Below are positions 1 through 64,000 of a stretch of DNA of 64,000 nucleotides, in pieces (the first letter of the stretch is position 1; each line of letters opens with the position of its first letter). Position numbers and translations under genes: made by a program. Where the stretch lies: the NCBI RefSeq assembly GCF_000724625.1, contig NZ_CP007139.1:2542001-2606000 (forward strand), written 5' to 3'. Source of the stretch: Fimbriimonas ginsengisoli Gsoil 348. GTDB taxonomy: Bacteria > Armatimonadota > Fimbriimonadia > Fimbriimonadales > Fimbriimonadaceae. The notes under the pieces are model-generated. The model did not search any database. It was not told the DNA's origin and was given only the letters and a program-made list of their open reading frames with translations.

Positions 1-467
1 TCGGGCTTCAACCCGATGCCGCCCTTGAGCACCTCGATCTTGCTGCCCGGATCGGATTTATAGAGCCAGGCAAAGACGAGGCCCGCCGCTAGCCAAAGCC
101 CGGCCGACTGAAGGCGGACCATTCGCTCCTTGGAATCCATCGCCATTCCGGCCTGGAGGGACCGCCAGATCACGAAGACGAGGGCGATAATGCCCAACCA
201 GGCCGTCCAAGGCATCACGAACCAGACCAGCGGGAATCGCCATACTCCCGGCGCGCTCGCCGAGGTCGCCGCGGCGTCGGGCTGCATCTTCATCAGGCTC
301 GCCACAACGAAACAGACCCCCGCGGCGACGGCCGTCCCGGCCAGCCCAGAACTGACTCGCCTCTTATCGCCGAACATCTGTGCGATCAGTACGATCGCCC
401 GAAAGAAGAGGAACCATCCCGCCCAACTCGCAAGCGTCCCTACTGCGTAAACCAGGTTCGCGCTCAC
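1..467 (-). CDS. Membrane protein, probable second sugar ABC permease (partial, runs off window)
   Basis: An open frame of 155 codons begins at a GTG whose last two bases overlap the TGA stop of the upstream fused transporter gene (GTGA overlap), and it continues past the left edge. The translation starts MSANLVYAVGTLASW and shows about four hydrophobic segments (near residues 5-28, 43-60, 79-100 and 118-132) separated by short polar loops. No permease signature is reached inside the window. From its position directly after a MalF-type gene, the likely product is the partner MalG-type permease of the same importer, with extra N-terminal membrane segments; this is inference. The GTG start and the truncation make it easy to miss. 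Confidence 0.6.
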   Translation of the reverse strand, partial: MSANLVYAVGTLASWAGWFLFFRAIVLIAQMFGDKRRVSSGLAGTAVAAGVCFVVASLMKMQPDAAATSASAPGVWRFPLVWFVMPWTAWLGIIALVFVIWRSLQAGMAMDSKERMVRLQSAGLWLAAGLVFAWLYKSDPGSKIEVLKGGIGLKP

Positions 468-2938
468 TTCTCCGCCTCGTAGTGGACCCACTTCGGAGCG
501 AGCCGGAACTGGGTGAAGGTCAGGGCGACGATGATCGCGAATATAAGCCAGGCGATGGCGGAGGCGTATCCCATCTTAAAGAACGTAAACCCGTTTTGGA
601 ACAAGACGTAGACCGGCGTCAGCATGGAGTTATCCGGGCCGATCGGACCGTCGGATGAGGGCTTCATCGCGTAGGATCGGTCGAACTCCTGCATCGCCCC
701 AATGAACCCCATAACCGTGTTGAAAAAGATAATCGGACTGAGCTGGGGGAACGTGATCTTCCAGAACTGCTGCTTCGGCGTCGCCCCGTCGATCCCCGAT
801 GCTTCATACAGCGTCGGCGAAACCCCTTTTAGGCCCGCGAGCCAAAGGAGCATCCCGCTCCCGGCTCCCCAGATCCCTTGCACGATCAGGGCGTTCTTGG
901 ACCAGTCCGCCGATTGAAGCCACGCCGGCGGCGCAACTCCCAGCCACGGCGTCAGAGTGTGCGTCCAGTACGAGTTGATCAACCCCTTGTTGGCATCCGG
1001 CGTCAGCACCCAGGTCCAGAGCACCGCGCTCGCGATCGTCGGCACGATCGCGGGAATGTAGAACAGGGTTCGGTAGAACCTCATCCCCTTGGCTGCCGTG
1101 TTCAGAAGCAACGCCACGGAGAGGCCGGTAAATAGCCCGAGCGGAACTCCGATCCCTCCAAGGTAGACCGCGTTCCCAAACGCCTTGAAGATCCGGTCAC
1201 GATCCGCGCCGAATAGGTCGGCGAAGTTCTTAAATCCCACCCATCGAGCCTCGTTGAGAACGTCGTACTGAGTGAAACTAAAGAAGAGCGACGCGAGCAT
1301 CGGTCCAAGCGTCAACGCCAAGAAGCCGATGACCCATGGCGAGATAAACAGGTAGGCCCACTTCGCCTCGTTCCGCTCGAGCCTTCCCAGCCGCAGCCGG
1401 GTGAACCATATGATCAGCGCGCAGATGGCGGCGAGGGTGAGGGCGGAGAAGACCTTCGGAAGGATGCCGAGGTCGACGATCGGATGCTGCGCCCGGTCGT
1501 AGAACGCGTCGAGGTCGCGCTGCACCGTAGCCTGACCCGAGAGAAGAGAGTCTTTCGGGGAAGCCTTATGGAGACACGCGGTCTCCAGTGCCGTGGTGTG
1601 CTCATTCCAGAGCATCTGGCCCACAAAGGTCGCCGGCCGGATTCGTCCCACCGGCATCATGTCGATGTGCATCTTCAGCGCGTCGGCGAATTTCTTGTCG
1701 GCCGGACGGAACTGCTGGAAAATGACCGCGTTCGCCTCGCTGCTGGCCGAAACCCCCGGGACGTAGAATCGGCCGCGGTGCTTTTCCCACGCTTGCTGAG
1801 CCTTGGCCTGAAGAACCCGCCCTTCCGTGCTCGTGGCAAATTTGATGTACTCCCACGCGTCCTTCGGATTCTTGGCTCCTTTGGGGATGCAAAGCGAGTA
1901 ACCGCCGATCCAGGTGATGAACTGGTCCTTCTCGTTGGCGAACCGTCCCTTATGGTTGTAACGATCCTCCGGTACGGGTGGGGGCGCGGTGGCGAAATCG
2001 AGATCCAATCCGTACCGGCCCAGGGGATCGGCGAGGATCCAGTTGCCGTCGATCTTCATCGCGACCTTGCCCAGGAGGAACGAGTCGTTCTCCTTCTGAA
2101 GAAAGCCGGACTCGAACGCTTTCGAGACCTCGTAGCCGCTCCGTGAGTCCTGCGGGTCCTTCTTGAGCGCGTCGTAGCCGTCCACCATGAACTGCAGCGC
2201 TTCTTCCGCGGGCGGGGTATCCAGGGTGCACTTGCGCCCATCTGCGGACATGAAACTGGCGTTGTTTTCGAAGGCGTAGATGTAGAGCCAGGCGTTGCCG
2301 TAGTTCGGCGCGAAACCGACCCGCTTCAGCGTCCCGTCGGAGTTCCACTCCGTCAGAGCGCGGCTGTATTTGATCAGCTCCGGCCAGGTTCGCGGCGCCC
2401 GGTCCGGGTCGCAGCCGGCCGCTCGCAGCTTGTCCGCGCTTTCCCTGAAAATCTTCTTGTTGTAGTAGAGCAACCGGTCGTCGGCGCCGGTGGGGATGCC
2501 GTAAATTTTCCCCTCGTACTGCGCCTCGCTCCAAGCCGCCGGGTAGTACTGCTCTTTCTTCGGGCTGAGCGGCTCGTTCTTGTCCCGCTCGATCAGGTCG
2601 TCGAGCGAGCGGAAAGCGCCTCGGCTCGCCCAGTCGCTCAGGGTGAAGCGGTCTTGGTTGATGATGTCGGGGGCGACATTCCCCACGATGCTCGTCATCA
2701 GCTTCTGGGGGTCCATGTTGCCGGCCCCCATACTCAAAAGTCGGACTTTGATGTCGGGATGCCGCCGCTCGAACTCGTGGATGACCGCGTCCTGCCCCTT
2801 GCCGTTGGCATCCATCGCAATGCCCCAGACAATAATTTCCCGCTTCTTAGCCCCCTGGGCATGTGCCGAAGTGCCGGCCGCCATCACTGCGGCAATCGCG
2901 CACCCCAGCAAGGGGAGAAAGCTACGTACGCTTCTCAT
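464..2938 (-). CDS. Fused sugar-binding protein and MalF-type ABC permease
   Basis: The product is about 824 residues and combines two normally separate subunits of a carbohydrate (CUT1-type) ABC importer. Residues 1-25 form a signal peptide (MRSVRSFLPLLG, then a hydrophobic core ending SAHAQ). Residues about 28-470 resemble an extracellular family-1 solute-binding protein. One hydrophobic segment near 500-520 is followed by a six-helix MalF-like permease with an EAA-type loop near the C-terminus (EASGIDGATPKQQFWKITFP). An in-frame start at 3037 also exists, but its extra 33 residues are encoded partly by a tandem heptamer array, so the start at 2938 before the signal peptide is preferred. 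The next gene overlaps the stop. No ATPase gene is visible. The substrate is unknown. Confidence 0.85.
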   Translation of the reverse strand: MRSVRSFLPLLGCAIAAVMAAGTSAHAQGAKKREIIVWGIAMDANGKGQDAVIHEFERRHPDIKVRLLSMGAGNMDPQKLMTSIVGNVAPDIINQDRFTLSDWASRGAFRSLDDLIERDKNEPLSPKKEQYYPAAWSEAQYEGKIYGIPTGADDRLLYYNKKIFRESADKLRAAGCDPDRAPRTWPELIKYSRALTEWNSDGTLKRVGFAPNYGNAWLYIYAFENNASFMSADGRKCTLDTPPAEEALQFMVDGYDALKKDPQDSRSGYEVSKAFESGFLQKENDSFLLGKVAMKIDGNWILADPLGRYGLDLDFATAPPPVPEDRYNHKGRFANEKDQFITWIGGYSLCIPKGAKNPKDAWEYIKFATSTEGRVLQAKAQQAWEKHRGRFYVPGVSASSEANAVIFQQFRPADKKFADALKMHIDMMPVGRIRPATFVGQMLWNEHTTALETACLHKASPKDSLLSGQATVQRDLDAFYDRAQHPIVDLGILPKVFSALTLAAICALIIWFTRLRLGRLERNEAKWAYLFISPWVIGFLALTLGPMLASLFFSFTQYDVLNEARWVGFKNFADLFGADRDRIFKAFGNAVYLGGIGVPLGLFTGLSVALLLNTAAKGMRFYRTLFYIPAIVPTIASAVLWTWVLTPDANKGLINSYWTHTLTPWLGVAPPAWLQSADWSKNALIVQGIWGAGSGMLLWLAGLKGVSPTLYEASGIDGATPKQQFWKITFPQLSPIIFFNTVMGFIGAMQEFDRSYAMKPSSDGPIGPDNSMLTPVYVLFQNGFTFFKMGYASAIAWLIFAIIVALTFTQFRLAPKWVHYEAEK

Positions 2939-2970
2939 CGAATGAGAGTCACTGTACACCACGGGGAAGG

Positions 2971-3098
2971 TGAGGCGTGAGGCGTGAGGCGTGAGGCGTG
3001 AGCTAGCTTTGCCCATTACCCTTTCCTTACGCCTCACGCTTCACGCTTCACGCCCAACGCCCAACGCCCAACGCCCAACGCTCAACGCTCAACGCCAG
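2971..3098. repeat. Two heptanucleotide tandem arrays
   Basis: Four copies of TGAGGCG lie at 2971-2998, with a partial fifth. At 3029-3098 ten consecutive 7-base units of the form ACGC plus three pyrimidine-rich bases follow (ACGCCTC, ACGCTTC twice, ACGCCCA four times, ACGCTCA twice, ACGCCAG). They fill most of the space between the transporter start and the next gene. Similar 7-base arrays occur elsewhere in the window. Confidence 0.9.
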
Positions 3099-3113
3099 GT
3101 ATCCTAGTGGGCG

Positions 3114-3386
3114 GTGACTCAGAAGAAAACCCTTCCCAAACCAGTTTGGTATAAGAACACTTACTTCTGGATCGCCGGAATCCTTTTTATCATCAGCCTG
3201 ATCGGCCTCCCGTTCCTGGGCGGCGACCATGCCATCCGGGACCCGGGCCAGAAGAAGGAAAGCAACCTTTTCCTCCTCTACCTCTTGGCGGCGGCGATTA
3301 TGCTGATCAACGGCTACGTCAGCCACAAGCAGACGGTCCAGCAATATGAAGAGGAACATCCTACCGAGACTCCCACGGAACCCTAA
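3114..3386 (+). CDS. Small two-helix membrane protein, function unknown
   Basis: This 90-residue protein starts at GTG directly after the heptamer array. Two hydrophobic segments are clear: about residues 17-36 (YFWIAGILFIISLIGLPFLG) and 53-68 (FLLYLLAAAIMLINGY). The ends are polar and the tail is rich in Glu, Thr and Pro. I do not recognise the family. The stop is two bases before the start of the next small gene, so the two are probably cotranscribed. It may be an inner-membrane partner of the zinc-ribbon protein downstream, which is inference from spacing only. Confidence 0.7.
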   Translation: MTQKKTLPKPVWYKNTYFWIAGILFIISLIGLPFLGGDHAIRDPGQKKESNLFLLYLLAAAIMLINGYVSHKQTVQQYEEEHPTETPTEP

Positions 3387-3388
3387 GC

Positions 3389-3595
3389 ATGATTCACTGC
3401 AGCAGTTGCGGAAAACAGATTGAGAAAGTACCGGACTGGCTCCGGGGCACGAAGGTCGACTTCGTGTGCAACAACTGCCCGAACCGGCAGACCAAAAACA
3501 TCGCCTTCGTCTCCCTCGACGTCGAACCGAAGGTGAAGTCCGTCGACGACGACGAAGACATCGAGATCGAAGAGATCCCCGACGAAGAAGAATAG
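3389..3595 (+). CDS. Small zinc-ribbon protein with acidic tail
   Basis: The 68-residue product begins MIHCSSCGKQIEKVPDWL and has a CxxC pair near residues 4-7 and a second Cys pair (CNNC) near 27-30, the spacing of a zinc ribbon. The last 20 residues are almost all Asp and Glu. Such proteins often bind nucleic acid or other proteins, but no specific function can be assigned. It lies two bases after the small membrane protein and is followed at once by a terminator hairpin, so the pair forms a two-gene unit. Confidence 0.75.
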   Translation: MIHCSSCGKQIEKVPDWLRGTKVDFVCNNCPNRQTKNIAFVSLDVEPKVKSVDDDEDIEIEEIPDEEE

Positions 3596-3605
3596 CCTTT
3601 GGAGT

Positions 3606-3627
3606 GCGCGAAGCCCTTCGCGCTTTT
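3606..3627 (+). terminator. Rho-independent terminator of the two small genes
   Basis: A perfect 7-base stem, GCGCGAA with TTCGCGC, closes a 4-base loop and is followed by TTTTCTT. It starts 10 bases after the stop of the zinc-ribbon gene. Confidence 0.75.
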
Positions 3628-3681
3628 CTTCCGCGCGGAGCGCCTCGCAACATCCGGCGTGCTATCTCCCGCTATCTCTGA

Positions 3682-3708
3682 TGGGACTCATAGGACCCAT
3701 GAGTCCCA
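3682..3708. repeat. Palindrome built on TGGGACTCAT
   Basis: TGGGACTCAT and ATGAGTCCCA form a 10-base perfect inverted repeat around a 7-base loop. Related GGGAC/GTCCC stretches lie at 29597-29650 and 32353-32360, where the IS1595-type element has inserted. It sits between convergent genes and may act as an extragenic palindrome. Confidence 0.6.
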
Positions 3709-3770
3709 GGAGACCAATACGTCTCATCTGTGTTAATGCCCTCGGCTGACAACACCCCAAGACCCTGCCT

Positions 3771-4574
3771 TCACTGCCCCTGATTCAACTGCTGTTGCAC
3801 GTCGTCCGGGATGGCCGGCGGGGTGACGACGGAGATCGTTTTGGGATAGTGCCCGAGGTCTAGCTCCTCCAGCGCGGTGTCGATCGACTGAAGCTGCATC
3901 CGCGCCTCCGCGAGTGCTTCCAAGAACTCTTGCGAAGCCATCTCCGGGCTACGACCGACCAGCCGGTAGCCGATTATTTTCATCCGCAAGGTGTCGAGCG
4001 TGGTCATGAAGACCGCGCTCTGCGCCTCCGTCCGCTGCACCCCCGCCATGACCCCCGCGAAGTGGGTCCGGTACTCGGCGATGTTCTTATCCGCCAGGCG
4101 GTAAAGCTCCCGAGACTGCGGGTCGTTCGAGCCCGCCGACCAAGCCGGCGGCTGGTTCAGCATCCCGCGCTCGGTCGACATCACTTCGTGGGACACCATA
4201 TCCGCCCGCCGAAGCGCCCGGTAAAGGGTCTGCGCGACCGACCGCATCGTCTGCGGCATCTCGCGTAAGTCGGCGATCTGGTCGCGGCGCATCTTCTTCA
4301 GCACCTCCTCCAGCCGCATCAGCCGGTCGTGGCATCCCTGCCAGAGCGCCGCCATCCGGCGGTCGTGAAACCGTTTTGTCTGCGCGGCGTTCCAGGAAAC
4401 GATTCCCAGCGACAACAGGATCACAAACAGGCTGGCGAAAGCGAATACCGGCCCGCGGCTAGAGTGGGAGATCATCCAAACCGCCACCATAGAAGCGATC
4501 GTGAAGATCAGGCGCATCGGATCTACCAGCTCTCGAAAGAACAACTGCAGATCGCGGCGGCGAATGTCGTCCAT
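3771..4574 (-). CDS. Membrane-anchored coiled-coil protein, function unknown
   Basis: The 267-residue product has a short charged N-terminus (MDDIRRRDLQLFFREL), two adjacent hydrophobic segments at about 20-37 and 44-60, and then a long helical, charged cytoplasmic domain (heptad-like stretch near 80-115, further helices to 240). I recognise no catalytic motif. It begins 11 bases after the stop of gatA on the same strand and is probably the last gene of a gatC-gatA unit. The function is unknown; the topology suits a membrane-tethered scaffold or sensor. Confidence 0.75.
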   Translation of the reverse strand: MDDIRRRDLQLFFRELVDPMRLIFTIASMVAVWMISHSSRGPVFAFASLFVILLSLGIVSWNAAQTKRFHDRRMAALWQGCHDRLMRLEEVLKKMRRDQIADLREMPQTMRSVAQTLYRALRRADMVSHEVMSTERGMLNQPPAWSAGSNDPQSRELYRLADKNIAEYRTHFAGVMAGVQRTEAQSAVFMTTLDTLRMKIIGYRLVGRSPEMASQEFLEALAEARMQLQSIDTALEELDLGHYPKTISVVTPPAIPDDVQQQLNQGQ

Positions 4575-4585
4575 CTCCGCTTTCC

Positions 4586-6040
4586 TTACGGTATCGGTGG
4601 CCGCCGCGTGGCGTTCGGCAAGATCGATTCGACGCTAAAGGCGATCTGGAGCAACCGCTCGTCCTGCATTACCGGCGCCATCAGTTGTAGACCGACCGGC
4701 AATCCCTCGGCAAATCCGCAGTTCAGCGAGATCCCCGGCATCCCCCCAAGATTCGCGGGAATCGTGCAGAAGTCGAGCAGCTTGAGCGCCATCGGGTCGT
4801 TTTTCAGCTCACCCAACCGAAATGCCGGAATCGGACTCGTGGGCGACAGCACCACGTCGAAATCCCGGAAGGTTCGTTCGAACTCCTGCTGCATCAGCGT
4901 CCGAACCTGTTGCGCCCGCAGGTAGTAAGCGTCGTAGTAGCCCGCGCTGAGCGCGTAGGTGCCTACCATGATGCGGCTCTTGACCTCATGACCGAATCCC
5001 TCGGCCCGCGTCCGCTCCACCACGCCGATGTGCCCGGTCCCCTCGGCCCGAAAGCCGTACCGGATCCCATCGAACCGCGCCAGATTGCTGCTCGCCTCTG
5101 CCGGCGCGATGATGTAGTAGGTGGTGACTCCCAGGGAGATCGTCGGGATCGACACCTCCTCGACGATTGCCCCCTCCTGTCGCATCGCTTCCGCCGCGGC
5201 ATGAACCGCCGCCGCGACCTCCGAGTGGGTCGCCTCTCCGAACATTTCCTTCGGCAACGCCACGCGCAGCCCCTTCAGAGACCCGTTCTTAATCCCTTCG
5301 CTGGAAATCGGCGCCATTTCCAGCGACGTGCCGTCCATCGGATCGTGGCCCGTTATGGCCGAAGCGATCAGCGCGCAATCTTCCACGTTTCGCGCGAACG
5401 GCCCGATCTGGTCGAGACTCGAGCCGAAAGCGATTAACCCGTACCGGGAGCACCGTCCGTACGTCGGCTTGAACCCGACGACTCCGCACAACGCCGCCGG
5501 CTGCCGAATCGACCCGCCGGTATCCGAGCCGAGAGACAAAGGCGCGAGTTCCGCCGCGACCGCCGCCGCCGACCCGCCTGAGCTTCCACCCGGCGAACGC
5601 TCGGTATCCCAAGGGTTGCGCGTAAGCTGGAACGCCGAGTTCTCCGTCGATGTCCCCATCGCGAATTCGTCGAGATTCGTCTTGCCGAGGATCGGCATCC
5701 CCATCTCGCGGAGCCGGCTCACGACCGTTGCGTCGAACGGCGGCACGTACCCTTTCAAAATCTTCGACGCGCACGTCGTTTCCAGCCCGGTGGTGGACAT
5801 ATTGTCCTTGAGCGCGATCGGCACCCCCGTCAAAGCGCCTCCCTCACCCCGGTCGACCAAAGTCTGTGCCCGCTCGGCGGATTCGAGCGCTCCCGCTCGG
5901 TCGACCTTCAAAAACGCGCCGTAGGCAGCGTCTTGGGACTCGATCCGATCGAGAAAGGCGGTCGCTACCTCGACGCACGATAGCTCGCGAGAGGCAATGC
6001 GGCGACCGAGTTCGGCGGCGGAAAGGTGGGTGATCGCCAC
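4586..6040 (-). CDS. gatA: Glutamyl-tRNA(Gln) amidotransferase subunit A
   Basis: GatA is the amidase that releases ammonia from glutamine, which the GatCAB complex uses to convert Glu-tRNA(Gln) to Gln-tRNA(Gln) (or Asp-tRNA(Asn) likewise). At 484 residues it has normal length. The amidase-signature triad is present: the Lys in ALKDNMSTTG, the cis-Ser in SPGGSSGGSAAA and the nucleophile Ser in LGSDTGGSIRQPA. The start at 6040 follows the gatC stop by four bases. gatB is not in the window, so the operon is split as in many bacteria. Confidence 0.97.
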   Translation of the reverse strand: MAITHLSAAELGRRIASRELSCVEVATAFLDRIESQDAAYGAFLKVDRAGALESAERAQTLVDRGEGGALTGVPIALKDNMSTTGLETTCASKILKGYVPPFDATVVSRLREMGMPILGKTNLDEFAMGTSTENSAFQLTRNPWDTERSPGGSSGGSAAAVAAELAPLSLGSDTGGSIRQPAALCGVVGFKPTYGRCSRYGLIAFGSSLDQIGPFARNVEDCALIASAITGHDPMDGTSLEMAPISSEGIKNGSLKGLRVALPKEMFGEATHSEVAAAVHAAAEAMRQEGAIVEEVSIPTISLGVTTYYIIAPAEASSNLARFDGIRYGFRAEGTGHIGVVERTRAEGFGHEVKSRIMVGTYALSAGYYDAYYLRAQQVRTLMQQEFERTFRDFDVVLSPTSPIPAFRLGELKNDPMALKLLDFCTIPANLGGMPGISLNCGFAEGLPVGLQLMAPVMQDERLLQIAFSVESILPNATRRPPIP

Positions 6041-6044
6041 CGGC

Positions 6045-6335
6045 TTAATCCTCGATAATTAGTGGGACGACGAAGAGACCGGCGCGCGAAACGGGCGCGT
6101 TCTTCAATGCTGACTCACGTGGCAGGCCGATCCGCGGCTCATCTTCCGACCAGACGTTCTGAATCACCACCGCATGAGATCGTGGCTCAATGCCGGTCGT
6201 GTCGATGTCCTGGATGTCGCCGAAATGCCCGAGCAGCGCATTGAGCTCACCTTGGAGGGAAAAGATCTCGGCGTCGTCGAGGTCCAGGCGGGCCAAGCGG
6301 GCGACGTGCCGGACCTCATCGATTGAGATCGACAT
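6045..6335 (-). CDS. gatC: Glutamyl-tRNA(Gln) amidotransferase subunit C
   Basis: The 96-residue product is the small GatC subunit that clamps GatA and GatB together. It shows the family hallmarks: an N-terminal helix ISIDEVRHVARLARLDLDD, the motif FSLQGELNALLGHFGDIQDIDT, and a C-terminal segment with LPRESALKNAP. It is the first gene of the leftward gatC-gatA unit and is divergent from the 675-residue gene at 6372; the 36-base gap must hold both promoters. Confidence 0.95.
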   Translation of the reverse strand: MSISIDEVRHVARLARLDLDDAEIFSLQGELNALLGHFGDIQDIDTTGIEPRSHAVVIQNVWSEDEPRIGLPRESALKNAPVSRAGLFVVPLIIED

Positions 6336-6371
6336 GAGCTTGAGTTTAGCACAGCGCCATAATCAGAGGGG

Positions 6372-8399
6372 ATGCATCGGCCAGGATACGGAGTTGTGAC
6401 GTCGGTCGTCGCAATTTTATGCCTCCTCGGATTCATCGCGACGTTCCTTCGCCCCCAAATCCCCCCACGCCCGGCGAATCGTATGGCGCGCGAAGTCGAC
6501 GCATTTTCTCGCCAAGCCTCTACCGAGCCGGTCGATTGGAAACCGCTGACCGCCGATTCGATGGCCGAGGCTCGCCGGGCCGGTCGACCGATCCTGCTCT
6601 TGATCGGCTCCCCCACTTCGTCCGTCGGAAAGACCCTCGATGCGATGACCTTTGCGTCCACCGAAGTCGCGATCTACCTCAGCCGGAACTTCACCTGCCT
6701 TCGCGTGGATGGCGCCGCGAGACCGGAGTGGATGAACGCCTTCCTCCCGTTTTCCCGGCTGCGGGTCCGATTCCAGCCGGATCTGCAGCTTTGGGCTCTC
6801 GATCAAACCGGAAGGCCCTATCAATTCTTCGCTCGCATTAACGGGAACGATTCGTTCGACTCAAACGCCGTACTCCCCGTCTTGATCGACCTCCGTCGCC
6901 GGTTCGACGAGCTCTCCACGAACGGCCCTACGGCCGTCGCCGCGGCACAGGAGGGAGAAGGCCATCTTCTCGCCTCTCTCACCGGAGGCGCCGCCGTGCC
7001 CTTCGCCCGTTACAGCGAATCTCTGCGAATCGGAGCGTCGACCGGATGGGAGGAGCGTGGGATGCTTCATCCCCAACCCTGGACCTGGCGCTACCTTCTC
7101 GCTACCGGCGACTTCGTCAGCGTACGCAGCGGCGAGGCGGTGGTCCTGCGCTCTCCGCTGGCCGATCTCCTCGACGGTGGCTTCTTTCACACGTTGCTGA
7201 CCGACGGCGGCCGCGTCGAATTCGAGAAACTTGCGACCGAGAACGCTCAGATTATGCAGGCGCTCACTGAGACGGCGGCCCTTACCGGCGATGCGATGGC
7301 CAGGCGGTTCGCCGAAGAGACGTGGGACTATCTCTCGACCTACGCTTGGACCGACAAGGGAATCTCCATCGGTCAGCCCGGCCAAGCGGCCGATACCCTG
7401 CGAAGCCCCCGATACAGCGTTTCCGCCCGCCGGGCAAGGGAAGCGCTCTCGCCCCCACTTCGCGAGTGGGCGGTCGCCAATCTGGGACTCGACGTGGCGC
7501 GCCACCCGCAAGCCGTCCCTTACCTGGAACGCGCGCACCGCTCCGACCGTCGGACCGATGCCGTTCTCAACCTTCTCCGCCCCACCTCTGGTCCCGACCC
7601 CGAGCGCCTCGACCCCGGCCTCGCCGATGCGAGCCTCGGCTGCGCGGCGCGAATGATCGCTACCGCCCGAATCTGGCGCGACCCGATCCGGCTCAAACAT
7701 GCCATCCGCTTGGTCGAATCGCTGGAGCCCCTGAGGACCGGCGTCGATGTTTCGAGAAGCCTCGCCGACTATCCCCAGCCCGGGTACTTGGGCGACTATC
7801 TCGCCTATGCCGACGTACGCCTGCAGGATTACTTGGCAACCGGTAACCCCGCTGCCTTCGAGGCTGGCCTCGGGGTATTGGAGCGGGCAAGAAAGCTCTT
7901 CCGCGGCCGCCGGCGGGGAGTCTTCATCCTTACGCCTCCAAGCGAAAGACCGATCGTTCCCGGAACCGCCTTCCCCGAGATCATGGATAACCTCCATGGC
8001 TCTTGCACCTCACGGGCGGCTCGCCTGATGCTCTCGTATGGGCGGCTGCTTGGGCCGACCCCGGAGGGGCTTGACCTTCAGCGGGAAGCTCACGAGACGG
8101 TGAACCTGTTCGCTTCGCTAGCTGCGTCCGCCGGGGTCGAAACTGCCGGATTCTTCGCCGCTGCCGCCGAGGCAACCGACGACGCTTGCCTCATTTGCGT
8201 CGGACCCAAGGCGCAGGAGCTTGCCGATGAGATCGCCGGCCGCCTCCCCACCCGCCTCGTTGCCCCCGCCTTCGGCCGCGTCCGCCCCGAGCTGCAGCAT
8301 AAGAAGCCCGGCGTCTACCTCATCCGAGGCTCGATCTCGGGCCCTATGAGTGCCGACGAAGCCTGGCGCCGCCTCCCCGCCACCCTTGACCTGGGTTAA
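6372..8399 (+). CDS. YyaL/SSP411-like protein with degenerate thioredoxin domain
   Basis: The 675-residue product begins with an uncleaved or signal-like hydrophobic segment (residues 5-22). Residues about 50-170 resemble the N-terminal thioredoxin-fold domain of the YyaL/SPATA20 family (pattern MTFASTEVAIYLSRNFTCLRVDG), but no CxxC pair is present. The rest is helical, with the look of the six-hairpin glycosidase-like part of that family (ETWDYLSTYAWTDKGI; RLVESLEPLRTG; DYLAYADVRLQDYLATG). Family function is poorly defined; a redox or sugar role cannot be claimed here. It is divergent from gatC and followed by tRNA-Ser. Confidence 0.7.
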   Translation: MHRPGYGVVTSVVAILCLLGFIATFLRPQIPPRPANRMAREVDAFSRQASTEPVDWKPLTADSMAEARRAGRPILLLIGSPTSSVGKTLDAMTFASTEVAIYLSRNFTCLRVDGAARPEWMNAFLPFSRLRVRFQPDLQLWALDQTGRPYQFFARINGNDSFDSNAVLPVLIDLRRRFDELSTNGPTAVAAAQEGEGHLLASLTGGAAVPFARYSESLRIGASTGWEERGMLHPQPWTWRYLLATGDFVSVRSGEAVVLRSPLADLLDGGFFHTLLTDGGRVEFEKLATENAQIMQALTETAALTGDAMARRFAEETWDYLSTYAWTDKGISIGQPGQAADTLRSPRYSVSARRAREALSPPLREWAVANLGLDVARHPQAVPYLERAHRSDRRTDAVLNLLRPTSGPDPERLDPGLADASLGCAARMIATARIWRDPIRLKHAIRLVESLEPLRTGVDVSRSLADYPQPGYLGDYLAYADVRLQDYLATGNPAAFEAGLGVLERARKLFRGRRRGVFILTPPSERPIVPGTAFPEIMDNLHGSCTSRAARLMLSYGRLLGPTPEGLDLQREAHETVNLFASLAASAGVETAGFFAAAAEATDDACLICVGPKAQELADEIAGRLPTRLVAPAFGRVRPELQHKKPGVYLIRGSISGPMSADEAWRRLPATLDLG

Positions 8400-8440
8400 G
8401 CCCGCGAAACCACGCCCCTATTTAAGGCATAATCTCCCCC

Positions 8441-8528
8441 GGAGAGGTCGCATAGTGGTCTAGTGCGCCGCACTCGAAATGCGGTAAGGGGCAACTCTTC
8501 GAGGGTTCGAATCCCTCCCTCTCCGCCA
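8441..8528 (+). tRNA. tRNA-Ser (CGA)
   Basis: The acceptor stem GGAGAGG pairs with CCTCTCC at 8518-8524. The anticodon arm is CCGCA-CTCGAAA-TGCGG, giving anticodon CGA, which reads UCG. There is a long variable arm as expected for tRNA-Ser and a T arm GAGGG-TTCGAAT-CCCTC. The discriminator is G and CCA is encoded (8526-8528). Confidence 0.96.
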
Positions 8529-8547
8529 CCTTCTCTAGACCCAAGCT

Positions 8548-8668
8548 CCTGGACCAATACCGTTTAGTTAAAGTGGCACGGGCGGCTCGCCCGTGGGTAT
8601 CTCGGGCGGCCCGCCCGAGTAGAAGCCTCCCGTTCATCCATATCTAAACAGTATTAGCCCCCTGGACC
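8548..8668. repeat. MITE-like element with REP palindromes
   Basis: The 15-base segments at 8556-8570 (AATACCGTTTAGTTA) and 8641-8655 (TATCTAAACAGTATT) are inverted repeats with two mismatches. The direct repeat CCTGGACC stands at 8548-8555 and 8661-8668. Inside, positions 8573-8617 hold two GC-rich palindromes and are identical over 45 bases to 12127-12171. The right inverted repeat is separated from its direct repeat by five bases, so a clean insertion is not proven. Confidence 0.55.
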
Positions 8669-9063
8669 GCCGGTCTCCAGGCTGGCCTCCGCAAAGCGAA
8701 GACTAGTCAAATGTCTACCCTTTTTGCGGTAGGATCAATCATTAGCGATTTCGCCCCGCCTGCATTTATCACCATCGCTGCCGAAACTAGAAAAATCCGG
8801 AACGAACCCAGGTTTGAACCTAAGCCGAACGAAAACGAACCCAGCCGTCCACGTTTCACCACTCCCGTTTCGCCCTTTCCGTTGTTACCGATCCCTCCAG
8901 ACGGCGCGTCTGGAGGGGGCGCGACGGCAATGAATGCTCTCCCGTAGGCAGTGGCTTTAGCCGCGGTTCAAGGTCTCGCCGGGGATAAATCCTCGGGCTA
9001 CGGGTCACTCTCGAAGCATTAATCGATAGCCATGATCCCCCGAGTTGGAACAGAGCCTCCTAA

Positions 9064-9091
9064 CTGCCAACCGCCAACCGCCAACCGCCAA
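9064..9091. repeat. Heptamer array, unit CCGCCAA
   Basis: One CTGCCAA and three CCGCCAA units run head to tail about 85 bases before the start of the histidine kinase gene, in its likely promoter region. Confidence 0.85.
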
Positions 9092-9176
9092 CCCCCGGTA
9101 TATACTTCGTTAAAGCGGTCAACTGACCGCGGCTGGGGAGAGCCAACTGAGTCAGATCCAGAACGACGTCGGCGGG

Positions 9177-12119
9177 GTGGCAACGGGGCGGCCGCTGTGG
9201 GAGACGCCGGAAGCCCGAGACGTGCTCGACAGCATGGCCGAGCTCTTCGTTGCGCTCGACCGATCGTACGACATCGTATTCATCAACCGTGCCCTCGCGG
9301 AGGCCAGTGGAAAAGGATACGAAGGGTTCGTCGGCAAGAACCACTGGGATCTCTGGCCCGACATGCGCGGCACCGTCGTCGAGGAGTCGTACGAGCGGGC
9401 GTTTCGCACCGGTGTGCCGGTCCGCTTCGAATACTTCTATCCTAAATCGGAGGTCTGGATCGACGTTAACGTCTACCCCTCCGGCGATTACCTCCACCTC
9501 TATTTTCGCGATATCACCCAGCAAAAGACCGCCGAACGAGAGCAAACCGAGAGGGGTGAGTGGCTTCGCCGGCTGATCGACGCGATCCCCCATATCGCCT
9601 GGGCTACTCATCCGAACGGCGCGATGATGTACATCAACGCCCGGTGGCGCGAGTACACGGGGAGCGACGGAATGGATCTGGAGCAAATCCGAGACGCGAT
9701 CCATCCTAGCGATCTGCCCGCCGTCATGCGAGGGATGGCCCGCACCCGCGAAACGGGACAACCGGTCCCCTATGAGCTTAGGCTTAAGCGTCACGACGGG
9801 GAATTTCGCTGGTTTAGGGTCCACCCCGCCCCGTTATCTGGCAACGACGGCCAGCCGCTTGGCTGGATCGGGACTTCGAGCGACGTCCACGAGGAGGTTC
9901 TCGCCCGCCAGTCGCTGGTGGAAAGCGAAGACCACCACCGGTTTCGCGTGGAATCTAGCCCCCAGATTCCGTGGTTAGCGGGACCCGACGGCATGATCTA
10001 TGAATTCGGAAGCCAGTGGCTGGAATTCACCGGTATGTCGAAGGAGGAGGCGGCGGCAAGTCAAATGACGGTGCTCCATCCGGACGACGCGCCGGGGATG
10101 ATCGAGCGATGGGGCCAGTCGCTTGCCTCGGGAGAGCCGTTCGATTATCTTCACCGCGTCCGTGCCCGTGGGGGCGAGTACCGGTGGGTACGGACGAGGG
10201 CAGTAGCCCGCCGCGACTCCGATGGAGCGATCCTCCGCTGGTACGGCACCACCGAAGATATCCACGCCAGCAAATCGTCGGAGGAACGGCTTCGCCAGAT
10301 TCAGGAGGCCCTTAGCCTGGCGATGAAGGGGGGCCGCCTCGGTTGGTGGAGCCGTTCCTCCGACGAGGTTCAGTGGTCGCCCGAGTTGGAGGCGCTGTTT
10401 GGATTGGCCCCGGGCGCGTTCCAAGGAAACGAAGGGGCGTTCTTCGAGTACGTGTTCGAGGAGGATCAGAGCAAGATCGCGGGAGCGGTCCGAACCGCCG
10501 TCGAAACCGGCAACGATTACGCGGTCGAATTCCGATTCCGCCGCTCCGACGGTACGCACGGGTGGATGGAGGGGCGGGGGAAGGCGATCTACGACGAGGC
10601 CGGTGCCCCCGTCTGGCTGTACGGGATTGGAATCGACGTGACCGAGCGGAAAGAGGCCGAGGAAGCGCTTCGCGGAAGCGAGAGCCGGTTAAGGTCCCTC
10701 ATTGAGCAGTCGCCGGTTTCTATTCAAACGTTCGCTCCCGACGGCCTCGCCCTCACCGCCAACCGGGCCTGGCAGCTCCTCTGGGATGCCGATCTCAAGA
10801 ACTTGGCCGGCTACAACATCCGCCAAGACCCGCAGCTATTCGAGAAGGGGTTCTCGGCCTATATCGAAAAGGCGTTCGGCGGCAATCCGGTTCGAATACC
10901 GCCGATGCTGTACGACCCTGCGGAGACCGGACGCGTCGGCCGCGCGCGATGGGTCGAGTCTAGAGCCTATCCGGTCATTGGCGCCGGGGGCGAGCTGACC
11001 GAAGTCGTTTTGCTATTAGAGGACGTGACGTCCATTGTGGAGTCGGCGGAGGCTTTGCGACAGAGCGAGGACCGTTTCCGAACGATCGCCGAATCGATCC
11101 CCCAGTTCATCTTCGGCGCGGATGCGGATGGGAACACGGACTATTGCAACCCGCAGTATCTGGAGTTCCTTGGTCTAAACGCGACTCAGATCTCCGAAGG
11201 GCAGTGGATGTCCAGCGTCCATCCCGAGGATTTGGAATCGCTCATCGAGGCTTGGAACGGCGCCTTGGCGACCGGAACCTCCTACGAAACCGAAGCCCGG
11301 CGCTTGCGAGCCAGCGACGGATCGTATCGCTGGTGCCGAACCATGGCGAAGCCGATTCGCGACAGCGAGGGACGGGTGGTGCGCTGGTACGGCGTGGTGA
11401 CGGACATCCACGATCAAAAAGAGCAGGAGCGCACCCTCGAACGGCTCGTCCGCGAACGAACCGCGGAATTGGAGGCCGCCTATCGGGAGCAGGAGAGCTT
11501 TAGTTATTCCGTCTCCCACGACCTCCGAGCCCCGCTTCGCGCCATTGCGGCTTCCGCACGCATCTTGGAAGAGGATTTCGGAGGCTCCTTGCCTGCGGAA
11601 GCGCGCCGAGTGCTCGATCGTCAGAGCGAATCGGCGAAGAAGCTTGCGATGCTGATCGACGACCTGCTGCAGCTCTCCCGTGTGGGTCGCCAAGAGATCG
11701 AGCGGGTTCCGATCAACCTCTCGAAGCTGTTTACGGAGGTCTCCGAGTCGATCGCCACTCCCGCCGGCCTGCATTTCGAGATCCAGCCCGGTTTGTCTAC
11801 GGAAGGGGACCTCCGCCTGATCCGGCTCGTCGCGCAGAATCTACTCGAGAACGCCGCCAAGTTCTCCCCAGACGGAGGGATCATTCGAGTCGGCAAAGAT
11901 TCGAAAGGATTCTTTGTCTCGGACCTCGGCGTCGGCTTCGACATGGCCCACTCGACACGCCTCTTTCAACCGTTCCACCGTCTTCACCGGGAGGAAGAGT
12001 TCAAAGGCACCGGCATCGGCCTCGCTACCGTCCGGCGGATCGTCGAGCGCCACCAAGGCCAAGTCTGGGCTCGTTCCGAGCCCGGCAAAGGCGCCACCTT
12101 CTGGTTCACCCTAGCTTAA
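9177..12119 (+). CDS. Soluble multi-PAS sensor histidine kinase
   Basis: The 980-residue protein has no membrane segment. Six PAS-like modules follow each other, at about residues 15-120, 130-245, 250-370, 375-495, 500-625 and 630-750; several end with PAC-type motifs (WIGTSSDVHEE, WYGTTEDIH, WLYGIGIDVTER). A HisKA domain carries the phospho-acceptor in FSYSVSHDLRAPLRAI (His near 781). The ATPase domain has the N box QNLLENAAKFSPDG and glycine boxes DLGVGFD and GTGIGLATV. It would sense an unknown cytoplasmic cue and phosphorylate a response regulator, but none is encoded nearby, so it is an orphan kinase. The start is GTG at 9177. Confidence 0.93.
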   Translation: MATGRPLWETPEARDVLDSMAELFVALDRSYDIVFINRALAEASGKGYEGFVGKNHWDLWPDMRGTVVEESYERAFRTGVPVRFEYFYPKSEVWIDVNVYPSGDYLHLYFRDITQQKTAEREQTERGEWLRRLIDAIPHIAWATHPNGAMMYINARWREYTGSDGMDLEQIRDAIHPSDLPAVMRGMARTRETGQPVPYELRLKRHDGEFRWFRVHPAPLSGNDGQPLGWIGTSSDVHEEVLARQSLVESEDHHRFRVESSPQIPWLAGPDGMIYEFGSQWLEFTGMSKEEAAASQMTVLHPDDAPGMIERWGQSLASGEPFDYLHRVRARGGEYRWVRTRAVARRDSDGAILRWYGTTEDIHASKSSEERLRQIQEALSLAMKGGRLGWWSRSSDEVQWSPELEALFGLAPGAFQGNEGAFFEYVFEEDQSKIAGAVRTAVETGNDYAVEFRFRRSDGTHGWMEGRGKAIYDEAGAPVWLYGIGIDVTERKEAEEALRGSESRLRSLIEQSPVSIQTFAPDGLALTANRAWQLLWDADLKNLAGYNIRQDPQLFEKGFSAYIEKAFGGNPVRIPPMLYDPAETGRVGRARWVESRAYPVIGAGGELTEVVLLLEDVTSIVESAEALRQSEDRFRTIAESIPQFIFGADADGNTDYCNPQYLEFLGLNATQISEGQWMSSVHPEDLESLIEAWNGALATGTSYETEARRLRASDGSYRWCRTMAKPIRDSEGRVVRWYGVVTDIHDQKEQERTLERLVRERTAELEAAYREQESFSYSVSHDLRAPLRAIAASARILEEDFGGSLPAEARRVLDRQSESAKKLAMLIDDLLQLSRVGRQEIERVPINLSKLFTEVSESIATPAGLHFEIQPGLSTEGDLRLIRLVAQNLLENAAKFSPDGGIIRVGKDSKGFFVSDLGVGFDMAHSTRLFQPFHRLHREEEFKGTGIGLATVRRIVERHQGQVWARSEPGKGATFWFTLA

Positions 12120-12126
12120 CCCCGGG

Positions 12127-12171
12127 GTGGCACGGGCGGCTCGCCCGTGGGTATCTCGGGCGGCCCGCCCG
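12127..12171. repeat. REP-like double palindrome, second copy
   Basis: The 45 bases are identical to 8573-8617. They contain CACGGGCG-GCT-CGCCCGTG and a second GGGCGG/CCGCCC palindrome. The copy starts 7 bases after the kinase stop and could also act as its transcription end. Confidence 0.85.
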
Positions 12172-12220
12172 TGCCCCGTCCCGATGCCGACCCCCCCAAG
12201 TGCTGAGGACCGAAACCGCC

Positions 12221-12583
12221 TTACCGCGGCCGTTTTGAACGCAGTTGGTTTAGCCGCTCGTTCTCTGCTTTCAACGCCACTATCTTTTCTTGAAGCTGTT
12301 CGTTCGCCTTCCGCGCCTGCTCAAGCTCTTGCTTCAGAACCCCGGACTTTACTCGTAGCCGCTCCTTCTCCTTCCGAAGCGACTCGGCCTGTTTCAGCGC
12401 TTCGCTCTTGGTGTGTTGGACCTCGACCACCTTTGCCCGCAGGCGCTCGGTCTCCTTCCGGAGGATCTCCATCTGACGCCGCAATTCGGCGTCCTGGGCG
12501 TGGATGAACGGGAACTTGCGGTCTAAGGACAGCTTCAACATGAGCAGGTCTCGCTCACCAGTTTGACTCGCCTGCGCCACCAC
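12221..12583 (-). CDS. Small coiled-coil protein, function unknown
   Basis: The frame encodes up to 120 residues, nearly all a continuous charged heptad-repeat helix (for example LRRQMEILRKETERLRAKV and later LKAENERLNQLR). An internal ATG at 12541 (MLKLSLDRKF) is a possible alternative start. Composition differs from the Arg-rich shadow frames common in this GC-rich DNA, which argues that it is real. It lies alone between convergent or divergent neighbours, and no function can be assigned. It could be a coiled-coil adaptor or division-related protein. Confidence 0.55.
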   Translation of the reverse strand: MVAQASQTGERDLLMLKLSLDRKFPFIHAQDAELRRQMEILRKETERLRAKVVEVQHTKSEALKQAESLRKEKERLRVKSGVLKQELEQARKANEQLQEKIVALKAENERLNQLRSKRPR

Positions 12584-12678
12584 ATGCGTTCCCTGCGCCC
12601 CCTGCTTTTCTTTTCTAGACGTGGGCCGGGAAAGGTGTCACAATAAACTGGCTCCGATACCGGGGGCCGGGCAACGCA

Positions 12679-13227
12679 ATGGATATTCTGCGACTCCTCG
12701 AAGATCTCGGCAAGATGATCGAAGCTACCCCGCATTTCGGGCCGGTCACGTGGGGGCTGAACCGCGACGAGATCAGCATGCAGATCGCGAAGGTGCGCGC
12801 CTCTTTGCCCCAAGAGTTGAAGAGCGCCGTCAACACCGTTCGGGAATCCGAGCGCATCATCGACACTGCCCGCGAGGACGCCACCATGACCGTGGAGAGC
12901 GCCCGCAAAGAAGCGGAGCGCGTGATGGCCGAGGCGAAGAAAGAAGCCGAGCGGCTCCTGGAGCAGGCTCGTCTTCAGCAAGAGAAGATGGTCCACGAAA
13001 GCGAGATCCTAAAGCTGAGCAAGGCTCAAAGCGAAGAGATCCGCAACGCCGCCGATCGCGATGCGATGCAAACTCGCCGAGGCGCCGAGAAGTACGCCTA
13101 CGACGTCCTCACCCAACTCGAAGGGGTCGTCGGCAAGGTGATGACCAGCGTCGAAGGGGGCAAACAGGCCCTCCAGCCTCAAAAAGAAGCCCCCCTCCCG
13201 GTCAACCGCGAGCGAACCCGAGTTTAA
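12679..13227 (+). CDS. Coiled-coil protein resembling ATP synthase b subunit / DivIVA-type proteins
   Basis: The 182-residue product begins MDILRLLEDLGKMIEATPHF. Residues about 60-140 form a long Ala/Glu/Arg-rich coiled coil (ARKEAERVMAEAKKEAERLL). No membrane segment is present, which argues against a true F0 b subunit even though database searches commonly label such proteins that way. A C-terminal Pro-rich tail ends with RTRV. It may be a cytoplasmic scaffold; function unknown. It is followed by REP-like hairpins and the convergent metalloprotease gene. Confidence 0.75.
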   Translation: MDILRLLEDLGKMIEATPHFGPVTWGLNRDEISMQIAKVRASLPQELKSAVNTVRESERIIDTAREDATMTVESARKEAERVMAEAKKEAERLLEQARLQQEKMVHESEILKLSKAQSEEIRNAADRDAMQTRRGAEKYAYDVLTQLEGVVGKVMTSVEGGKQALQPQKEAPLPVNRERTRV

Positions 13228-13277
13228 GGCGTCAGCCCCAGAGGGCAAAGCCGTGTCGCTGGCATCTACGTGTTTCG

Positions 13278-13328
13278 CCTGCTGTACCGAAGGTACAGCA
13301 GGATCATCGGCGAGGGCGCCGACGCTAC
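13278..13328. repeat. REP-like pair: perfect 11-bp hairpin plus REP-A copy
   Basis: Positions 13278-13302 form CCTGCTGTACC-GAA-GGTACAGCAGG, a perfect 11-base stem. Positions 13301-13328, read on the minus strand, are identical over 28 bases to 23287-23314 and share the frame GTAGCRTCG...CGATGA with the two copies at 16303-16360. The element lies between convergent genes and may also terminate both. Confidence 0.85.
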
Positions 13329-13341
13329 TGGTTTGGAGAGA

Positions 13342-14025
13342 CTATCGCTTCCAAACCATCGGGTCGGCGGCGAACTCCTTCCATAGCTCTTCAGCGGTCT
13401 TCCCGGTCGTGGAGGCGAACAGCGGCATCGGATCCAGCCCCTTCCTAAGTGCCCGGTCGAGCGCGGGGACGAGGCGCAGGTCGTACTTCTTGCCGACCCA
13501 AGCCAGGAAGTAGGCGGTGGTTCGGTAAGCGTCGTGGTAGGTCGCCTTTTCGAAGTTGATCTTCGTGCGCGGCGCTTCCGGCTCGTATCGCCACCATCGG
13601 GTGTAGTCGGCGATTCCCTCGACAAGCCACCCGGTATCGGCCTTGTTGTCCGGGTAGTGCTGCACGATATGGGTCATCTCGTGGATCACCATGCCGAGAT
13701 CGTCGGGGTGCTGCCGGATCCAGGCCGCGTTGAACGAAATTTCGTCGCCGGTGGCGTAAGCCGGGGCGTCCTGTTTATTCCGAAACACGAACCGGAGCCG
13801 GCGGGGCGGATGGTAGCCCTCGGTGGCCAGCCAACTGGTGAGAGCAGGGAACCAATCAGTGGCCAGTTTCTGAGCCTTCGCTCCCCAGGCCGCCATGTCG
13901 GGGGCGTCCTTCACGTCCACGGTAATGCGTGGCGCTCGAAGCGGCTTGCTCAGCGGATACACATATCGGTCGAGATCGACCGTTTTAGCCTGCATAAGGA
14001 GTAGGGCGAGCGGAAGCGTGAACAT
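13342..14025 (-). CDS. BSP-family secreted metalloprotease
   Basis: The 227-residue product has a short hydrophobic start (MFTLPLALLLMQAKTV) that looks like a signal peptide. The motif HEMTHIVQHY near residue 114, followed by EGIADYTRWW about 20 residues later, is the zinc-binding pattern of the plant 'basic secretory protein' peptidase family (HExxH with a third downstream ligand). Length fits the family. It is predicted to act outside the cytoplasm on unknown peptides. It stands alone on the minus strand, convergent with the coiled-coil gene. Confidence 0.85.
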   Translation of the reverse strand: MFTLPLALLLMQAKTVDLDRYVYPLSKPLRAPRITVDVKDAPDMAAWGAKAQKLATDWFPALTSWLATEGYHPPRRLRFVFRNKQDAPAYATGDEISFNAAWIRQHPDDLGMVIHEMTHIVQHYPDNKADTGWLVEGIADYTRWWRYEPEAPRTKINFEKATYHDAYRTTAYFLAWVGKKYDLRLVPALDRALRKGLDPMPLFASTTGKTAEELWKEFAADPMVWKR

Positions 14026-14061
14026 AGAATCACCGTAGAAGACGCGGATAGGTAGAAGTCA

Positions 14062-14649
14062 ATGTTGACTTTGAGGGCGTCCACGGGCTATGAGGTGTCT
14101 GTGGCGCCCTCAAATATTCATTCGCTCGCGTTCGTTTACAAAGGCTGGGAAGGTTTCAACCAAAGCCTGATCTCGGCGCTCGACGGTTTATCGAGCGAAC
14201 ATCTAGCGTTCCGCTCGTCGACGGAAATGAGAACGGTGGGCGAGATCTTCTGGCACATCAGCGCCGGCCGCGTCGATTGGTTCCGGCGCCTCCCCGCCCC
14301 CGGCAGCGCAGAGCTTCAGAAGGAAATCGAAGCCCGGCAGGCCGGCGGAGCCCCGTTCGATGCGGACGAGCTGGCCGAGTGGCTTCGTCGAACCTGGGTG
14401 ATGGTCGATGCGACGCTTAGGCAGTGGAGCGTCGAGGATCTAGCCGCGACGTACCCGCACGGATATCAGGGCACTACATACGCGGTTTCCCGCCAATGGA
14501 CGATCTGGCGGATCATGGCCCACGATATCTACCACGGCGGCCAACTTAGCGAACTCCTCGCGATGCAAGGGGTGATTCCTTTGGAGCTCACCATTCTCGG
14601 GGGGCACCTTACCGTTCCGGCCATCGTCGAGCCGACCGATAATGTGTAG
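14062..14649 (+). CDS. DinB-like four-helix protein
   Basis: The 195-residue product resembles DinB/YfiT-type metal-binding four-helix bundles: WEGFNQSLISALDGLSSEHL, then GEIFWHISAGRVDWF with one His, and a later HDIYHGGQLSELL with two more His, the usual three-His metal site. The first 13 residues are atypical, so GTG at 14101 (MAPSNIHSL) is a possible true start. Members include thiol-dependent transferases and stress-induced proteins; the substrate cannot be predicted. The next gene begins 47 bases downstream. Confidence 0.8.
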   Translation: MLTLRASTGYEVSVAPSNIHSLAFVYKGWEGFNQSLISALDGLSSEHLAFRSSTEMRTVGEIFWHISAGRVDWFRRLPAPGSAELQKEIEARQAGGAPFDADELAEWLRRTWVMVDATLRQWSVEDLAATYPHGYQGTTYAVSRQWTIWRIMAHDIYHGGQLSELLAMQGVIPLELTILGGHLTVPAIVEPTDNV

Positions 14650-14696
14650 CTTTTAAAGTCAGATCACGGCTTTTCGCTCTTATACTGGGGAGTGCG

Positions 14697-15302
14697 ATGG
14701 AACCGGAAACGGCGGCTCGCCAAAGCTGCCCCCACTATGTGACCCTTCGACTTACCGACGCGCTTCCGCGAACGGTCATGGCGGCGTGGCACGACGATGT
14801 GGACCGCCGGCTCCATATGCTTTCCGAAATGAAAGGGCGTCCGCTGGATCCGGACGAAGAGCGGACCCTCGTTCAACGCACGATCGGTAAGGTCGAGCGC
14901 TTTCTGGATTCCGGTCGCGGAAGCTGTGTGCTTTCCGATGAGCGGGCCGCCGGTCTAGTCGAGAGCGTTCTCTGGAACGGGGACGGCGAGCGGTACCGGC
15001 TTCACGCGTGGAGCGTGATGCCGAACCACTTGCACGCTTTGGTAACGCCGCTGGGGCGGCGCGACATCGGCGATGTACTGCAAGAGTGGAAGACGGAGAC
15101 GACCCGGCGGGTTAACCAGGAGCTTCGCCGCGCGGGCGGTCTTTGGCATCCGGACGTCATCGACCACGAGGTCGACCACCCGGTCGAGTTCGCCCGCATC
15201 CGGGCGACCGTGGCGAGCAACCCGGAGCAAGCCGGTCTCCACGAGTGGCCGTTCGCGGGCGAAGAGAGCCGGATGAAGGCGCCCGGGTTAACGATGCAGT
15301 AA
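14697..15302 (+). CDS. REP-associated tyrosine transposase (RAYT), catalytic Tyr apparently replaced
   Basis: The 201-residue product has the Y1/HUH nuclease layout: YVTLRLTDALPR strand, then MPNHLHALV with the HxH metal ligands (His111, His113), the segment GGLWHPDVIDHEVDHPVEF, and the SNPEQAGL motif that normally follows the catalytic tyrosine. In E. coli TnpA-REP the Tyr is four residues before the NP; here that position is Thr171. RAYTs nick single-stranded REP palindromes and are usually single-copy and domesticated. REP-like copies lie at 13.3 and 16.3 kb, on both sides but not adjacent. There are no insertion-sequence ends. Confidence 0.88.
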   Translation: MEPETAARQSCPHYVTLRLTDALPRTVMAAWHDDVDRRLHMLSEMKGRPLDPDEERTLVQRTIGKVERFLDSGRGSCVLSDERAAGLVESVLWNGDGERYRLHAWSVMPNHLHALVTPLGRRDIGDVLQEWKTETTRRVNQELRRAGGLWHPDVIDHEVDHPVEFARIRATVASNPEQAGLHEWPFAGEESRMKAPGLTMQ

Positions 15303-15321
15303 GGCGCGGTAACCTGCTTCC

Positions 15322-16326
15322 GTGCGTCTGACCCACCTCGTCTCCTGCGCTGGTTGAGCATCTAAGCTGGGGCCTACCCAGTTGGCGGAGGTTCTCCGTC
15401 GAATACCGAGCTCAGCCAATCCCAGCCTGCTCGTCGGCTTTGAAACGTCCGACGACGCGGGAATCTTTATGCTGTCTGAAGGTCTTGCACTGGTGCAGAC
15501 GGTGGACTTCTTCACGCCGGTGGTCGACGACCCGTATGCGTATGGCCAGATTGCAGCGGCGAACGCGCTGAGCGATGTGTACGCGATGGGGGGCCGCCCG
15601 CTGACGGTGCTGAACATCGCTTGCTTCTCGCCGGCGGCGGCTCCGCCCGAGGTTTGGGCGGAGGTGTTGCGCGGGATGGCAGACAAAACGATCGAAGCGG
15701 GGGCGGTAGTGGCAGGGGGGCACAGCGTGGAAGATGCCGAGCCGAAATTCGGAATGGCGGTGACGGGGCTGATCGACCCGGCGCGGACGTTCGCGAACAC
15801 GCATGCGCAGCTGGGGGACGAGATTTGGCTGAGCAAGCCGCTGGGCACGGGGATCGTGACCACGGCCGCCAAGAACGACGCGGCTTTGCCCGAGGAGTTG
15901 GAGGCAGCCATCGATTCGATGCGAACGTTGAATCGGGCCGCGTGCGAGGCAGGTTTGGCGGCGGGAGTTCGTTGCGCGACGGACATTACGGGGTTCGGTC
16001 TGGCTGGACACCTGTTCAACGTTGCAAAGGGAAGCGGTGTGACGATCGAGATCGATGCGGCCTCTCTGCCGGTTTTCGAGGGTGTCGAGCGAATGATCGC
16101 GGAGGGGCACGTCACCGGCGGCGCAGGACGGAATCGAGAGTTCCTAGGAGACTCCCTTCGGTTTGATGAAGCCGTGCCGGGGTGGCTTCGACAAGTCGTT
16201 CTTGATCCGCAGACCAGCGGCGGCCTCGCCCTATTCTCCCGAGTGCCGATTGCCGGCGCCGTCCGAATCGGACGCGCGATGGCCGGGGATCCAAGGATTC
16301 ACGTAGCATCGCCTCCCAGGCGATGA
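15322..16326 (+). CDS. selD: Selenide, water dikinase, selenocysteine-containing
   Basis: SelD makes selenophosphate from selenide and ATP for selenocysteine and selenouridine synthesis. Reading from GTG at 15322 gives MRLTHLVSCAG, then TGA at 15355-15357, then ASKLGP. This matches the SelD active site, where the residue three before the catalytic Lys (Cys17 and Lys20 in E. coli) is Cys or Sec; here it is Sec12 with Lys15. A stop lies in frame just upstream of the GTG. Downstream, GFETSDDAGIF, QTVDFFTPVVDDP and ANALSDVYAMGG are typical. The product is 334 residues. Without TGA readthrough only a TTG start at 15382 remains, which removes the active site. The last codons lie in a REP-type repeat. 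Confidence 0.95.
15384..15400 (+). promoter_or_regulatory. Candidate bacterial SECIS hairpin
   Basis: GGCGGAG and CTCCGTC form a seven-pair stem (one G-U) around GUU. The loop G-U lies 33-35 bases after the TGA, within the usual distance for a bacterial SECIS, and G-U in the apical loop is the SelB recognition feature. Assignment is by eye. Confidence 0.55.
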
Positions 16327-16360
16327 ACCGTTCTGCTCATCGCTTGGGAGGCGATGCTAC
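16303..16360. repeat. Inverted pair of REP-A copies spanning two stop codons
   Basis: GTAGCATCG...CGATGA at 16303-16326 and the same 24 bases with one change, inverted, at 16337-16360 form a long hairpin with a 10-base centre. The TGA of selD (16324-16326) and the TAG of the convergent acetyltransferase gene (16357-16359 complement) both lie inside it. It probably works as a shared transcription end. Confidence 0.85.
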
Positions 16361-16827
16361 AGCTGACGAATCATGATCAGGCTGGGGGAGATTGCCTGGG
16401 GCCAGGTGAATGAGCCGACTCGCTCGTACCCCCGGCGTTCGTACATGGCGATCAAGGCCGTTCCCCGTTCGGTAACGGAGAGGGCGAGCTTTTCGTGGTT
16501 TGCGGATGCTTCGCGCTCGATGGCGTCCATCAGGAATGCGCCAATCCCTCGTCCACCGAGGTTTGGGTCGACGGCAAGGAGACCGACTTGCGGGTTGGTG
16601 CGGAACGCCTCACAGGCGCTGGCATGGTCGGGAGGGAAGAGGGTGACCGAACCGACGAGCCGGCCACCGTCATAGGCGAGGAGCGCCTCGCCCTTCGCTA
16701 GCGATAAAGCGATCCGCTCCGGTTGGTAGCGCACCTCATCGACCCCGGCAAACACCGGGGAGGCAAGAAATGCGCGACTGACGAACTCGGAAAGGCCCGG
16801 TGGGTCTATGCCTTTTCGAATCTCCAC
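16357..16827 (-). CDS. GNAT-family N-acetyltransferase
   Basis: The 156-residue product follows the GNAT fold: N-terminal helices, a strand LLAYDGGRLVGSVTLFPP, the acetyl-CoA-binding motif LAVDPNLGGRGIGAFLMDAIE, then KLALSVTERGTALIAMYERRGYERVGSF typical of the C-terminal half. It transfers an acetyl group from acetyl-CoA to an unknown small molecule or protein. Length is usual. It is convergent with selD and shares the REP hairpin as its 3' end. Confidence 0.9.
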   Translation of the reverse strand: MEIRKGIDPPGLSEFVSRAFLASPVFAGVDEVRYQPERIALSLAKGEALLAYDGGRLVGSVTLFPPDHASACEAFRTNPQVGLLAVDPNLGGRGIGAFLMDAIEREASANHEKLALSVTERGTALIAMYERRGYERVGSFTWPQAISPSLIMIRQL

Positions 16828-16880
16828 AGCCCGAACTTTACGCGAAGCGAGTGGACGCAGGTTCCCTTAGTTATCAGTGG

Positions 16881-16910
16881 CCCACCGTTTAAAGAACGTC
16901 AAACGGTGGG
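16881..16910 (-). terminator. Hairpin downstream of sufB
   Basis: CCCACCGTTT and AAACGGTGGG form a perfect 10-base stem eight bases past the sufB stop. No clear U tract follows on the minus strand, so termination strength is uncertain. Confidence 0.5.
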
Positions 16911-16917
16911 CGTCGTC

Positions 16918-18447
16918 CTAGCCTACGCTTCCTTCCAGACTGACTCCAAGCAGCTTTTGGGCTTCGACGGCGAACTCCATTGGGAGCTCGCGGAAGACTT
17001 CTTTGCAGAAGCCGGAGACGATCATGTTGACGGCGTCTTCGGTCGGGATTCCGCGCTGGTTGCAGTAGAAGATCTGGTCTTCACCGATCTTGGAGGTCGA
17101 CGCTTCGTGCTCCACCGTCGCGGTCGGATTCTTTACTTCGATGTACGGGAACGTGTGAGCGCCACACCGATCACCCATCAGCATCGAATCGCATTGCGAG
17201 TAATTCCGCGCGCCGTCGGCGCCCGGATTCACCTTCACCAGACCGCGGTAGGTGTTCTGGCCGTGTCCGGCCGAGATTCCCTTCGACACGATCGTGGACT
17301 TCGTCCGCTTGCCGATGTGGATCATCTTGGTTCCGGTATCCGCCTGTTGCTGGTTGGCGGTCAGCGCCACCGAGTAGAACTCGCCGACGGAGTCGTCGCC
17401 CTGCAGGATGACGGACGGGTATTTCCAGGTGATCGCGGAGCCGGTCTCGACCTGGGTCCAAGTGACCTTGCTTCGCTTTCCGATCGCCCGGGCTCGCTTG
17501 GTGACGAAGTTGTAGATCCCGCCTTTACCGGTCTTCGGATCGCCGGGATACCAGTTCTGGACGGTGCTGTACTTGATGATCGCGTCGTCGCCGGCAGCCA
17601 CTAGCTCGACTACGGCGGCGTGAAGCTGATTTTCGTCGCGCATCGGCGCCGTGCATCCCTCGAGGTAGCTCACGTACGAGCCTTCCTCGGCGATGATCAG
17701 GGTCCGCTCGAACTGGCCCGTATTCTCCGCGTTGATTCGGAAGTACGTGCTCAGCTCCATCGGGCATCGCACCCCTTTCGGGATGTACACGAACGAGCCG
17801 TCGGAGAAAACCGCGCTGTTCAGCGTCGCGAAGAAATTATCGCTGTAGGGGACCACCGAACCGAGGTGCTTCAGCACCAGCTCCGGATGCTCCCTCACCG
17901 CTTCCTGGATCGAGCAGAAGATGATGCCGAGCTTGAACAGCTCCTTCTTAAACGTGGTGACCACGGAAACCGAGTCGAAAACCGCGTCCACGGCGATGCC
18001 GGAGAGTGGCTTGTCTGGCGCCTGGCGGGCATCGGCGGCGCTGGCGGCAGCGCCCTTCACGTTCAGCAATACCTTCTGCTCCTCGACAGGGATCCCCAGC
18101 TTTTGGAACGTCCGCAGGATCTCCGGGTCGGCATCCTCAAGAGAGTCGAGGACCGGCTTCTTTTTAGGGGCGGAGTAGTAAGAAATCGAGTTGAGGTCGA
18201 TCGGCGGATACTTTACGTTCGGCCACTTCGGCTCCTTCATCGTGAGGAGGTGCCGGTACGCCTTTAGCCGCCAATCGAGCAGCCATTGCGGCTCTTCCTT
18301 CTTGGCGGAGATCACGCGGACGACGTCTTCGTTCAATCCGGGCGGCAGGGTGTCCGACTCGATGTCGGTGCTCCAGCCATGCTCGTATTCGCGGTTGGCG
18401 AAGGATTCCAGTAGTGCGGTGCTTTCGTCTAGGACTTGCTCGGACAT
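16918..18447 (-). CDS. sufB: Fe-S cluster assembly protein SufB
   Basis: SufB is the scaffold subunit of the SUF system that builds iron-sulfur clusters together with SufC and SufD. The 509-residue length is normal. Typical blocks include [58 protein letters not shown] and [20 protein letters not shown] near the C-terminus. sufC, sufD and sufS are not in the window; the gene stands alone, between a GNAT gene and a divergent small gene. The other SUF genes are presumably elsewhere. Confidence 0.97.
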
Positions 18448-18543
18448 ATCGTTTCACTCGCGACGCGCCCTCCCGGCATCACCGGCTACGCGCGACCGCT
18501 CAGCTCTTCCTACGTATTGTGACAGCCGGATTACACTGTCTGA

Positions 18544-19002
18544 GTGCGCTGGCTTCTTTACGCTCTCGGCTTGGCGACGATCTTGGCGTGCAGTGGCTTG
18601 CTGAACGTGCAGGTCCACAATCAGGGGCCGGGTCCCGTAGATGTGGTCTTTAGCTACCGGGCAGACGAAACGACCGAAGCGCATTCGATGGTCACCGCCC
18701 CCGAGGGGGGATCGGCCTCTAAAGGGCTGTGGTTCTCCGACGCACCGCCGGTCCTGGACGTGGATGCGAGATGGACGACGATCAAGCGTCACCAGACTTT
18801 CAAGCTGAAGGATCTCCCCGTGGACATGCAGCGGTCGACCTCGGCGGCTAGGACGTTCGATCTCAATGTTTCGCCGGAGAAGATCGAGTGGGAAACGAGT
18901 CGCTCTTCCGATCTCTTCAGTCGCCTCCTCTTTGGCGCCGTCGTAAGTGCGGCAGTGGTCTTCCTATGGCAGGCGAAAAAGCGCCGCAAGTCTTCCCATT
19001 GA
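18544..19002 (+). CDS. Small membrane-anchored exported protein, function unknown
   Basis: The 152-residue product starts at GTG and has a signal-like segment (MRWLLYALGLATILACSGLL) with a Cys that could be lipidated, though the lipobox is imperfect. The middle part looks like a beta-sandwich (VQVHNQGPGPVDVVFSYRAD). A C-terminal membrane helix (LLFGAVVSAAVVFLWQ) is followed by KKRRK. It is divergent from sufB. No family is recognised. Confidence 0.6.
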   Translation: MRWLLYALGLATILACSGLLNVQVHNQGPGPVDVVFSYRADETTEAHSMVTAPEGGSASKGLWFSDAPPVLDVDARWTTIKRHQTFKLKDLPVDMQRSTSAARTFDLNVSPEKIEWETSRSSDLFSRLLFGAVVSAAVVFLWQAKKRRKSSH

Positions 19003-19191
19003 TGTTTGGCGCCGTGAAGAGTCGGGGAGAGTGGCGCCGTGCTTTCAGCTTGGATGTATCCACGTCCGTATTGGGGGTGGCGAACATACGTTCACACATC
19101 AAACATCAGAAATCACTTTCCGGAACCTCCACCCCAACCCCTCCTCCTCCAGCCCGCACAAACATCGGGCCGCAAGAGGAGGGGCTCCGGA

Positions 19192-20154
19192 TTACTTGAC
19201 CCGCTTTAGGGTAAGGCCCACGACTTCCTCGCCTTTGGAGTTGCGGATGATGCTGGCGAGTGAGTCGTTGTCGAGGAAGCGGCTTCGGGAGGTGAAGGCG
19301 TTCATATCGCCTCCGGCCGGGCCGAAGACGAAGGCGACGTCCTTGCCTTCCATCGTGACATGCCCCCAATACACCGTCCCGGAACCGTGGTTGTCGAGGT
19401 AGTAGACCGATTTCGTCTCCGGGTCGAGGCCGAACATCGAGTTCACGCGAACTCCGTCCTTCCGCCCCTTACCGATCCAACCTTCGCCGATGATTCCATT
19501 GCCATCCTGATGACGGCGGTATTTGAACTCGATGATCACCGGCTTTCCGTCCGGCGACTTGACCTCGCCTCGCCAAACTCCACCGACGAGGCGGCCGATT
19601 TGGTCCATTGCAGAAAGATCGGGAGGAGGGGAGACCTTACCGGAAGCCGGGCGGACAATCGGGCCGGACTTGAACCGCTGTTGGCACCAGCTCAACACTA
19701 CCGGCCAAGCCTCGTCGAAGTAGGCGTAAGTCTTATCCGATTCCGGCCCCGTTCCCCAACCCCCCTGACTGAGGTCGATTCGGGTCTTATCTCCTTGGGG
19801 GGTGAACTGCAACACCACGAACGTGTGCCGAAGCCGCATAACAGGTTGATCTGGCGGCGCGTTCCAAGTGAACGAAAGCATCTTCTCGGGAATGTAACTG
19901 AGGACCTTGCACCCTTCCGATCCGTGTCTCCCGATGGGTGGATCCGTCGAGAATTCGATCTCGAAGCGGCCGTTCAACTTGAGATCCACCGTCGCCTTCT
20001 GGCACATGAAGCTCTGAAGTCCTTCGGCCGTGGTCCAAGCTTTCCAGACTTCGGCGACCGGCGCATCGATGACGGCGGACTTCTCCAACCGGCGCTCGGC
20101 TTGCCCCATCGCGGTTGCGGAGAGCAAGAGAGCGAATAGAGAGAGTGTCCTCAT
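19192..20154 (-). CDS. Secreted START-like (AHSA1) domain protein with C-terminal beta domain
   Basis: The 320-residue product begins with a signal peptide (MRTLSLFALLLSATAMGQA). Residues 25-165 fit an AHSA1/SRPBCC ligand-binding domain (KSAVIDAPVAEVWKAWTTAE; LSFTWNAPPDQP). Residues 185-320 look like a separate beta-rich, lipocalin-like or DUF1579-type domain (GRLVGGVWRGEVKSPDGKP; SMFGLDPETKSVYYLDN). Its start overlaps the stop of the ArsR-START gene by four bases, so the two are cotranscribed. The ligand is unknown. Export of an AHSA1 domain is unusual but the signal peptide is clear. Confidence 0.8.
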   Translation of the reverse strand: MRTLSLFALLLSATAMGQAERRLEKSAVIDAPVAEVWKAWTTAEGLQSFMCQKATVDLKLNGRFEIEFSTDPPIGRHGSEGCKVLSYIPEKMLSFTWNAPPDQPVMRLRHTFVVLQFTPQGDKTRIDLSQGGWGTGPESDKTYAYFDEAWPVVLSWCQQRFKSGPIVRPASGKVSPPPDLSAMDQIGRLVGGVWRGEVKSPDGKPVIIEFKYRRHQDGNGIIGEGWIGKGRKDGVRVNSMFGLDPETKSVYYLDNHGSGTVYWGHVTMEGKDVAFVFGPAGGDMNAFTSRSRFLDNDSLASIIRNSKGEEVVGLTLKRVK

Positions 20155-20951
20155 GCCGGCACCTGATATCCGATCCCGTCACGGAGATAGCGGTTGAGCG
20201 CTACTTCCATTATCTGTCGACTCCCCTCCCGGTACATCTTTTCGACGTTTTCCGGCACGTAGCCCCAGATCTGAAAGTTTCGCTTTAGAACCGTGGACTC
20301 TCCATCCTCTTCCAGCGTATCCATCGAGTAGCTTGACATTCCTCGATTGAGGGCACTGGTACCCCCGGAAGCGATCTGGAACGGAGCGTCCATATAGACG
20401 ATCTCACCGTATACGGCGCCGCCTCCGTTAGCGAATCGCTCCTCGATTCGTCCGCCGACGCGGACGTCGCAGGAGACCTGCGAATCGGGCTTGAATCGGT
20501 GCGGCCACCAATTGTTCAGCTCCTCGGTTAGGGCCGCAAAAACTCGTTCGCGCGGCGCGTCAATCTTCATCTCCATTTCGATTTTCACGAAACGGTAATC
20601 GTTTTGGTCCATTTGTTGGGCCACCTCTCTTCTTGTTTCTGCGTACCGCTTCAGATGTAGGGCCGTCTCGGCCGCTGTCGACGAGCTGGAGGTGAGCCAG
20701 CGCTCGAGGGTCTGCCGGAGCGGGATCGGATTCAAATAGTTGAACCGACTCTTCCCCTCCTTCCGCGAGAGCACAAGGCCCGCTTCCTCCAAGACCCCAA
20801 GGTGCTGCATGACCGCGAACCGAGTGAGTTCAGGCAGGTCCTTGGAGAGCTGTCCCGTCGTCCGCGGTCCGTCTTTCATCAGGTCAAGCAGCTTCCTCCG
20901 ATGAGGGCTCGCCAGCGCACGCCAAACGGTATCCGATTCCACAGAAATCAA
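20151..20951 (-). CDS. ArsR-type regulator fused to START-like (AHSA1) domain
   Basis: The 266-residue protein has an N-terminal winged-helix domain (SPHRRKLLDLMKDGPRTTGQL; FAVMQHLGVLEEAGLVLSRKEG, residues 8-75) and a C-terminal SRPBCC domain from about residue 125 (MEMKIDAPRERVFAALTEEL). This fusion is known and is thought to couple ligand binding to repression. It is the first gene of a two-gene unit with the secreted AHSA1 protein and likely regulates that unit; the ligand is unknown. No metal-binding Cys pair of classic ArsR is present. Confidence 0.88.
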   Translation of the reverse strand: MISVESDTVWRALASPHRRKLLDLMKDGPRTTGQLSKDLPELTRFAVMQHLGVLEEAGLVLSRKEGKSRFNYLNPIPLRQTLERWLTSSSSTAAETALHLKRYAETRREVAQQMDQNDYRFVKIEMEMKIDAPRERVFAALTEELNNWWPHRFKPDSQVSCDVRVGGRIEERFANGGGAVYGEIVYMDAPFQIASGGTSALNRGMSSYSMDTLEEDGESTVLKRNFQIWGYVPENVEKMYREGSRQIMEVALNRYLRDGIGYQVPA

Positions 20952-21040
20952 TACGTGATAAAACTATAACGTATCCAGTTGCTCCATGGACCCGGAGTGG
21001 TTACCAGGTTTTGGCGTGGGCCTCGGGCAAATGTAGGCTT

Positions 21041-22102
21041 TTACGCGGCTCGGTCGAGCTGCCGATGGTGGCTTCCAAGTAGCCGCTTGACCGCGTCTTC
21101 CACGCACTGGATCGCCCGGGAAGGGGATTCACACCGGTCGTCTTGACTCAGGACCTCGAGCAGCGTGCCCTCGGCGTAAGCTTCGAGCACGGCGGGGTGC
21201 ACGTAGCATTTCCGGCAAACCGCGGGAGTATTCCCAAGCTGCGCGGCGACCGTCTTCAGGACCCGCGTGACGGTGGCCTTCGCTTCGCGCTTGGTGGCCG
21301 GCGGCTCGGCGCCGGCAAGCTCGGTTAGGGCGAGAACGGTGCCGGCCCATGTTCGGAAATCCTTGGCGGTGAAGTCCCCTCCGGAGATTTCTTTGAGGTA
21401 GGCGTTGACGTCAGTGGAAGTCACGGAGTGGCGGTCTCCATTCTCGTCGAGGTACTGAAAGAGCTCTTGGCCGGGAAGATCTTGCAGGCGCCTCACGACG
21501 CGAGCCAGGCGACGGTCATGTAACGCAATCCGATGGCGAATCTTACTCTTCCCAAGAAAACTGAAACGGACCTCGCTCCCTTCCACCTTGACGTGGCGGT
21601 TAAGCATGGTCGTTAGGCCATAGGAGTGGTTGGACTTGGCGTACTCCTCGTTTCCGACTCGGATTAGGCTTCTCTCTAAGAGATGAATCAACACGGCCAG
21701 GACCTTGTCGCGAGGGAGGCCCCGCAGGGAAAGGTCGTGTTCGAGCCGGGCATGGATTTTTGGCAAAGCCGAAGCAAACTCAGACATCCGATCGTACTTG
21801 GAGGCGTCTCTCGTTTCGCGGAACCGCGGGTGATAACGATACTGCTTGCGCCCCTTCGTATCCTTTCCGGTCGCCTGCAAGTGACCGTTCTCTTGCGGAC
21901 AGATCCATACGCTCTCGTAAGCGGGCGGAATCGCGAGCGAACGAATGCGCTGAAGCGTCTGCTCTTCTTTCACCCTCCGGCCGTCGGGCCATACGTAGGC
22001 GAACCCATCCCCCTCGCGCCTCCGCGAAATTCCTGGCATCGCATCGGTTACATAGACCAGCCCCGCTTGCTCAACCGACTCCACCACCTCGGGAACGCTC
22101 AT
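21041..22102 (-). CDS. Type IB DNA topoisomerase (poxvirus-like)
   Basis: The 353-residue product relaxes supercoils by nicking one strand through a 3'-phosphotyrosine. Family motifs are GFAYVWPDGRRVKEEQTLQRI and LAIPPAYESVWICP at the N-terminus, the catalytic-domain block LIRVGNEEYAKSNHSYGLTT, KDFRTWAGTVLAL, and the active-site region CRKCYVHPAVLEAY with Tyr300. All parts of the bacterial poxvirus-like family are intact. It is monocistronic and divergent from the Fic-like gene. Confidence 0.95.
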   Translation of the reverse strand: MSVPEVVESVEQAGLVYVTDAMPGISRRREGDGFAYVWPDGRRVKEEQTLQRIRSLAIPPAYESVWICPQENGHLQATGKDTKGRKQYRYHPRFRETRDASKYDRMSEFASALPKIHARLEHDLSLRGLPRDKVLAVLIHLLERSLIRVGNEEYAKSNHSYGLTTMLNRHVKVEGSEVRFSFLGKSKIRHRIALHDRRLARVVRRLQDLPGQELFQYLDENGDRHSVTSTDVNAYLKEISGGDFTAKDFRTWAGTVLALTELAGAEPPATKREAKATVTRVLKTVAAQLGNTPAVCRKCYVHPAVLEAYAEGTLLEVLSQDDRCESPSRAIQCVEDAVKRLLGSHHRQLDRAA

Positions 22103-22172
22103 GTAAAGGGATCGGACTTCGACGGAGGGGTGAGGGTTTCGGAGCTAACCAAGTACACTCACAGGCACCGAT

Positions 22173-22643
22173 ATGGCTGCGACGCTTCACTACCTGACCG
22201 TGCAGGACGTGCTTTGGATTAACCTCCAGGCGACCAAGAAGGTCCACCACTTTAATTTCGCGCGCTTGGAAGAGGCGACGTTCTACCAGTATGCGTACGG
22301 CGAGAGTAAAACCCTCCTTCCGCAAGCGGCAAGGTTCGTGACCGGATTCTTGAGGATGCATCCGTTCGAAGCGGGGAACGAGGCGACCGCGTTCATCGCC
22401 GTTCTCTCGTTCCTAAAACTCAATGGAACGGAGATCGGCCTTACCGACGACGATGCGGTCGGTTGGTTCGACAGGATCGCGGACAAAGCGGTTTCGGCTC
22501 GCGATGCGATCTCCCGCGTAACCTCCCCGTCTCCCCATGGTCACGGCCATCCGCCGGAGGTCCGGGAGGCCATCCAAGCGGTCCTCGACGATTTTCCGGC
22601 CACGATCGCTTCGCTTGCCGAACGGTCGGCCGTCGCCGTTTAG
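22173..22643 (+). CDS. Fic/Doc-like protein with altered active-site motif
   Basis: The 156-residue product has the Doc-type beginning (LTVQDVLWINLQATKKVHHF; LEEATFYQYAYGES) and the motif HPFEAGNEATAF at residues 63-74. The canonical Fic/Doc motif is HxFx(D/E)(G/A)NKR; here Lys-Arg is replaced by Glu-Ala, so nucleotide phosphate binding should be affected. Doc proteins are toxins that modify EF-Tu or other targets; no antitoxin gene is seen next door. It could be a non-toxic relative. A hairpin with an A tract follows six bases after the stop. Confidence 0.75.
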   Translation: MAATLHYLTVQDVLWINLQATKKVHHFNFARLEEATFYQYAYGESKTLLPQAARFVTGFLRMHPFEAGNEATAFIAVLSFLKLNGTEIGLTDDDAVGWFDRIADKAVSARDAISRVTSPSPHGHGHPPEVREAIQAVLDDFPATIASLAERSAVAV

Positions 22644-22648
22644 CCGAC

Positions 22649-22680
22649 AAAAAAAAAGACCCCTACTAACCGCAGGGGTC
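22649..22680 (-). terminator. Strong intrinsic terminator facing left, no gene upstream
   Basis: On the minus strand GACCCCT and AGGGGTC form a 7-base stem with a 9-base loop, followed by nine T residues. No minus-strand coding frame precedes it before 23389, and the intervening 22842-23273 gene is on the plus strand. It may end an unannotated small RNA from about 22690-22840, or block antisense transcription into the Fic-like gene. Confidence 0.75.
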
Positions 22681-22841
22681 AATACTTGAGGATTGGCTTC
22701 GTTCTTTTTGCTCGCTGTTTATTGGTTCCAGCTTAGGATTTGGACGCGAACCCAGAAATCGTGTTCCCGTTTTTCCGTGACTTGGGAGTCCCGGAAACGA
22801 GGGACTTGCCCGTGTAAGTCCTAAATGCGAAAATCTAGCCC

Positions 22842-23273
22842 ATGGCTTACATCCTGCACGCACGCACCCTTCCGGGTGAAATGCCGCGCATGGTCTGGCT
22901 CGAGCCGACCGGCGAGGGAGATACCGTGCGGATTACCGTCGCAAATGCGATGGGGATGGTCGCCACCGGAACCGGACGCGCCGACGAGCTCGAAGCGCTC
23001 GCTTCCGGCTCAGGTAGCTGCGCCTGTTCGGGCGATATCTGGATCGAACGAACCGATAACGCTCAGAGCTGGAATCTGGCGTTCATTCCCAGCGTCGGGA
23101 TAGGAACCATCGAGGTCGGCTCCTTTGATTTCGCCTGTGCCTTGCAGCGAGTTCAATTCGAGCGAATGTCCCTGGAAGCCGCTTCCGCCATCACCGACGG
23201 TCCCACCCGCTGCACCGACCTCCGCCTCTGGGAGAACCTCGTCACAAGCCGAGGCATGGCCTTCGACTCGTAG
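22842..23273 (+). CDS. Hypothetical protein
   Basis: The 143-residue product starts MAYILHARTLPGEMPRMVWL and shows no signal peptide or membrane segment. It contains a Cys pair (SCACSG near 63-68) and an alternating pattern suggesting beta structure. Codon use and composition look protein-like. I do not recognise the family. It is flanked by an orphan minus-strand terminator upstream and by REP-like repeats 14 bases after the stop. Confidence 0.6.
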   Translation: MAYILHARTLPGEMPRMVWLEPTGEGDTVRITVANAMGMVATGTGRADELEALASGSGSCACSGDIWIERTDNAQSWNLAFIPSVGIGTIEVGSFDFACALQRVQFERMSLEAASAITDGPTRCTDLRLWENLVTSRGMAFDS

Positions 23274-23286
23274 GCCAACTTCCTAC

Positions 23287-23383
23287 GTAGCGTCGGCGCC
23301 CTCGCCGATGATCCGGGTGTACCGAAGGTACGCCAGGCGCAGGTACGAGCCAACCTGCGGCTACACGTCCTTCGGACGTAGGG
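23287..23383. repeat. REP-A copy followed by REP-B double palindrome
   Basis: Positions 23287-23314 are identical to the inverted copy at 13301-13328. A short GTACCGAAGGTAC palindrome follows at 23319-23331. Positions 23338-23383 hold CGCAGGT...ACCTGCG and ACGTCC-TTC-GGACGT; the same frame occurs at 38101-38147 with a different but still self-complementary second stem. Confidence 0.85.
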
Positions 23384-23388
23384 AAGGG

Positions 23389-25461
23389 CTAGGGTATGTG
23401 CCCGATGTCGCCTGAAGAGAGGGCATGAAGCGGACTTCCCGCGCGACCCCACTTTAATCCCAGCGCCGATCCGCCGGTTCCGTTGAACCAGGTGATGGTG
23501 ACCTTGTGCGGTCCCTTGGCAAGCGCCGCCTCCCCGTTGAAGGTCGTGTCGCTGTGCAGGCCGTCGGCGTCCACAATCAGCTTGCCGTCAATCAAGAGCT
23601 TGGAGCCGTCGTCGCTGCTCAGAGCGAAGCGATAGACGCCGTCTTGCGGAACGTTGAGGTAGCCGGCGTAGCGCTGACCGACCTTCTCATCCGGGACCTT
23701 GCCGTTCATCGGGATCGAGAGGCCAGTCGCGAGCTCGCGATTACGAGGGGTCAGCGTGTCGAAGTCGGGAAGCTTCTCCCAATCGCCACTGAAAGTCTCA
23801 ACCCAAAGGCCGGGCTCAAGACCGGTAACGCTCTCGGCGGGAGCCGGAGCTACGGCGCGGAATTCCTTCTCGACCACGCTCGAAACCCGCTTGGCGCCAA
23901 GGAACGTGGCCGCACGGAGACCGGTGGACCGGCTGATGGCGATCGGTCCGCGATAAAGGGGCGAGGAGGCGGTCGGCGCGCTGCCGTCCAAGGTGTATCG
24001 AACCTGGAAACTCGGCGATGGCGACGCGATACGCGCGTGGGTCGAACCGACCAGGATCTCGGAATCGGCGGTGATAACCGGCGGCCGGTAGATGACCGGC
24101 GCTCCCTCCACCACCAATTCAATTACGGAAACGTTGGGGTCGAGCGGCTTTGGCGGCAGCTTGATTACCAGATCGGACCCGACGCGGGAAACCGGAAGGG
24201 TGGCGCCTTTTCGGCTAAGGTTCCCCACCTGGGGTGCTTGGCTCGAAATATCGAAACCGGGCATATTAATGGCCGTGAGCGGCTTGTTAGCGATCCCCGG
24301 CACCACCAGCCGGCCATCGCTGGGCCAATCGAATACATGAAGGTAAAGGTTGGTAGCCTTTCCGAGTCGCTTGGTCGTACTGCGGCCCCAAGGCAAGGAA
24401 TCGAAAGACGACGCCGTCGTCCCGTAGATCGAATCCCCGTTCACCCTCATCCATTTGCCCATGTCGCGTAGCCGCGACACCGCTTCCGGCGGGAACGTGC
24501 CGTCGGACCGAGGGCCGATGTTTAGCAGGTAGTTCCCGCCCTTTGAGGCAATGTCGACCAGGTTTCGAATCAGGGTTTTTGACGACTTCCAATTTTTGTC
24601 GGCGGCGTTGTACCCCCAGTGGTCGTTCATCGTCATGCATGTCTCCCAGTCCTGGCCGGGGAGACCGGTAGCGGGGATGAACTGCTCCGGAGTGCCGTAG
24701 TCGCCCGCCTTCAGCGTGGCATCCTCGACTCCGTTCCGGCCCGGCGAGACCCGGTTGTTCACGATGATCTTGGGCTGGATCGAGCGGCAAAGGTCGTATA
24801 GCGCCTTACCGTACTTGGGCGTCCACGTAGATTCCCATTCGCCGTCGAACCACATCACGCCGATGGGGCCGTAATCGGTGAGTAGTTGCCGCACTTCGTT
24901 GTGGAGGTACTCCACATACCGGTCCATGTCCGCGCCGTCCGCGGGACGGTCGGCGGTCTCCCAAGACCGGCGCGGCAGATAGTCAGGATGGTGCCAGTCC
25001 ATGATGGAGTGGTACCAACCCATGGTCATCCCCTTCTTTCGGACGGCCGTCGACAGCTCCTTCATGATGTCGCGATGGAACGGCGTGTTCTTGACCGACC
25101 AGTCGGTGTACTTCGATGGGAACAAGTTGAAGCCATCGTGGTGCTTCGTCGTGATCACGACGTAGTTCATTCCCGCATCCTTTGCCATGCGAGCCCACTC
25201 GTCGGCGTTGAACTTCACCGGATTGAACTGGGACTGAAGCTTCTCGTACTCGGTGACCGGGACATGGGCTTCTTCCCGAAGCCATTCGCCGTAGCCGGTC
25301 CCCTTCCCCCACTTGCCGGCGGGAATGGAGTACAGACCCCAGTGGATGAACATCCCAAAGCGGGCCTCCTTCCACTGCTTCATTCGGGCGTCGTGCTGCG
25401 CGGGGGTGTCGTTAGACGGCGCGAGAGCGGCAGTGGCGGCGAGGAGCGCGAGAGAAATCAT
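23389..25461 (-). CDS. GH29 alpha-L-fucosidase with PA14-like C-terminus
   Basis: The 690-residue secreted enzyme begins with a signal peptide (MISLALLAATAALA). The GH29 catalytic domain spans about 25-400 with FGMFIHWGLYSIPAGKW, ITTKHHDGFNLFPSKYTDWS and the nucleophile Asp206 in GVMWFDGEWE. Residues 470-540 resemble a chitobiase-type C-terminal repeat (QVRYTLDGSAPTASSPLY), and 550-690 a PA14-like carbohydrate-binding domain (YAGYLNVPQDGVYRFALSSD). It should cleave terminal alpha-L-fucose from glycans. Its start overlaps the stop of the second GH29 gene by four bases. Confidence 0.93.
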   Translation of the reverse strand: MISLALLAATAALAPSNDTPAQHDARMKQWKEARFGMFIHWGLYSIPAGKWGKGTGYGEWLREEAHVPVTEYEKLQSQFNPVKFNADEWARMAKDAGMNYVVITTKHHDGFNLFPSKYTDWSVKNTPFHRDIMKELSTAVRKKGMTMGWYHSIMDWHHPDYLPRRSWETADRPADGADMDRYVEYLHNEVRQLLTDYGPIGVMWFDGEWESTWTPKYGKALYDLCRSIQPKIIVNNRVSPGRNGVEDATLKAGDYGTPEQFIPATGLPGQDWETCMTMNDHWGYNAADKNWKSSKTLIRNLVDIASKGGNYLLNIGPRSDGTFPPEAVSRLRDMGKWMRVNGDSIYGTTASSFDSLPWGRSTTKRLGKATNLYLHVFDWPSDGRLVVPGIANKPLTAINMPGFDISSQAPQVGNLSRKGATLPVSRVGSDLVIKLPPKPLDPNVSVIELVVEGAPVIYRPPVITADSEILVGSTHARIASPSPSFQVRYTLDGSAPTASSPLYRGPIAISRSTGLRAATFLGAKRVSSVVEKEFRAVAPAPAESVTGLEPGLWVETFSGDWEKLPDFDTLTPRNRELATGLSIPMNGKVPDEKVGQRYAGYLNVPQDGVYRFALSSDDGSKLLIDGKLIVDADGLHSDTTFNGEAALAKGPHKVTITWFNGTGGSALGLKWGRAGSPLHALSSGDIGHIP

Positions 25462-26852
25462 CGTTGAGCTGAATTGTAGAGCGCAAAGCGGCTAAGCGTG
25501 GGGCATGCGCGAGAATCGAGAATAGAAATTCTTATCCGGTTCGCTGTCGTGACCGGGACGCGGACGATCCGCCGGTGGCCGACGGTGGTCCCTTCACCGA
25601 TGGTTTTCCAAACCCCGCCCGCCTCGGCTTCGATCCGGAACTGGGCGATCCGCTGTCCGAGGGCGATCTGTTCGTCGAGCTCCACCCGGTCAAAGGTGGC
25701 CGATCTCGGTAGATCGAAAACGATCGCGGCTTTGGTGACGTTATCGGGCGCCGCCCAATAGGTCGCTTCCTTGCCGTCCACGATTCCTTGAGCGTCAAAG
25801 CCATCCCGGCTTGCATCGGCCTTCGCTTTGGCCCCCTTCGCAAGGTCGTGCCCATAGATCACGTCGCGAAGATTTTTCCAGCCGAGGAGCGCTTCGACAT
25901 CGGGATGCGAGATAAGCCCCTCGTGGTTCGGCGGCACGTTTAGGATGAGGTTGCCGTTTTGGCCGACCGATTCTTCCCAGATCTCGAGCAGCTTCTCCGG
26001 TGACTTCACCTTAGCGTCTTCGGAATCGCGGTGGAACCAGCCCGGCCGAATCGAGACGTCGCACTCGGCGGGAACCCAGTGGGTGCCATCTCTTTTCCCT
26101 TCGGTAAGCTCCGCCGAGAGAGGGGTTCCGGGGACGTACCGGTCTCGGTCGATGGTGGCCCAGCAGGTCGGCGCCGAGTGCCCTTCCTCGTTTCCGACCC
26201 ACCGGATGTCTGGGCCGGCGTCGGAAAAGATGACCGCGTTTGGCTGGCACTCGCGAACGACCTGGATGAAGCCGGGCCAGTCGTAGACCTGACGCTTGCC
26301 GTTCGGACCCTCGCCGTTCGCGCCGTCGAACCAGACTTCGAAGACATCTCCGTAATTCGTCAGCACCTCGCGGAGCATGTGTTTGAAAGTGTCGTTGTAC
26401 GCCGGCGTTCCGTAGGTCGGGTGATTGCGATCCCACGGCGAAAGATAGACGCCGAATTTTAAGCCTTCCGCCTTACATGCCTTGGAAAGCTCCTTCAGAA
26501 CGTCGCCCTTTCCATTCTTCCAATGGCTCTGCGCCACCGTGTGCGTGGAGAACTTGCTCGGCCAGAGGCAAAAGCCGTCGTGGTGCTTCGCGGTGATCAT
26601 AACCCCCGCCAAGCCGGCTTTCTTGAACGTGTGGACCCACTGTCGGCAGTCGAGGTGCTTCGGATCGAAGACGCTCTCGTGCTCGTTTCCATGCCCCCAC
26701 TCTTCGCCGGTAAAAGTGTTGGGTCCGAAATGAACGAACGCGTAGGTCTCGAGCTTGTGCCACGCCAGTTGGCGCGGAGCGGGGATCGGAGCAAGCGGCG
26801 CGGGAGGATTCGTCGAGGCAGACATGGCAAGGAGGGCGATCAGCGGCAGCAT
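25458..26852 (-). CDS. GH29-family alpha-L-fucosidase with discoidin-like tail
   Basis: The 464-residue secreted protein has a signal peptide (MLPLIALLAMSAS). The catalytic core includes FVHFGPNTFTGEEWGHG, ITAKHHDGFCLWPSKFSTHT and the likely nucleophile Asp176 in VFEVWFDGANGE. The last 120 residues look like an F5/8-type (discoidin) beta-sandwich. This subfamily is compact and some members act on alpha-1,3/4-linked fucose; the exact linkage is not predictable. It is the first gene of a two-gene fucosidase unit. Confidence 0.92.
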   Translation of the reverse strand: MLPLIALLAMSASTNPPAPLAPIPAPRQLAWHKLETYAFVHFGPNTFTGEEWGHGNEHESVFDPKHLDCRQWVHTFKKAGLAGVMITAKHHDGFCLWPSKFSTHTVAQSHWKNGKGDVLKELSKACKAEGLKFGVYLSPWDRNHPTYGTPAYNDTFKHMLREVLTNYGDVFEVWFDGANGEGPNGKRQVYDWPGFIQVVRECQPNAVIFSDAGPDIRWVGNEEGHSAPTCWATIDRDRYVPGTPLSAELTEGKRDGTHWVPAECDVSIRPGWFHRDSEDAKVKSPEKLLEIWEESVGQNGNLILNVPPNHEGLISHPDVEALLGWKNLRDVIYGHDLAKGAKAKADASRDGFDAQGIVDGKEATYWAAPDNVTKAAIVFDLPRSATFDRVELDEQIALGQRIAQFRIEAEAGGVWKTIGEGTTVGHRRIVRVPVTTANRIRISILDSRACPTLSRFALYNSAQR

Positions 26853-27246
26853 GGCGGAAAAACCAACGCAATGAAGACTACTCGTTTACCAAAGCTTCCA
26901 TCTCTCGTCGCTACCCACATGCCTTTAGCGGCAGAGGAGAGGAGCGATTGCAGGACCGTGGGGAGGGATTATTCCAATCTGTCGCGTCCAATTCTAGGCT
27001 GACGGTAGTTTCTGCGACCGCCTGCCGGGGTCGGGGAAGGGTGGCGACCTCTACCCCGGGTCTTCGACCCGGGCCTAATTTCTGAAGACCCCTGCCGGGG
27101 TCGGGAGAGACGTGGCACACACGGCTCAGGCTGCGGCAACGAGAGATTGGCATGGTCGCCGAACCAGGCAGGGGTCATCCCTGATTACTTGCGTGCGAAC
27201 GTGAAGCAGCACTGTGGAAACGACCAGGGTTCCATCTTCGGGGGGC
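26853..27246. other. Gap of 394 bases with repeated palindromes, no gene
   Basis: The stretch lies between the 3' end of argS and the start of the fucosidase unit. CCTGCCGGGGTCGGG occurs twice (near 27022 and 27090), CCCGGGTCTTCGACCCGGG forms a hairpin near 27055-27073, and GTGGCAC...CGGCTC at about 27113 recalls the first bases of the 45-base repeat at 8573. No frame with protein-like composition was seen. Confidence 0.65.
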
Positions 27247-29466
27247 CTACATCTTTTCCGGTGCAGAAACGCCCAGCAATTCCAATGCCGATCGCAGGGT
27301 TTGCCGCGCCGCCCGGCAGAGAGCCAGCCGGGCGCGCGTGAGATCCGGCTCACCGGTCTGGATGACTCGGCACTGGTCGTAGAAGTGGTGGTACGTCTTC
27401 GCCAGCTCGATCGCGTAGGTCGCGATCCGGTGCACGCCGTAGTCTTGCGACGCCCGTTGGGTTTCGAACGGAAGGTCGAGGATCTTCTTGGTCAGCGAAA
27501 GCTCCCTCGGATGGGTGAGCTGTCCGGGGTCCATATCCGCACCGAGCACGAACCCGGCTTCTTCCGCCTTGCGCAGCACCGAGCAGATACGCGCGTGGGC
27601 GTATTGGACGTAGAACACGGGATTCTCGTCGCTCTGCTTGGTGGCGAGATCGATGTCGAAGTCCATGTGGGTGTCATGGCTTCGCATCAGATAGAAGAAC
27701 CGCGCGACGTCCGCGCCGATTCGCCGTTGCTCCTCGAGGGTGGCGTCCGGGGCTTGGGCTTTGCCGAGCTCTTCGATGAGGTCGCGCAGCTCGTAGATGT
27801 TGCCGTCTCGCTTCCGCATCGGCGCCGGTTTTCCGTCCTTCACGAACCGCACGATCTGGAAGATGATGATCTCGAACCGCTCCGGCTTCCCATCTTTCAT
27901 CGGGTAGCCGAGCGCTTGGTATGCCGCGTACATCCGACCGATGTATCCGTGGTGGTCGGGGCCGAGGATGAGGAGCGCCTTCTCGTAACCCCGCTCTCCA
28001 AGCTTGTTCTCCAGGTACGCGACGTCGGCGGCGATGTAGGCGGGGCGTCCGTCGGCTCTTACCAGAACCCGGTCCTTCTCGTCCCCAAATCCGTTTGTGT
28101 GCGAGGCGATCCAGAGGGCCGAGCCTTCCTCGGTTGGGTTTTCGTCCTCCTCATCTTCGTATTTGTCCTTCTCGGCGGCGACTTCTTCGGCGTCTCTCGG
28201 TTGGGGAGACCGGTAGGAATTACCGGCTTTTTCCAGTTTTTCTAGCGCGGACTGCACCTTCCCCTCGTCGTGAAGCGACTGCTCGGAGAACCACCGCTGG
28301 AAGTTGACGCCGAAGATTCGAAGGTCGCCCCGCTGCCGCTCGATCATCAATTCCTGAGCGGCTTTTTGGAAGCTGAGAGTGTCCCAAAGGTCGGCGTCGA
28401 CCGGGTCGAGCTCGCCGACGAGGGTGCCGGCGACCGAGAGGGCCGTCTGTTGCTCCTCCGGCAGATCGTGCACGGCGCGGTGGCTGCGGACGAATTCGGT
28501 CAGGCGCCCCTCCCATGCTTCTTGGGAACCGTCCGAGTCCTCGACGAACTCGGGCGCCACGATCTCGAGGAGCAGAAGCCGCTCGAACGTGTCGGTATCC
28601 GGCGTAGTATCCGAAGCTTTGGCATCGGCGACGACTCGGGCGATCAGCTTTTCCTCGGGCGAGTCTCCCTCAATCGGCCCGCCGTCCAAGTGCCGGACGA
28701 ACGATTCGTAGGTAAGCCGCGCGGGGTCCCAGCCGGCTTGCGCGATCGTTTCCGCCAACGCCATTCTCCGAGTTCCGCGCTGCCTCAGCACGAAATCGAG
28801 GAGACCCATGCCGACGTCCTGCACGTACTCGCCGCGATATCCCTTCTCCGGGAAGTCGCCGGGCAGCCCGAGAGCGGTCCGAACGTAGTACTTCACCGAT
28901 TCGGCGAAGAGCCGCATCTGTTCGGAGTTGACGCCGTCGTTGATGTAGTACTCGCGGTCGACTTCGTGCCCGACCGCCTGCATGATCCGGCTCAGCGTGT
29001 CGCCAAATGCCGCGCCGCGGCCGGAGCCGACCGTGATCGGGCCGTTCGGGTTAACGGAGACGAATTCGATGTTGAGGCGTTGGGCGTTGGGCGTTGGGCG
29101 TTGGGCGAAGATGTCGGCTTCGGCGAGAACGCGGGGGATGTAGGCGGCAATGACCTCGGGTTTGAGGCGGAAATTAAGAAAGCCTGGGCCGGCGATATCG
29201 ATGGCTTCGAAGACGCCCGAAGCATCGGCACCCTGCCGATGAACCTCCAGCAGCGCCTCCTTGAGCAGCTCGCCAATCGCCCGGGGGTTCATCCCGGCCC
29301 GTTTGCTCGCGACCAGGGCAAGATTGCACGCGTAGTCGCCGTGCTCGGGATTCTTGGTATCGGAAATCTCGATCGGCGCCCCGCGCACCGCCTCAGGCAG
29401 CTTTCCCTGGGCGATCAGTTGGTCGACGGCGCTCCGAACGAGCTCTTGAAGGTGGTCGCGTAGCAA
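27247..29466 (-). CDS. argS: Arginyl-tRNA synthetase, long form with altered signature motifs
   Basis: The product charges tRNA-Arg. At 739 residues it is well above the usual 550-600. The N-terminal domain, the block EFVSVNPNGPITVGSGRGAA, the GPDHHGYIGRMYAAYQALGY region and the anticodon-binding end (YHHFYDQCRVI...LCRAARQTLRSAL...LGV) identify it. The HIGH-type motif, normally xVGHxR with His, reads TVGSGR, and the KMSKS-type position reads PAPMRKRDGN. A large insertion lies between about 215 and 440. Residues about 120-130 (FAQRPTPNAQR) are encoded by a heptamer array. The start is TTG. It ends at the GC-rich gap. Confidence 0.93.
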   Translation of the reverse strand: MLRDHLQELVRSAVDQLIAQGKLPEAVRGAPIEISDTKNPEHGDYACNLALVASKRAGMNPRAIGELLKEALLEVHRQGADASGVFEAIDIAGPGFLNFRLKPEVIAAYIPRVLAEADIFAQRPTPNAQRLNIEFVSVNPNGPITVGSGRGAAFGDTLSRIMQAVGHEVDREYYINDGVNSEQMRLFAESVKYYVRTALGLPGDFPEKGYRGEYVQDVGMGLLDFVLRQRGTRRMALAETIAQAGWDPARLTYESFVRHLDGGPIEGDSPEEKLIARVVADAKASDTTPDTDTFERLLLLEIVAPEFVEDSDGSQEAWEGRLTEFVRSHRAVHDLPEEQQTALSVAGTLVGELDPVDADLWDTLSFQKAAQELMIERQRGDLRIFGVNFQRWFSEQSLHDEGKVQSALEKLEKAGNSYRSPQPRDAEEVAAEKDKYEDEEDENPTEEGSALWIASHTNGFGDEKDRVLVRADGRPAYIAADVAYLENKLGERGYEKALLILGPDHHGYIGRMYAAYQALGYPMKDGKPERFEIIIFQIVRFVKDGKPAPMRKRDGNIYELRDLIEELGKAQAPDATLEEQRRIGADVARFFYLMRSHDTHMDFDIDLATKQSDENPVFYVQYAHARICSVLRKAEEAGFVLGADMDPGQLTHPRELSLTKKILDLPFETQRASQDYGVHRIATYAIELAKTYHHFYDQCRVIQTGEPDLTRARLALCRAARQTLRSALELLGVSAPEKM
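29077..29104. repeat. Heptamer array inside argS
   Basis: Four perfect GCGTTGG units plus a partial fifth lie in the coding frame. A change of one unit would shift the frame of argS. Confidence 0.9.
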
Positions 29467-29490
29467 GGATATAGGGTACCGCCCTTGATG

Positions 29491-29572
29491 GGCGCTGGGC
29501 GCTGGGCGCTGGGCGCTGGGCGCTGGGCGCTGGGCGCTGGGCGTTGGGGCGTTGGGGCGTTGGGGCGTTGGG
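29491..29572. repeat. Heptamer array upstream of argS
   Basis: Seven perfect copies of GGCGCTG run from 29491 to 29539, followed by one GGCGTTG and three 8-base GGGCGTTG variants. The array ends 24 bases before the argS start codon, where its leader or promoter must lie. Confidence 0.92.
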
Positions 29573-29716
29573 TGTGTTTTGGCTTTACCCTAGCCGATGG
29601 GACGGATGGGACATCTGGGACGCATGGGTCTCAGGTGTCCCATAAGTCTCATTCGGGCAACAATATACTTGACGCACGAAACACCGGGTTTGAACCTGGC
29701 GTGATATTCTGAGGGC

Positions 29717-30115
29717 GTGGCAGAAAAAGAAAAATTCCAGACGGGGGATGACGGGTCGGAATTCGTAAAGCTCCGGATCGACCACGTAAAAAGCCCTCAG
29801 TTCCGGGTGATACACGTCAACCAGGTTCTTGGGGGTACGAACCAGTTCGGGGATCTTTGCATGACTGTCCTCAACGATCGCCCTGGTATCCCCGACTCTT
29901 ACGATTTGCATTGGCACAGCGACGGGCGGCAGGTGATTGTAGACCCTGATGTTTTCGAGGATGGTAATTTAGTTGCGGTCCGAGAAGTTGAAGCCGTCCT
30001 CATGATGTCACTGCCGGTCGCCAACCTAGTAATGAATTGGATCAAGGCTCATCTTGAAGCCTACGCACGGGCAGAACGGCAATTAGCTGGCCAACCAGCG
30101 GAGTCCGGGGAGTAG
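29717..30115 (+). CDS. Transposon passenger protein 1, function unknown
   Basis: The 132-residue product starts at GTG 36 bases inside the left end. It contains FRVIHVNQVLGGTNQFGDLC followed by a C-terminal helix (SLPVANLVMNWIKAHLEAYAR). The layout (N-terminal strands with an asparagine, then 'xxSLPxAxxxxxxIxxxLxxY') vaguely recalls DUF3467-type small proteins; this is only a resemblance. No membrane segment. Eight bases separate it from the next passenger gene. Confidence 0.7.
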   Translation: MAEKEKFQTGDDGSEFVKLRIDHVKSPQFRVIHVNQVLGGTNQFGDLCMTVLNDRPGIPDSYDLHWHSDGRQVIVDPDVFEDGNLVAVREVEAVLMMSLPVANLVMNWIKAHLEAYARAERQLAGQPAESGE

Positions 30116-30123
30116 GAAAGCAA

Positions 30124-30732
30124 GTGGAGCGCTTGAACCCCCAGATTCAGCACACCGCGAGGGAGTGGTACTTACTTGCGCAGGAAGTGGCCGATCATCA
30201 AAGGAACCCCCCTTTGATGCCCACCGGGCGGCCGCCTGCGCCGCCGTTAATGAGTGAGCCTCAACAGCCTTCTGGTATGCGGAGTGCCGAGGAACCAAAC
30301 TTTCCATTCGTTGTCCTAGACACAAACGTCGTCCTGCAGCATTGGCAGTCGTCGCGTTCCCTACAAATCCCAAATGTGGCGGAAACGTCTCATGTCGCAC
30401 CCAAGCTCTCAGCGGCGTTGGCGTTTGCTATTGAGAAGAACAAGCAGATGAACGAGCGTAAATTCGAGCGACTGAAAAATCAGTGGTTGCGCGAGATTCG
30501 GGCGGGAATGCGGATCAAAGAGATGACGATGCTTGCTCCGTACCAGCAGATCATCGGCATGGGTGAGCGTGCGTTACCGTTCCTGTTTCGCGAGTTGCGA
30601 ACCAAGCCACGCTATTGGTTTTGGGCACTCGAATCGATCGTTTGCGAAAACCCTATCCCCGAAGAATCTTACGGCGATATGCGGCTAATGACGGAAGCTT
30701 GGCTTGGTTGGGCAGGTACCCGTGGGTATTGA
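30124..30732 (+). CDS. Transposon passenger protein 2, conserved family of unknown function
   Basis: The frame has 202 codons from GTG. The conserved part is the C-terminal 95 residues: FERLKNQWLREIRAG, PYQQIIGMGERALPFLFREL, PRYWFWALESIVCENPIP and MTEAWLGWAGTRGY. I recall this pattern from an uncharacterised family found in many bacteria beside a cysteine-peptidase-like partner, as here. The N-terminal 105 residues are Pro-rich and may be untranslated in part or a distinct domain; ATG at 30250 (MSEPQQPSG) is an alternative start. It overlaps the next gene. Confidence 0.75.
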   Translation: MERLNPQIQHTAREWYLLAQEVADHQRNPPLMPTGRPPAPPLMSEPQQPSGMRSAEEPNFPFVVLDTNVVLQHWQSSRSLQIPNVAETSHVAPKLSAALAFAIEKNKQMNERKFERLKNQWLREIRAGMRIKEMTMLAPYQQIIGMGERALPFLFRELRTKPRYWFWALESIVCENPIPEESYGDMRLMTEAWLGWAGTRGY

Positions 30733-31177
30733 CTGGGATAGCCCAGAAACGCCAGAGCAACGCATTGACCGGATCTTTTGCGGCAGGCCCGTTCAGATCA
30801 CCAGCGACGAAGATTGGCAGTACAACTGCGTTGCTTGGGCGGCTGGGCATAAAGACAAATTTTGGACGCACGAGACCGGGTATGGGACCTACACGTATTG
30901 GCCACCAGGAATTCCACGCGGCAACTCGCTGGCGCATCTAGTCGCAGTATTCGAGTGGCTTGGATTTGTTGCTTGCGGAGACGAAACGGTCGAGCCAGAA
31001 GTCGACAAGATTGCATTATTTGAGCAAGACGGCGAGTGGGCGCATGCTTGCAAGCAGTGTGACGACGGTCGTTGGTGGAGCAAGATGGACTTTTTCGAGG
31101 ATGTTAAACACACCATTGACGATGTCGTGGCAGTCTACGGATCAAACCCTGTCTTTATGAAGCGCCCGCGCGCCTAG
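30722..31177 (+). CDS. Transposon passenger protein 3, papain-like Cys/His protein of unknown function
   Basis: The product (about 151 residues from GTG 30722; TTG 30704 is also possible) contains WQYNCVAWAAGHKDKFW with a candidate nucleophile Cys, YTYWPPGIPRGNSLAHLVAVF, VDKIALFEQDGEWAHACKQ with a candidate His, and GRWWSKMDFFEDVKHTIDDV. Cys in an NCxAWA context and a later His in HAxxQ suggest a papain-like or NlpC-like fold. The stop of the preceding gene lies inside its start region, so translation is coupled. The pair recurs in other genomes (recollection, not a search). Its last 23 bases overlap the convergent 65-codon gene. Confidence 0.78.
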   Translation: MGIDWDSPETPEQRIDRIFCGRPVQITSDEDWQYNCVAWAAGHKDKFWTHETGYGTYTYWPPGIPRGNSLAHLVAVFEWLGFVACGDETVEPEVDKIALFEQDGEWAHACKQCDDGRWWSKMDFFEDVKHTIDDVVAVYGSNPVFMKRPRA

Positions 31178-31352
31178 AATCGCGAGCAAGTTTGTTTTTC
31201 GCTCCGGCCTCATTCAACCGTTTATCCAGTTCCGACTTCGGAACCTTGAATATCTCGCGAGTTAAGTTATCCAAGGCGACCATGCTAGGATCGCTTTGGC
31301 CCTCTCCGGGGTCTTTTGTGCCGTCCGCAGGCAATGTCTTTTCAGTATCCAA
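31155..31352 (-). CDS. Small protein encoded after the transposase gene
   Basis: The 65-residue frame starts at TTG, 11 bases inside the end of the transposase gene in another frame. It encodes DTEKTLPADGTKDPGEGQ, then a helix MVALDNLTREIFKVPKSEL, then DKRLNEAGAKNKLARDSRR. The 'IFxVPKSELDKR' stretch resembles short proteins often seen beside other elements. Translational coupling to the transposase is likely. It may modulate transposition or act as a small regulator; this is inference. A longer in-frame reading back to 31505 overlaps the transposase and is judged not to be used. Confidence 0.6.
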   Translation of the reverse strand: MDTEKTLPADGTKDPGEGQSDPSMVALDNLTREIFKVPKSELDKRLNEAGAKNKLARDSRRAGAS

Positions 31353-32301
31353 TCGCTTCCTCCTTACCGGTGAGCTTCTTATAGGTGAGTCGCTTACCTG
31401 AAACCTGCGAAGCAAGCGTCTTGAACCGGCTCGCATCAGTTCCCTTGCGCTCGTTGAACCGGAAAGCTTGCTCGTCAAGGTAGCGGTGAAGGTGGAACGG
31501 CTCAACGCTGACGTAGGTTCCGCGAATCGTTCGCTTTAGGAGACTCCAATAGTTCTCCATGCAATTCGTGCTCACGCGACCGTTGACGTACTCGACGGCG
31601 TGGTCTACCATTTCATGTCGGAACCAGTCCGGAAGCATGACGTACGCCGGGTTGGAGTCGGTGTAGAGCCAAGAATCCGGGTGGATGTGCTTTTTGAGTA
31701 GCGGAACGAGACTATTTGCCCTACGGTCCTCGACGTGAAAAGTTCGCACCGAACCGTCCCGCTCAATCATTCCGAGAACGACCGAACGATGGCCCTGGGA
31801 GCCCTGCTTGATCCCTTTGGCTTCTCTGACGTCCTGGTGGATGTTTCGAGCGTTGGCCCCGATGAACGTTTCGTCTACCTCGACTTCAACGCCGTTCTTG
31901 CCGCCCATCTTCTCAAACGACTCTTGCTGCATCGCAAGGCGAATCCGGTGAAGCATGAACCACGCGGTTTTCTGCGTCACGCCTAACGCGCGGTGCAACT
32001 CGTAAGACGAGATACCGTTCTTGGCGTTGGCAATGAGCCACATAGCCGGAATCCACTTGGAGAGCTTGATGGGGGAATCCTCGAAGATCGTGCCGACCTT
32101 TACGGAGAACTGCTTGCGGCAGCCGTTACAGCGCCAAATCATCCGGGACTCGATCAGGTGGACGCGGTCGCACTCGCATCGCGGGCAACTGACCCCGTTC
32201 GGCCATCGCCGGTTCCGCATGTACTCCCATGCGGTGCGCTCGTCCGCGAAGTGGATAACCACTTCGAGAAGAGTTTTCGGGGTCACGTCTTTCGTGCTCA
32301 C
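31342..32301 (-). CDS. IS1595-family transposase
   Basis: The 319-residue protein has an N-terminal zinc ribbon (VSCPRCECDRV and WRCNGCRKQFS), a helix-turn-helix-like SSYELHRALGVTQKTAWFML, and the catalytic core with VEVDETFIG, YTDSNPAY and the N/E segment STNCMENYWSLLKR, which fits the DD(E/N)K pattern of IS1595. Length is normal and no frameshift is seen, so it is likely active. The GTG start lies inside a palindrome next to the right terminal repeat. Confidence 0.95.
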   Translation of the reverse strand: MSTKDVTPKTLLEVVIHFADERTAWEYMRNRRWPNGVSCPRCECDRVHLIESRMIWRCNGCRKQFSVKVGTIFEDSPIKLSKWIPAMWLIANAKNGISSYELHRALGVTQKTAWFMLHRIRLAMQQESFEKMGGKNGVEVEVDETFIGANARNIHQDVREAKGIKQGSQGHRSVVLGMIERDGSVRTFHVEDRRANSLVPLLKKHIHPDSWLYTDSNPAYVMLPDWFRHEMVDHAVEYVNGRVSTNCMENYWSLLKRTIRGTYVSVEPFHLHRYLDEQAFRFNERKGTDASRFKTLASQVSGKRLTYKKLTGKEEAIGY

Positions 32302-32326
32302 GAAGTTATTATAGCATAACTTCGTG
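32299..32326 (-). promoter_or_regulatory. Palindrome and -10-like box at the transposase start
   Basis: CACGAAGTTAT and ATAACTTCGTG are perfect 11-base inverted repeats with a 6-base spacer, overlapping the GTG start codon and reaching into the terminal repeat. On the minus strand TGCTATAAT reads as an extended -10, and TTGACA lies 13 bases upstream inside the terminal repeat, which is too close for a normal -35. It could be an operator for self-control of the transposase. Confidence 0.45.
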
Positions 32327-32360
32327 TGTCAAGTATATTGTTGCCCTCATTCGTCCCATC

Positions 32361-32388
32361 AGTCCACAGTCCATAGTCCACAGTCCAC
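32361..32388. repeat. Heptamer array, unit AGTCCAC
   Basis: Four head-to-tail AGTCCAC units (one ends in T) lie just right of the transposon, in the spacer before pilB. Confidence 0.85.
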
Positions 32389-32571
32389 GCGAGTCCGGCC
32401 CCAACGACCCAACACCTTTTCCCCACCCCGCGAACCATTTTCGCAGGAAGACCCGTCTTGCTCTCATCTAGGCCCCGTGGCACGTGCGCTAGCGCGGATT
32501 GGCCCGTTGGTCTACAATAGGCGGGCGCGGGCCAGTCTGGCCGCTGCAAGTCCCGTTGGTGAATAGAACAC

Positions 32572-34347
32572 ATGGCGTTGCCGCGAATTCCGATGGTGCA
32601 GTTCTTGGTTCAGAAAGGTTATCTGAAACCGGAACAGCTCGATGAGGCGCAAAAAGTCGCCCAAAATACCGGCCAAACCGATATCTCGAAAGTTCTCGTC
32701 TCGCTAAATATGGTGGGCGAGCGCGAGGTGCTCCAGGCGAAGGCCCAGGAAATGGGATATGCCTTTGCCGATCTCGACCGCGTTACGATCGATACAAGCG
32801 CGATCAACGTCGTCCCTGAGCGTCTGGTAAAGGCGCATAACGCGATCCCCGTCAAGAAAGACGGGCAGAACCTTTGGGTCGCAATGTCGAACCCGGGCAA
32901 CATCATGGCCCAGGACGACATCAAGATGGCCTCCGGTTGCCGCGTCATCCCGGTGCTCGCGGTCCCCGGCGCCATCGAAGACGCGATCAAGAAGTATTAC
33001 GGCGGCGGCGTCGCCACTCCGGAAGTTTCCAAGGCGGCGGATACCACTCCCGCGGGTGGTGGCATCAAGGCCTCCGGTCTCGAGGATATGAAGTCGATGA
33101 TCGCCCAGGCGGGCGTTCAGCGTGGCCGGGAAGAAGATGGCGACGCCGACGCCGACGCCGAGAAGATGGCGGAGCAGGCGCCGATCATCAAGCTGGCGAA
33201 CGCCCTGATCCAAACCGGAATTATCGATCGCGCCTCGGACATTCACGTCGAGCCCCAGCAGCGCGGCGTGCGCGTCCGGTACCGCATCGACGGCGTGCTT
33301 CAAGAAGCGATGACGATTCCGCGGAACCTAATGGCGCCGCTGATCTCCCGCTTCAAGATCATGGCGGACATGAACATCGCCGAGCGGCGCGCCCCTCAAG
33401 ACGGACGTATCGAGGTTCGGAACACCGGCAAAGAGTACGACCTTCGCGTCAGCGCGATCCCGACGCCTTGGGGCGAGAAGATCGTTATGCGAATTCTGGA
33501 CAAGTCGAGCGTTATGATCGGCTTGAACAAGATCGGCTTCACCGAAGAGAACCAGATCAAGATCGAAGAGCTGGTCAGCCAGCCGAACGGCATGTTCCTC
33601 TGTACCGGTCCGACCGGTTCGGGCAAGACGACGACGCTGTACTCCGTGCTTCACAAACTGAACACGATCGGCGTCAACATCGTGACCGCCGAGGACCCGA
33701 TCGAGTACCAGCTCAACGGTATCGCTCAGGTTCAGATGAACCGGAAAGCGAACCTGACGTTCGCTACCGCCCTCCGCGCCTTCCTCCGGCAAGACCCGGA
33801 CATCATGATGGTGGGAGAAATCCGTGACCTTGAAACGGCGGAAATCGCGATTGAAGCCTCGCTGACGGGCCACATGGTCCTCTCCACGCTTCACACGAAC
33901 GACGCGCCGTCTTCCACGCTCCGTCTCATCGACATGGGTATCGAGCCGTACCTTATCGCGGCCACGCTCATCGGCGTTCTCGCCCAGCGACTTGGACGAA
34001 GAATCGACGTAGATAATCGTGAGCCTTACGAAGTGACGCAGGCCGACCTACGACGCTTCGGCTTCGAAGTTACGGATCCGGAAGAGTTGGTTACACTTTA
34101 TCGAGGTATCCCCGCGGAGTCGAACCGCATGACCGGCTATCGGGGAAGAACGGGCTTCCACGAACTGATGGTCATGAACGGCGAAATCGCCGAAATGGTC
34201 GTACGGCGCGCTCCGTTGGCCGACATTAAGGCGGCGGCGAAGGCGAACGGAATGAAGGAGCTGCGCGAGGACGGACTCGGCAAGGTTCTGGAAGGGATTA
34301 CCGATCCGACGGAAGTTATGCGCGTTGTCTTCACCGCGGGCTTCTAG
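32572..34347 (+). CDS. pilB: Type IV pilus extension ATPase PilB
   Basis: PilB powers pilin polymerisation at the inner membrane. The 591-residue protein has an N-terminal GspE/MshEN domain (MVQFLVQKGYLKPEQLDEAQ), Walker A GPTGSGKTTTLYS at about 346, an Asp box TAEDPIEYQLNG, Walker B IMMVGEIRDLETAEIA, and a His box TGHMVLSTLHTND. The usual four-Cys zinc site of PilB/GspE near QRLxRRxC...GCxxC is absent: the segment reads AQRLGRRIDVDNREP and YRGIPAESNRMTGYRGRTG. It is the first gene of pilB-pilT-pilC; a start at ATG 32572 gives the expected N-domain. Confidence 0.95.
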   Translation: MALPRIPMVQFLVQKGYLKPEQLDEAQKVAQNTGQTDISKVLVSLNMVGEREVLQAKAQEMGYAFADLDRVTIDTSAINVVPERLVKAHNAIPVKKDGQNLWVAMSNPGNIMAQDDIKMASGCRVIPVLAVPGAIEDAIKKYYGGGVATPEVSKAADTTPAGGGIKASGLEDMKSMIAQAGVQRGREEDGDADADAEKMAEQAPIIKLANALIQTGIIDRASDIHVEPQQRGVRVRYRIDGVLQEAMTIPRNLMAPLISRFKIMADMNIAERRAPQDGRIEVRNTGKEYDLRVSAIPTPWGEKIVMRILDKSSVMIGLNKIGFTEENQIKIEELVSQPNGMFLCTGPTGSGKTTTLYSVLHKLNTIGVNIVTAEDPIEYQLNGIAQVQMNRKANLTFATALRAFLRQDPDIMMVGEIRDLETAEIAIEASLTGHMVLSTLHTNDAPSSTLRLIDMGIEPYLIAATLIGVLAQRLGRRIDVDNREPYEVTQADLRRFGFEVTDPEELVTLYRGIPAESNRMTGYRGRTGFHELMVMNGEIAEMVVRRAPLADIKAAAKANGMKELREDGLGKVLEGITDPTEVMRVVFTAGF

Positions 34348-34373
34348 ACGTATCCATTAAGACAGAGAGCGAG

Positions 34374-35684
34374 ATGCAATCCAATAACTACCCACCTCAG
34401 AATCCGGGCGGCGCGCCGCCCCGTCAGCCGGGCGGCGGCGGTTATCCTCCCCCCGGTGGCATGCCCCCTCCCGGCGGAATGCCGCCGGTCGGAGGAGGGC
34501 TCGCCGCGGGTGGAAACCCGTTCCAAGCCGAGAAGAAGGAAGAGGAGGCGCCCAAGGGGCCTCCGATTACGCTTGACGACCTTCACATCGACGAGCTTTT
34601 GCATATCGTGGTCGACAAGCAGGCTTCGGACCTGCACATCTGCCACAACTCGCCTCCCGTGCTTCGCCTCGACGGCGCGCTGGTGCGGATGAACTACGAG
34701 TCGTTCTCGCCGCAGATCCTGCAGCGGATGATGTACGAGATCATCTCGGACGAGAACATCCAGCGGTTTGAGACGACGCTCGAACTCGACTTTTCGTATG
34801 CGCTCCCGCGCCGCGCCCGGTTCCGTGTGAACATGTACCGGGACAAGGGTTCGGTCGCCGCCGCATTCCGACTTATTCCTCAAAAGATCCCGACGGTCGA
34901 GCAGCTCAACCTGCCGCCGATCCTCAAGACGCTGTGTGAAAAGCCTCGTGGCTTGATTCTGGTTACCGGGCCTACGGGCTCCGGTAAGTCGACGTCGCTT
35001 GCCGCGATGATCAACCACATCAACACCAACTGGGCGCACCACATCATCACGATCGAGGACCCGATCGAGTACCTGCACGAGCACAAGCAGTCGCTCATCA
35101 ACCAGCGCGAAGTCGGCAACGACACCAAGAGCTTTCTTAACGCGCTCCGCGGCTCGCTTCGTGAAGATCCGGACATCCTGCTCGTCGGTGAAATGCGCGA
35201 TATGGAGACGATCTCCCTCGCCATCACCGCGGCGGAAACGGGCCACTTGGTCTTCGCCACGCTTCACACGAACAACTCCGCGGAATCCGTCGACCGTATG
35301 ATCGACGTCTTCCCTCCTGGACAGCAGGAGCAGATCCGCGTTCAGCTCTCGAACAACTTGGTCGCGATCATTTCGCAGCAGCTACTGCGCCGGGCAAACG
35401 GCGACGGGCGTGTGCCGGCGAACGAGATCATGATCGCCAGCCCGGCCATCCGGAACCTAATCCGTGAGGCGAAGACGCACCAGATCACCTCGATGATTCA
35501 AACGTCGGGCAATATGGGCATGATCACCATGGATCAATGCCTTCGCGATAAGTATCTAAGTGGTTTGGTAACCCTCGAGGACGCAATGTCTCGTTGCCAA
35601 AACCCCGAAGAGCTTCGTAAGATGATTAACACCCCGGTTGCCGGTCAGGCCGGTGGACCCGGCGGGGCGCCGCGGGGCAGATAG
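34374..35684 (+). CDS. pilT: Type IV pilus retraction ATPase PilT with Pro/Gly-rich N-terminal extension
   Basis: The 436-residue product contains a standard PilT core: DKQASDLHICHNSPPVLRLDG, Walker A TGPTGSGKSTSLAAM near 200, IEDPIEYLHEHKQSLINQRE, LLVGEMRDMETISLAITAAE and ATLHTNNSAESVDRMIDVF. PilT disassembles the pilus. The first 60 residues are Pro/Gly-rich and probably disordered (PPPGGMPPPGGMPP), and a short Gly-rich tail ends the protein; neither is in typical PilT. It begins 26 bases after pilB. Confidence 0.95.
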   Translation: MQSNNYPPQNPGGAPPRQPGGGGYPPPGGMPPPGGMPPVGGGLAAGGNPFQAEKKEEEAPKGPPITLDDLHIDELLHIVVDKQASDLHICHNSPPVLRLDGALVRMNYESFSPQILQRMMYEIISDENIQRFETTLELDFSYALPRRARFRVNMYRDKGSVAAAFRLIPQKIPTVEQLNLPPILKTLCEKPRGLILVTGPTGSGKSTSLAAMINHINTNWAHHIITIEDPIEYLHEHKQSLINQREVGNDTKSFLNALRGSLREDPDILLVGEMRDMETISLAITAAETGHLVFATLHTNNSAESVDRMIDVFPPGQQEQIRVQLSNNLVAIISQQLLRRANGDGRVPANEIMIASPAIRNLIREAKTHQITSMIQTSGNMGMITMDQCLRDKYLSGLVTLEDAMSRCQNPEELRKMINTPVAGQAGGPGGAPRGR

Positions 35685-35718
35685 GTAGTGACCCGGCCGA
35701 TGAAGAACGAGGAAAACG

Positions 35719-36969
35719 ATGCCAATCTATAGCTATACGTTCCGCGACGCGAACGGCGGTATGCAAAAGGGAACCGCCGACGCTGAGAGCGAAGAGGTAC
35801 TGAGGCGTAAATTCGAGGAGCAGGGCCTAACGATCACCGAGCTTACGATGATCAAGGCCCGGTCGCCCCGCGCCAAACAGTACGGCAAGGTCAAACTCGC
35901 CCACCTCTCCGTTTTCTGCCGACAGTTCTCGACCATGGTCGACGCGGGCGTTTCGCTCGTGCGCTGCCTCGACGTTCTTTCTCGGCAGACCCAGGATACA
36001 AAGCTCAAGAAGATCCTGCTCGACATCGGCGAACGGGTTGAAGGAGGCGAAAGCCTCTCCCGCGCCATGCAGCGCCATCCCCGCACGTTCAGCTCCCTCT
36101 TCATCGGTCTTATCAAGGCCGGAGAAGTCGGTGGTGTGTTGGAAGAGTCGCTCCAGCGCCTTTCGCACTTCCTTGAAAAGGACGTGGAACTTCGCCGCAA
36201 GGTGAAGTCGGCCATGACTTACCCGGTCCTCGTCCTCATCATGGCGACCGGCATCGTCACCTTCCTCGTCGCGTGGTTCGTTCCCCAGTGGGCGGCGATT
36301 CTCACCGACCTTGGCTTGAAAGCCGACCAGCTTCCAGCGCCTACCCAGTTCCTCATCGACGTTTCCAACGTCGTGAAGTACTACTGGTGGATGGTTCTGA
36401 TCTCGGTCGTCATCCTGATCTTCGCCTACCGGCTCTTCGTTAGCACCCGATTCGGGCGCCGCGTCGCCGACCGCGTAAGGTTGAAGATTCCGGTATTCGG
36501 CAAGCTCCACCACAAGATCTGCATGGCGCGGTTCAGCCGAACGATGGGCACGCTGCTCACCTCGGGCGTTCCGATCCTGCAGGCGATGGAGACGGTGGCC
36601 GGTACGGTCGGTAACTCGATCATGTCCGACGCGGTTCTCGAGGCCCGAGCCCGTATCCGTGAAGGAGACCGAATCGGCGACCCGCTCGAAGCTTCGCGCC
36701 TCTTCCCGCCGATGGTAGTCCACATGATCGGCGTCGGTGAGGAGTCCGGTTCGCTCGACTTCATGCTGCAGAAGATCGCCGACTTCTATGAGAGTGAAGT
36801 GGAGGCGACCCTCGCTTCGCTGACGGCGGCCATCGAGCCGCTGATGATCGTCGGACTCGGCTTCGTGGTCGGCTTCATCGTCATCGCGATGTTCCTTCCG
36901 CTTGTCGACGTTATCTCGAAGCTTTCTTCGGGCGGCGGCGACGACGATGCCGGCGGCGGCAAGTCATAG
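35719..36969 (+). CDS. pilC: Type IV pilus platform protein PilC
   Basis: PilC is the inner-membrane platform that couples the PilB/PilT motors to pilin assembly. The 416-residue length is normal. Two T2SSF domains (about 70-190 and 275-395) show FCRQFSTMVDAGVSLVRCLD and ARFSRTMGTLLTSGVPILQAME, and membrane helices follow (LVLIMATGIVTFLVAWFVP; VLISVVILIFAYRLFV; IVGLGFVVGFIVIAMFLP). It starts 34 bases after pilT and is followed by a strong terminator. The C-terminus is SGGGDDDAGGGKS. Confidence 0.95.
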   Translation: MPIYSYTFRDANGGMQKGTADAESEEVLRRKFEEQGLTITELTMIKARSPRAKQYGKVKLAHLSVFCRQFSTMVDAGVSLVRCLDVLSRQTQDTKLKKILLDIGERVEGGESLSRAMQRHPRTFSSLFIGLIKAGEVGGVLEESLQRLSHFLEKDVELRRKVKSAMTYPVLVLIMATGIVTFLVAWFVPQWAAILTDLGLKADQLPAPTQFLIDVSNVVKYYWWMVLISVVILIFAYRLFVSTRFGRRVADRVRLKIPVFGKLHHKICMARFSRTMGTLLTSGVPILQAMETVAGTVGNSIMSDAVLEARARIREGDRIGDPLEASRLFPPMVVHMIGVGEESGSLDFMLQKIADFYESEVEATLASLTAAIEPLMIVGLGFVVGFIVIAMFLPLVDVISKLSSGGGDDDAGGGKS

Positions 36970-36987
36970 TCTGCTGACGGCAGAGAA

Positions 36988-37018
36988 GGCCCGCCGGCGT
37001 TGCCGCCGGCGGGCCTTT
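36988..37018 (+). terminator. Intrinsic terminator after pilC
   Basis: GGCCCGCCGGC and GCCGGCGGGCC form an 11-base perfect stem around GTTGCC, followed by TTTCTGT. It ends the pilB-T-C unit. Confidence 0.85.
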
Positions 37019-37040
37019 CTGTCATGATGGCGCGGTAAAG

Positions 37041-38075
37041 ATGAACCCAATGGCACTGCTGTTTCCGGCTTGGACCTGCGTGATGGGGTTCATTCTCGGA
37101 GCGTTCGTGGGGAGCTTCCTCAATATGGCGATCTATCGGTTGCCGCGGGGAAAGTCGTTCTTTAACCCCAGCCGCAGCTTTTGCCCCAATTGCGAGCATG
37201 CCCTGGGCGCGCCGGACCTCTTTCCGATCCTGAGCTGGTTGCTCGCCCGAGGCCGATGCCGGTATTGCGATCAGCGGATTGCGAGCCGCTACCTTTGGGT
37301 CGAGGTGTTGACCGGGTCGCTCTTCGCGGGGGTGTGGTTCAAATATCTGACCGAGACGTACGATCCGCTACGAGCCGGATTCTCGGCGATCATGATCGCC
37401 TGCCTGATCGCGGTTATCTACATCGACTGGGAGCTCTACATCATTCCGGACGAGCTGAACGCGGCGATTCTGGTGACGGCGATCGCCTTCCAAGCGCTGC
37501 AGGGCAATCTTCACGGAGCGCTCGTAGGGGGGCTGACCGGGTGGGGGATTCTCTTCGGCATCGTCTTGCTTGGACGTCTTGCGTTTGGAAAGGACGCGAT
37601 GGGGGACGGGGACGTGAAGATGATGCGCGGGGTCGGCGCCTTCCTCGGACCGTGGCTCACAGTGGGGAATATGGCGATCGCCGTCGTCGTCGGACTGATC
37701 GGGGGCATCGCGGGAATTCTGATCGCCAACCGAAGCAAAGGATCCGGGGAAGCCGAGGCGGCAAATGATGACGATGAGCCGATGCCCGAGGCGACGCCGG
37801 TGCCTCTCGTGCTCCTGGCCGGCATTTGGTACCTACTCTGCCTCGATGTTTTGGCTCTGTTCATTCCGCCACTAAACAAGTGGGTGCACCGATACTTCCC
37901 GGAGGAGTCGGTGGAAGAAGAGGACGACTGGAAGCCCGGTGCCACTACCATCCCTTTCGGTCCCTACCTCGCCGCGGGGGCTCTCATCTGCATCCTTTTC
38001 GGCGCGCCGATCGAAAGCGGTCTCAAGCGTTACTTCCATGTGGCGCCCGACGTATCGTCGACGTCCGAGCCGTAG
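37041..38075 (+). CDS. pilD: Prepilin peptidase PilD
   Basis: PilD cleaves the leader of prepilins and methylates the new N-terminus. The 344-residue membrane protein has the N-terminal CxxC pairs (SFCPNC and GRCRYC), the first catalytic Asp in YIDWELYIIPDELN and the second in GDGDVKMM (with GD preceding). About eight hydrophobic segments are present. An acidic loop near residues 235-255 and an acidic loop near 295-305 extend the protein beyond the usual 260-290 residues. It lies after the pilC terminator and before the pilin operon. Confidence 0.93.
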   Translation: MNPMALLFPAWTCVMGFILGAFVGSFLNMAIYRLPRGKSFFNPSRSFCPNCEHALGAPDLFPILSWLLARGRCRYCDQRIASRYLWVEVLTGSLFAGVWFKYLTETYDPLRAGFSAIMIACLIAVIYIDWELYIIPDELNAAILVTAIAFQALQGNLHGALVGGLTGWGILFGIVLLGRLAFGKDAMGDGDVKMMRGVGAFLGPWLTVGNMAIAVVVGLIGGIAGILIANRSKGSGEAEAANDDDEPMPEATPVPLVLLAGIWYLLCLDVLALFIPPLNKWVHRYFPEESVEEEDDWKPGATTIPFGPYLAAGALICILFGAPIESGLKRYFHVAPDVSSTSEP

Positions 38076-38407
38076 GCGTGGGGCAGCGGCAACGCTCTCA
38101 CGCAGGTACGAGCCGACCTGCGGCATCTACAACGCTTCGCGTTAGGGAAAAACTCTTCGGCAATGTGCCCAGTCGGAAGGAAAAGGTGGGCCAAAACATA
38201 GTCTCTGTATGAGTGGAGAGAGCCACCTTACTAAGTAGCGTGGCTTTCGACTAAAATGAGCGCTCGTGTGTCAGGAAGAATGCGCTCTCGAAGAGCGCTC
38301 GCGGCACCGCGCCGAGGGAATGTGAAAATGAACTTTGTAAGGCTAAGCCGGGAACAAATGCCCGCAAATCCCCGTCCCAGACCTGGGGAGAGTGGGGCGC
38401 ATTACGC
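38076..38407 (+). promoter_or_regulatory. 332-base gap with REP-B copy and structured leader of the pilin genes
   Basis: Positions 38101-38147 are a second copy of the double palindrome seen at 23338-23383. AGCCAC...GTGGCT near 38221-38246 could end pilD transcription. From 38259 on, several hairpins can be drawn: GCGCTCT-CGA-AGAGCGC (38282-38298), CGGG...CCCG near 38350-38366, and TCCCAG...CTGGGGA before the pilin start. The region may be a structured 5' leader; I could not fit a known riboswitch. Confidence 0.45.
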
Positions 38408-39241
38408 ATGAAGAAGGGCTTCACCCTCATTGAGCTGTTAGTTGTCATCGCCATCATTTCGATCTTGGCGGCCATCATTTTCCCGGTATATGCACGGGCA
38501 AAAGATTCGGCCTACCGAGGTTCCGATATGGCGAACATGAACTCCGTTCGTACGGCGTTGCAGCTATACCGATCCGATCAAGGCGCGTTTCCGCCTGCCA
38601 TTCTCGGTTATGCCACCAGCTATTCAGGTGGAACACCGAGCTCGGGGGATGTAGTTCCCGCCGATCAAGTCAAAGGCGCCCTCTATCCGAAGCGCATCGA
38701 TTCGCTTACTACCCTGAGGCCGGCGTACGTCCGTCCGGAAGGGGTGAAGCTGGAAGTCGACGTCACTCGCGCCGTCTGGCCTCCGAAGCTCGCGGCGACG
38801 GGCAGCGCCGATCCGGGCGCTTACCAGCGCTTCGGTCCTACCGACGGTTATATCCAGCGGTGCGAAATCGATCCGAACACCGGTACGAAGACGGCCACCG
38901 ACAACTACTACTACCGAATTAGCGGCTACGACGCAGCGCGCGTTCCCAATGGGACCACGCCCCGCAACGAGCTGCGGTACGCGCTTTTCTGGAGCGGCTA
39001 CGCAGTGCCGCTCGATCCGTGCAACCCGGACGTCAGCGGCAGCGCCGCCGACGATCCGAGGCAGCTCGGCTACACCGATCCGCCGGACACCACCGTCGTG
39101 ACCTGGGATAGTTACTTCCGAGAGTATTCGAACGGCACCGTCGCTCATATCAAGCGGGACATCGTCCTGTTCCTTGGTGGCGCGGCTCGCCCGTACGACT
39201 CCGCGGAAGTCGCCCTCAAGTCGTGGAAGGTGCTGCCGTAA
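38408..39241 (+). CDS. Prepilin-like protein, possible main subunit
   Basis: The 277-residue product begins MKKGFTLIELLVVIAIISIL, a textbook class III prepilin leader: PilD would cut after Gly4 and leave Phe1 and Glu5. The helix continues to about residue 50. The C-terminal part resembles the large pseudopilins of bacteria that process many pilin-like proteins (TALQLYRSDQGAFPP; the final segments FSGYAVPLDPCNPD). It is the shortest of the four prepilin-like proteins and may be the main fibre subunit or an initiating minor pilin. Confidence 0.85.
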   Translation: MKKGFTLIELLVVIAIISILAAIIFPVYARAKDSAYRGSDMANMNSVRTALQLYRSDQGAFPPAILGYATSYSGGTPSSGDVVPADQVKGALYPKRIDSLTTLRPAYVRPEGVKLEVDVTRAVWPPKLAATGSADPGAYQRFGPTDGYIQRCEIDPNTGTKTATDNYYYRISGYDAARVPNGTTPRNELRYALFWSGYAVPLDPCNPDVSGSAADDPRQLGYTDPPDTTVVTWDSYFREYSNGTVAHIKRDIVLFLGGAARPYDSAEVALKSWKVLP

Positions 39242-39316
39242 CGCGGGAGGGTTGAAGCAAAATTGACGACTCTCACCCGTTCTGACCGTGGCCATGCCGG
39301 CCCGGAGGAGATCCGT

Positions 39317-41281
39317 ATGTCGCCCACAAGGCGCACCGCCGGTACCACCCTCATCGAAGTTCTCGTCGTGATCGTGATCTTCCTCGTGGGGATCTTGGCC
39401 GTGATCCAGATCTTCCCCAAGGGATTCCAGATCTTGGTTCTCGGCCGAAACAATTCGATCGCGTCGGCATTGGCGAGGGACGAGATTGAGCGGCTGAAGA
39501 CGCGATCCGACGAGTTGCCCGAGGCGATCGTCCCGACCGTCACGGACGCCAACGGGAATACGGTGGTCGACCCATCGCGAAGTCCGGACGACCTCGGTCC
39601 TTACGGAGACGCGATCTCGGCGACCGGCATCCTCTCTTGGAACGGCAAACCGTTGGGCGATTGGACCCGCTTTAACGGCGCGAACATTTTCCGACACATC
39701 ATCGGTGAGGGACGCCAGATCCCGGCGCCGAGAACGGTGGGCTCGACCCTCTACGGCAGCATGGTGCTGTTGAACTTCGGTCCGGTCGACTTTAACGCGA
39801 ACACGTTCGCCGCCTACGGGAACGACATGACGGCTCGCATGGGCGTGCCGCTCGATACGGATCGAAAGGGAGAGGACGAGTTCTTCATTCAAAACCAGGA
39901 GTCGCCCGCGGTTACCATCCGGGTCCCTTCCGGTCCGAAGCTCCTGCCCGGTGGAATCACCAACCAAAGCACGCGAGTCTATTACGTTTCGTTCTCGGCT
40001 TATATGTCCGACGGAACGAAGCGCGACTTCGTGGATCTCAGCTTCTCGGTTCCGCAGAGCGATCCGCTCCCGAACGGGGAGCAGCCCATGTACGGACAGC
40101 CCTTGGCTGGACTGATTCCCAGTGGAACCCTGGCCAGTCTCGACCTCGGCACGCTCCGAGTTCGACGAGGCTTCGAGCCGATTCCCGTGAACGGAAATTG
40201 GCAGGCGTATGAGCCGTACAGCTACAAGCTTTTGAATCCCGGATTGGGCGTGCTCCTGTTCTCGCCCAACGCTTTCGGTCAGTTCGTTTCCGGCCCCGGC
40301 GGGCGAGAGCCGCTCCGGGCACGGATCAGCTACGACGTCTACGATTGGCGAATCCTCCGCGAGGAGTTCCGATTCCCGGTCGGCCAGCAAGCGCAGCACC
40401 AGCTCGCCGTCGGCTCCATAAAGGTTGGGGGGCTGAGCGGCTTCGACGGCCGCAACCAGCAGCCGATCCCGGTGGTCGAAGGGACCGGAAGCCAAACCGA
40501 GGTGGCTAACGCCTTGCAGAGCGGCTTCTTCGTCCTCGTCGACATGGACACCGGCGGGGTGTATATGGAGAAGGATAAGGACGCCCTCGCCAACACGACC
40601 GACGTTTACATCTCGGTGAACAAGTCGAACGGCCTGGTCACGGTTCGCGACCTCGACCCGTCAACCCCCGGGACCCAGGCAAACCTCTTGTTACCGGACG
40701 GGCAGATCCTCCCTAACGTGACGATCGATAACCGCGCGGTCCGGGCGCTTTACATGGCGCGCAACGAATTCGCCGTCCAAGTGCTCAAAGCGGCTTCAAC
40801 CTATTCGGTCTCCTACGGCGTACCCGGCTTCCGCCAGTACTACGTCGGCGGATCGGTCCCGGCCGTCGGTGGTCAGCCGACTAGGATCTACTTCCCGAGG
40901 AGCGACGCCGGACGAAAGGTCTCGGTGAGCGTAATCAACTACCGGCGAAGCGGCGACACGTCGCCCCGGCAGATCCTCGACCAGGACTTCGTCATCAAGT
41001 TCCCGACCAGCGCCGATCCGATGAACCTGCCTTGCATCGACTTGAAGGAAGTGGACTTGGCCGCGACAACGCTGGACGCCAATATCGACGCCCGCTCGCT
41101 TGGCTACGCCGTGCGAGACGTGAAGGGGTCTTCTGTGGCCGTCCGAACGCTTTGGAACCCGGACTTCTTCCGGCTCGGGCTGGATGTCGCCGCGAATATG
41201 ACCAAGGTGAACCAGTGGGGCCGGGGTTGGCGACGTTCCACTAACGAGAGCTACCTCGAGCAGGGAGATGTTTCCCGATGA
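39317..41281 (+). CDS. Giant prepilin-like protein, PilV-like N-terminus
   Basis: The product has about 654 residues from ATG 39317; this start has a good Shine-Dalgarno (GGAGGAG at 39304-39310) and directly precedes the leader MSPTRRTAGTTLIEVLVVIV, so the frame upstream to 39263 is not used. After the hydrophobic helix a very large beta-rich ectodomain follows, several times larger than typical PilV. There is no other recognisable domain. The stop overlaps the next ATG by four bases (ATGA), so translation is coupled. Confidence 0.85.
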   Translation: MSPTRRTAGTTLIEVLVVIVIFLVGILAVIQIFPKGFQILVLGRNNSIASALARDEIERLKTRSDELPEAIVPTVTDANGNTVVDPSRSPDDLGPYGDAISATGILSWNGKPLGDWTRFNGANIFRHIIGEGRQIPAPRTVGSTLYGSMVLLNFGPVDFNANTFAAYGNDMTARMGVPLDTDRKGEDEFFIQNQESPAVTIRVPSGPKLLPGGITNQSTRVYYVSFSAYMSDGTKRDFVDLSFSVPQSDPLPNGEQPMYGQPLAGLIPSGTLASLDLGTLRVRRGFEPIPVNGNWQAYEPYSYKLLNPGLGVLLFSPNAFGQFVSGPGGREPLRARISYDVYDWRILREEFRFPVGQQAQHQLAVGSIKVGGLSGFDGRNQQPIPVVEGTGSQTEVANALQSGFFVLVDMDTGGVYMEKDKDALANTTDVYISVNKSNGLVTVRDLDPSTPGTQANLLLPDGQILPNVTIDNRAVRALYMARNEFAVQVLKAASTYSVSYGVPGFRQYYVGGSVPAVGGQPTRIYFPRSDAGRKVSVSVINYRRSGDTSPRQILDQDFVIKFPTSADPMNLPCIDLKEVDLAATTLDANIDARSLGYAVRDVKGSSVAVRTLWNPDFFRLGLDVAANMTKVNQWGRGWRRSTNESYLEQGDVSR

Positions 41282-43653
41282 ATCGCATGAGACGCGCCTT
41301 CACACTTATCGAGCTTCTCACGGTGATGACGATCTCCGCCATCCTCTTGGGGCTGATCGTGCTTCCGCTTTTCCAGAGCTTCAACTTGACGCGAGCCGCT
41401 CAGGCTTTCGCCGAAGCCCAAGATCGAGCGAAGATCCTGACCGATCGGATCGCTCGGGAAACCGGAAACGCCTATGCGGTGCGGAACTCGTCCAGCCTTA
41501 TTGACAGCGTCGTTAACGGCGTCGCCACCAAAGTCCCGCAGAACGCACTTATCATTTCGCTTCCGAATCAGGCCCGCAACGCGTGGCGCGACGTCGTGCT
41601 CCCGTACACCAAGCTAGACCTTGTTCGACCCGCCGAAGGGGACCAGACGCTGAACGGCGCCGGCTCCTGGGTGGACCCGGTCACGGGTAAGACCGACCCA
41701 ACGCTGCAAGCTCCGAAAGGGCAGGTCGTCCTTCCGGTTGCCCCGGGGTTCGGGATGATCCGGTACTTCATCGGCCGCCGGGATCCGTTCCTCAACTACA
41801 ACAACCCTTACGACGCCCTTCTGATGGGCATCAACGGAAACCGCGACAACCTGTACGTCATGTACCGGGCCGAGGTGCAGCCGTGGGTGCGACGAGCGAA
41901 CAAGAACACGCCCACTCAGGCGGGGACGATCCGATGGCGCCCGAACCTTAAGTATTTCGCTTCGAACGACTCCAGCGACCCCGAACTCGACGACACCCAG
42001 ATCGTGGATATGGACGATCCCCGTTTCTTCGAGCCGAATCGCAATGCGGGCGGCGTCTATATCGACGACCAGGGGCCGGATCCTACTTACAGCCCGAGCC
42101 ACGCCCAGCGAATCCATAACTGGCTTACCCGCGCCGTCGTCCAGACCGAGGTCTCGCGCTACGACATGATCTTGCCGGTTTACGATCGGCGGACTCGCTT
42201 GGTCGAGTACGATTCGAACTCGATTCCGCGAGTGATGCCGCTCGTACAGTTCCGCCCGGAGCGGGTGAGCAACGACCCGGCCGCCGGCCAAGTCGCCGTA
42301 CGCCAGGGCTCCGAATCCGACACTGCCGAGTCCGCGGGACCCGACGTCTTCCGGACGCAGTACGGACAGTGGAGCAACCCGATCGTCCGGCTCTTCCCGC
42401 ACGGTTGGGCGCCGGCCACCCCTTACGAGATCTCCCTGACTGCGGTCAACGCGGGAGCGCCCGGTCAGCCGCCCGGCGCCATGGTCTACATGTACAATCC
42501 GGCCGTATCGGCGATCGACTTCGATCCCGCCAACCTCGTCGGTGCGTTCGACCTCTACACCTACAACGCCCTTTCGGGCTATCAAACGTCGGCCACGCAA
42601 CGGTTCTATCCGTTCACGCAGGCCGTTGCCTCGGCCAACTCACTGTCGGGCTGGCTTTCCGCCGGCGCGATACAAGGGCTGACGGCGCTCGATCGCCGGG
42701 CGATGTTCACCCCGTACGCTTTCGATGCGAACCGGGGACGGATCGTCACCAGCTTCTCCATCAGCGAAGTCGGCGACACGTCCGTCACCAATCCGCCGGA
42801 CCCGGACAATCTGCCGGTCTGGCCCGCTGACGCCGAAACGCCCAGTCATCCCGCCCCGCCGTACACGCCGATTAACGATCCCGATCTGACTGGCAACTTC
42901 TACGATCCGAAGTTCGACACGATCAACGAGAAGTTCAACAAGGTCGCGAACGATTTTCAGTCGCTACTGCCGAACAACGTAGACCGGTTCCTCGACCTCC
43001 GGGTGACGCCAAATAGCGACGGGACACCCTCCCCGCTGTTCCCGAACCCGATTACGGGTCAGGCAACCGGTTTCGTGTACCCAACACCGGATGGCGGCAA
43101 CCGAAGCCGCGTACAGATCGTGCCGGGAAGCGATACCGTCTACGGCCCCGACCAACTGCCTGGTCCGAACTATGGCAGCGAGGTTCGGTACACCCGCATC
43201 AGCACGGGCGACCCTGGTCCCAACCAGTACAAGATCAACTACGCCGACCTGCAAGAGCCGACCAACTCGTCCGGTTCGATCGATTACTCGGTCCAATTCG
43301 ACGGAATCTCGATGGCCGGATTCAACCCCCGGACGTACGATCCGCAGAACATCGTCAGCGCCGTCTTGCAGCCTCGGTTCAAGGTCGGTTACATCAAATT
43401 CAATTCCGACCCGAACGTACCGCTGCCCGAAGGAAATATCCGCGTCTCGTACCGGTTCTACTTCACGGGCCAACGGGCCGGACAGGCGGCCATCCCTGGC
43501 CAAACCAAGACCTCTTCGTTCGCCGTGGATTACGACACACGGCAGCTCATGAACGTCCTGCTTACCATTCGCAACTACCCGCAGTCTTCGATTCCGAACC
43601 CTCAGACGGTAACCCTGAAGTCGACGGCGACGGTGCGGAACTACACCCGGTGA
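41278..43653 (+). CDS. Giant prepilin-like protein, PilW-like N-terminus
   Basis: The 791-residue product begins MNRMRRAFTLIELLTVMTIS, a prepilin leader with the cleavage site after Ala7 and Glu at position 5 of the mature form. The helix is followed by FQSFNLTRAAQAFAEAQDRAK, typical of minor pilins of the PilW/GspJ type, then by a beta-rich region of about 700 residues with many Pro-Asp-rich loops and no recognised domain. It starts four bases before the previous stop and seven bases separate its stop from the next ATG. Confidence 0.85.
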   Translation: MNRMRRAFTLIELLTVMTISAILLGLIVLPLFQSFNLTRAAQAFAEAQDRAKILTDRIARETGNAYAVRNSSSLIDSVVNGVATKVPQNALIISLPNQARNAWRDVVLPYTKLDLVRPAEGDQTLNGAGSWVDPVTGKTDPTLQAPKGQVVLPVAPGFGMIRYFIGRRDPFLNYNNPYDALLMGINGNRDNLYVMYRAEVQPWVRRANKNTPTQAGTIRWRPNLKYFASNDSSDPELDDTQIVDMDDPRFFEPNRNAGGVYIDDQGPDPTYSPSHAQRIHNWLTRAVVQTEVSRYDMILPVYDRRTRLVEYDSNSIPRVMPLVQFRPERVSNDPAAGQVAVRQGSESDTAESAGPDVFRTQYGQWSNPIVRLFPHGWAPATPYEISLTAVNAGAPGQPPGAMVYMYNPAVSAIDFDPANLVGAFDLYTYNALSGYQTSATQRFYPFTQAVASANSLSGWLSAGAIQGLTALDRRAMFTPYAFDANRGRIVTSFSISEVGDTSVTNPPDPDNLPVWPADAETPSHPAPPYTPINDPDLTGNFYDPKFDTINEKFNKVANDFQSLLPNNVDRFLDLRVTPNSDGTPSPLFPNPITGQATGFVYPTPDGGNRSRVQIVPGSDTVYGPDQLPGPNYGSEVRYTRISTGDPGPNQYKINYADLQEPTNSSGSIDYSVQFDGISMAGFNPRTYDPQNIVSAVLQPRFKVGYIKFNSDPNVPLPEGNIRVSYRFYFTGQRAGQAAIPGQTKTSSFAVDYDTRQLMNVLLTIRNYPQSSIPNPQTVTLKSTATVRNYTR

Positions 43654-43660
43654 TCTTTTG

Positions 43661-46600
43661 ATGAACCCTGAATTCCGTTCCAACCATAACCGCCCCGCCA
43701 TCCAGCGGGGTGAGCGCGGCCAGACGATTATCGTGGCCCTGATCATCCTGGGACTGCTGCTCATCATCGGGTTTGTCTTTATCGGCATCATCAGCCGGAG
43801 CCTCAACTTCACGAGCACGCTGTACCACCGGGGCCGCGCTAACGATTTCTCGGAAGCCGGAATCCGTTTCGCTCACCAGCAGTTGCTGCGTAGCGAGCAG
43901 GGAGCCGACTGGCGGCCGCTGCCTACCCCGATGCTCGACGAAGGGGCCACCGACTTTACGCGCGATCCCGACGCTTTCTTCCTGCGCCCGCCGGCAAATG
44001 TCGGCAACGCCGGCGTTCGGTTTCCCGGCAGCGTCTACTTTGACCAAGGGGGGCCTGACGGCTTGGGCCCGTTCTTTCGGACCCAGTTCCGCGATGGGCG
44101 CGCCCTTATCCGGATCCGATGGGCGCCGAGCGACGCGAACATCTTCCGCAACTCCCCCAGCGGACCGTTGCGAACTCCGGGAGCCGCGCGCAACTACATC
44201 TTCATCGAGGCGGTAGGGCGCGACGGTACGCTGAGCGTATCCGACCCGACCGCGCTGACCAACCAGGTCTCCCGTAAGTACCGTAACTACGCCACGACCG
44301 CCGAGTTCCAGCAGGCGCTGAACCAGTTCCGTTCGGACCAATCCCGATACGGCGGCATCCAAGTGAACCGGGCGTTCGCCTCGATCGGAATTATCGAGAC
44401 GGCCCGTTTTATCGCGAATAAGTACAACGTCGCCACTCCCGCCGACCTCGGCGTCGACGACAAGCTTGGCGCGATGGTTCGCGACGCGGCGGTAACAGAC
44501 CTGCCGACGCAGCTCGGCACCGCCATCCCGCTTCTCACTTTCGAAGGACCGGCGGCGGCAACTCCGACGACTCAGTCGATCCCGCTCGGCGGCTCGTTCT
44601 TCTCCAATGCGTCGGTGCGGCTGCACGGCCACATCATCGCAAACCTGAATTACACGCTCGGCGACCAGTTCCTGGTAGCCGGCGACATCACGGGCGACTC
44701 CAACGCGGCCTTGACGCTGGTTGGCTGGAAGTACAACCCGGCGGTCAACAACTACCAGCCGCTTCCCGGATTTACGGGTCCGGGCGGATCCCTCACGCTG
44801 CTGAGCAGCGGCGGGCAGAGCTTCAGTAGCAAGAGCCCGAACTTCTTTTCCGCCGGTCTTCTGCGAGACAATTCTCAGGATCGGTCGGTCGAAGGGGTTC
44901 CTCGCGGGGTTGGGACCAAGGCGCCGCCCTCGATCTTGGCCCTGGATCCGCAAACCCACACCGACCGGTATGTGCAGATGACGCGCGAAAGCGGCGTATT
45001 CGCCGGGACGACCAACTCCGGGCATTTTGGGTACGGCGCCGGCGTTTACGTCGATAACTTTTCCGACCGGCAGATGGGGCAGACCGAAACCGGGCGGCAG
45101 AATCTTGGCGGCTCCGGATCGCTCATCAACGACTGGTTGAATCCTTCCAACCGCGATGGCGGTTCTTGGCGGGGCTTCTATTACACGCCTCCCGGAGCGT
45201 ATCTCCAATTGTTGACCGACGGGTTCATGATCCTTCGCGACGGCCGCGCGCCTCAGAGCGAAAGGACCTGGAAGACCGCGGCCGGCGCGGACACCGGCCA
45301 GGCCGCGATCCGGTTCCGGCTCGGCCGTGGATCCGATCGACGGCTGCGAATCGTGAACACCTTCCAGGTGGCCAACATCAACGGCAACTTGGCGCCGACC
45401 GACTACGATAACGGCCAGCCGTTCAACGGGGTCCTCTTCTTCGAAGGTAACGTCCGGGTCCGGGGGAACATTCCTACCGACTTGCAGCTCACGGTCGTTT
45501 CCAATGCGACGATCTACATCGAAGGAAGCATCACCAAGGGAGTCACCGGCAACGACTGGACGGCCAGCTACGGCGCTCAAGATCCGTTCAGCGCGACTCC
45601 GCAAGGGACGCGCCTTACCCGGCCGACCCGATCGATGCTGATGCTGATGGCGAAAGACTACGTGGCTCTCAACACCACCCAGTTCTTCGCGCCGACCCCC
45701 GGTCAGGACGTGCAGCCGAAGGAAGACATTCCGAACGTTCCGTCGATGAATCCGGTCCTGATCCGAACCAACAACACGCTGACGACCGGCTTCGAGTTCG
45801 TGCTCGATCCGAATGGCCCGAACGTGACCACCCCGTCCAATCCGAGCCAGTGGCGTCCTTTCGCCTCGGACTACTTCGAGCTGGGGCAGCCGTCCAATAA
45901 GATCGCCACCAACATTCTGTTGACGCATACGATGGAGGACGGCCCCGCTCAATCGACCTTCATCGCCTGGGATGTGAACCTTGGGTTCGGTACGCCGACC
46001 TATCAGTTCCCGACGATCAACTATTCGAATAGCGCCGCTCCCTACTTCACCACCGCCAATATTCCTCTCTATGGCCTCGGCATGGAGAACTATCAGCGAT
46101 TCGGCAAGTTCGAGAGCATCGCGCTTCCGCTGGTCGACCCCACCACGGCGACGACCAACGCGAATACGATCGTGGCGAATAACCTCTACGGCAAGTACAC
46201 GCTCTTCACCCAGAGCCGCAACGACCTGAACATCCGAACGACGAGCGTCGGCGGCGTGTCAACCAATGACTATGTCCTTGGCCGCCTCGCCCTTGCCCCG
46301 CACGATATTCGGATCGAGGCCGCCATCTACGCCGAGGAAGGCTCGTTCTTCGTCATCCCCGGGCCGTGGTTCAACCCGAACCCGAACGATACGTTCGACC
46401 GGTGGTCGCGAAACGACGACGCATCCGGCAACGTGCTCAGCACGGACGAGCGGAACGCCCGCCGAACTCTCGAGTACGGTTCGGCGCCGATGACCCCGTT
46501 CTACGGCGAGCCGCTGGACAACCGGATCGTCATCTCGGGCGCGATCAGCGAGAACATGCCGCCGACCGCCGCGCAGCAGGCCGAATGGATGCGGAAGTGG

Positions 46601-46903
46601 GGCTGGATCCCGCGGTACATGGGAGCGACCAACCAGTCGATCCCCGCGCAGCACATTCCGGCCGGTACGGCCGCCGGGGCAACCTACGTGCCAAATATCA
46701 TCGTCACCTACGACCCGGTGCTTGCTACCGGTCGCCGGTTTGGATTCGTAGAGGACCTGAACAATCCGGGGACCTACGTTCGAACTCAGTGGGTCGACTA
46801 CAACCACGACGGAGTTCAGCAGTCCACCGAGCTGCTTCCCCTGCCGCCGCTGCCGCGGCTTCCGGTCAGCCCGACGCTGGCCTTCTTCGGAGAGGTGCAC
46901 TAA
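43661..46903 (+). CDS. Giant PilX-like prepilin protein
   Basis: The product has about 1080 residues from ATG 43661. Its N-terminus, RGERGQTIIVALIILGLLLIIG, resembles PilX-type minor pilins, where Gly precedes the cut and the hydrophobic helix follows; Glu5 is absent, as is usual for PilX. SEAGIRFAHQQLL after the helix is also typical. The rest is a huge extracellular region with repeated Gly/Ser/Asn-rich strands. TTG 43658 is a possible start. Together with PilV/PilW-like and PilA-like proteins it would cap the fibre. Confidence 0.82.
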   Translation: MNPEFRSNHNRPAIQRGERGQTIIVALIILGLLLIIGFVFIGIISRSLNFTSTLYHRGRANDFSEAGIRFAHQQLLRSEQGADWRPLPTPMLDEGATDFTRDPDAFFLRPPANVGNAGVRFPGSVYFDQGGPDGLGPFFRTQFRDGRALIRIRWAPSDANIFRNSPSGPLRTPGAARNYIFIEAVGRDGTLSVSDPTALTNQVSRKYRNYATTAEFQQALNQFRSDQSRYGGIQVNRAFASIGIIETARFIANKYNVATPADLGVDDKLGAMVRDAAVTDLPTQLGTAIPLLTFEGPAAATPTTQSIPLGGSFFSNASVRLHGHIIANLNYTLGDQFLVAGDITGDSNAALTLVGWKYNPAVNNYQPLPGFTGPGGSLTLLSSGGQSFSSKSPNFFSAGLLRDNSQDRSVEGVPRGVGTKAPPSILALDPQTHTDRYVQMTRESGVFAGTTNSGHFGYGAGVYVDNFSDRQMGQTETGRQNLGGSGSLINDWLNPSNRDGGSWRGFYYTPPGAYLQLLTDGFMILRDGRAPQSERTWKTAAGADTGQAAIRFRLGRGSDRRLRIVNTFQVANINGNLAPTDYDNGQPFNGVLFFEGNVRVRGNIPTDLQLTVVSNATIYIEGSITKGVTGNDWTASYGAQDPFSATPQGTRLTRPTRSMLMLMAKDYVALNTTQFFAPTPGQDVQPKEDIPNVPSMNPVLIRTNNTLTTGFEFVLDPNGPNVTTPSNPSQWRPFASDYFELGQPSNKIATNILLTHTMEDGPAQSTFIAWDVNLGFGTPTYQFPTINYSNSAAPYFTTANIPLYGLGMENYQRFGKFESIALPLVDPTTATTNANTIVANNLYGKYTLFTQSRNDLNIRTTSVGGVSTNDYVLGRLALAPHDIRIEAAIYAEEGSFFVIPGPWFNPNPNDTFDRWSRNDDASGNVLSTDERNARRTLEYGSAPMTPFYGEPLDNRIVISGAISENMPPTAAQQAEWMRKWGWIPRYMGATNQSIPAQHIPAGTAAGATYVPNIIVTYDPVLATGRRFGFVEDLNNPGTYVRTQWVDYNHDGVQQSTELLPLPPLPRLPVSPTLAFFGEVH

Positions 46904-46906
46904 CCG

Positions 46907-49900
46907 ATGCTTCGCCGCTTACTCGCCGTTTTCATGACAACCGCCGCTACCGCGGCGGTCGCGCTCGCCGGGCCGCAAACATACGCCGCGAAGGTTCAAT
47001 CGATTCGCGCCGGGATTGTGATCCTGGACAGCGCGAGGTCGTCGGCGGCCGGATCCGTACCGCAGAGCGCCGCGCCCCACGTGTGGTTCAACTTCGACGC
47101 CAACAAGAGCGTCAAGCCGATCGGCTGGCAGATCTCGAATCCGCACGCCCCGTCCCGCGTTACCCAGGCGATCCAAGATCGCTGGCGGGCGCTGACCGGC
47201 GTTACCCAGACTCTCGGCGTGCGGCTCAGCAAGCGCACCGCGCCTTATTGGGAGGTCTTCCTCAGCAACACGACCGACGCCGCGCTTTCGGACTACGACG
47301 TTCTGTTGGTCAACCCGCTCAATTTCATCTCGCTTAACGCGATGGAGAGGGAGAAGCTGCATCGGTTCGTCGACCACGGCGGTTTGCTTTGGATCGATCC
47401 GGCCGGGGTTTCCTCCATGTCGGGCTACGACATCACCAACGGATTTCCGGTCCCGTTCCAACCCGGAATCGGCGACTCGGTCGGGGCGAACTTCGCCGAC
47501 TTCACGAACCCGCTTCTAAGCCGGCCGCTCACCCTTTCTTACCGGGATGTCGACCTGCTGAACACGGGCGGCTTTAACCTGACGATCAACCCGCTCGACT
47601 TCACGGGCAATTCGATCCAGAGCTACTTCACGAGTCTCGCGGGTCAGTCGCTCGCGATTCGCGGCGTGTCGTTCTTTAAGAACGCGGCCTCCGCGGGAAC
47701 GAACTCGGAGACGATCGGAGTCGCCCAATCCGGCGCCGGCTTCGTGGTGATCACCTCGCGCGGGGCTTCGATCAAGCTCAACCGGGTGGCGGGCGCCAGC
47801 TATACGACGAACACCGGGTTCGGCGCGCTGGCCCCGACTCTGGAAGTCGACGGCCTTGCCGCGTGCAAGCTCGTCGTCAACATGATTTCGCTTCTTTCCG
47901 AGTACCGCCAGCAGGGCGGAAACTCGCTGAAATCGAACGGGAGCGCCATCTCGCTGACCGCCCCGCTGCTCAACCGTCTGGTCGATCACAGCGTCTCTTT
48001 CAACACCGCCGCAAAATATAACAATGGATCGGTCGTCTACAAAGGGTTGGTCATTGCCAGCGATTCCGCCAACGGGCGACTCATCGCCTACGATGCGCGT
48101 AGCAACAACGACCTAGACGGCGACGGCCTGGACGACGACGGGCAGCTCGACACTCCCGGGTCGAACGTGGACATCGTCTGGCAAGTCTCGGGCTTGACCG
48201 GCCCGATCTCGCCGCCCGTGGTGGCCGACCTTCCCCAGAACCCGCTTCACCCGGAGATGGTGATGGTGGTCGATGGAAATGGAGTCGTCCACGGCTACGA
48301 TCCGTTCGAAAGGCTGCCGAACGGGCGGCTATCTCCCGGACCGCATACGGAAATCATGAACGTCACGCCCCCCGCGGCCGACGCCGTGGTCTCCACGGGC
48401 GAGACGCCCAACCCGCCAACGGTTCACGAAGGAATGGCGTACATCTGCGACCGAATCGGGGGAGCCGGATCCGACCGGGGACGCGTTTGGGTGATTAACC
48501 TTGCCACCGGGACCCGAATGCGCTCGTCCGGCAACGATTGGTACCTCGGCGGGAATTCCTCGCCGTTCCAGTCCGAGCCGTTCGCAACGAGCCCGACGGT
48601 CGGGTACATCCCGATCTTCGACAATTCGGGCGGAGTCGACAAGGTCATGTATGCCCAGTTCCAGGGGAACGACACGACCGGGACCCCTCCCGGGTTTGTG
48701 AGTCTCTTCCTTGGCGTCAAGGGCGAGAAGCCGATTTCATTCGATTCGATTCCCGGAGGGTTGCAGGTTACGACCCGAGCCAGCCAGCGGGGCGGACTAC
48801 CGATTTACGAAAACCCGGGCGCGAACGATCCGTTGAACATCAAGCTCACGGTGCAGGACGCCGCGGGCAACCCTTGGTCGGCGGCGCAGATGGCGGCCGT
48901 TTTCTCCGGTCAACCTCAAGACCAGGGCGGTGGCGTGCTTCTCTTCCCGTATAACGGAGCGGCGACTTTGCCGGCCAACGTGACCGTGCGGGTCGACTAC
49001 AACATTGACTGGGGTCAGAGCACCTCCGGCCTCCTCGCCGCCGTCGAGCGCGGTCGCATCCAGTTGCCGGACAAACTCGGCGCTGGGAATACGCCTCGAA
49101 AGGTCACGGGACCGCTTGCCCTGACCCCGGCGGGGACGCTCTATATGACCGTGTCGGGAGGCAACACGGCTGGCCTCTTCGGATTCCGGGAAGACGGCCG
49201 AGGCAGCTTCCGCTGCACCTTCCGGTACGAGCTTTATCCGAAGTACACGTTCAACGCCCAGGGAGTCGGACCGGATGTTCAGCCGCCGGTAGTGGAGGAT
49301 AACGATGTTATCGCGAAGCAGATGGCTCCGGGGATCCTGGATAAGCCGTTTACCAACTTCGCGATCATCGGAGGGCCATCGGTACGGAACGGGCAGGTCT
49401 TTATCTCCGTGGCAGCGGGCAAAGGGTTCATCCCAACTGGATTGGTCATGGCGTTCCGGTCCGAGCCGGAAACTCCCCAGTTCCGAGTGGATGACGTTCC
49501 GGATGGCTCGGTGCTGGTACAGGCCGACCTCGTTCGAAGCACCTCGATCTCGAACCCAGACATTCCCACGATCTTCCCAGGCTCGAATTTTTCTTACGAC
49601 CCCGAGTCGAAGACGCTTCGGCTGGAAAGTCTGATGAACGTTCAGAACGGCCAGATGCAGCAGGCGATGAATCTCAGCCAGCGCATCTACATCCGCCGGC
49701 CAGGTCAACCGGACTTGGCGATCGATCCCGATAACCAGGGAGGAGACGCTCGCTGGAGCCCGCTCCTGTGGTACACGGTTTCGAACGGTGCGACACCCAC
49801 TACCGGGCCGCTGGTTACGGGCGACACCTTGTTCGTCGGCGCGACGAGCATGGTTCGAAACGGACTCGCAACCGGTACTTTCCCGGCGCCGAGCGATGGA

Positions 49901-51514
49901 CTGATCTTTGCGTTGACGTCGCAGATCAGCGCCAACGACGAAGCCTTGAAGATCACGCCTGGACGCCCGTGGATCAAGCAGCTCAGCATGATCTCGGATA
50001 AGCCGCGGTGGCCTTACCTGGCCGACATCACCTCGATGGCGGACTATATCCAGCGGCTCAACCAGTCGATCCTGCCTCAGAGCTCAACGACCCTTTCCCT
50101 CTCGGGAGGGGACGGAACCCTGGTAGCCCAGGGCGACGGCGGTCTTTACACCTACGACCGTGCCGACTTCCTGGTCGCCGACCAAGGCCGCTTGGTAACC
50201 TTCGATCCTTCCGGCGAGCCGATCTGGAGCGCGAGCGCCACCTACTCGGCCGGCGCGGACGCCAGTGGCGGCGCCGCCAACTTGAATCCGCTTGTTCGAC
50301 CCACCCGCGCCTACCGGCTGAACCAGACAGATATGCTGGTCGTCGATTCCGGCGCCAACCGCGTCGTTCGGATGAATCAGGAAGCGATCGAGCAACGGGC
50401 GCTCTCTGGCTTCAAGCTCGACCCGTCCCATACGCCGAACGGCTATGCCGCCAACGAGACGCTCCGATTCAACGATCCACGCGACGCCCTGACCTTCACC
50501 TCCATCGAGAACTTGGCGGATATCACTTCCTCGGTCTCGCCGGGAGACGGAGAGGGGGAATCGGGATATGAGTACTGGATCCACTACCTTGTGGCGGACG
50601 CTGGGAACCATCGCCTCATTGAGACGGTCGACCGGTACGGCTATGACGTCACGACCGGACGGATCCTTGATCCGGTGAGGATCAACGGGGTGGCTCAGCT
50701 TGGCGTCTTGGTCTGGCACAGCCCGGCCAACGTCAGCGGCAAACAGTACGCCTATAACAGCGTGGTCCGAATTCCAGTGCCGAATCCGGATGGAACGCAA
50801 CGGTACGTTTACGTAACGTCGGTGAAGGACGTCCAGCCGACCCAGAACTCGCTTGGAGTGACGAGCGGCAGTTCGACGGAATCGGGTGGCGGCAACGGCG
50901 GCGTGATCGTCTTCGATCCCGCCCGTCCGGGACCGTTCGTGTTCAACGAGATGCTCATTCCCCAGATCGGGGCCAACGTGCTCTGGAACCAATCCACGGG
51001 ACTCTTCAACCAGCCGCTACAGCCGGCGGTGGTCCATCCGTTCACGAATATTTCGGCGGTAACGGCTTCGGTCGAACTTCGTGGGGCTCAACTGGTCACC
51101 TATCTTATGATCACCGACGCGACCGGGGTTTACGAAGCCTACTTCCCGATCAACGCGGCCGGGACACCGCCTTCCAGGCTGGATGTTGATTGGATGATGC
51201 CGAACGAGGTGTACCGAGTTATGCGGCGCGACCTGGGCGGCGTACCAGCCGCCAACAACGCGGGCAACCTGAGGGCGACTTACGCCCGACGGTTGAACAG
51301 CGACTCCGTGGTGATCGTAAACGGCTACTTCGGCACGCAGCGAGACGGAGTGACACCGTTTAAGGGCGAGGTCTTGCAGATCGACGGAGTGCGAGATCCT
51401 TCCCGCCTCACGACGACCAATCTTGGATACAACAACAGCAGCATCACCTTCGAGCTGCGATCGATCAACGGAGCGCGGGGGCTTGTACTCCCCGTGTTTG
51501 CGGATCGACGGTGA
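46907..51514 (+). CDS. Giant secreted beta-propeller protein 1
   Basis: The 1535-residue product has a signal peptide (MLRRLLAVFMTTAATAAVALAG). Residues about 90-330 form a mixed domain; a Ca-binding-like loop NNDLDGDGLDDDGQLD lies near 402. PQQ-type and NHL-like blade signatures follow (VMVVDGNGVVHGYDP; FLVADQGRLVTFDPSGEP; MLVVDSGANRVVRM; YLVADAGNHRLIETVD), so it probably folds as one or more beta-propellers. Its place after the pilin-like genes suggests an adhesin or tip protein analogous in role to PilY1/PilC; there is no sequence proof. It starts four bases after the previous stop. Confidence 0.75.
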   Translation: MLRRLLAVFMTTAATAAVALAGPQTYAAKVQSIRAGIVILDSARSSAAGSVPQSAAPHVWFNFDANKSVKPIGWQISNPHAPSRVTQAIQDRWRALTGVTQTLGVRLSKRTAPYWEVFLSNTTDAALSDYDVLLVNPLNFISLNAMEREKLHRFVDHGGLLWIDPAGVSSMSGYDITNGFPVPFQPGIGDSVGANFADFTNPLLSRPLTLSYRDVDLLNTGGFNLTINPLDFTGNSIQSYFTSLAGQSLAIRGVSFFKNAASAGTNSETIGVAQSGAGFVVITSRGASIKLNRVAGASYTTNTGFGALAPTLEVDGLAACKLVVNMISLLSEYRQQGGNSLKSNGSAISLTAPLLNRLVDHSVSFNTAAKYNNGSVVYKGLVIASDSANGRLIAYDARSNNDLDGDGLDDDGQLDTPGSNVDIVWQVSGLTGPISPPVVADLPQNPLHPEMVMVVDGNGVVHGYDPFERLPNGRLSPGPHTEIMNVTPPAADAVVSTGETPNPPTVHEGMAYICDRIGGAGSDRGRVWVINLATGTRMRSSGNDWYLGGNSSPFQSEPFATSPTVGYIPIFDNSGGVDKVMYAQFQGNDTTGTPPGFVSLFLGVKGEKPISFDSIPGGLQVTTRASQRGGLPIYENPGANDPLNIKLTVQDAAGNPWSAAQMAAVFSGQPQDQGGGVLLFPYNGAATLPANVTVRVDYNIDWGQSTSGLLAAVERGRIQLPDKLGAGNTPRKVTGPLALTPAGTLYMTVSGGNTAGLFGFREDGRGSFRCTFRYELYPKYTFNAQGVGPDVQPPVVEDNDVIAKQMAPGILDKPFTNFAIIGGPSVRNGQVFISVAAGKGFIPTGLVMAFRSEPETPQFRVDDVPDGSVLVQADLVRSTSISNPDIPTIFPGSNFSYDPESKTLRLESLMNVQNGQMQQAMNLSQRIYIRRPGQPDLAIDPDNQGGDARWSPLLWYTVSNGATPTTGPLVTGDTLFVGATSMVRNGLATGTFPAPSDGLIFALTSQISANDEALKITPGRPWIKQLSMISDKPRWPYLADITSMADYIQRLNQSILPQSSTTLSLSGGDGTLVAQGDGGLYTYDRADFLVADQGRLVTFDPSGEPIWSASATYSAGADASGGAANLNPLVRPTRAYRLNQTDMLVVDSGANRVVRMNQEAIEQRALSGFKLDPSHTPNGYAANETLRFNDPRDALTFTSIENLADITSSVSPGDGEGESGYEYWIHYLVADAGNHRLIETVDRYGYDVTTGRILDPVRINGVAQLGVLVWHSPANVSGKQYAYNSVVRIPVPNPDGTQRYVYVTSVKDVQPTQNSLGVTSGSSTESGGGNGGVIVFDPARPGPFVFNEMLIPQIGANVLWNQSTGLFNQPLQPAVVHPFTNISAVTASVELRGAQLVTYLMITDATGVYEAYFPINAAGTPPSRLDVDWMMPNEVYRVMRRDLGGVPAANNAGNLRATYARRLNSDSVVIVNGYFGTQRDGVTPFKGEVLQIDGVRDPSRLTTTNLGYNNSSITFELRSINGARGLVLPVFADRR

Positions 51515-51535
51515 GGTCTTTGACCGGTGACTTTA

Positions 51536-54500
51536 ATGGGATTTAGAAAGAGCATCTGGTTGGGGGTCGCGATGATGGCGACCACGCTCGCGGGAGCGCA
51601 AGCCGTCTACGACTTCTCGACCTTGGGCGGACAAAACGCGCGTTCCGGGCGGAACGGAGATCCCCACGGCACAAGCCCGGGGCGGACTCCGGGGCCTCGT
51701 TGGTCAAAGCCGGATGGGCTGAACCTCAAGACGTTCAAAGTCGTTATCGACCAGTCCGACACGCAGACGGCGCAAACGCCGGCGCCGGTCGATGGCGGCG
51801 ACGGTTTCCCGTGGGACCTCAACCCGTACGGCTACGTCACCTCGACGCAACAGGCCACCGACCCGTGGAGCAGCCCCGCCAACGCCAACGCGTGGGCTTC
51901 GCCGGTTTACGACAAGTACATTCGCTCGCAGGCGAACGCGGGGACCGGAGCGCCGGTCAATCACAACTACCGGACTCCTCCGTATCTTTTTGCCAAATGC
52001 ACACCGTCCCGTGCGGATAGCGACTACATCTCCAGCACCGGCAACTTAAGCACCTTCACCTGGCGATTTACCGGTACGGGCAACACACCGAAGAACTACG
52101 CGATTAGAGTACAGATTCCGGTCGGCCCCACGATCGTGGGTGGCATAAGGACCCTGCCCCAGCGCTACTATGCCTACGAGGTCCACTACGGGGTCGCTGG
52201 TCAAGGCGTCTTCAGGGACATCGTCGACACCTACACGAAAGACAGTGGTGGCTGGGTTCGCCTCGGCGCCGGCGGTGCGCCGACCGACATGGTCATCCCG
52301 TTCGACGGGGTCAACCCGATCACGGTCACGCTTTACAACACTGTCCCGCGCAATCCTCTCACCGGCAACTTCACGATGCCGACCTCGTCGAACACCGGGG
52401 AGTTGGGGCTCGACAAGTATGTCGTTTACGCCGACGCGGTTCGCTTCGACGAGAACCCCGGTTACTACGACGCCAGTCCGGTGGCGCAGCGCCTCGTCGA
52501 CGCCGATCCTCTCTCAACCACGGTCACCGCCGCGCTTAACTCCTTGAGCGTTGGCAAGATCGGCGGCCTCGCCACGACCTTGGTCAAGGGCGAGGTAACC
52601 AACTACAACTACGCGAGCGGAGCTCAGCGATGGCGTTGGTCGGCCCTGGAAGAGGGTGATTTCTCGAAGATCATCGACAACGAAACGAACATGTCCGGGT
52701 TCGTGGACGATTCGACGGCCCGGGCGATTGATGGACAAGCGGGGACCGCCCCCGTCAGCACGACGGACGCGAACAACGACGGCACCACGGAGCCGACGGC
52801 GTTCGTAACTTACGACTCGGGTAAGAACGGCGGCGCAATCCTTCCAGACGACTTGTACGACATTTATGTCTACCTGCCTGGCGACGATGCGACGCATCAG
52901 TACGGCCGTAGCATCCGATACGACATCGTTTCTTATAGCGGAACCTTTAGCTATCGGCTTGATCAAAGCCTAGCCAGAGGCTGGGTCAAGCTCGGCGACC
53001 GCCGGTTCGAAAACATAAACGACGTTGCGAACGGCGGTGTGCAGCTCAAGGTGACGGTAACCAACCAGTCGAATCTGGCGGCCGACCAAACCAGAATCGT
53101 CTATGCGGATGCGATTCGTTTCGTCGGTCAGGCGAACTACGCGATTCGCTCGACGCCCATCCATGCGACGGCCCTTATTCGGGACAACGACGCCCTCGGC
53201 ACGTTAGTCTCGAGGAAGGTCGTCGTCGTAGCCGATGAAAATGGCGTCCTCCACTGTCTCGACGCCACCGGCAATCCTGACAATACGACCACCGAATACT
53301 GGCGATACCCGAGCACGAGAGACTCAAACGGACTGGATCCGAATCTTGGAGCGCCGGGCGCGCCTGGACCTGACTACAACGGTCCCGACTCGACTCCCGC
53401 GGCTGAACGGTTCGCCACTATCGCGCCGATGAATGGCTTCAATCTGAGCAGTGGATTGGTCCAGCGAATCGGCGGACAGGACTATCTCTTTATTGCTAAC
53501 CAAAACGGCCGGGTCTACAAGATCGACATGGCCGGAAGGGGAGACTTCAACAAGGGGGGCCGTACCATCGGAACGACCTTCCGAGTTTGGACTTTCCCCG
53601 CCACCTACCCAAGCGCGATCCAGTTCCCGACCGGCTTCCGGTCGATCGAAGGATCGGTCGCTTACGGTGAGCCGAATAACGTTCCGACGATCTACGTGCC
53701 GACGATGGAAGGGCGTCTCTACGCGCTCGCCGCGATCGGCAACGCGGCGGACAAGTCGACAACGGTGTCGTGGACTTTCCCCGCCCTGAACGCGCCGACC
53801 ACGGGCGCCATGGCTACTACCCCGGCGGTTCGCTTCGGCAAGGTCTACGTCGGAACCCTCCGTAAGTCGACCACCACTGGCGACCTTCCGGGTCGGTACT
53901 ACGCGTTAGATTGGGTCAACGGCACTCAGCAATGGGTGTTCCCGAATGACGTGGCCGGCACCCAAGGAAACACGACGCGCCGCACCGATGACTTCTTGGC
54001 CTCACCCGCTTTGGCCGACGGTACGGAACTGGATCCGGCCGCGCCGGTTGGCACGCCGGGATCGCTCTTCACGATCAATCAAAACCGCATCGTCTACTCG
54101 CTCAATGCGGAAACCGGCGCCATTAACTGGCAGACGGACGAGCTGCTTTCGGGAGGCGAAGCTCCGCTCACCTTCACCTGGAAATCGGTGCTCGACAGCA
54201 CCGGCGTCTTCCAGGCAGTCCCGGTCGTCCTCGTGCCTACCCAGTCGGGTCTCTTCGCCGCCCTGTTCGCACGGGCAGCGGATCTCGAAGTCGATGGCAC
54301 TCGTACCGCTTGGGGCCGATTGACCCAAGGCGACTACAGCCGCACCCAAATGGCGGTCGAGGGGCTTGCCCAAACCGATCCGGCCACCAATCCCGCGGCC
54401 TGGATGTATGGCGCGGACACGGGTGGATTCCTTTACGCTTGGAACGACGCCGCCGGATATACCGGCACCGGCGACGCTCCCGGCGCGGATTACATCGTGG

Positions 54501-57500
54501 CCAACGACCCTCGAGGCGCGGTCTACCGCAAGACGAAGGTCAAGCTGATCACGCGCTCCACCTACCAGGCCCTGCGGCTTCCGACCGGCGGCGCGGGTCA
54601 CTACAACTATCCGACGGCGATCGGCAAGCCAGGCCCGGGTACGAGCCCCTCCGGAAACTTCGTGTTCGAGTGGGGGCAAACCGCTTACTTCCTCGTCTAC
54701 GACTTCCCGTTCATCACCAAAGACACGAACGGCGACGATATCGATCCGCCGGTGGTGAACATCTCGTTCAGCACCGACGGCAAGACTCTGCGCGGCGTGG
54801 CGATCCAAAGCCGGCAGTTCAGCAACCCGGCGACCGCGCCGACTTTTAACCAGGCCGCTCCGACCAGCGTAACGCTGCCGGCGCCGGACGGCGACTTGCC
54901 GATGGACGGCTACGCGATCCTGGCATTCCCGCTGCAGAGCAGTGGAGCGAACTCGCTGCCTCCGGGCGATGGCGACGTCTCCGTCTCCATCTCCACGGCG
55001 GCGCTGAACACCAACAACATTCAGCAGACGATCGGTTTGGATCCGAAGAGCTCGCGAAAGACTTTCCAGATCGCCAACCCCTTGGCGATCTTCGTTGGGC
55101 CGGCCACCGTCAACGGCTCCTCGCTGACGGCGACGAATCCGTCCGTGCCCACCGGCGCGAACCCCTACGGCATCGGCCTCAAGACCGATCCGTGGAACGT
55201 CGAGAATCTCGGTAACGGCTCGTTCGATGCGGGTGGAGGGCACCAGTCTCAGCTCACCAGCTCGGCGCCTCTCAGTAACCACGGTGGAACGACCAAGTCG
55301 GTCGTCTACCTGGTGGACCGATCCATGATGTCCTTGCTTCGCGCCGACGGCCTTACCCAAGGCCTCGATGGGGTCCGCGTATATCGGCGCGACCTGGCAT
55401 GGCAAGGTTCGTCCCAAGCGGTCATCAAACCGTTCAGCAACCTCTATCCGAACTTTGAGGATCTCCCGGTCAACTTCCCGAACAACAGTCTCGACTACCC
55501 GGATATCCGGCGCGAGAACATTAGCTTCGTGAAGGACCCGAACGGCTCCGCGGAGAATCCTCTGTACCAAAGCGGCGTCACCCTGTTGCCGCCACTCGAC
55601 AAGACGACTCTGAACCAGGCGTCCAAGGGTGCGATGGACGAGGACACCCTTCCTCAGAACCGAATCTTTAGGGCGGTACCGCTCGAGATCACGGTCGACG
55701 TTCCGCGCTACCAGCCGCCCAACAACTACTTCTCTCTCTCGTCGCTGAACCCGGCCGCTCTCCAAAGTAACTCTCTGGGGAATACCGCCGCGGGCAAGGC
55801 GTTCCAGCAGGGATACATCGGCCGGTTCGACGTCTTCGTCGATTCCAACGGCAATGGACGGGTCGATACCACGACCCGCGAGGCATACCGCTCCTTCAAC
55901 TTCGCGACCGGCATCGACATGGACGAGCGGCTTAGCGTCACCACGCCCACCGTCGACCTCGGCGACCTCGCCGCGAGTACCGGCTACGAGCCGAATATCA
56001 GGCCCGGCGTCGGATTCACGGGGACTAACACCCCTTTGAACATCTTCCAGCCTTGGTTCGGCAAGTACACGCCGATCTTCAAACCGTTTGGCGTGGCGAA
56101 CGAAGGAAACGTGAACCTCCTCGACGTTCGGTTGGCGAAGGTCGCCAGTCAGAACGGCTCCCCGGTTCAAACCCTCGGCATTTACTCTACCGAGAACGAT
56201 TATCGCGGCTACCTAGACGCGGCGTTCGACGTCTGGAGCGATGTGGACCCCGCCTTCGGCGTGGGACCCGATGCTCAGCACCGGGTTATCCTGCAAAAGC
56301 CGCGAGTTCAGGATCGGGTCCCGACCCGGCTTCAGTCGAACCCGGTTCGACGTGAAAATCCGAACCTCGGAGTGACCGGCCTTGTAAAGGTCGCCGGCGA
56401 GCCGAATCCGTTCGAGGACGTGCTCAACCCGACCTTGGTCGGAACGGTCGGAAATCGATCGCTTGCCTTCCAGCACGCGCAGAACAAGGCCAAGGCTGGG
56501 ATATTCGCCCCCGTCGTCGGCGCCAGCGTCCCAATCGGCTTCCCAGTAGGGAAGTACGCCGAGCGGATCCGGGTGTTCGAGAACTCCAACCACAACTTCG
56601 GATTCGGCTCGCCCCTCTGGGACACCGCGACCGACGCTGCCGGACGTGGTACCGAGCCGTACACCGATCAGGGATTCCTGCTCTCGTTCAACGTCACCGA
56701 GACGCGTCTGACCAATGGTCCGACGACCCCGACGACGCCGACGATGCTGGATGACTCTATCGCCGGTGGTTCGGCCGGACAGTTCAGAAACGCCAATATC
56801 CAACCTGCCGGAGCTCGCGACGTCTACGGCTCGTTGCTGATGGCGTTCGCATCGAACCGACCCTCGTGGGATGCCACGGTCGCCAACGTGGACAACGGCG
56901 CTTACAAGCTGTTCTTCGCCACATTGGATAACCGCGGCAACTTCACCGGGAGCGGATTCACCGCGCCACCCGCCATCTCGCCCCTACGCGATCTCAACGC
57001 GTGGCAAGGCTCGACATCCTCGCAGTGGTTCCGGCAGGCCGTTCAGGGTTACCCCTCGACGTCCGTCGCGACGCTGTTCGGATTCCCCGCGGCGTCGTTG
57101 CTGCCGGGCACGCTTAAATACGGCAACCCGGCCTTCCCGGCGCTCGGCGCGCAGGACCCGTACTCGCTCGGGAATAACTTCACCGGCCTGTACATGGCGT
57201 TCACCGGCCAGGCTCAGCACACGAATCCGGACGGTTCCGTCCAGAACGATTCAAGGCTGTTCATGTCGGTCGTCACCCCCGGCTCGGCGGGGACGATCAC
57301 AGTCACGCCTACCCCGGCCGTCCTCGCGGACGACCCGCAGTCGGTCAAGGGGCGCCCAACTCTCGTGCAGTCCGGCGGTTCCGGCTCGTCGACGGCAATG
57401 GTGTTCTATCCGGTCACCTCGGCGGGGCAGAGCAGCATCCTATACACCCGGTTCAACGGGTCAACCTTCTCGGCGCCGTCGGCGCTGCCGTTCGGAAGCG

Positions 57501-58825
57501 GCTTTAGCGCTGTCTCCGCGCCCAGCGCGGTCGGACGGCTGTATGCCTCCGGTCGAACCGATCAGGCGCCGGTCGTGGAGCTCACGTTCCAGGGCAAGCT
57601 TCGCGGCCGTCCGTACCCGGAGATCTTCCTCGCCCGGCTCCGCACCAGCGGGCCGAACGGGGTGCCGAGCGCCAATCCGGATCGTATCTTGGAGGATATG
57701 ACCGGCGCGGTCGATCAGGCCAACGTGTTCATGCCTCAGGCGGAGATCGGCAACGAGCTCCTCACCAAGGAAGGGGAAGCGGGTCTTTACCGTTCGCGCG
57801 GCGTGCAGTGGCAGCCGGGCTCCCCGATCCAGCTCACGCAGATCCTGGCGGGCACCGCCACCGAGCTGTTGCTGACGAATACGGCGGTCTACGACCAGCG
57901 GACAGGCATCGTCTCCTTCGACACCCGGCTCGGCGGCAAGGTCTTCATGGATCCGGCCGTGGGTACCGTGCGGTTCTCCAGCTCCGTTCCCTCGCGGAAC
58001 GCGCAGATGTTCCTCACGTACACGCCACGCTTCCTCCGGATCTCCGAGGGTGGCGCGGCGGGCTACAACGATCCGACGGGGCTGTTCGACGGCCGTCTGA
58101 TCACCGATCCGACCTTCTGGCGCACCGCCAGCAACGCTCAGGCCGATTTCTCGACCACGGGCGTGGATGGCCGGCAGCTCTCGAACGACCGAATGATCTT
58201 CACCTACAACCGGGCCACCGTCGGCACCGGCCAGGCGGCGCGGCCGTTCATTCAGACGATGCGGTTCGGAGTGAACCTCCCGTATCGCATCCCGACGCTC
58301 GACAACGGCACCGCCGGGCTTGTGATCGGCAACTCCACGGTCAACCCGATCGTGAGCATCACCTGGACCGACGGTGGGGCGTCCGACGCGTTCCAGCTCG
58401 ATCCGGTGCGGGCTTCCGCGACGGGGAACTTCACCTCGTCCGGCAACGGCCAGACATTCAATCAGGCCAGCCCCGGCCAAGGCGCCATCTACTTCCCGTC
58501 GACGGACGAAGGAAGGTCGGTGACGATCAAGCACTACGGGATGGATGAGGCGGGCCGGATCGTGAGAGACGCGGGTAACGCGCCGGTGGTCTTCACGACC
58601 ATCGCCAAGGTCGCGCTCATCCCCGAGCGCACCGAGGCGCCGCTGCCGATTCAGACGGCGGTCAACGAATCGAACCTCCTTTCGTTCCTCGACCCGTTCA
58701 CCTACGCCGCCGAGCGGCGGCCACCGATGGTGTGGCTCCTTTGGACGAGCACCCGAAACGGCAGTCCGGACCTGTACTTCGAGACTATTTCGCCAAGATG
58801 GTCGTCAATTCCGATTGGCCGTTAA
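51536..58825 (+). CDS. Giant secreted multi-domain protein 2 (golvesin-like and propeller domains)
   Basis: The product has about 2430 residues. The signal peptide is MGFRKSIWLGVAMMATTLAG; GTG 51527 is an alternative start. Two domains resemble golvesin/Xly carbohydrate-binding modules (about 188-303 and 423-530; each ends with YADAVRF or YADAIRF). A PQQ-like propeller follows (about 560-966; VLHCLDATGNP, GRVYKIDMAG, GRLYALAAIG). The remaining 1450 residues are beta-rich, with a sialidase-like stretch near 1930-2000 and the closing block WLLWTSTRNGSPDLYFETIS. It is probably a surface adhesin or fibre-associated glycan-binding protein. It lies 12-21 bases after the previous gene. Confidence 0.75.
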   Translation: MGFRKSIWLGVAMMATTLAGAQAVYDFSTLGGQNARSGRNGDPHGTSPGRTPGPRWSKPDGLNLKTFKVVIDQSDTQTAQTPAPVDGGDGFPWDLNPYGYVTSTQQATDPWSSPANANAWASPVYDKYIRSQANAGTGAPVNHNYRTPPYLFAKCTPSRADSDYISSTGNLSTFTWRFTGTGNTPKNYAIRVQIPVGPTIVGGIRTLPQRYYAYEVHYGVAGQGVFRDIVDTYTKDSGGWVRLGAGGAPTDMVIPFDGVNPITVTLYNTVPRNPLTGNFTMPTSSNTGELGLDKYVVYADAVRFDENPGYYDASPVAQRLVDADPLSTTVTAALNSLSVGKIGGLATTLVKGEVTNYNYASGAQRWRWSALEEGDFSKIIDNETNMSGFVDDSTARAIDGQAGTAPVSTTDANNDGTTEPTAFVTYDSGKNGGAILPDDLYDIYVYLPGDDATHQYGRSIRYDIVSYSGTFSYRLDQSLARGWVKLGDRRFENINDVANGGVQLKVTVTNQSNLAADQTRIVYADAIRFVGQANYAIRSTPIHATALIRDNDALGTLVSRKVVVVADENGVLHCLDATGNPDNTTTEYWRYPSTRDSNGLDPNLGAPGAPGPDYNGPDSTPAAERFATIAPMNGFNLSSGLVQRIGGQDYLFIANQNGRVYKIDMAGRGDFNKGGRTIGTTFRVWTFPATYPSAIQFPTGFRSIEGSVAYGEPNNVPTIYVPTMEGRLYALAAIGNAADKSTTVSWTFPALNAPTTGAMATTPAVRFGKVYVGTLRKSTTTGDLPGRYYALDWVNGTQQWVFPNDVAGTQGNTTRRTDDFLASPALADGTELDPAAPVGTPGSLFTINQNRIVYSLNAETGAINWQTDELLSGGEAPLTFTWKSVLDSTGVFQAVPVVLVPTQSGLFAALFARAADLEVDGTRTAWGRLTQGDYSRTQMAVEGLAQTDPATNPAAWMYGADTGGFLYAWNDAAGYTGTGDAPGADYIVANDPRGAVYRKTKVKLITRSTYQALRLPTGGAGHYNYPTAIGKPGPGTSPSGNFVFEWGQTAYFLVYDFPFITKDTNGDDIDPPVVNISFSTDGKTLRGVAIQSRQFSNPATAPTFNQAAPTSVTLPAPDGDLPMDGYAILAFPLQSSGANSLPPGDGDVSVSISTAALNTNNIQQTIGLDPKSSRKTFQIANPLAIFVGPATVNGSSLTATNPSVPTGANPYGIGLKTDPWNVENLGNGSFDAGGGHQSQLTSSAPLSNHGGTTKSVVYLVDRSMMSLLRADGLTQGLDGVRVYRRDLAWQGSSQAVIKPFSNLYPNFEDLPVNFPNNSLDYPDIRRENISFVKDPNGSAENPLYQSGVTLLPPLDKTTLNQASKGAMDEDTLPQNRIFRAVPLEITVDVPRYQPPNNYFSLSSLNPAALQSNSLGNTAAGKAFQQGYIGRFDVFVDSNGNGRVDTTTREAYRSFNFATGIDMDERLSVTTPTVDLGDLAASTGYEPNIRPGVGFTGTNTPLNIFQPWFGKYTPIFKPFGVANEGNVNLLDVRLAKVASQNGSPVQTLGIYSTENDYRGYLDAAFDVWSDVDPAFGVGPDAQHRVILQKPRVQDRVPTRLQSNPVRRENPNLGVTGLVKVAGEPNPFEDVLNPTLVGTVGNRSLAFQHAQNKAKAGIFAPVVGASVPIGFPVGKYAERIRVFENSNHNFGFGSPLWDTATDAAGRGTEPYTDQGFLLSFNVTETRLTNGPTTPTTPTMLDDSIAGGSAGQFRNANIQPAGARDVYGSLLMAFASNRPSWDATVANVDNGAYKLFFATLDNRGNFTGSGFTAPPAISPLRDLNAWQGSTSSQWFRQAVQGYPSTSVATLFGFPAASLLPGTLKYGNPAFPALGAQDPYSLGNNFTGLYMAFTGQAQHTNPDGSVQNDSRLFMSVVTPGSAGTITVTPTPAVLADDPQSVKGRPTLVQSGGSGSSTAMVFYPVTSAGQSSILYTRFNGSTFSAPSALPFGSGFSAVSAPSAVGRLYASGRTDQAPVVELTFQGKLRGRPYPEIFLARLRTSGPNGVPSANPDRILEDMTGAVDQANVFMPQAEIGNELLTKEGEAGLYRSRGVQWQPGSPIQLTQILAGTATELLLTNTAVYDQRTGIVSFDTRLGGKVFMDPAVGTVRFSSSVPSRNAQMFLTYTPRFLRISEGGAAGYNDPTGLFDGRLITDPTFWRTASNAQADFSTTGVDGRQLSNDRMIFTYNRATVGTGQAARPFIQTMRFGVNLPYRIPTLDNGTAGLVIGNSTVNPIVSITWTDGGASDAFQLDPVRASATGNFTSSGNGQTFNQASPGQGAIYFPSTDEGRSVTIKHYGMDEAGRIVRDAGNAPVVFTTIAKVALIPERTEAPLPIQTAVNESNLLSFLDPFTYAAERRPPMVWLLWTSTRNGSPDLYFETISPRWSSIPIGR

Positions 58826-58843
58826 ATCGAAAATAGTTGGCTT

Positions 58844-58884
58844 TTGGGGGCGGAGAACGATAAGTTCCCGCCCCCAATCTTATT
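58844..58884 (+). terminator. Intrinsic terminator after the giant gene
   Basis: TTGGGGGCGG and CCGCCCCCAA form a 10-base stem; the inner GAAC...GTTC extends it, and TCTTATT follows. It ends the pilin and adhesin operon. Confidence 0.8.
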
Positions 58885-58947
58885 CATCCGAACTCTTATG
58901 CATGGTTGACACGTCCTCATCGCGTGTTCAGCGGGCGCTTTGGCTTG

Positions 58948-58977
58948 TTGACACCGCCTGGGGGGCGATGATAAGAT
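58948..58977 (+). promoter_or_regulatory. Sigma-70-type promoter of the pilM operon
   Basis: TTGACA at 58948-58953 and TAAGAT at 58972-58977 are separated by 18 bases. The start codon of pilM lies 33 bases after the -10 box. The match is near consensus for the -35 and four of six for the -10. Confidence 0.65.
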
Positions 58978-59010
58978 GGTCACCCAGCGGGGGGAAGGGT
59001 TAGTCAGGCT

Positions 59011-60327
59011 ATGGCCAAAAAGCTCAGCAGCGTTCTCGGCGTAGACATTGGAAGTCATCAGATCAAGATTTGTGAGATACGTACCCAGGGCCGAGAACCG
59101 ATCGTTACTGCGCTCGGAATGATCGACACGCCCGAAGGTGCCGTAGACCACATGGCGATCTACAATCCGGAGGCCGTCGGGGCCGCTCTCAAGCAGGTGA
59201 TCTCGCAATGCGGGGCAACTGTCGGACAAGCGGTCGTGACGATTGCCGGGCAGGGCGCGGTTCTCGTGCGTACGGTCGAAGTACCGCGCATGAATCCGAC
59301 CGAGCTCAAGGACCACATGCAGTGGGAGGTGAACCGCAACGTGCCGTTCGCCGAATCCACCATCGTTTCAGATTTCAAGCCGCTCAAGGATGAAGATCCT
59401 AACTCGGCTCAGATGGACGTCGTAATGGCAATCTCGCCACAGTCGGCCATCGACAGCGTCATCGAGTGCATGAAGAAGGCAGGCCGCCAAACGGTCGCTA
59501 TCGACGTCGAGCCGCTAAGCATGGCTCGGTCGTTGCAGACGAGCTATGACGACCTTCTTGGCGACAAGACGGTTTGCATGGTCGACATCGGCCACAAGAC
59601 CACGTCCATCAACATCTATCGCGGCGAGAAGCTCATTATGCCGCGCCAAGTGCCGATCGGCGGCGAGATGTTCACCGGCGCTCTTGCCGACGCGTACACC
59701 ATGCCTTTGGATGAAGCCGAAGCGATGAAGCGCGAGCGGCTGGATATCCCGGAGAGCGCGGGGCTCGCTCAGTCGCCCACCCTCGATCCGTTCGGGATGG
59801 CCGATCCTACGCAGGGTTTCTCGGCTTACAACCCGTTCTCCGACGATCCGTCGGCCGCTTTTAATCCGTTCCCGGCCGACGTGGCTCCCGCCGCTCCCAC
59901 GGGCGGATACGCGGCAGAGGATTTCGACCCGATGGCGCCCGTCGATCCGTACGCGGCTTCGGAAACCGGTGGGCAACCGCCCGTCGCGGAGACGGCTCCG
60001 GTCGTCGCCGAGAACCCCGAAGCGGCTCGGATGTATCAGGCGATCGCCCCGGTTCTCGAGGAGTTCGTCGGCGAGGTTCGCCGTTCGATCGAGTACTACC
60101 GCAGCCGTGGCGGAAACGTCGACGCGGTGGAGATTTGTGGCGGCGGCGCCAAGATTCGGGGACTCGCTCCCTTTCTGACCCGATCTCTCGGGGTTACGTG
60201 TGACGCTTACGACCCTCTCCGGCGTCTCAATTTGAACATGCGCAAAGTCGCACCGGCGTTTGCCGACGAGCACCGACAGGAGTTCGCCGTCGCCGTTGGA
60301 AACGGCTTGCACATTTTCTTCGAGTAA
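59011..60327 (+). CDS. pilM: Type IV pilus assembly protein PilM with disordered insert
   Basis: PilM is an actin-like cytoplasmic protein that binds the PilN tail. The 438-residue product shows the fold's ATP motifs: LGVDIGSHQIKICEI, CMVDIGHKTTSINIY and VEICGGGAKIRGLAP. IAGQGAVLVRTVEVPRMNPTE belongs to the middle domain. Residues about 245-340 form a low-complexity insert rich in Asp, Pro, Ala and Phe (NPFSDDPSAAFNPFPADV) not found in typical PilM. A promoter precedes the gene and pilN starts three bases after its stop. Confidence 0.93.
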   Translation: MAKKLSSVLGVDIGSHQIKICEIRTQGREPIVTALGMIDTPEGAVDHMAIYNPEAVGAALKQVISQCGATVGQAVVTIAGQGAVLVRTVEVPRMNPTELKDHMQWEVNRNVPFAESTIVSDFKPLKDEDPNSAQMDVVMAISPQSAIDSVIECMKKAGRQTVAIDVEPLSMARSLQTSYDDLLGDKTVCMVDIGHKTTSINIYRGEKLIMPRQVPIGGEMFTGALADAYTMPLDEAEAMKRERLDIPESAGLAQSPTLDPFGMADPTQGFSAYNPFSDDPSAAFNPFPADVAPAAPTGGYAAEDFDPMAPVDPYAASETGGQPPVAETAPVVAENPEAARMYQAIAPVLEEFVGEVRRSIEYYRSRGGNVDAVEICGGGAKIRGLAPFLTRSLGVTCDAYDPLRRLNLNMRKVAPAFADEHRQEFAVAVGNGLHIFFE

Positions 60328-60330
60328 GGC

Positions 60331-61263
60331 ATGAAGTTAAACCTACTCCCGACTACCGTCAGACGAGGCGCAAAGAGCCGTACGGCTTGGATCGCCTCCA
60401 TTCTGATGATCGCATTCGGCATCGGCGCTGCGGCGGCGATGTCGATCATCTCCTCCGGCCAGCTCAAGGAAGCGCGGCAAGCGGTTGCGGACAAGCAGGA
60501 AGAAGCTGCTCGCGCATATGCCCTCTCAACCCAAGCGGATGAGATCGTCGCCAAGGCCGAAGGGGTTATCCGCAATAAGAATCTGGCGACGGCGATGCTC
60601 TCGCACAACGGGGTCTATCCGGATCTCTACCAGAATTTGTTCCGCTACAATCCGCCTTACTTCCGCCTGACCTCGATCACGGCCAGTCCGGTCGACGCAG
60701 AGACCGCTACCGTCACGATGACGGGCACGATTTCGACGTACCAGCAGTACGCCGACCTGATGCTCGCCGTGATGCGGAACCCGCGCGTTAAGTCGGTTGC
60801 CCGAGCCGGATACCAGGATACGAAGGATTTGTACGTCCCGCCGCTGCTCCTTACCGACCAGCAAGGCAAGCCGCACAAACCGGGCGAAACGCCGATTCCC
60901 GACGATCCTCTCGAACGACTCGCGTACTTCCAGTCGCAAGGCCAACCCGCCGGATATCTTTCCGCCGGAAACTTCGGCTCGGGCACGGACAACGAGCGCC
61001 TTGCGAAGCCGGGCGACTCCCTGATCACTCTGACGTTGAACGTTGCGGCCAATTTGCAGGTCCCCAATCCGCGAGCCACCTTGGCGGCGAGCGGCGGGGG
61101 AGGAGCATCCGTGGGAACGACTCCGGCTAGCGGACCGCTTGGCGGAGCCGGCGGGTTCGCTCCCGGCGGACCTCCTCCCGCAGGCGCCCCTGCCGGTGGC
61201 GGCAGCGCCCCTAAAGGGGCTGGCAAAGGTCGCGGTAAGGGCGGCGCCGACGACTCGGATTAA
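60331..61263 (+). CDS. pilN: PilN-like pilus alignment protein with Gly/Pro-rich tail
   Basis: The 310-residue product starts MKLNLLPTTVRR, the conserved PilN tail that docks on PilM. A single membrane helix (AWIASILMIAFGIGAAAAMS) and a coiled coil follow. The rest is a periplasmic ferredoxin-like region (TATVTMTGTISTYQQYADLM). The last 60 residues are Gly/Pro/Ala-rich (PGGPPPAGAPAGGGSAPKGA). Usual PilN has about 190-220 residues. It sits between pilM and the pilO-like gene. Confidence 0.9.
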   Translation: MKLNLLPTTVRRGAKSRTAWIASILMIAFGIGAAAAMSIISSGQLKEARQAVADKQEEAARAYALSTQADEIVAKAEGVIRNKNLATAMLSHNGVYPDLYQNLFRYNPPYFRLTSITASPVDAETATVTMTGTISTYQQYADLMLAVMRNPRVKSVARAGYQDTKDLYVPPLLLTDQQGKPHKPGETPIPDDPLERLAYFQSQGQPAGYLSAGNFGSGTDNERLAKPGDSLITLTLNVAANLQVPNPRATLAASGGGGASVGTTPASGPLGGAGGFAPGGPPPAGAPAGGGSAPKGAGKGRGKGGADDSD

Positions 61264-61275
61264 GGAAGCATTAGG

Positions 61276-62151
61276 ATGAAGCTCAGTCCACTTACCATCA
61301 TTATCGTCGGCATCTGCCTCATGCTTCCGATGCTATCGCTCGGCTTCTTCATGTATTGGAGTCCCAATATGGCGGAGAAGAAAATGTATGAGGACAACTT
61401 GGCCCTGCAGGAAGCCGAGATCGCTAAGAAGCCTCAGGCCGAGAAGCGAGTCAAGCAGGCCTACAAAATGGTTGCCGACGCCACGGCAGGTTGGTCCAAC
61501 GTCGTCGCGGTTCACACGCCTCCCAAGGGAGTGGAGAATGGCGGTATCGACCTTGCCGTCAACCCTGCGCAGTTGAGCGTCGATACTCACAAGTTTCGGA
61601 ATAGCGTTCAGCGCGCGCTGAACCACCAGTTGAAGGCGGGCGGCGTCACCGTGGTTAACGGACCGTACGTGAACGACTATCCGTACGACGGACCGGTCAA
61701 CTCGATTCTGTCTACCTACTACAACTATCCGACACCGATTCCGTTTCCGGTCGTGATCTACGATCTCGGTACGGTGACGGTGCAGGGGACCTATAAGCAG
61801 ATCTTCGATAACATGCGCGCTTGGTCGCGGATGCCGCGTTACCTCGCGGTGGCCGACGGTCTCCGGCTGGATGGCACCTCGCCTAATCTGACCGGAACCT
61901 ATAACCTGACGCTCGTCGGCTTCATTCGCGCCAAGACGATCGCTCCCGCGATCAGCGAAGGAGTTGCCGCGGCGTCTACCGGTGGTGGCGGCTTCCCCGG
62001 CGGCGGTGGCTTCCCCGGCGGCGGTGGCTTCCCTGGAGGCCCTGGTGGGTTCGGAGGTCCTCGGGGGCCTGGTGGAATTCCCGGCGCTCCGGGCGGCGGT
62101 GGCGCTCCTGGCACCATGTCGGGCTCGGTGGGTGGCAACGCAGGGAGATGA
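61276..62151 (+). CDS. pilO: PilO-like pilus alignment protein with Gly-rich tail
   Basis: The 291-residue product has one N-terminal membrane helix (LTIIIVGICLMLPMLSLGF), a coiled coil (MYEDNLALQEAEIAKKPQAE) and a periplasmic core ending GTVTVQGTYKQIFDNMRAWS...YNLTLVGFIR, the typical PilO beta sheet. The last 60 residues consist of FPGGGG repeats and Pro-Gly stretches. PilO pairs with PilN. Identification is by order and architecture. It starts 12 bases after pilN; its stop overlaps the frame of the next gene. Confidence 0.85.
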   Translation: MKLSPLTIIIVGICLMLPMLSLGFFMYWSPNMAEKKMYEDNLALQEAEIAKKPQAEKRVKQAYKMVADATAGWSNVVAVHTPPKGVENGGIDLAVNPAQLSVDTHKFRNSVQRALNHQLKAGGVTVVNGPYVNDYPYDGPVNSILSTYYNYPTPIPFPVVIYDLGTVTVQGTYKQIFDNMRAWSRMPRYLAVADGLRLDGTSPNLTGTYNLTLVGFIRAKTIAPAISEGVAAASTGGGGFPGGGGFPGGGGFPGGPGGFGGPRGPGGIPGAPGGGGAPGTMSGSVGGNAGR

Positions 62152-62195
62152 ACGAGCCTATGTTGACTCGTCGTAGAATAGAAAGAGACGTTCGG

Positions 62196-62897
62196 ATGAA
62201 TAAATCGCTTCAGATCCTTGCTTTGAGCGGAGTCCTGGTTGCCGTGGTCGGTTGCGGCGCTCCGGAGCCTCCTCTCGCCGCGCCGACGGTAACGCTTCCC
62301 GCCGTCAAGGTTAATTTCTCGACGGAGGCCGGAGTGCCGCCCACGGACGGAGATCCGAAGATGAACTTGGTGGCGATTCGCCGCGCCGCCGCTCGATCGG
62401 GCGGCGCTCGCTCCGACCCGTTCGCATTGCGACCGGACGAGCAGCAGTTCGAGAAAGAGCAGAACATGGAGCGGATGTTTGCCGAAAACGGTACCTTCCA
62501 AGGCCCCCAGTTCGAGCCGAAGGACGCGGTCGTAGTGCCGCCTCCGGTGGTGGAGCCGCAGCCGTACCGTCGTTTGGCGGGAATCGTCGTCGGCGACTCC
62601 GTTCTTGCGATCATCGACATGGGCAACGGCTCGACCGAGCTGATCCGGCCGGGAATGAAGGTCCCGGGCACGGAGTGGACGGTCGTCTCGATCGACGAGG
62701 AAAAGGCAGTCCTCCGACGCGCCGGCAACCGGCTTCCGAAGCAGATTGTCGTACGGCTCGAGCTGCCGCCTGCCGGTATCGGCGGGAACAACGGCGCACC
62801 GGCCGGTGGCGGCTTCAAAGGACCCGGCGGCGGCCCTGGACCGGGCGGCGGCGCCCCAGCGGACGTCGGTGGCGGTCTGGGCGGGAACGGCGGTTAG
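62196..62897 (+). CDS. pilP: PilP-like lipoprotein with Gly-rich tail
   Basis: The product has about 233 residues from ATG 62196, which precedes a lipoprotein signal (MNKSLQILALSGVLVAVVGC). An upstream in-frame ATG at 62148 would place a charged 16-residue extension before the signal and is less likely. The region SDPFALRPDE resembles the DPF linker of PilP, and YRRLAGIVVGDSVLAIID...RPGMKVPGTEWTVVSI is the PilP beta domain that binds the secretin. The last 35 residues are Gly/Pro-rich. It follows pilO and precedes the STN genes. Confidence 0.8.
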   Translation: MNKSLQILALSGVLVAVVGCGAPEPPLAAPTVTLPAVKVNFSTEAGVPPTDGDPKMNLVAIRRAAARSGGARSDPFALRPDEQQFEKEQNMERMFAENGTFQGPQFEPKDAVVVPPPVVEPQPYRRLAGIVVGDSVLAIIDMGNGSTELIRPGMKVPGTEWTVVSIDEEKAVLRRAGNRLPKQIVVRLELPPAGIGGNNGAPAGGGFKGPGGGPGPGGGAPADVGGGLGGNGG

Positions 62898-62970
62898 ATT
62901 TTCGTACAGAGATACAATTCGACCAAAACGTAAGGAGATTTCGGCCTTCTGAAGGTTCGGAGGTTTGAGA

Positions 62971-63702
62971 ATGAATAAAAGTTTAAAACTAGCCCTGAGC
63001 ACCGCTTTCGCGGTCTCCATGCTGAGCGCGCTGCCAACCATGGCATCCGCTCAGCAAGATATGGGATCCGTCATGAACAAAGTCGTCCCTTCGCTGGAAT
63101 ATCAGCAGGCCGACGTTCGGGAAGCTTTGCGCGCGCTCTTTAAGAACGTGCAAGGCGTGTCCTACACGATCGCTCCGGACGTTCAGGGTGTGATCACCGT
63201 GAACCTGAAGTCGGTCACGTTCGAGACGGCTCTCCAGAGCATCACCCGACAGGTCGAGGCGACCTACCGGGTCGAGGGTGGCGTGATCAACATCATCCAC
63301 CGCACGGTCGACACCAACAACGGCGTGCCTAGCGACGTGACGCCTCCGCCGGATACGAAGGGCAATAAGGTTATTCGCCGCATTCGGATTCGAGCTGCGG
63401 ACCCGCAGTTCATTGCTCTGCTCATCGGATCGGACAAGGGAAGCCAGAACTTCGTGCTTGCGCCTGAGCGAAGCACGATCGAAGGCGCGGCCCAGGCCGG
63501 TGGCGGTCAGGGCGGCGGCGGCCTCGGTGGCGGCGGCGGTCTCGGTGGCGGCGGCTTCGGTGGCGGCGGCATGGGCGGCGGCGGCTTCGGCGGCGGCGGC
63601 ATAGGTGGCGGCGGCATGGGCGGCGGCATGGGTGGACGCGGCGGCGGCGGCTTCGGCGGCGGCGGTGGCTTCGGTGGTGGCGGCGGCGGCTTCGGCCGAT
63701 AG
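62971..63702 (+). CDS. Secretin-N-domain (STN) protein without barrel, Gly-rich C-terminus
   Basis: The product has 243 residues from ATG 62971 (Shine-Dalgarno GGAGG at 62958). A signal peptide (MNKSLKLALSTAFAVSMLSA) leads to an STN domain (SLEYQQADVREALRALFKNV; IAPDVQGVITVNLKSVTFETAL) and part of a second N-type domain (RIRIRAADPQFIALLIGSD). From about 170 to the end it is almost entirely Gly with Phe, Met and Arg. There is no secretin barrel or pilotin sequence. It may be a separate N-domain ring subunit of the outer-membrane gate. Confidence 0.8.
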   Translation: MNKSLKLALSTAFAVSMLSALPTMASAQQDMGSVMNKVVPSLEYQQADVREALRALFKNVQGVSYTIAPDVQGVITVNLKSVTFETALQSITRQVEATYRVEGGVINIIHRTVDTNNGVPSDVTPPPDTKGNKVIRRIRIRAADPQFIALLIGSDKGSQNFVLAPERSTIEGAAQAGGGQGGGGLGGGGGLGGGGFGGGGMGGGGFGGGGIGGGGMGGGMGGRGGGGFGGGGGFGGGGGGFGR

Positions 63703-63742
63703 TCGAAAGGATTCATAGGGAAGAGGGTTGAGGAGGAAAGAA

Positions 63743-64000
63743 ATGCGTTTGAGCTGGGCCAAGATGGCGCTTTTGACGGTGCTTACCGGGGTTGTGGTGG
63801 CGCCGCTAACGGCAGCCGTTGCACAGCAGACGTCCAATGAAGGGGTCAGGCTCGACCTGACCCTGAAGGACGCGGACATGATGCAGGCGACGAACATGCT
63901 GTTCGTCCGTGCGGGGATTTCGTTCGTCGTGGAGCCAAGCTCCGAACCGTACAAGAAGATCACTCTGAAGATCGACAACGTCACGGCTGAGGAGGCGGTG
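63743..64000 (+). CDS. Second STN-domain protein, probable secretin PilQ (partial)
   Basis: The frame starts at ATG 63743 with Shine-Dalgarno GAGGAGG at 63731 and stays open for 86 codons to the window end. The translation has a signal peptide (MRLSWAKMALLTVLTGVVVAP), then VRLDLTLKDADMMQATNMLF and PYKKITLKIDNVTAEEAV, an STN-type domain like that of the previous gene. It is probably the start of the secretin itself, but the barrel lies outside. It begins 40 bases after the previous stop. Confidence 0.75.
   Translation, partial: MRLSWAKMALLTVLTGVVVAPLTAAVAQQTSNEGVRLDLTLKDADMMQATNMLFVRAGISFVVEPSSEPYKKITLKIDNVTAEEAV

Follow-up and report, generated by a model that had tools for sequence, protein, structure and literature searches.

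An intact IS1595-family transposon with passenger genes between argS and pilB in Fimbriimonas ginsengisoli, and the varied cargo of its relatives in Armatimonadota

Described carriers and the element in the window

Small transposable elements with a single transposase are usually treated as carrying only themselves. Insertion sequence copies that bear passenger genes have been named 'transporter IS' (tIS), a term that two sources trace to the 2009 IS1595 paper of Siguier, Gagnevin and Chandler (PMC3129680, PMC7986276). The hallmarks of the IS1595 family have been set out, and an N-terminal zinc ribbon is found in all of its groups but IS1016 (PMC8101967). In Xanthomonas and Ralstonia, copies are as a rule plain, about 1,000 bp long and with a single open reading frame (PMC11092175). 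The elements tISCpe8 and MTnSag1 are of IS1595 type with 25-bp ends; their replicative excision via a circle is thought likely, and a copy-out circular intermediate has been proposed for the family (PMC5704250).

The element described here lies in a 64,000-nucleotide stretch of the Fimbriimonas ginsengisoli Gsoil 348 genome (contig NZ_CP007139.1, positions 2,542,001 to 2,606,000), which we refer to as the window, and it is a member of the known tIS kind: three rightward open reading frames unrelated to transposition, one of them encoding a DUF7689 protein, lie within its ends. It shares with tIS an IS1595 transposase with a zinc ribbon, ends of about 25 bp, an 8-bp target duplication and passengers, but differs in that all bounded elements seen in the phylum have cargo, which turns over between elements. 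Neither its cargo set nor a small additional reading frame with a VPKxEl motif is described in the tIS literature searched. Like tISCpe8 and MTnSag1 (PMC5704250), it is a small IS1595-type element with 25-bp ends and cargo; unlike them, it has no resistance gene, whereas their cargo is lincomycin resistance (for tISCpe8, by a cited title) and the elements themselves are mobilised by conjugation. Likewise, it resembles Tn3-family transposons that carry exchangeable toxin-antitoxin-type gene pairs (PMC7157771), although the Tn3 transposase is unrelated and the Tn3 pairs belong to known toxin families, whereas the toxin role of the pair in the window is putative. In Tn7-like transposons, too, nearly every element bears cargo, including defence and toxin-antitoxin genes (PMC8649781), but these are multi-protein systems, whereas the IS1595 elements considered here have one transposase in 2-4 kb.

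Anatomy and insertion site

The transposon occupies positions 29656-32345 of the window (2,690 bp). Its left terminal inverted repeat, IRL (GGCAACAATATACTTGACGCACGAA, 29656-29680, plus strand), agrees at 24 of 25 positions with the right one, IRR (GGCAACAATATACTTGACACACGAA, the reverse complement of 32321-32345, minus strand), and identical 8-bp copies of the target duplication CTCATTCG adjoin them at 29648-29655 and 32346-32353. The element therefore has the hallmarks of its family, an 8-bp duplication and terminal inverted repeats that start with GG (GGCAACAA...). By itself the octamer is uninformative, with 3 copies in the window against 3.3 expected; its exact repetition outside such closely matching ends cannot be chance. 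The end motif has no other occurrence in the single-contig 5.23-Mb genome, even allowing 3 mismatches, and the whole element is present as one copy, so that there is no sign of recent movement. Its GC content is 54.6%, against 61.4% for the window.

The transposase gene (31342-32301, minus strand, 319 aa) is full length, with matches to the IS1595 catalytic domain, DDE_Tnp_IS1595 (PF12762, E 7.6e-36, and NF033547, E 8e-53, both above cut-off), and to the N-terminal zinc ribbon of the family (PF12760, E 1.6e-11); the cysteines C39, C42, C58 and C61 and the residues D143, D215 and E249 are kept in at least 27 of 28 aligned relatives. A preliminary description of this DNA, made from its letters alone, had proposed an intact IS1595-type transposon at just these boundaries, with near-identical ends, a perfect duplication and a full-length transposase, and the ends, the duplication copies and the domain matches bear this out. 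The element is intact and its anatomy secure; it is probably autonomous and presumably active in transposition, and its transposase would most likely move it through a copied-out circular intermediate, as has been proposed for the family. The three rightward genes of the preliminary description are present as well, but a fourth non-transposase reading frame had been overlooked. This small gene (31155-31352, minus strand, 65 aa, with the VPKxEl motif) starts within the 3' end of the transposase gene and so overlaps it, and small proteins with the motif hold the same position after the transposase in 10 of the 26 family elements examined below. We take it as part of the transposon backbone, and an accessory role in transposition would be our guess.

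At the right end, a perfect 11-bp palindrome, CACGAAGTTAT-GCTATA-ATAACTTCGTG (32299-32326, minus strand; RNA z-score -5.0), spans a TATAAT-like box and the transposase start codon and is a possible operator or leader hairpin of the transposase gene; end-proximal palindromes of equal length occur only in relatives L035 and L156, with different sequences. By eye, the terminal repeats of relatives' elements (for example L146, L148, L149 and L150) contain TTGACA, in several with a TATAAT-like box 17 nt inward on the transposase side, and in several relatives the element end seems from its sequence to serve also as the -35 box of the transposase promoter. The corresponding gap, also by eye, is 13-14 nt in the window and its near relatives, and at the right end of the window element it is 13 nt, an unusual spacing. 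A sigma-70 promoter for the cargo was considered and rejected, a scan having given no more promoter-like sites than shuffles.

The element lies between the divergent genes argS and pilB. Empty sites in relatives, a check proposed with the preliminary description, are indeed seen: in four congeners (G019, G005, G012 and G004) argS directly adjoins pilB, with about 240-410 bp between them and no insert, and removal of the element and one duplication copy from the window would leave a gap of about 407 bp. Nor was any relative seen with the passengers at this locus but without transposase and ends, a pattern that would have spoken against that description, DUF7689 being absent from 60 relatives; across the phylum, it occurs in 11 of 291 genomes, at 13 loci. 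Because of the empty argS-pilB intervals, the absence and patchiness of DUF7689 and the lower GC content, the cargo looks foreign and appears to have arrived with, or as part of, the transposon. The original reading, an intact IS1595 transposon with passengers, is thus supported by all tests run.

The insertion site lies amid short TGGGAC-type and CAGTCCA repeats (flanks 29596-29655 and 32346-32388), and the sequences on either side of the element make up a 13-nt inverted repeat (92%). Heptamer arrays (TGGGCGY)n are found at 29489-29572, 29071-29107 and 3029-3096, and one such array lies within argS, encoding RPTPNAQ repeats. Genome-wide, the 20-mer pattern of the arrays has 53 forward and 69 reverse matches at many separate sites, against 0 in a reversed control.

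Cargo in the Armatimonadota lineage

Ends and duplications were sought around the transposases of 33 relatives. This search bounded 23 elements automatically; the end pattern located two more, L029 and L032, which have 9-bp repeats on both sides, and in L028 and L036, whose target is a tandem repeat, the exact boundary base is ambiguous. The 26 bounded elements, including that of the window, are 1.7-4.4 kb long and all contain extra DNA; a bare insertion sequence of about 1.1 kb, which the search was able to find, is not among them. Three of their transposase genes (L034, L035 and L036) look broken or truncated, as does that of L153. L025, L026, L144 and L032 are inserted in near-perfect palindromes, such as CCCTCCCCC-AA-GGGGGAGGG in L025, which are possibly terminators; palindromic targets were rejected as a family rule, being striking in these four (matched by no more than 2 of 60 control sites) and not in the window or most others.

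The cargo is mostly unrelated between elements, and in several relatives it bears no label of defence or toxin. Apart from the DUF7689 pair, homologues were seen in just three sets: a protein of about 290 aa (L026, L029, L031), an XRE protein (L029, L034) and a SocA-like protein (L025, L145). The 4.4-kb element L145 (700-5096) combines the SocA-like protein with an EcoRI-type methylase (E 1e-120) and a REase_II match (E 1.7e-132), together a complete type II restriction-modification system. In L024 a C5 methylase accompanies an HNH REase_II match, and L147 has a DUF5615 PIN-like protein beside a protein that weakly matches DUF433, plus SocA. Other cargo includes a PIN protein (L153), a weak HEPN match (L146), DUF3800 (L033) and P63C (L156). 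Because the cargo of many elements is unlabelled, we do not claim a measured enrichment.

It is worth considering whether such passengers are accidental hitchhikers, DNA trapped between two IS1595-type ends whose gene identity means nothing to the element. This would agree with cargo that differs in nearly every relative and often encodes proteins without a recognisable family, and with the lack of IS1595 transposases near the 74 loci that a genome scan returned for the window's ORF2/DUF7689 pair (within the flanks examined, and outside the window and L154). However, the cargo is intact and compactly coding and includes complete units of function, two type II restriction-modification pairs for example; homologues turn up as cargo of more than one element (the DUF7689 pair, the SocA type, the ~290-aa family in three and the XRE type in two); and no bounded element is bare. 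We consider this explanation unlikely. The reading that we favour, and hold to be fairly probable, is that an intact, probably autonomous IS1595 transposon sits between argS and pilB with a backbone of ends, transposase and VPKxEl protein, that its cargo is a horizontally spreading ORF2/DUF7689 unit preceded by ORF1, and that it belongs to a lineage whose elements carry cargo as a rule, with a content that varies from one to the next and includes restriction-modification and toxin-antitoxin-like genes.

The ORF2/DUF7689 pair and its second capture

The first cargo gene, ORF1 (29717-30115, plus strand, 132 aa), has no family match in Pfam (even at E 1), NCBIfam, PADLOC or PHROG. By eye it resembles DUF3467, and L161 has a DUF3467 protein, but this assignment was rejected, as Pfam gave no match at E 1. 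A distant homologue holds the same position in locus L126 (phmmer E 9e-5), and ORF1 is tied to the ORF2/ORF3 pair in these two loci only; elsewhere in the phylum, distant members stand beside unrelated genes, one of them by a HicA/HicB-like pair (by eye). ORF2 (30124-30732, plus strand, 202 aa) has a conserved helical domain in about its last 90 residues (about 30454-30732), which has no match among solved folds, and an N-terminal part that varies widely. Its identification as a ribbon-helix-helix antitoxin was rejected, since by eye just the L042/L133 protein has that appearance and the N-termini are diverse.

ORF3 (30722-31177, plus strand, 151 aa) shares 11 nt with the end of ORF2, its start being more likely, from an alignment, the GTG at 30722 than the TTG at 30704. 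It matches DUF7689 (PF24738) over positions 1-118 of 118 (E 1.3e-30; 107 bits against a cut-off of 22.6). In the structure model (pLDDT 90.8), helix 36-41 begins with Cys36 and strand 105-112 contains His108, and both residues are invariant in 26 sequences. Most of the structural neighbours belong to the papain-like or NlpC/P60 enzymes, each match being weak: the best Foldseek match, a papain-like cysteine protease toxin/immunity pair, has an E of 0.047, non-significant alone, the best structural Z is 5.5, below the tool's caution level of 8, and a PDB sequence search for DUF7689 relatives gave nothing convincing (one match, E 0.82). Because the neighbours agree with one another and Cys and His follow in the fitting order, with no single match significant, the likeliest reading of the model is that DUF7689 is a cysteine hydrolase of papain-like Cys-His fold, and ORF3 would then be a Cys36/His108 hydrolase, perhaps with protease activity. 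Plasmid matches were found for neither ORF1 nor ORF3, phage matches were not found for ORF3, and PHROG gave none that convinced; PADLOC 2023 had no match for ORFs 1-3 at E 0.01, nor was there a match to a toxin family.

The ORF2-domain scan covered 84,980 species genomes, and DUF7689 lies directly downstream of the domain in 57 of its 74 loci. Most hosts are cyanobacteria or planctomycetes; the others include Nitrospirota, Omnitrophota and Armatimonadota. ORF2 and ORF3 are adjacent, small and codirectional, which is the layout of a type II toxin-antitoxin pair; they are presumably co-transcribed. The last ~90 residues of ORF2 and the whole of ORF3 make up a conserved two-gene unit, which probably spreads horizontally. 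In L126, an ORF1-like gene, ORF2 and DUF7689 follow one another in the same order as in the window, and hence the three-gene set is not unique to the window transposon. The preliminary description was right that IS1595 elements are known to carry passengers, and the gene set is undescribed as a mobile module in the literature searched, but L126 indicates that the set is not confined to this element. The L126 genes (4390-5707, in a Nitrospinota MAG) lie between genes of fatty-acid-synthesis type (reductases and a dehydratase, by eye), with no IS1595 transposase nearby.

A search for the same passengers between IS1595 ends elsewhere, also proposed at the outset, returned the ORF2/ORF3 pair but not ORF1. 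In G134, of another genus of the same family, the IS1595 element L154 (1698-5899; ends 20/20, duplication CAAAGTTT) carries an ORF2-domain/DUF7689 pair, in which the ORF2 domain forms the C-terminus of an 880-aa N6-adenine methyltransferase (PF02384, E 4e-37). Thus 2 of the 13 DUF7689 loci of the phylum are within IS1595 elements; without the window it is 1 of 12, against an expectation below 0.001 from elements that occupy about 70 kb in roughly 1 Gb. The two captures look independent because identity between L154 and the window is 36% for the transposase, about 31% for DUF7689 and about 43% for the ORF2 domain.

Two further explanations of the pair have little probability in our estimate. 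The cargo might be a host-beneficial metabolic or regulatory set, with DUF7689 a housekeeping-type hydrolase and its helical partner an adaptor, rather than a toxin or defence system; the lack of PADLOC and toxin family matches is in keeping with this, as is the frequency of the pair in some cyanobacteria, where, judged by record names, individual genomes have two or more copies, but the patchy distribution within the phylum, the occurrence in mobile elements, the methyltransferase fusion of the ORF2 domain and the small, overlapping two-gene layout all argue against it. Equally improbable is a single ancestral capture in a common transposon, which the shared IS1595 type and bacterial family of the two carriers would allow, but which fits poorly with their divergent transposases, with the other cargo of lineages nearer to the window transposase (54-62%), with ends that differ between the two elements and with a methyltransferase fusion present in one of them only.

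Under our favoured reading, of captured cargo that spreads horizontally, the gene set is probably a selfish or defence-type protease module. ORF3 would be the effector and ORF2, the small helical partner, its restrainer or sensor, and the module would penalise loss of the element or harm infected cells; the role of the pair would be one in toxin-antitoxin action or defence. We raise only tentatively, and with more doubt than belief, the fuller proposal that ORF2 and DUF7689 constitute an undescribed cysteine-protease toxin-antitoxin or abortive-infection system, with a DNA methyltransferase attached in one case as its sensor or modifier. The system would spread across phyla and be captured time and again by a lineage of minimal IS1595 transposons that serve as interchangeable vehicles for defence and addiction modules.

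DUF7689 is unmentioned in the literature searched, and neither a cargo-swapping IS1595 lineage nor a DUF7689 module was found described there, the passenger list of the 2009 IS1595 paper lying outside that search. As far as was searched, then, what is new is the lineage-wide, changing cargo in Armatimonadota together with the recurring ORF2/DUF7689 module. Given that the ends in this lineage are easily mapped and invariably enclose cargo, which usually differs between elements, the stretch between them is a natural place to trap compact modules of a selfish or defence kind, among them families that have no assigned function. Two questions become testable as a result: whether IS1595 cargo is enriched for such modules across bacteria, and what role is played by the widespread, unstudied ORF2/DUF7689 pair.
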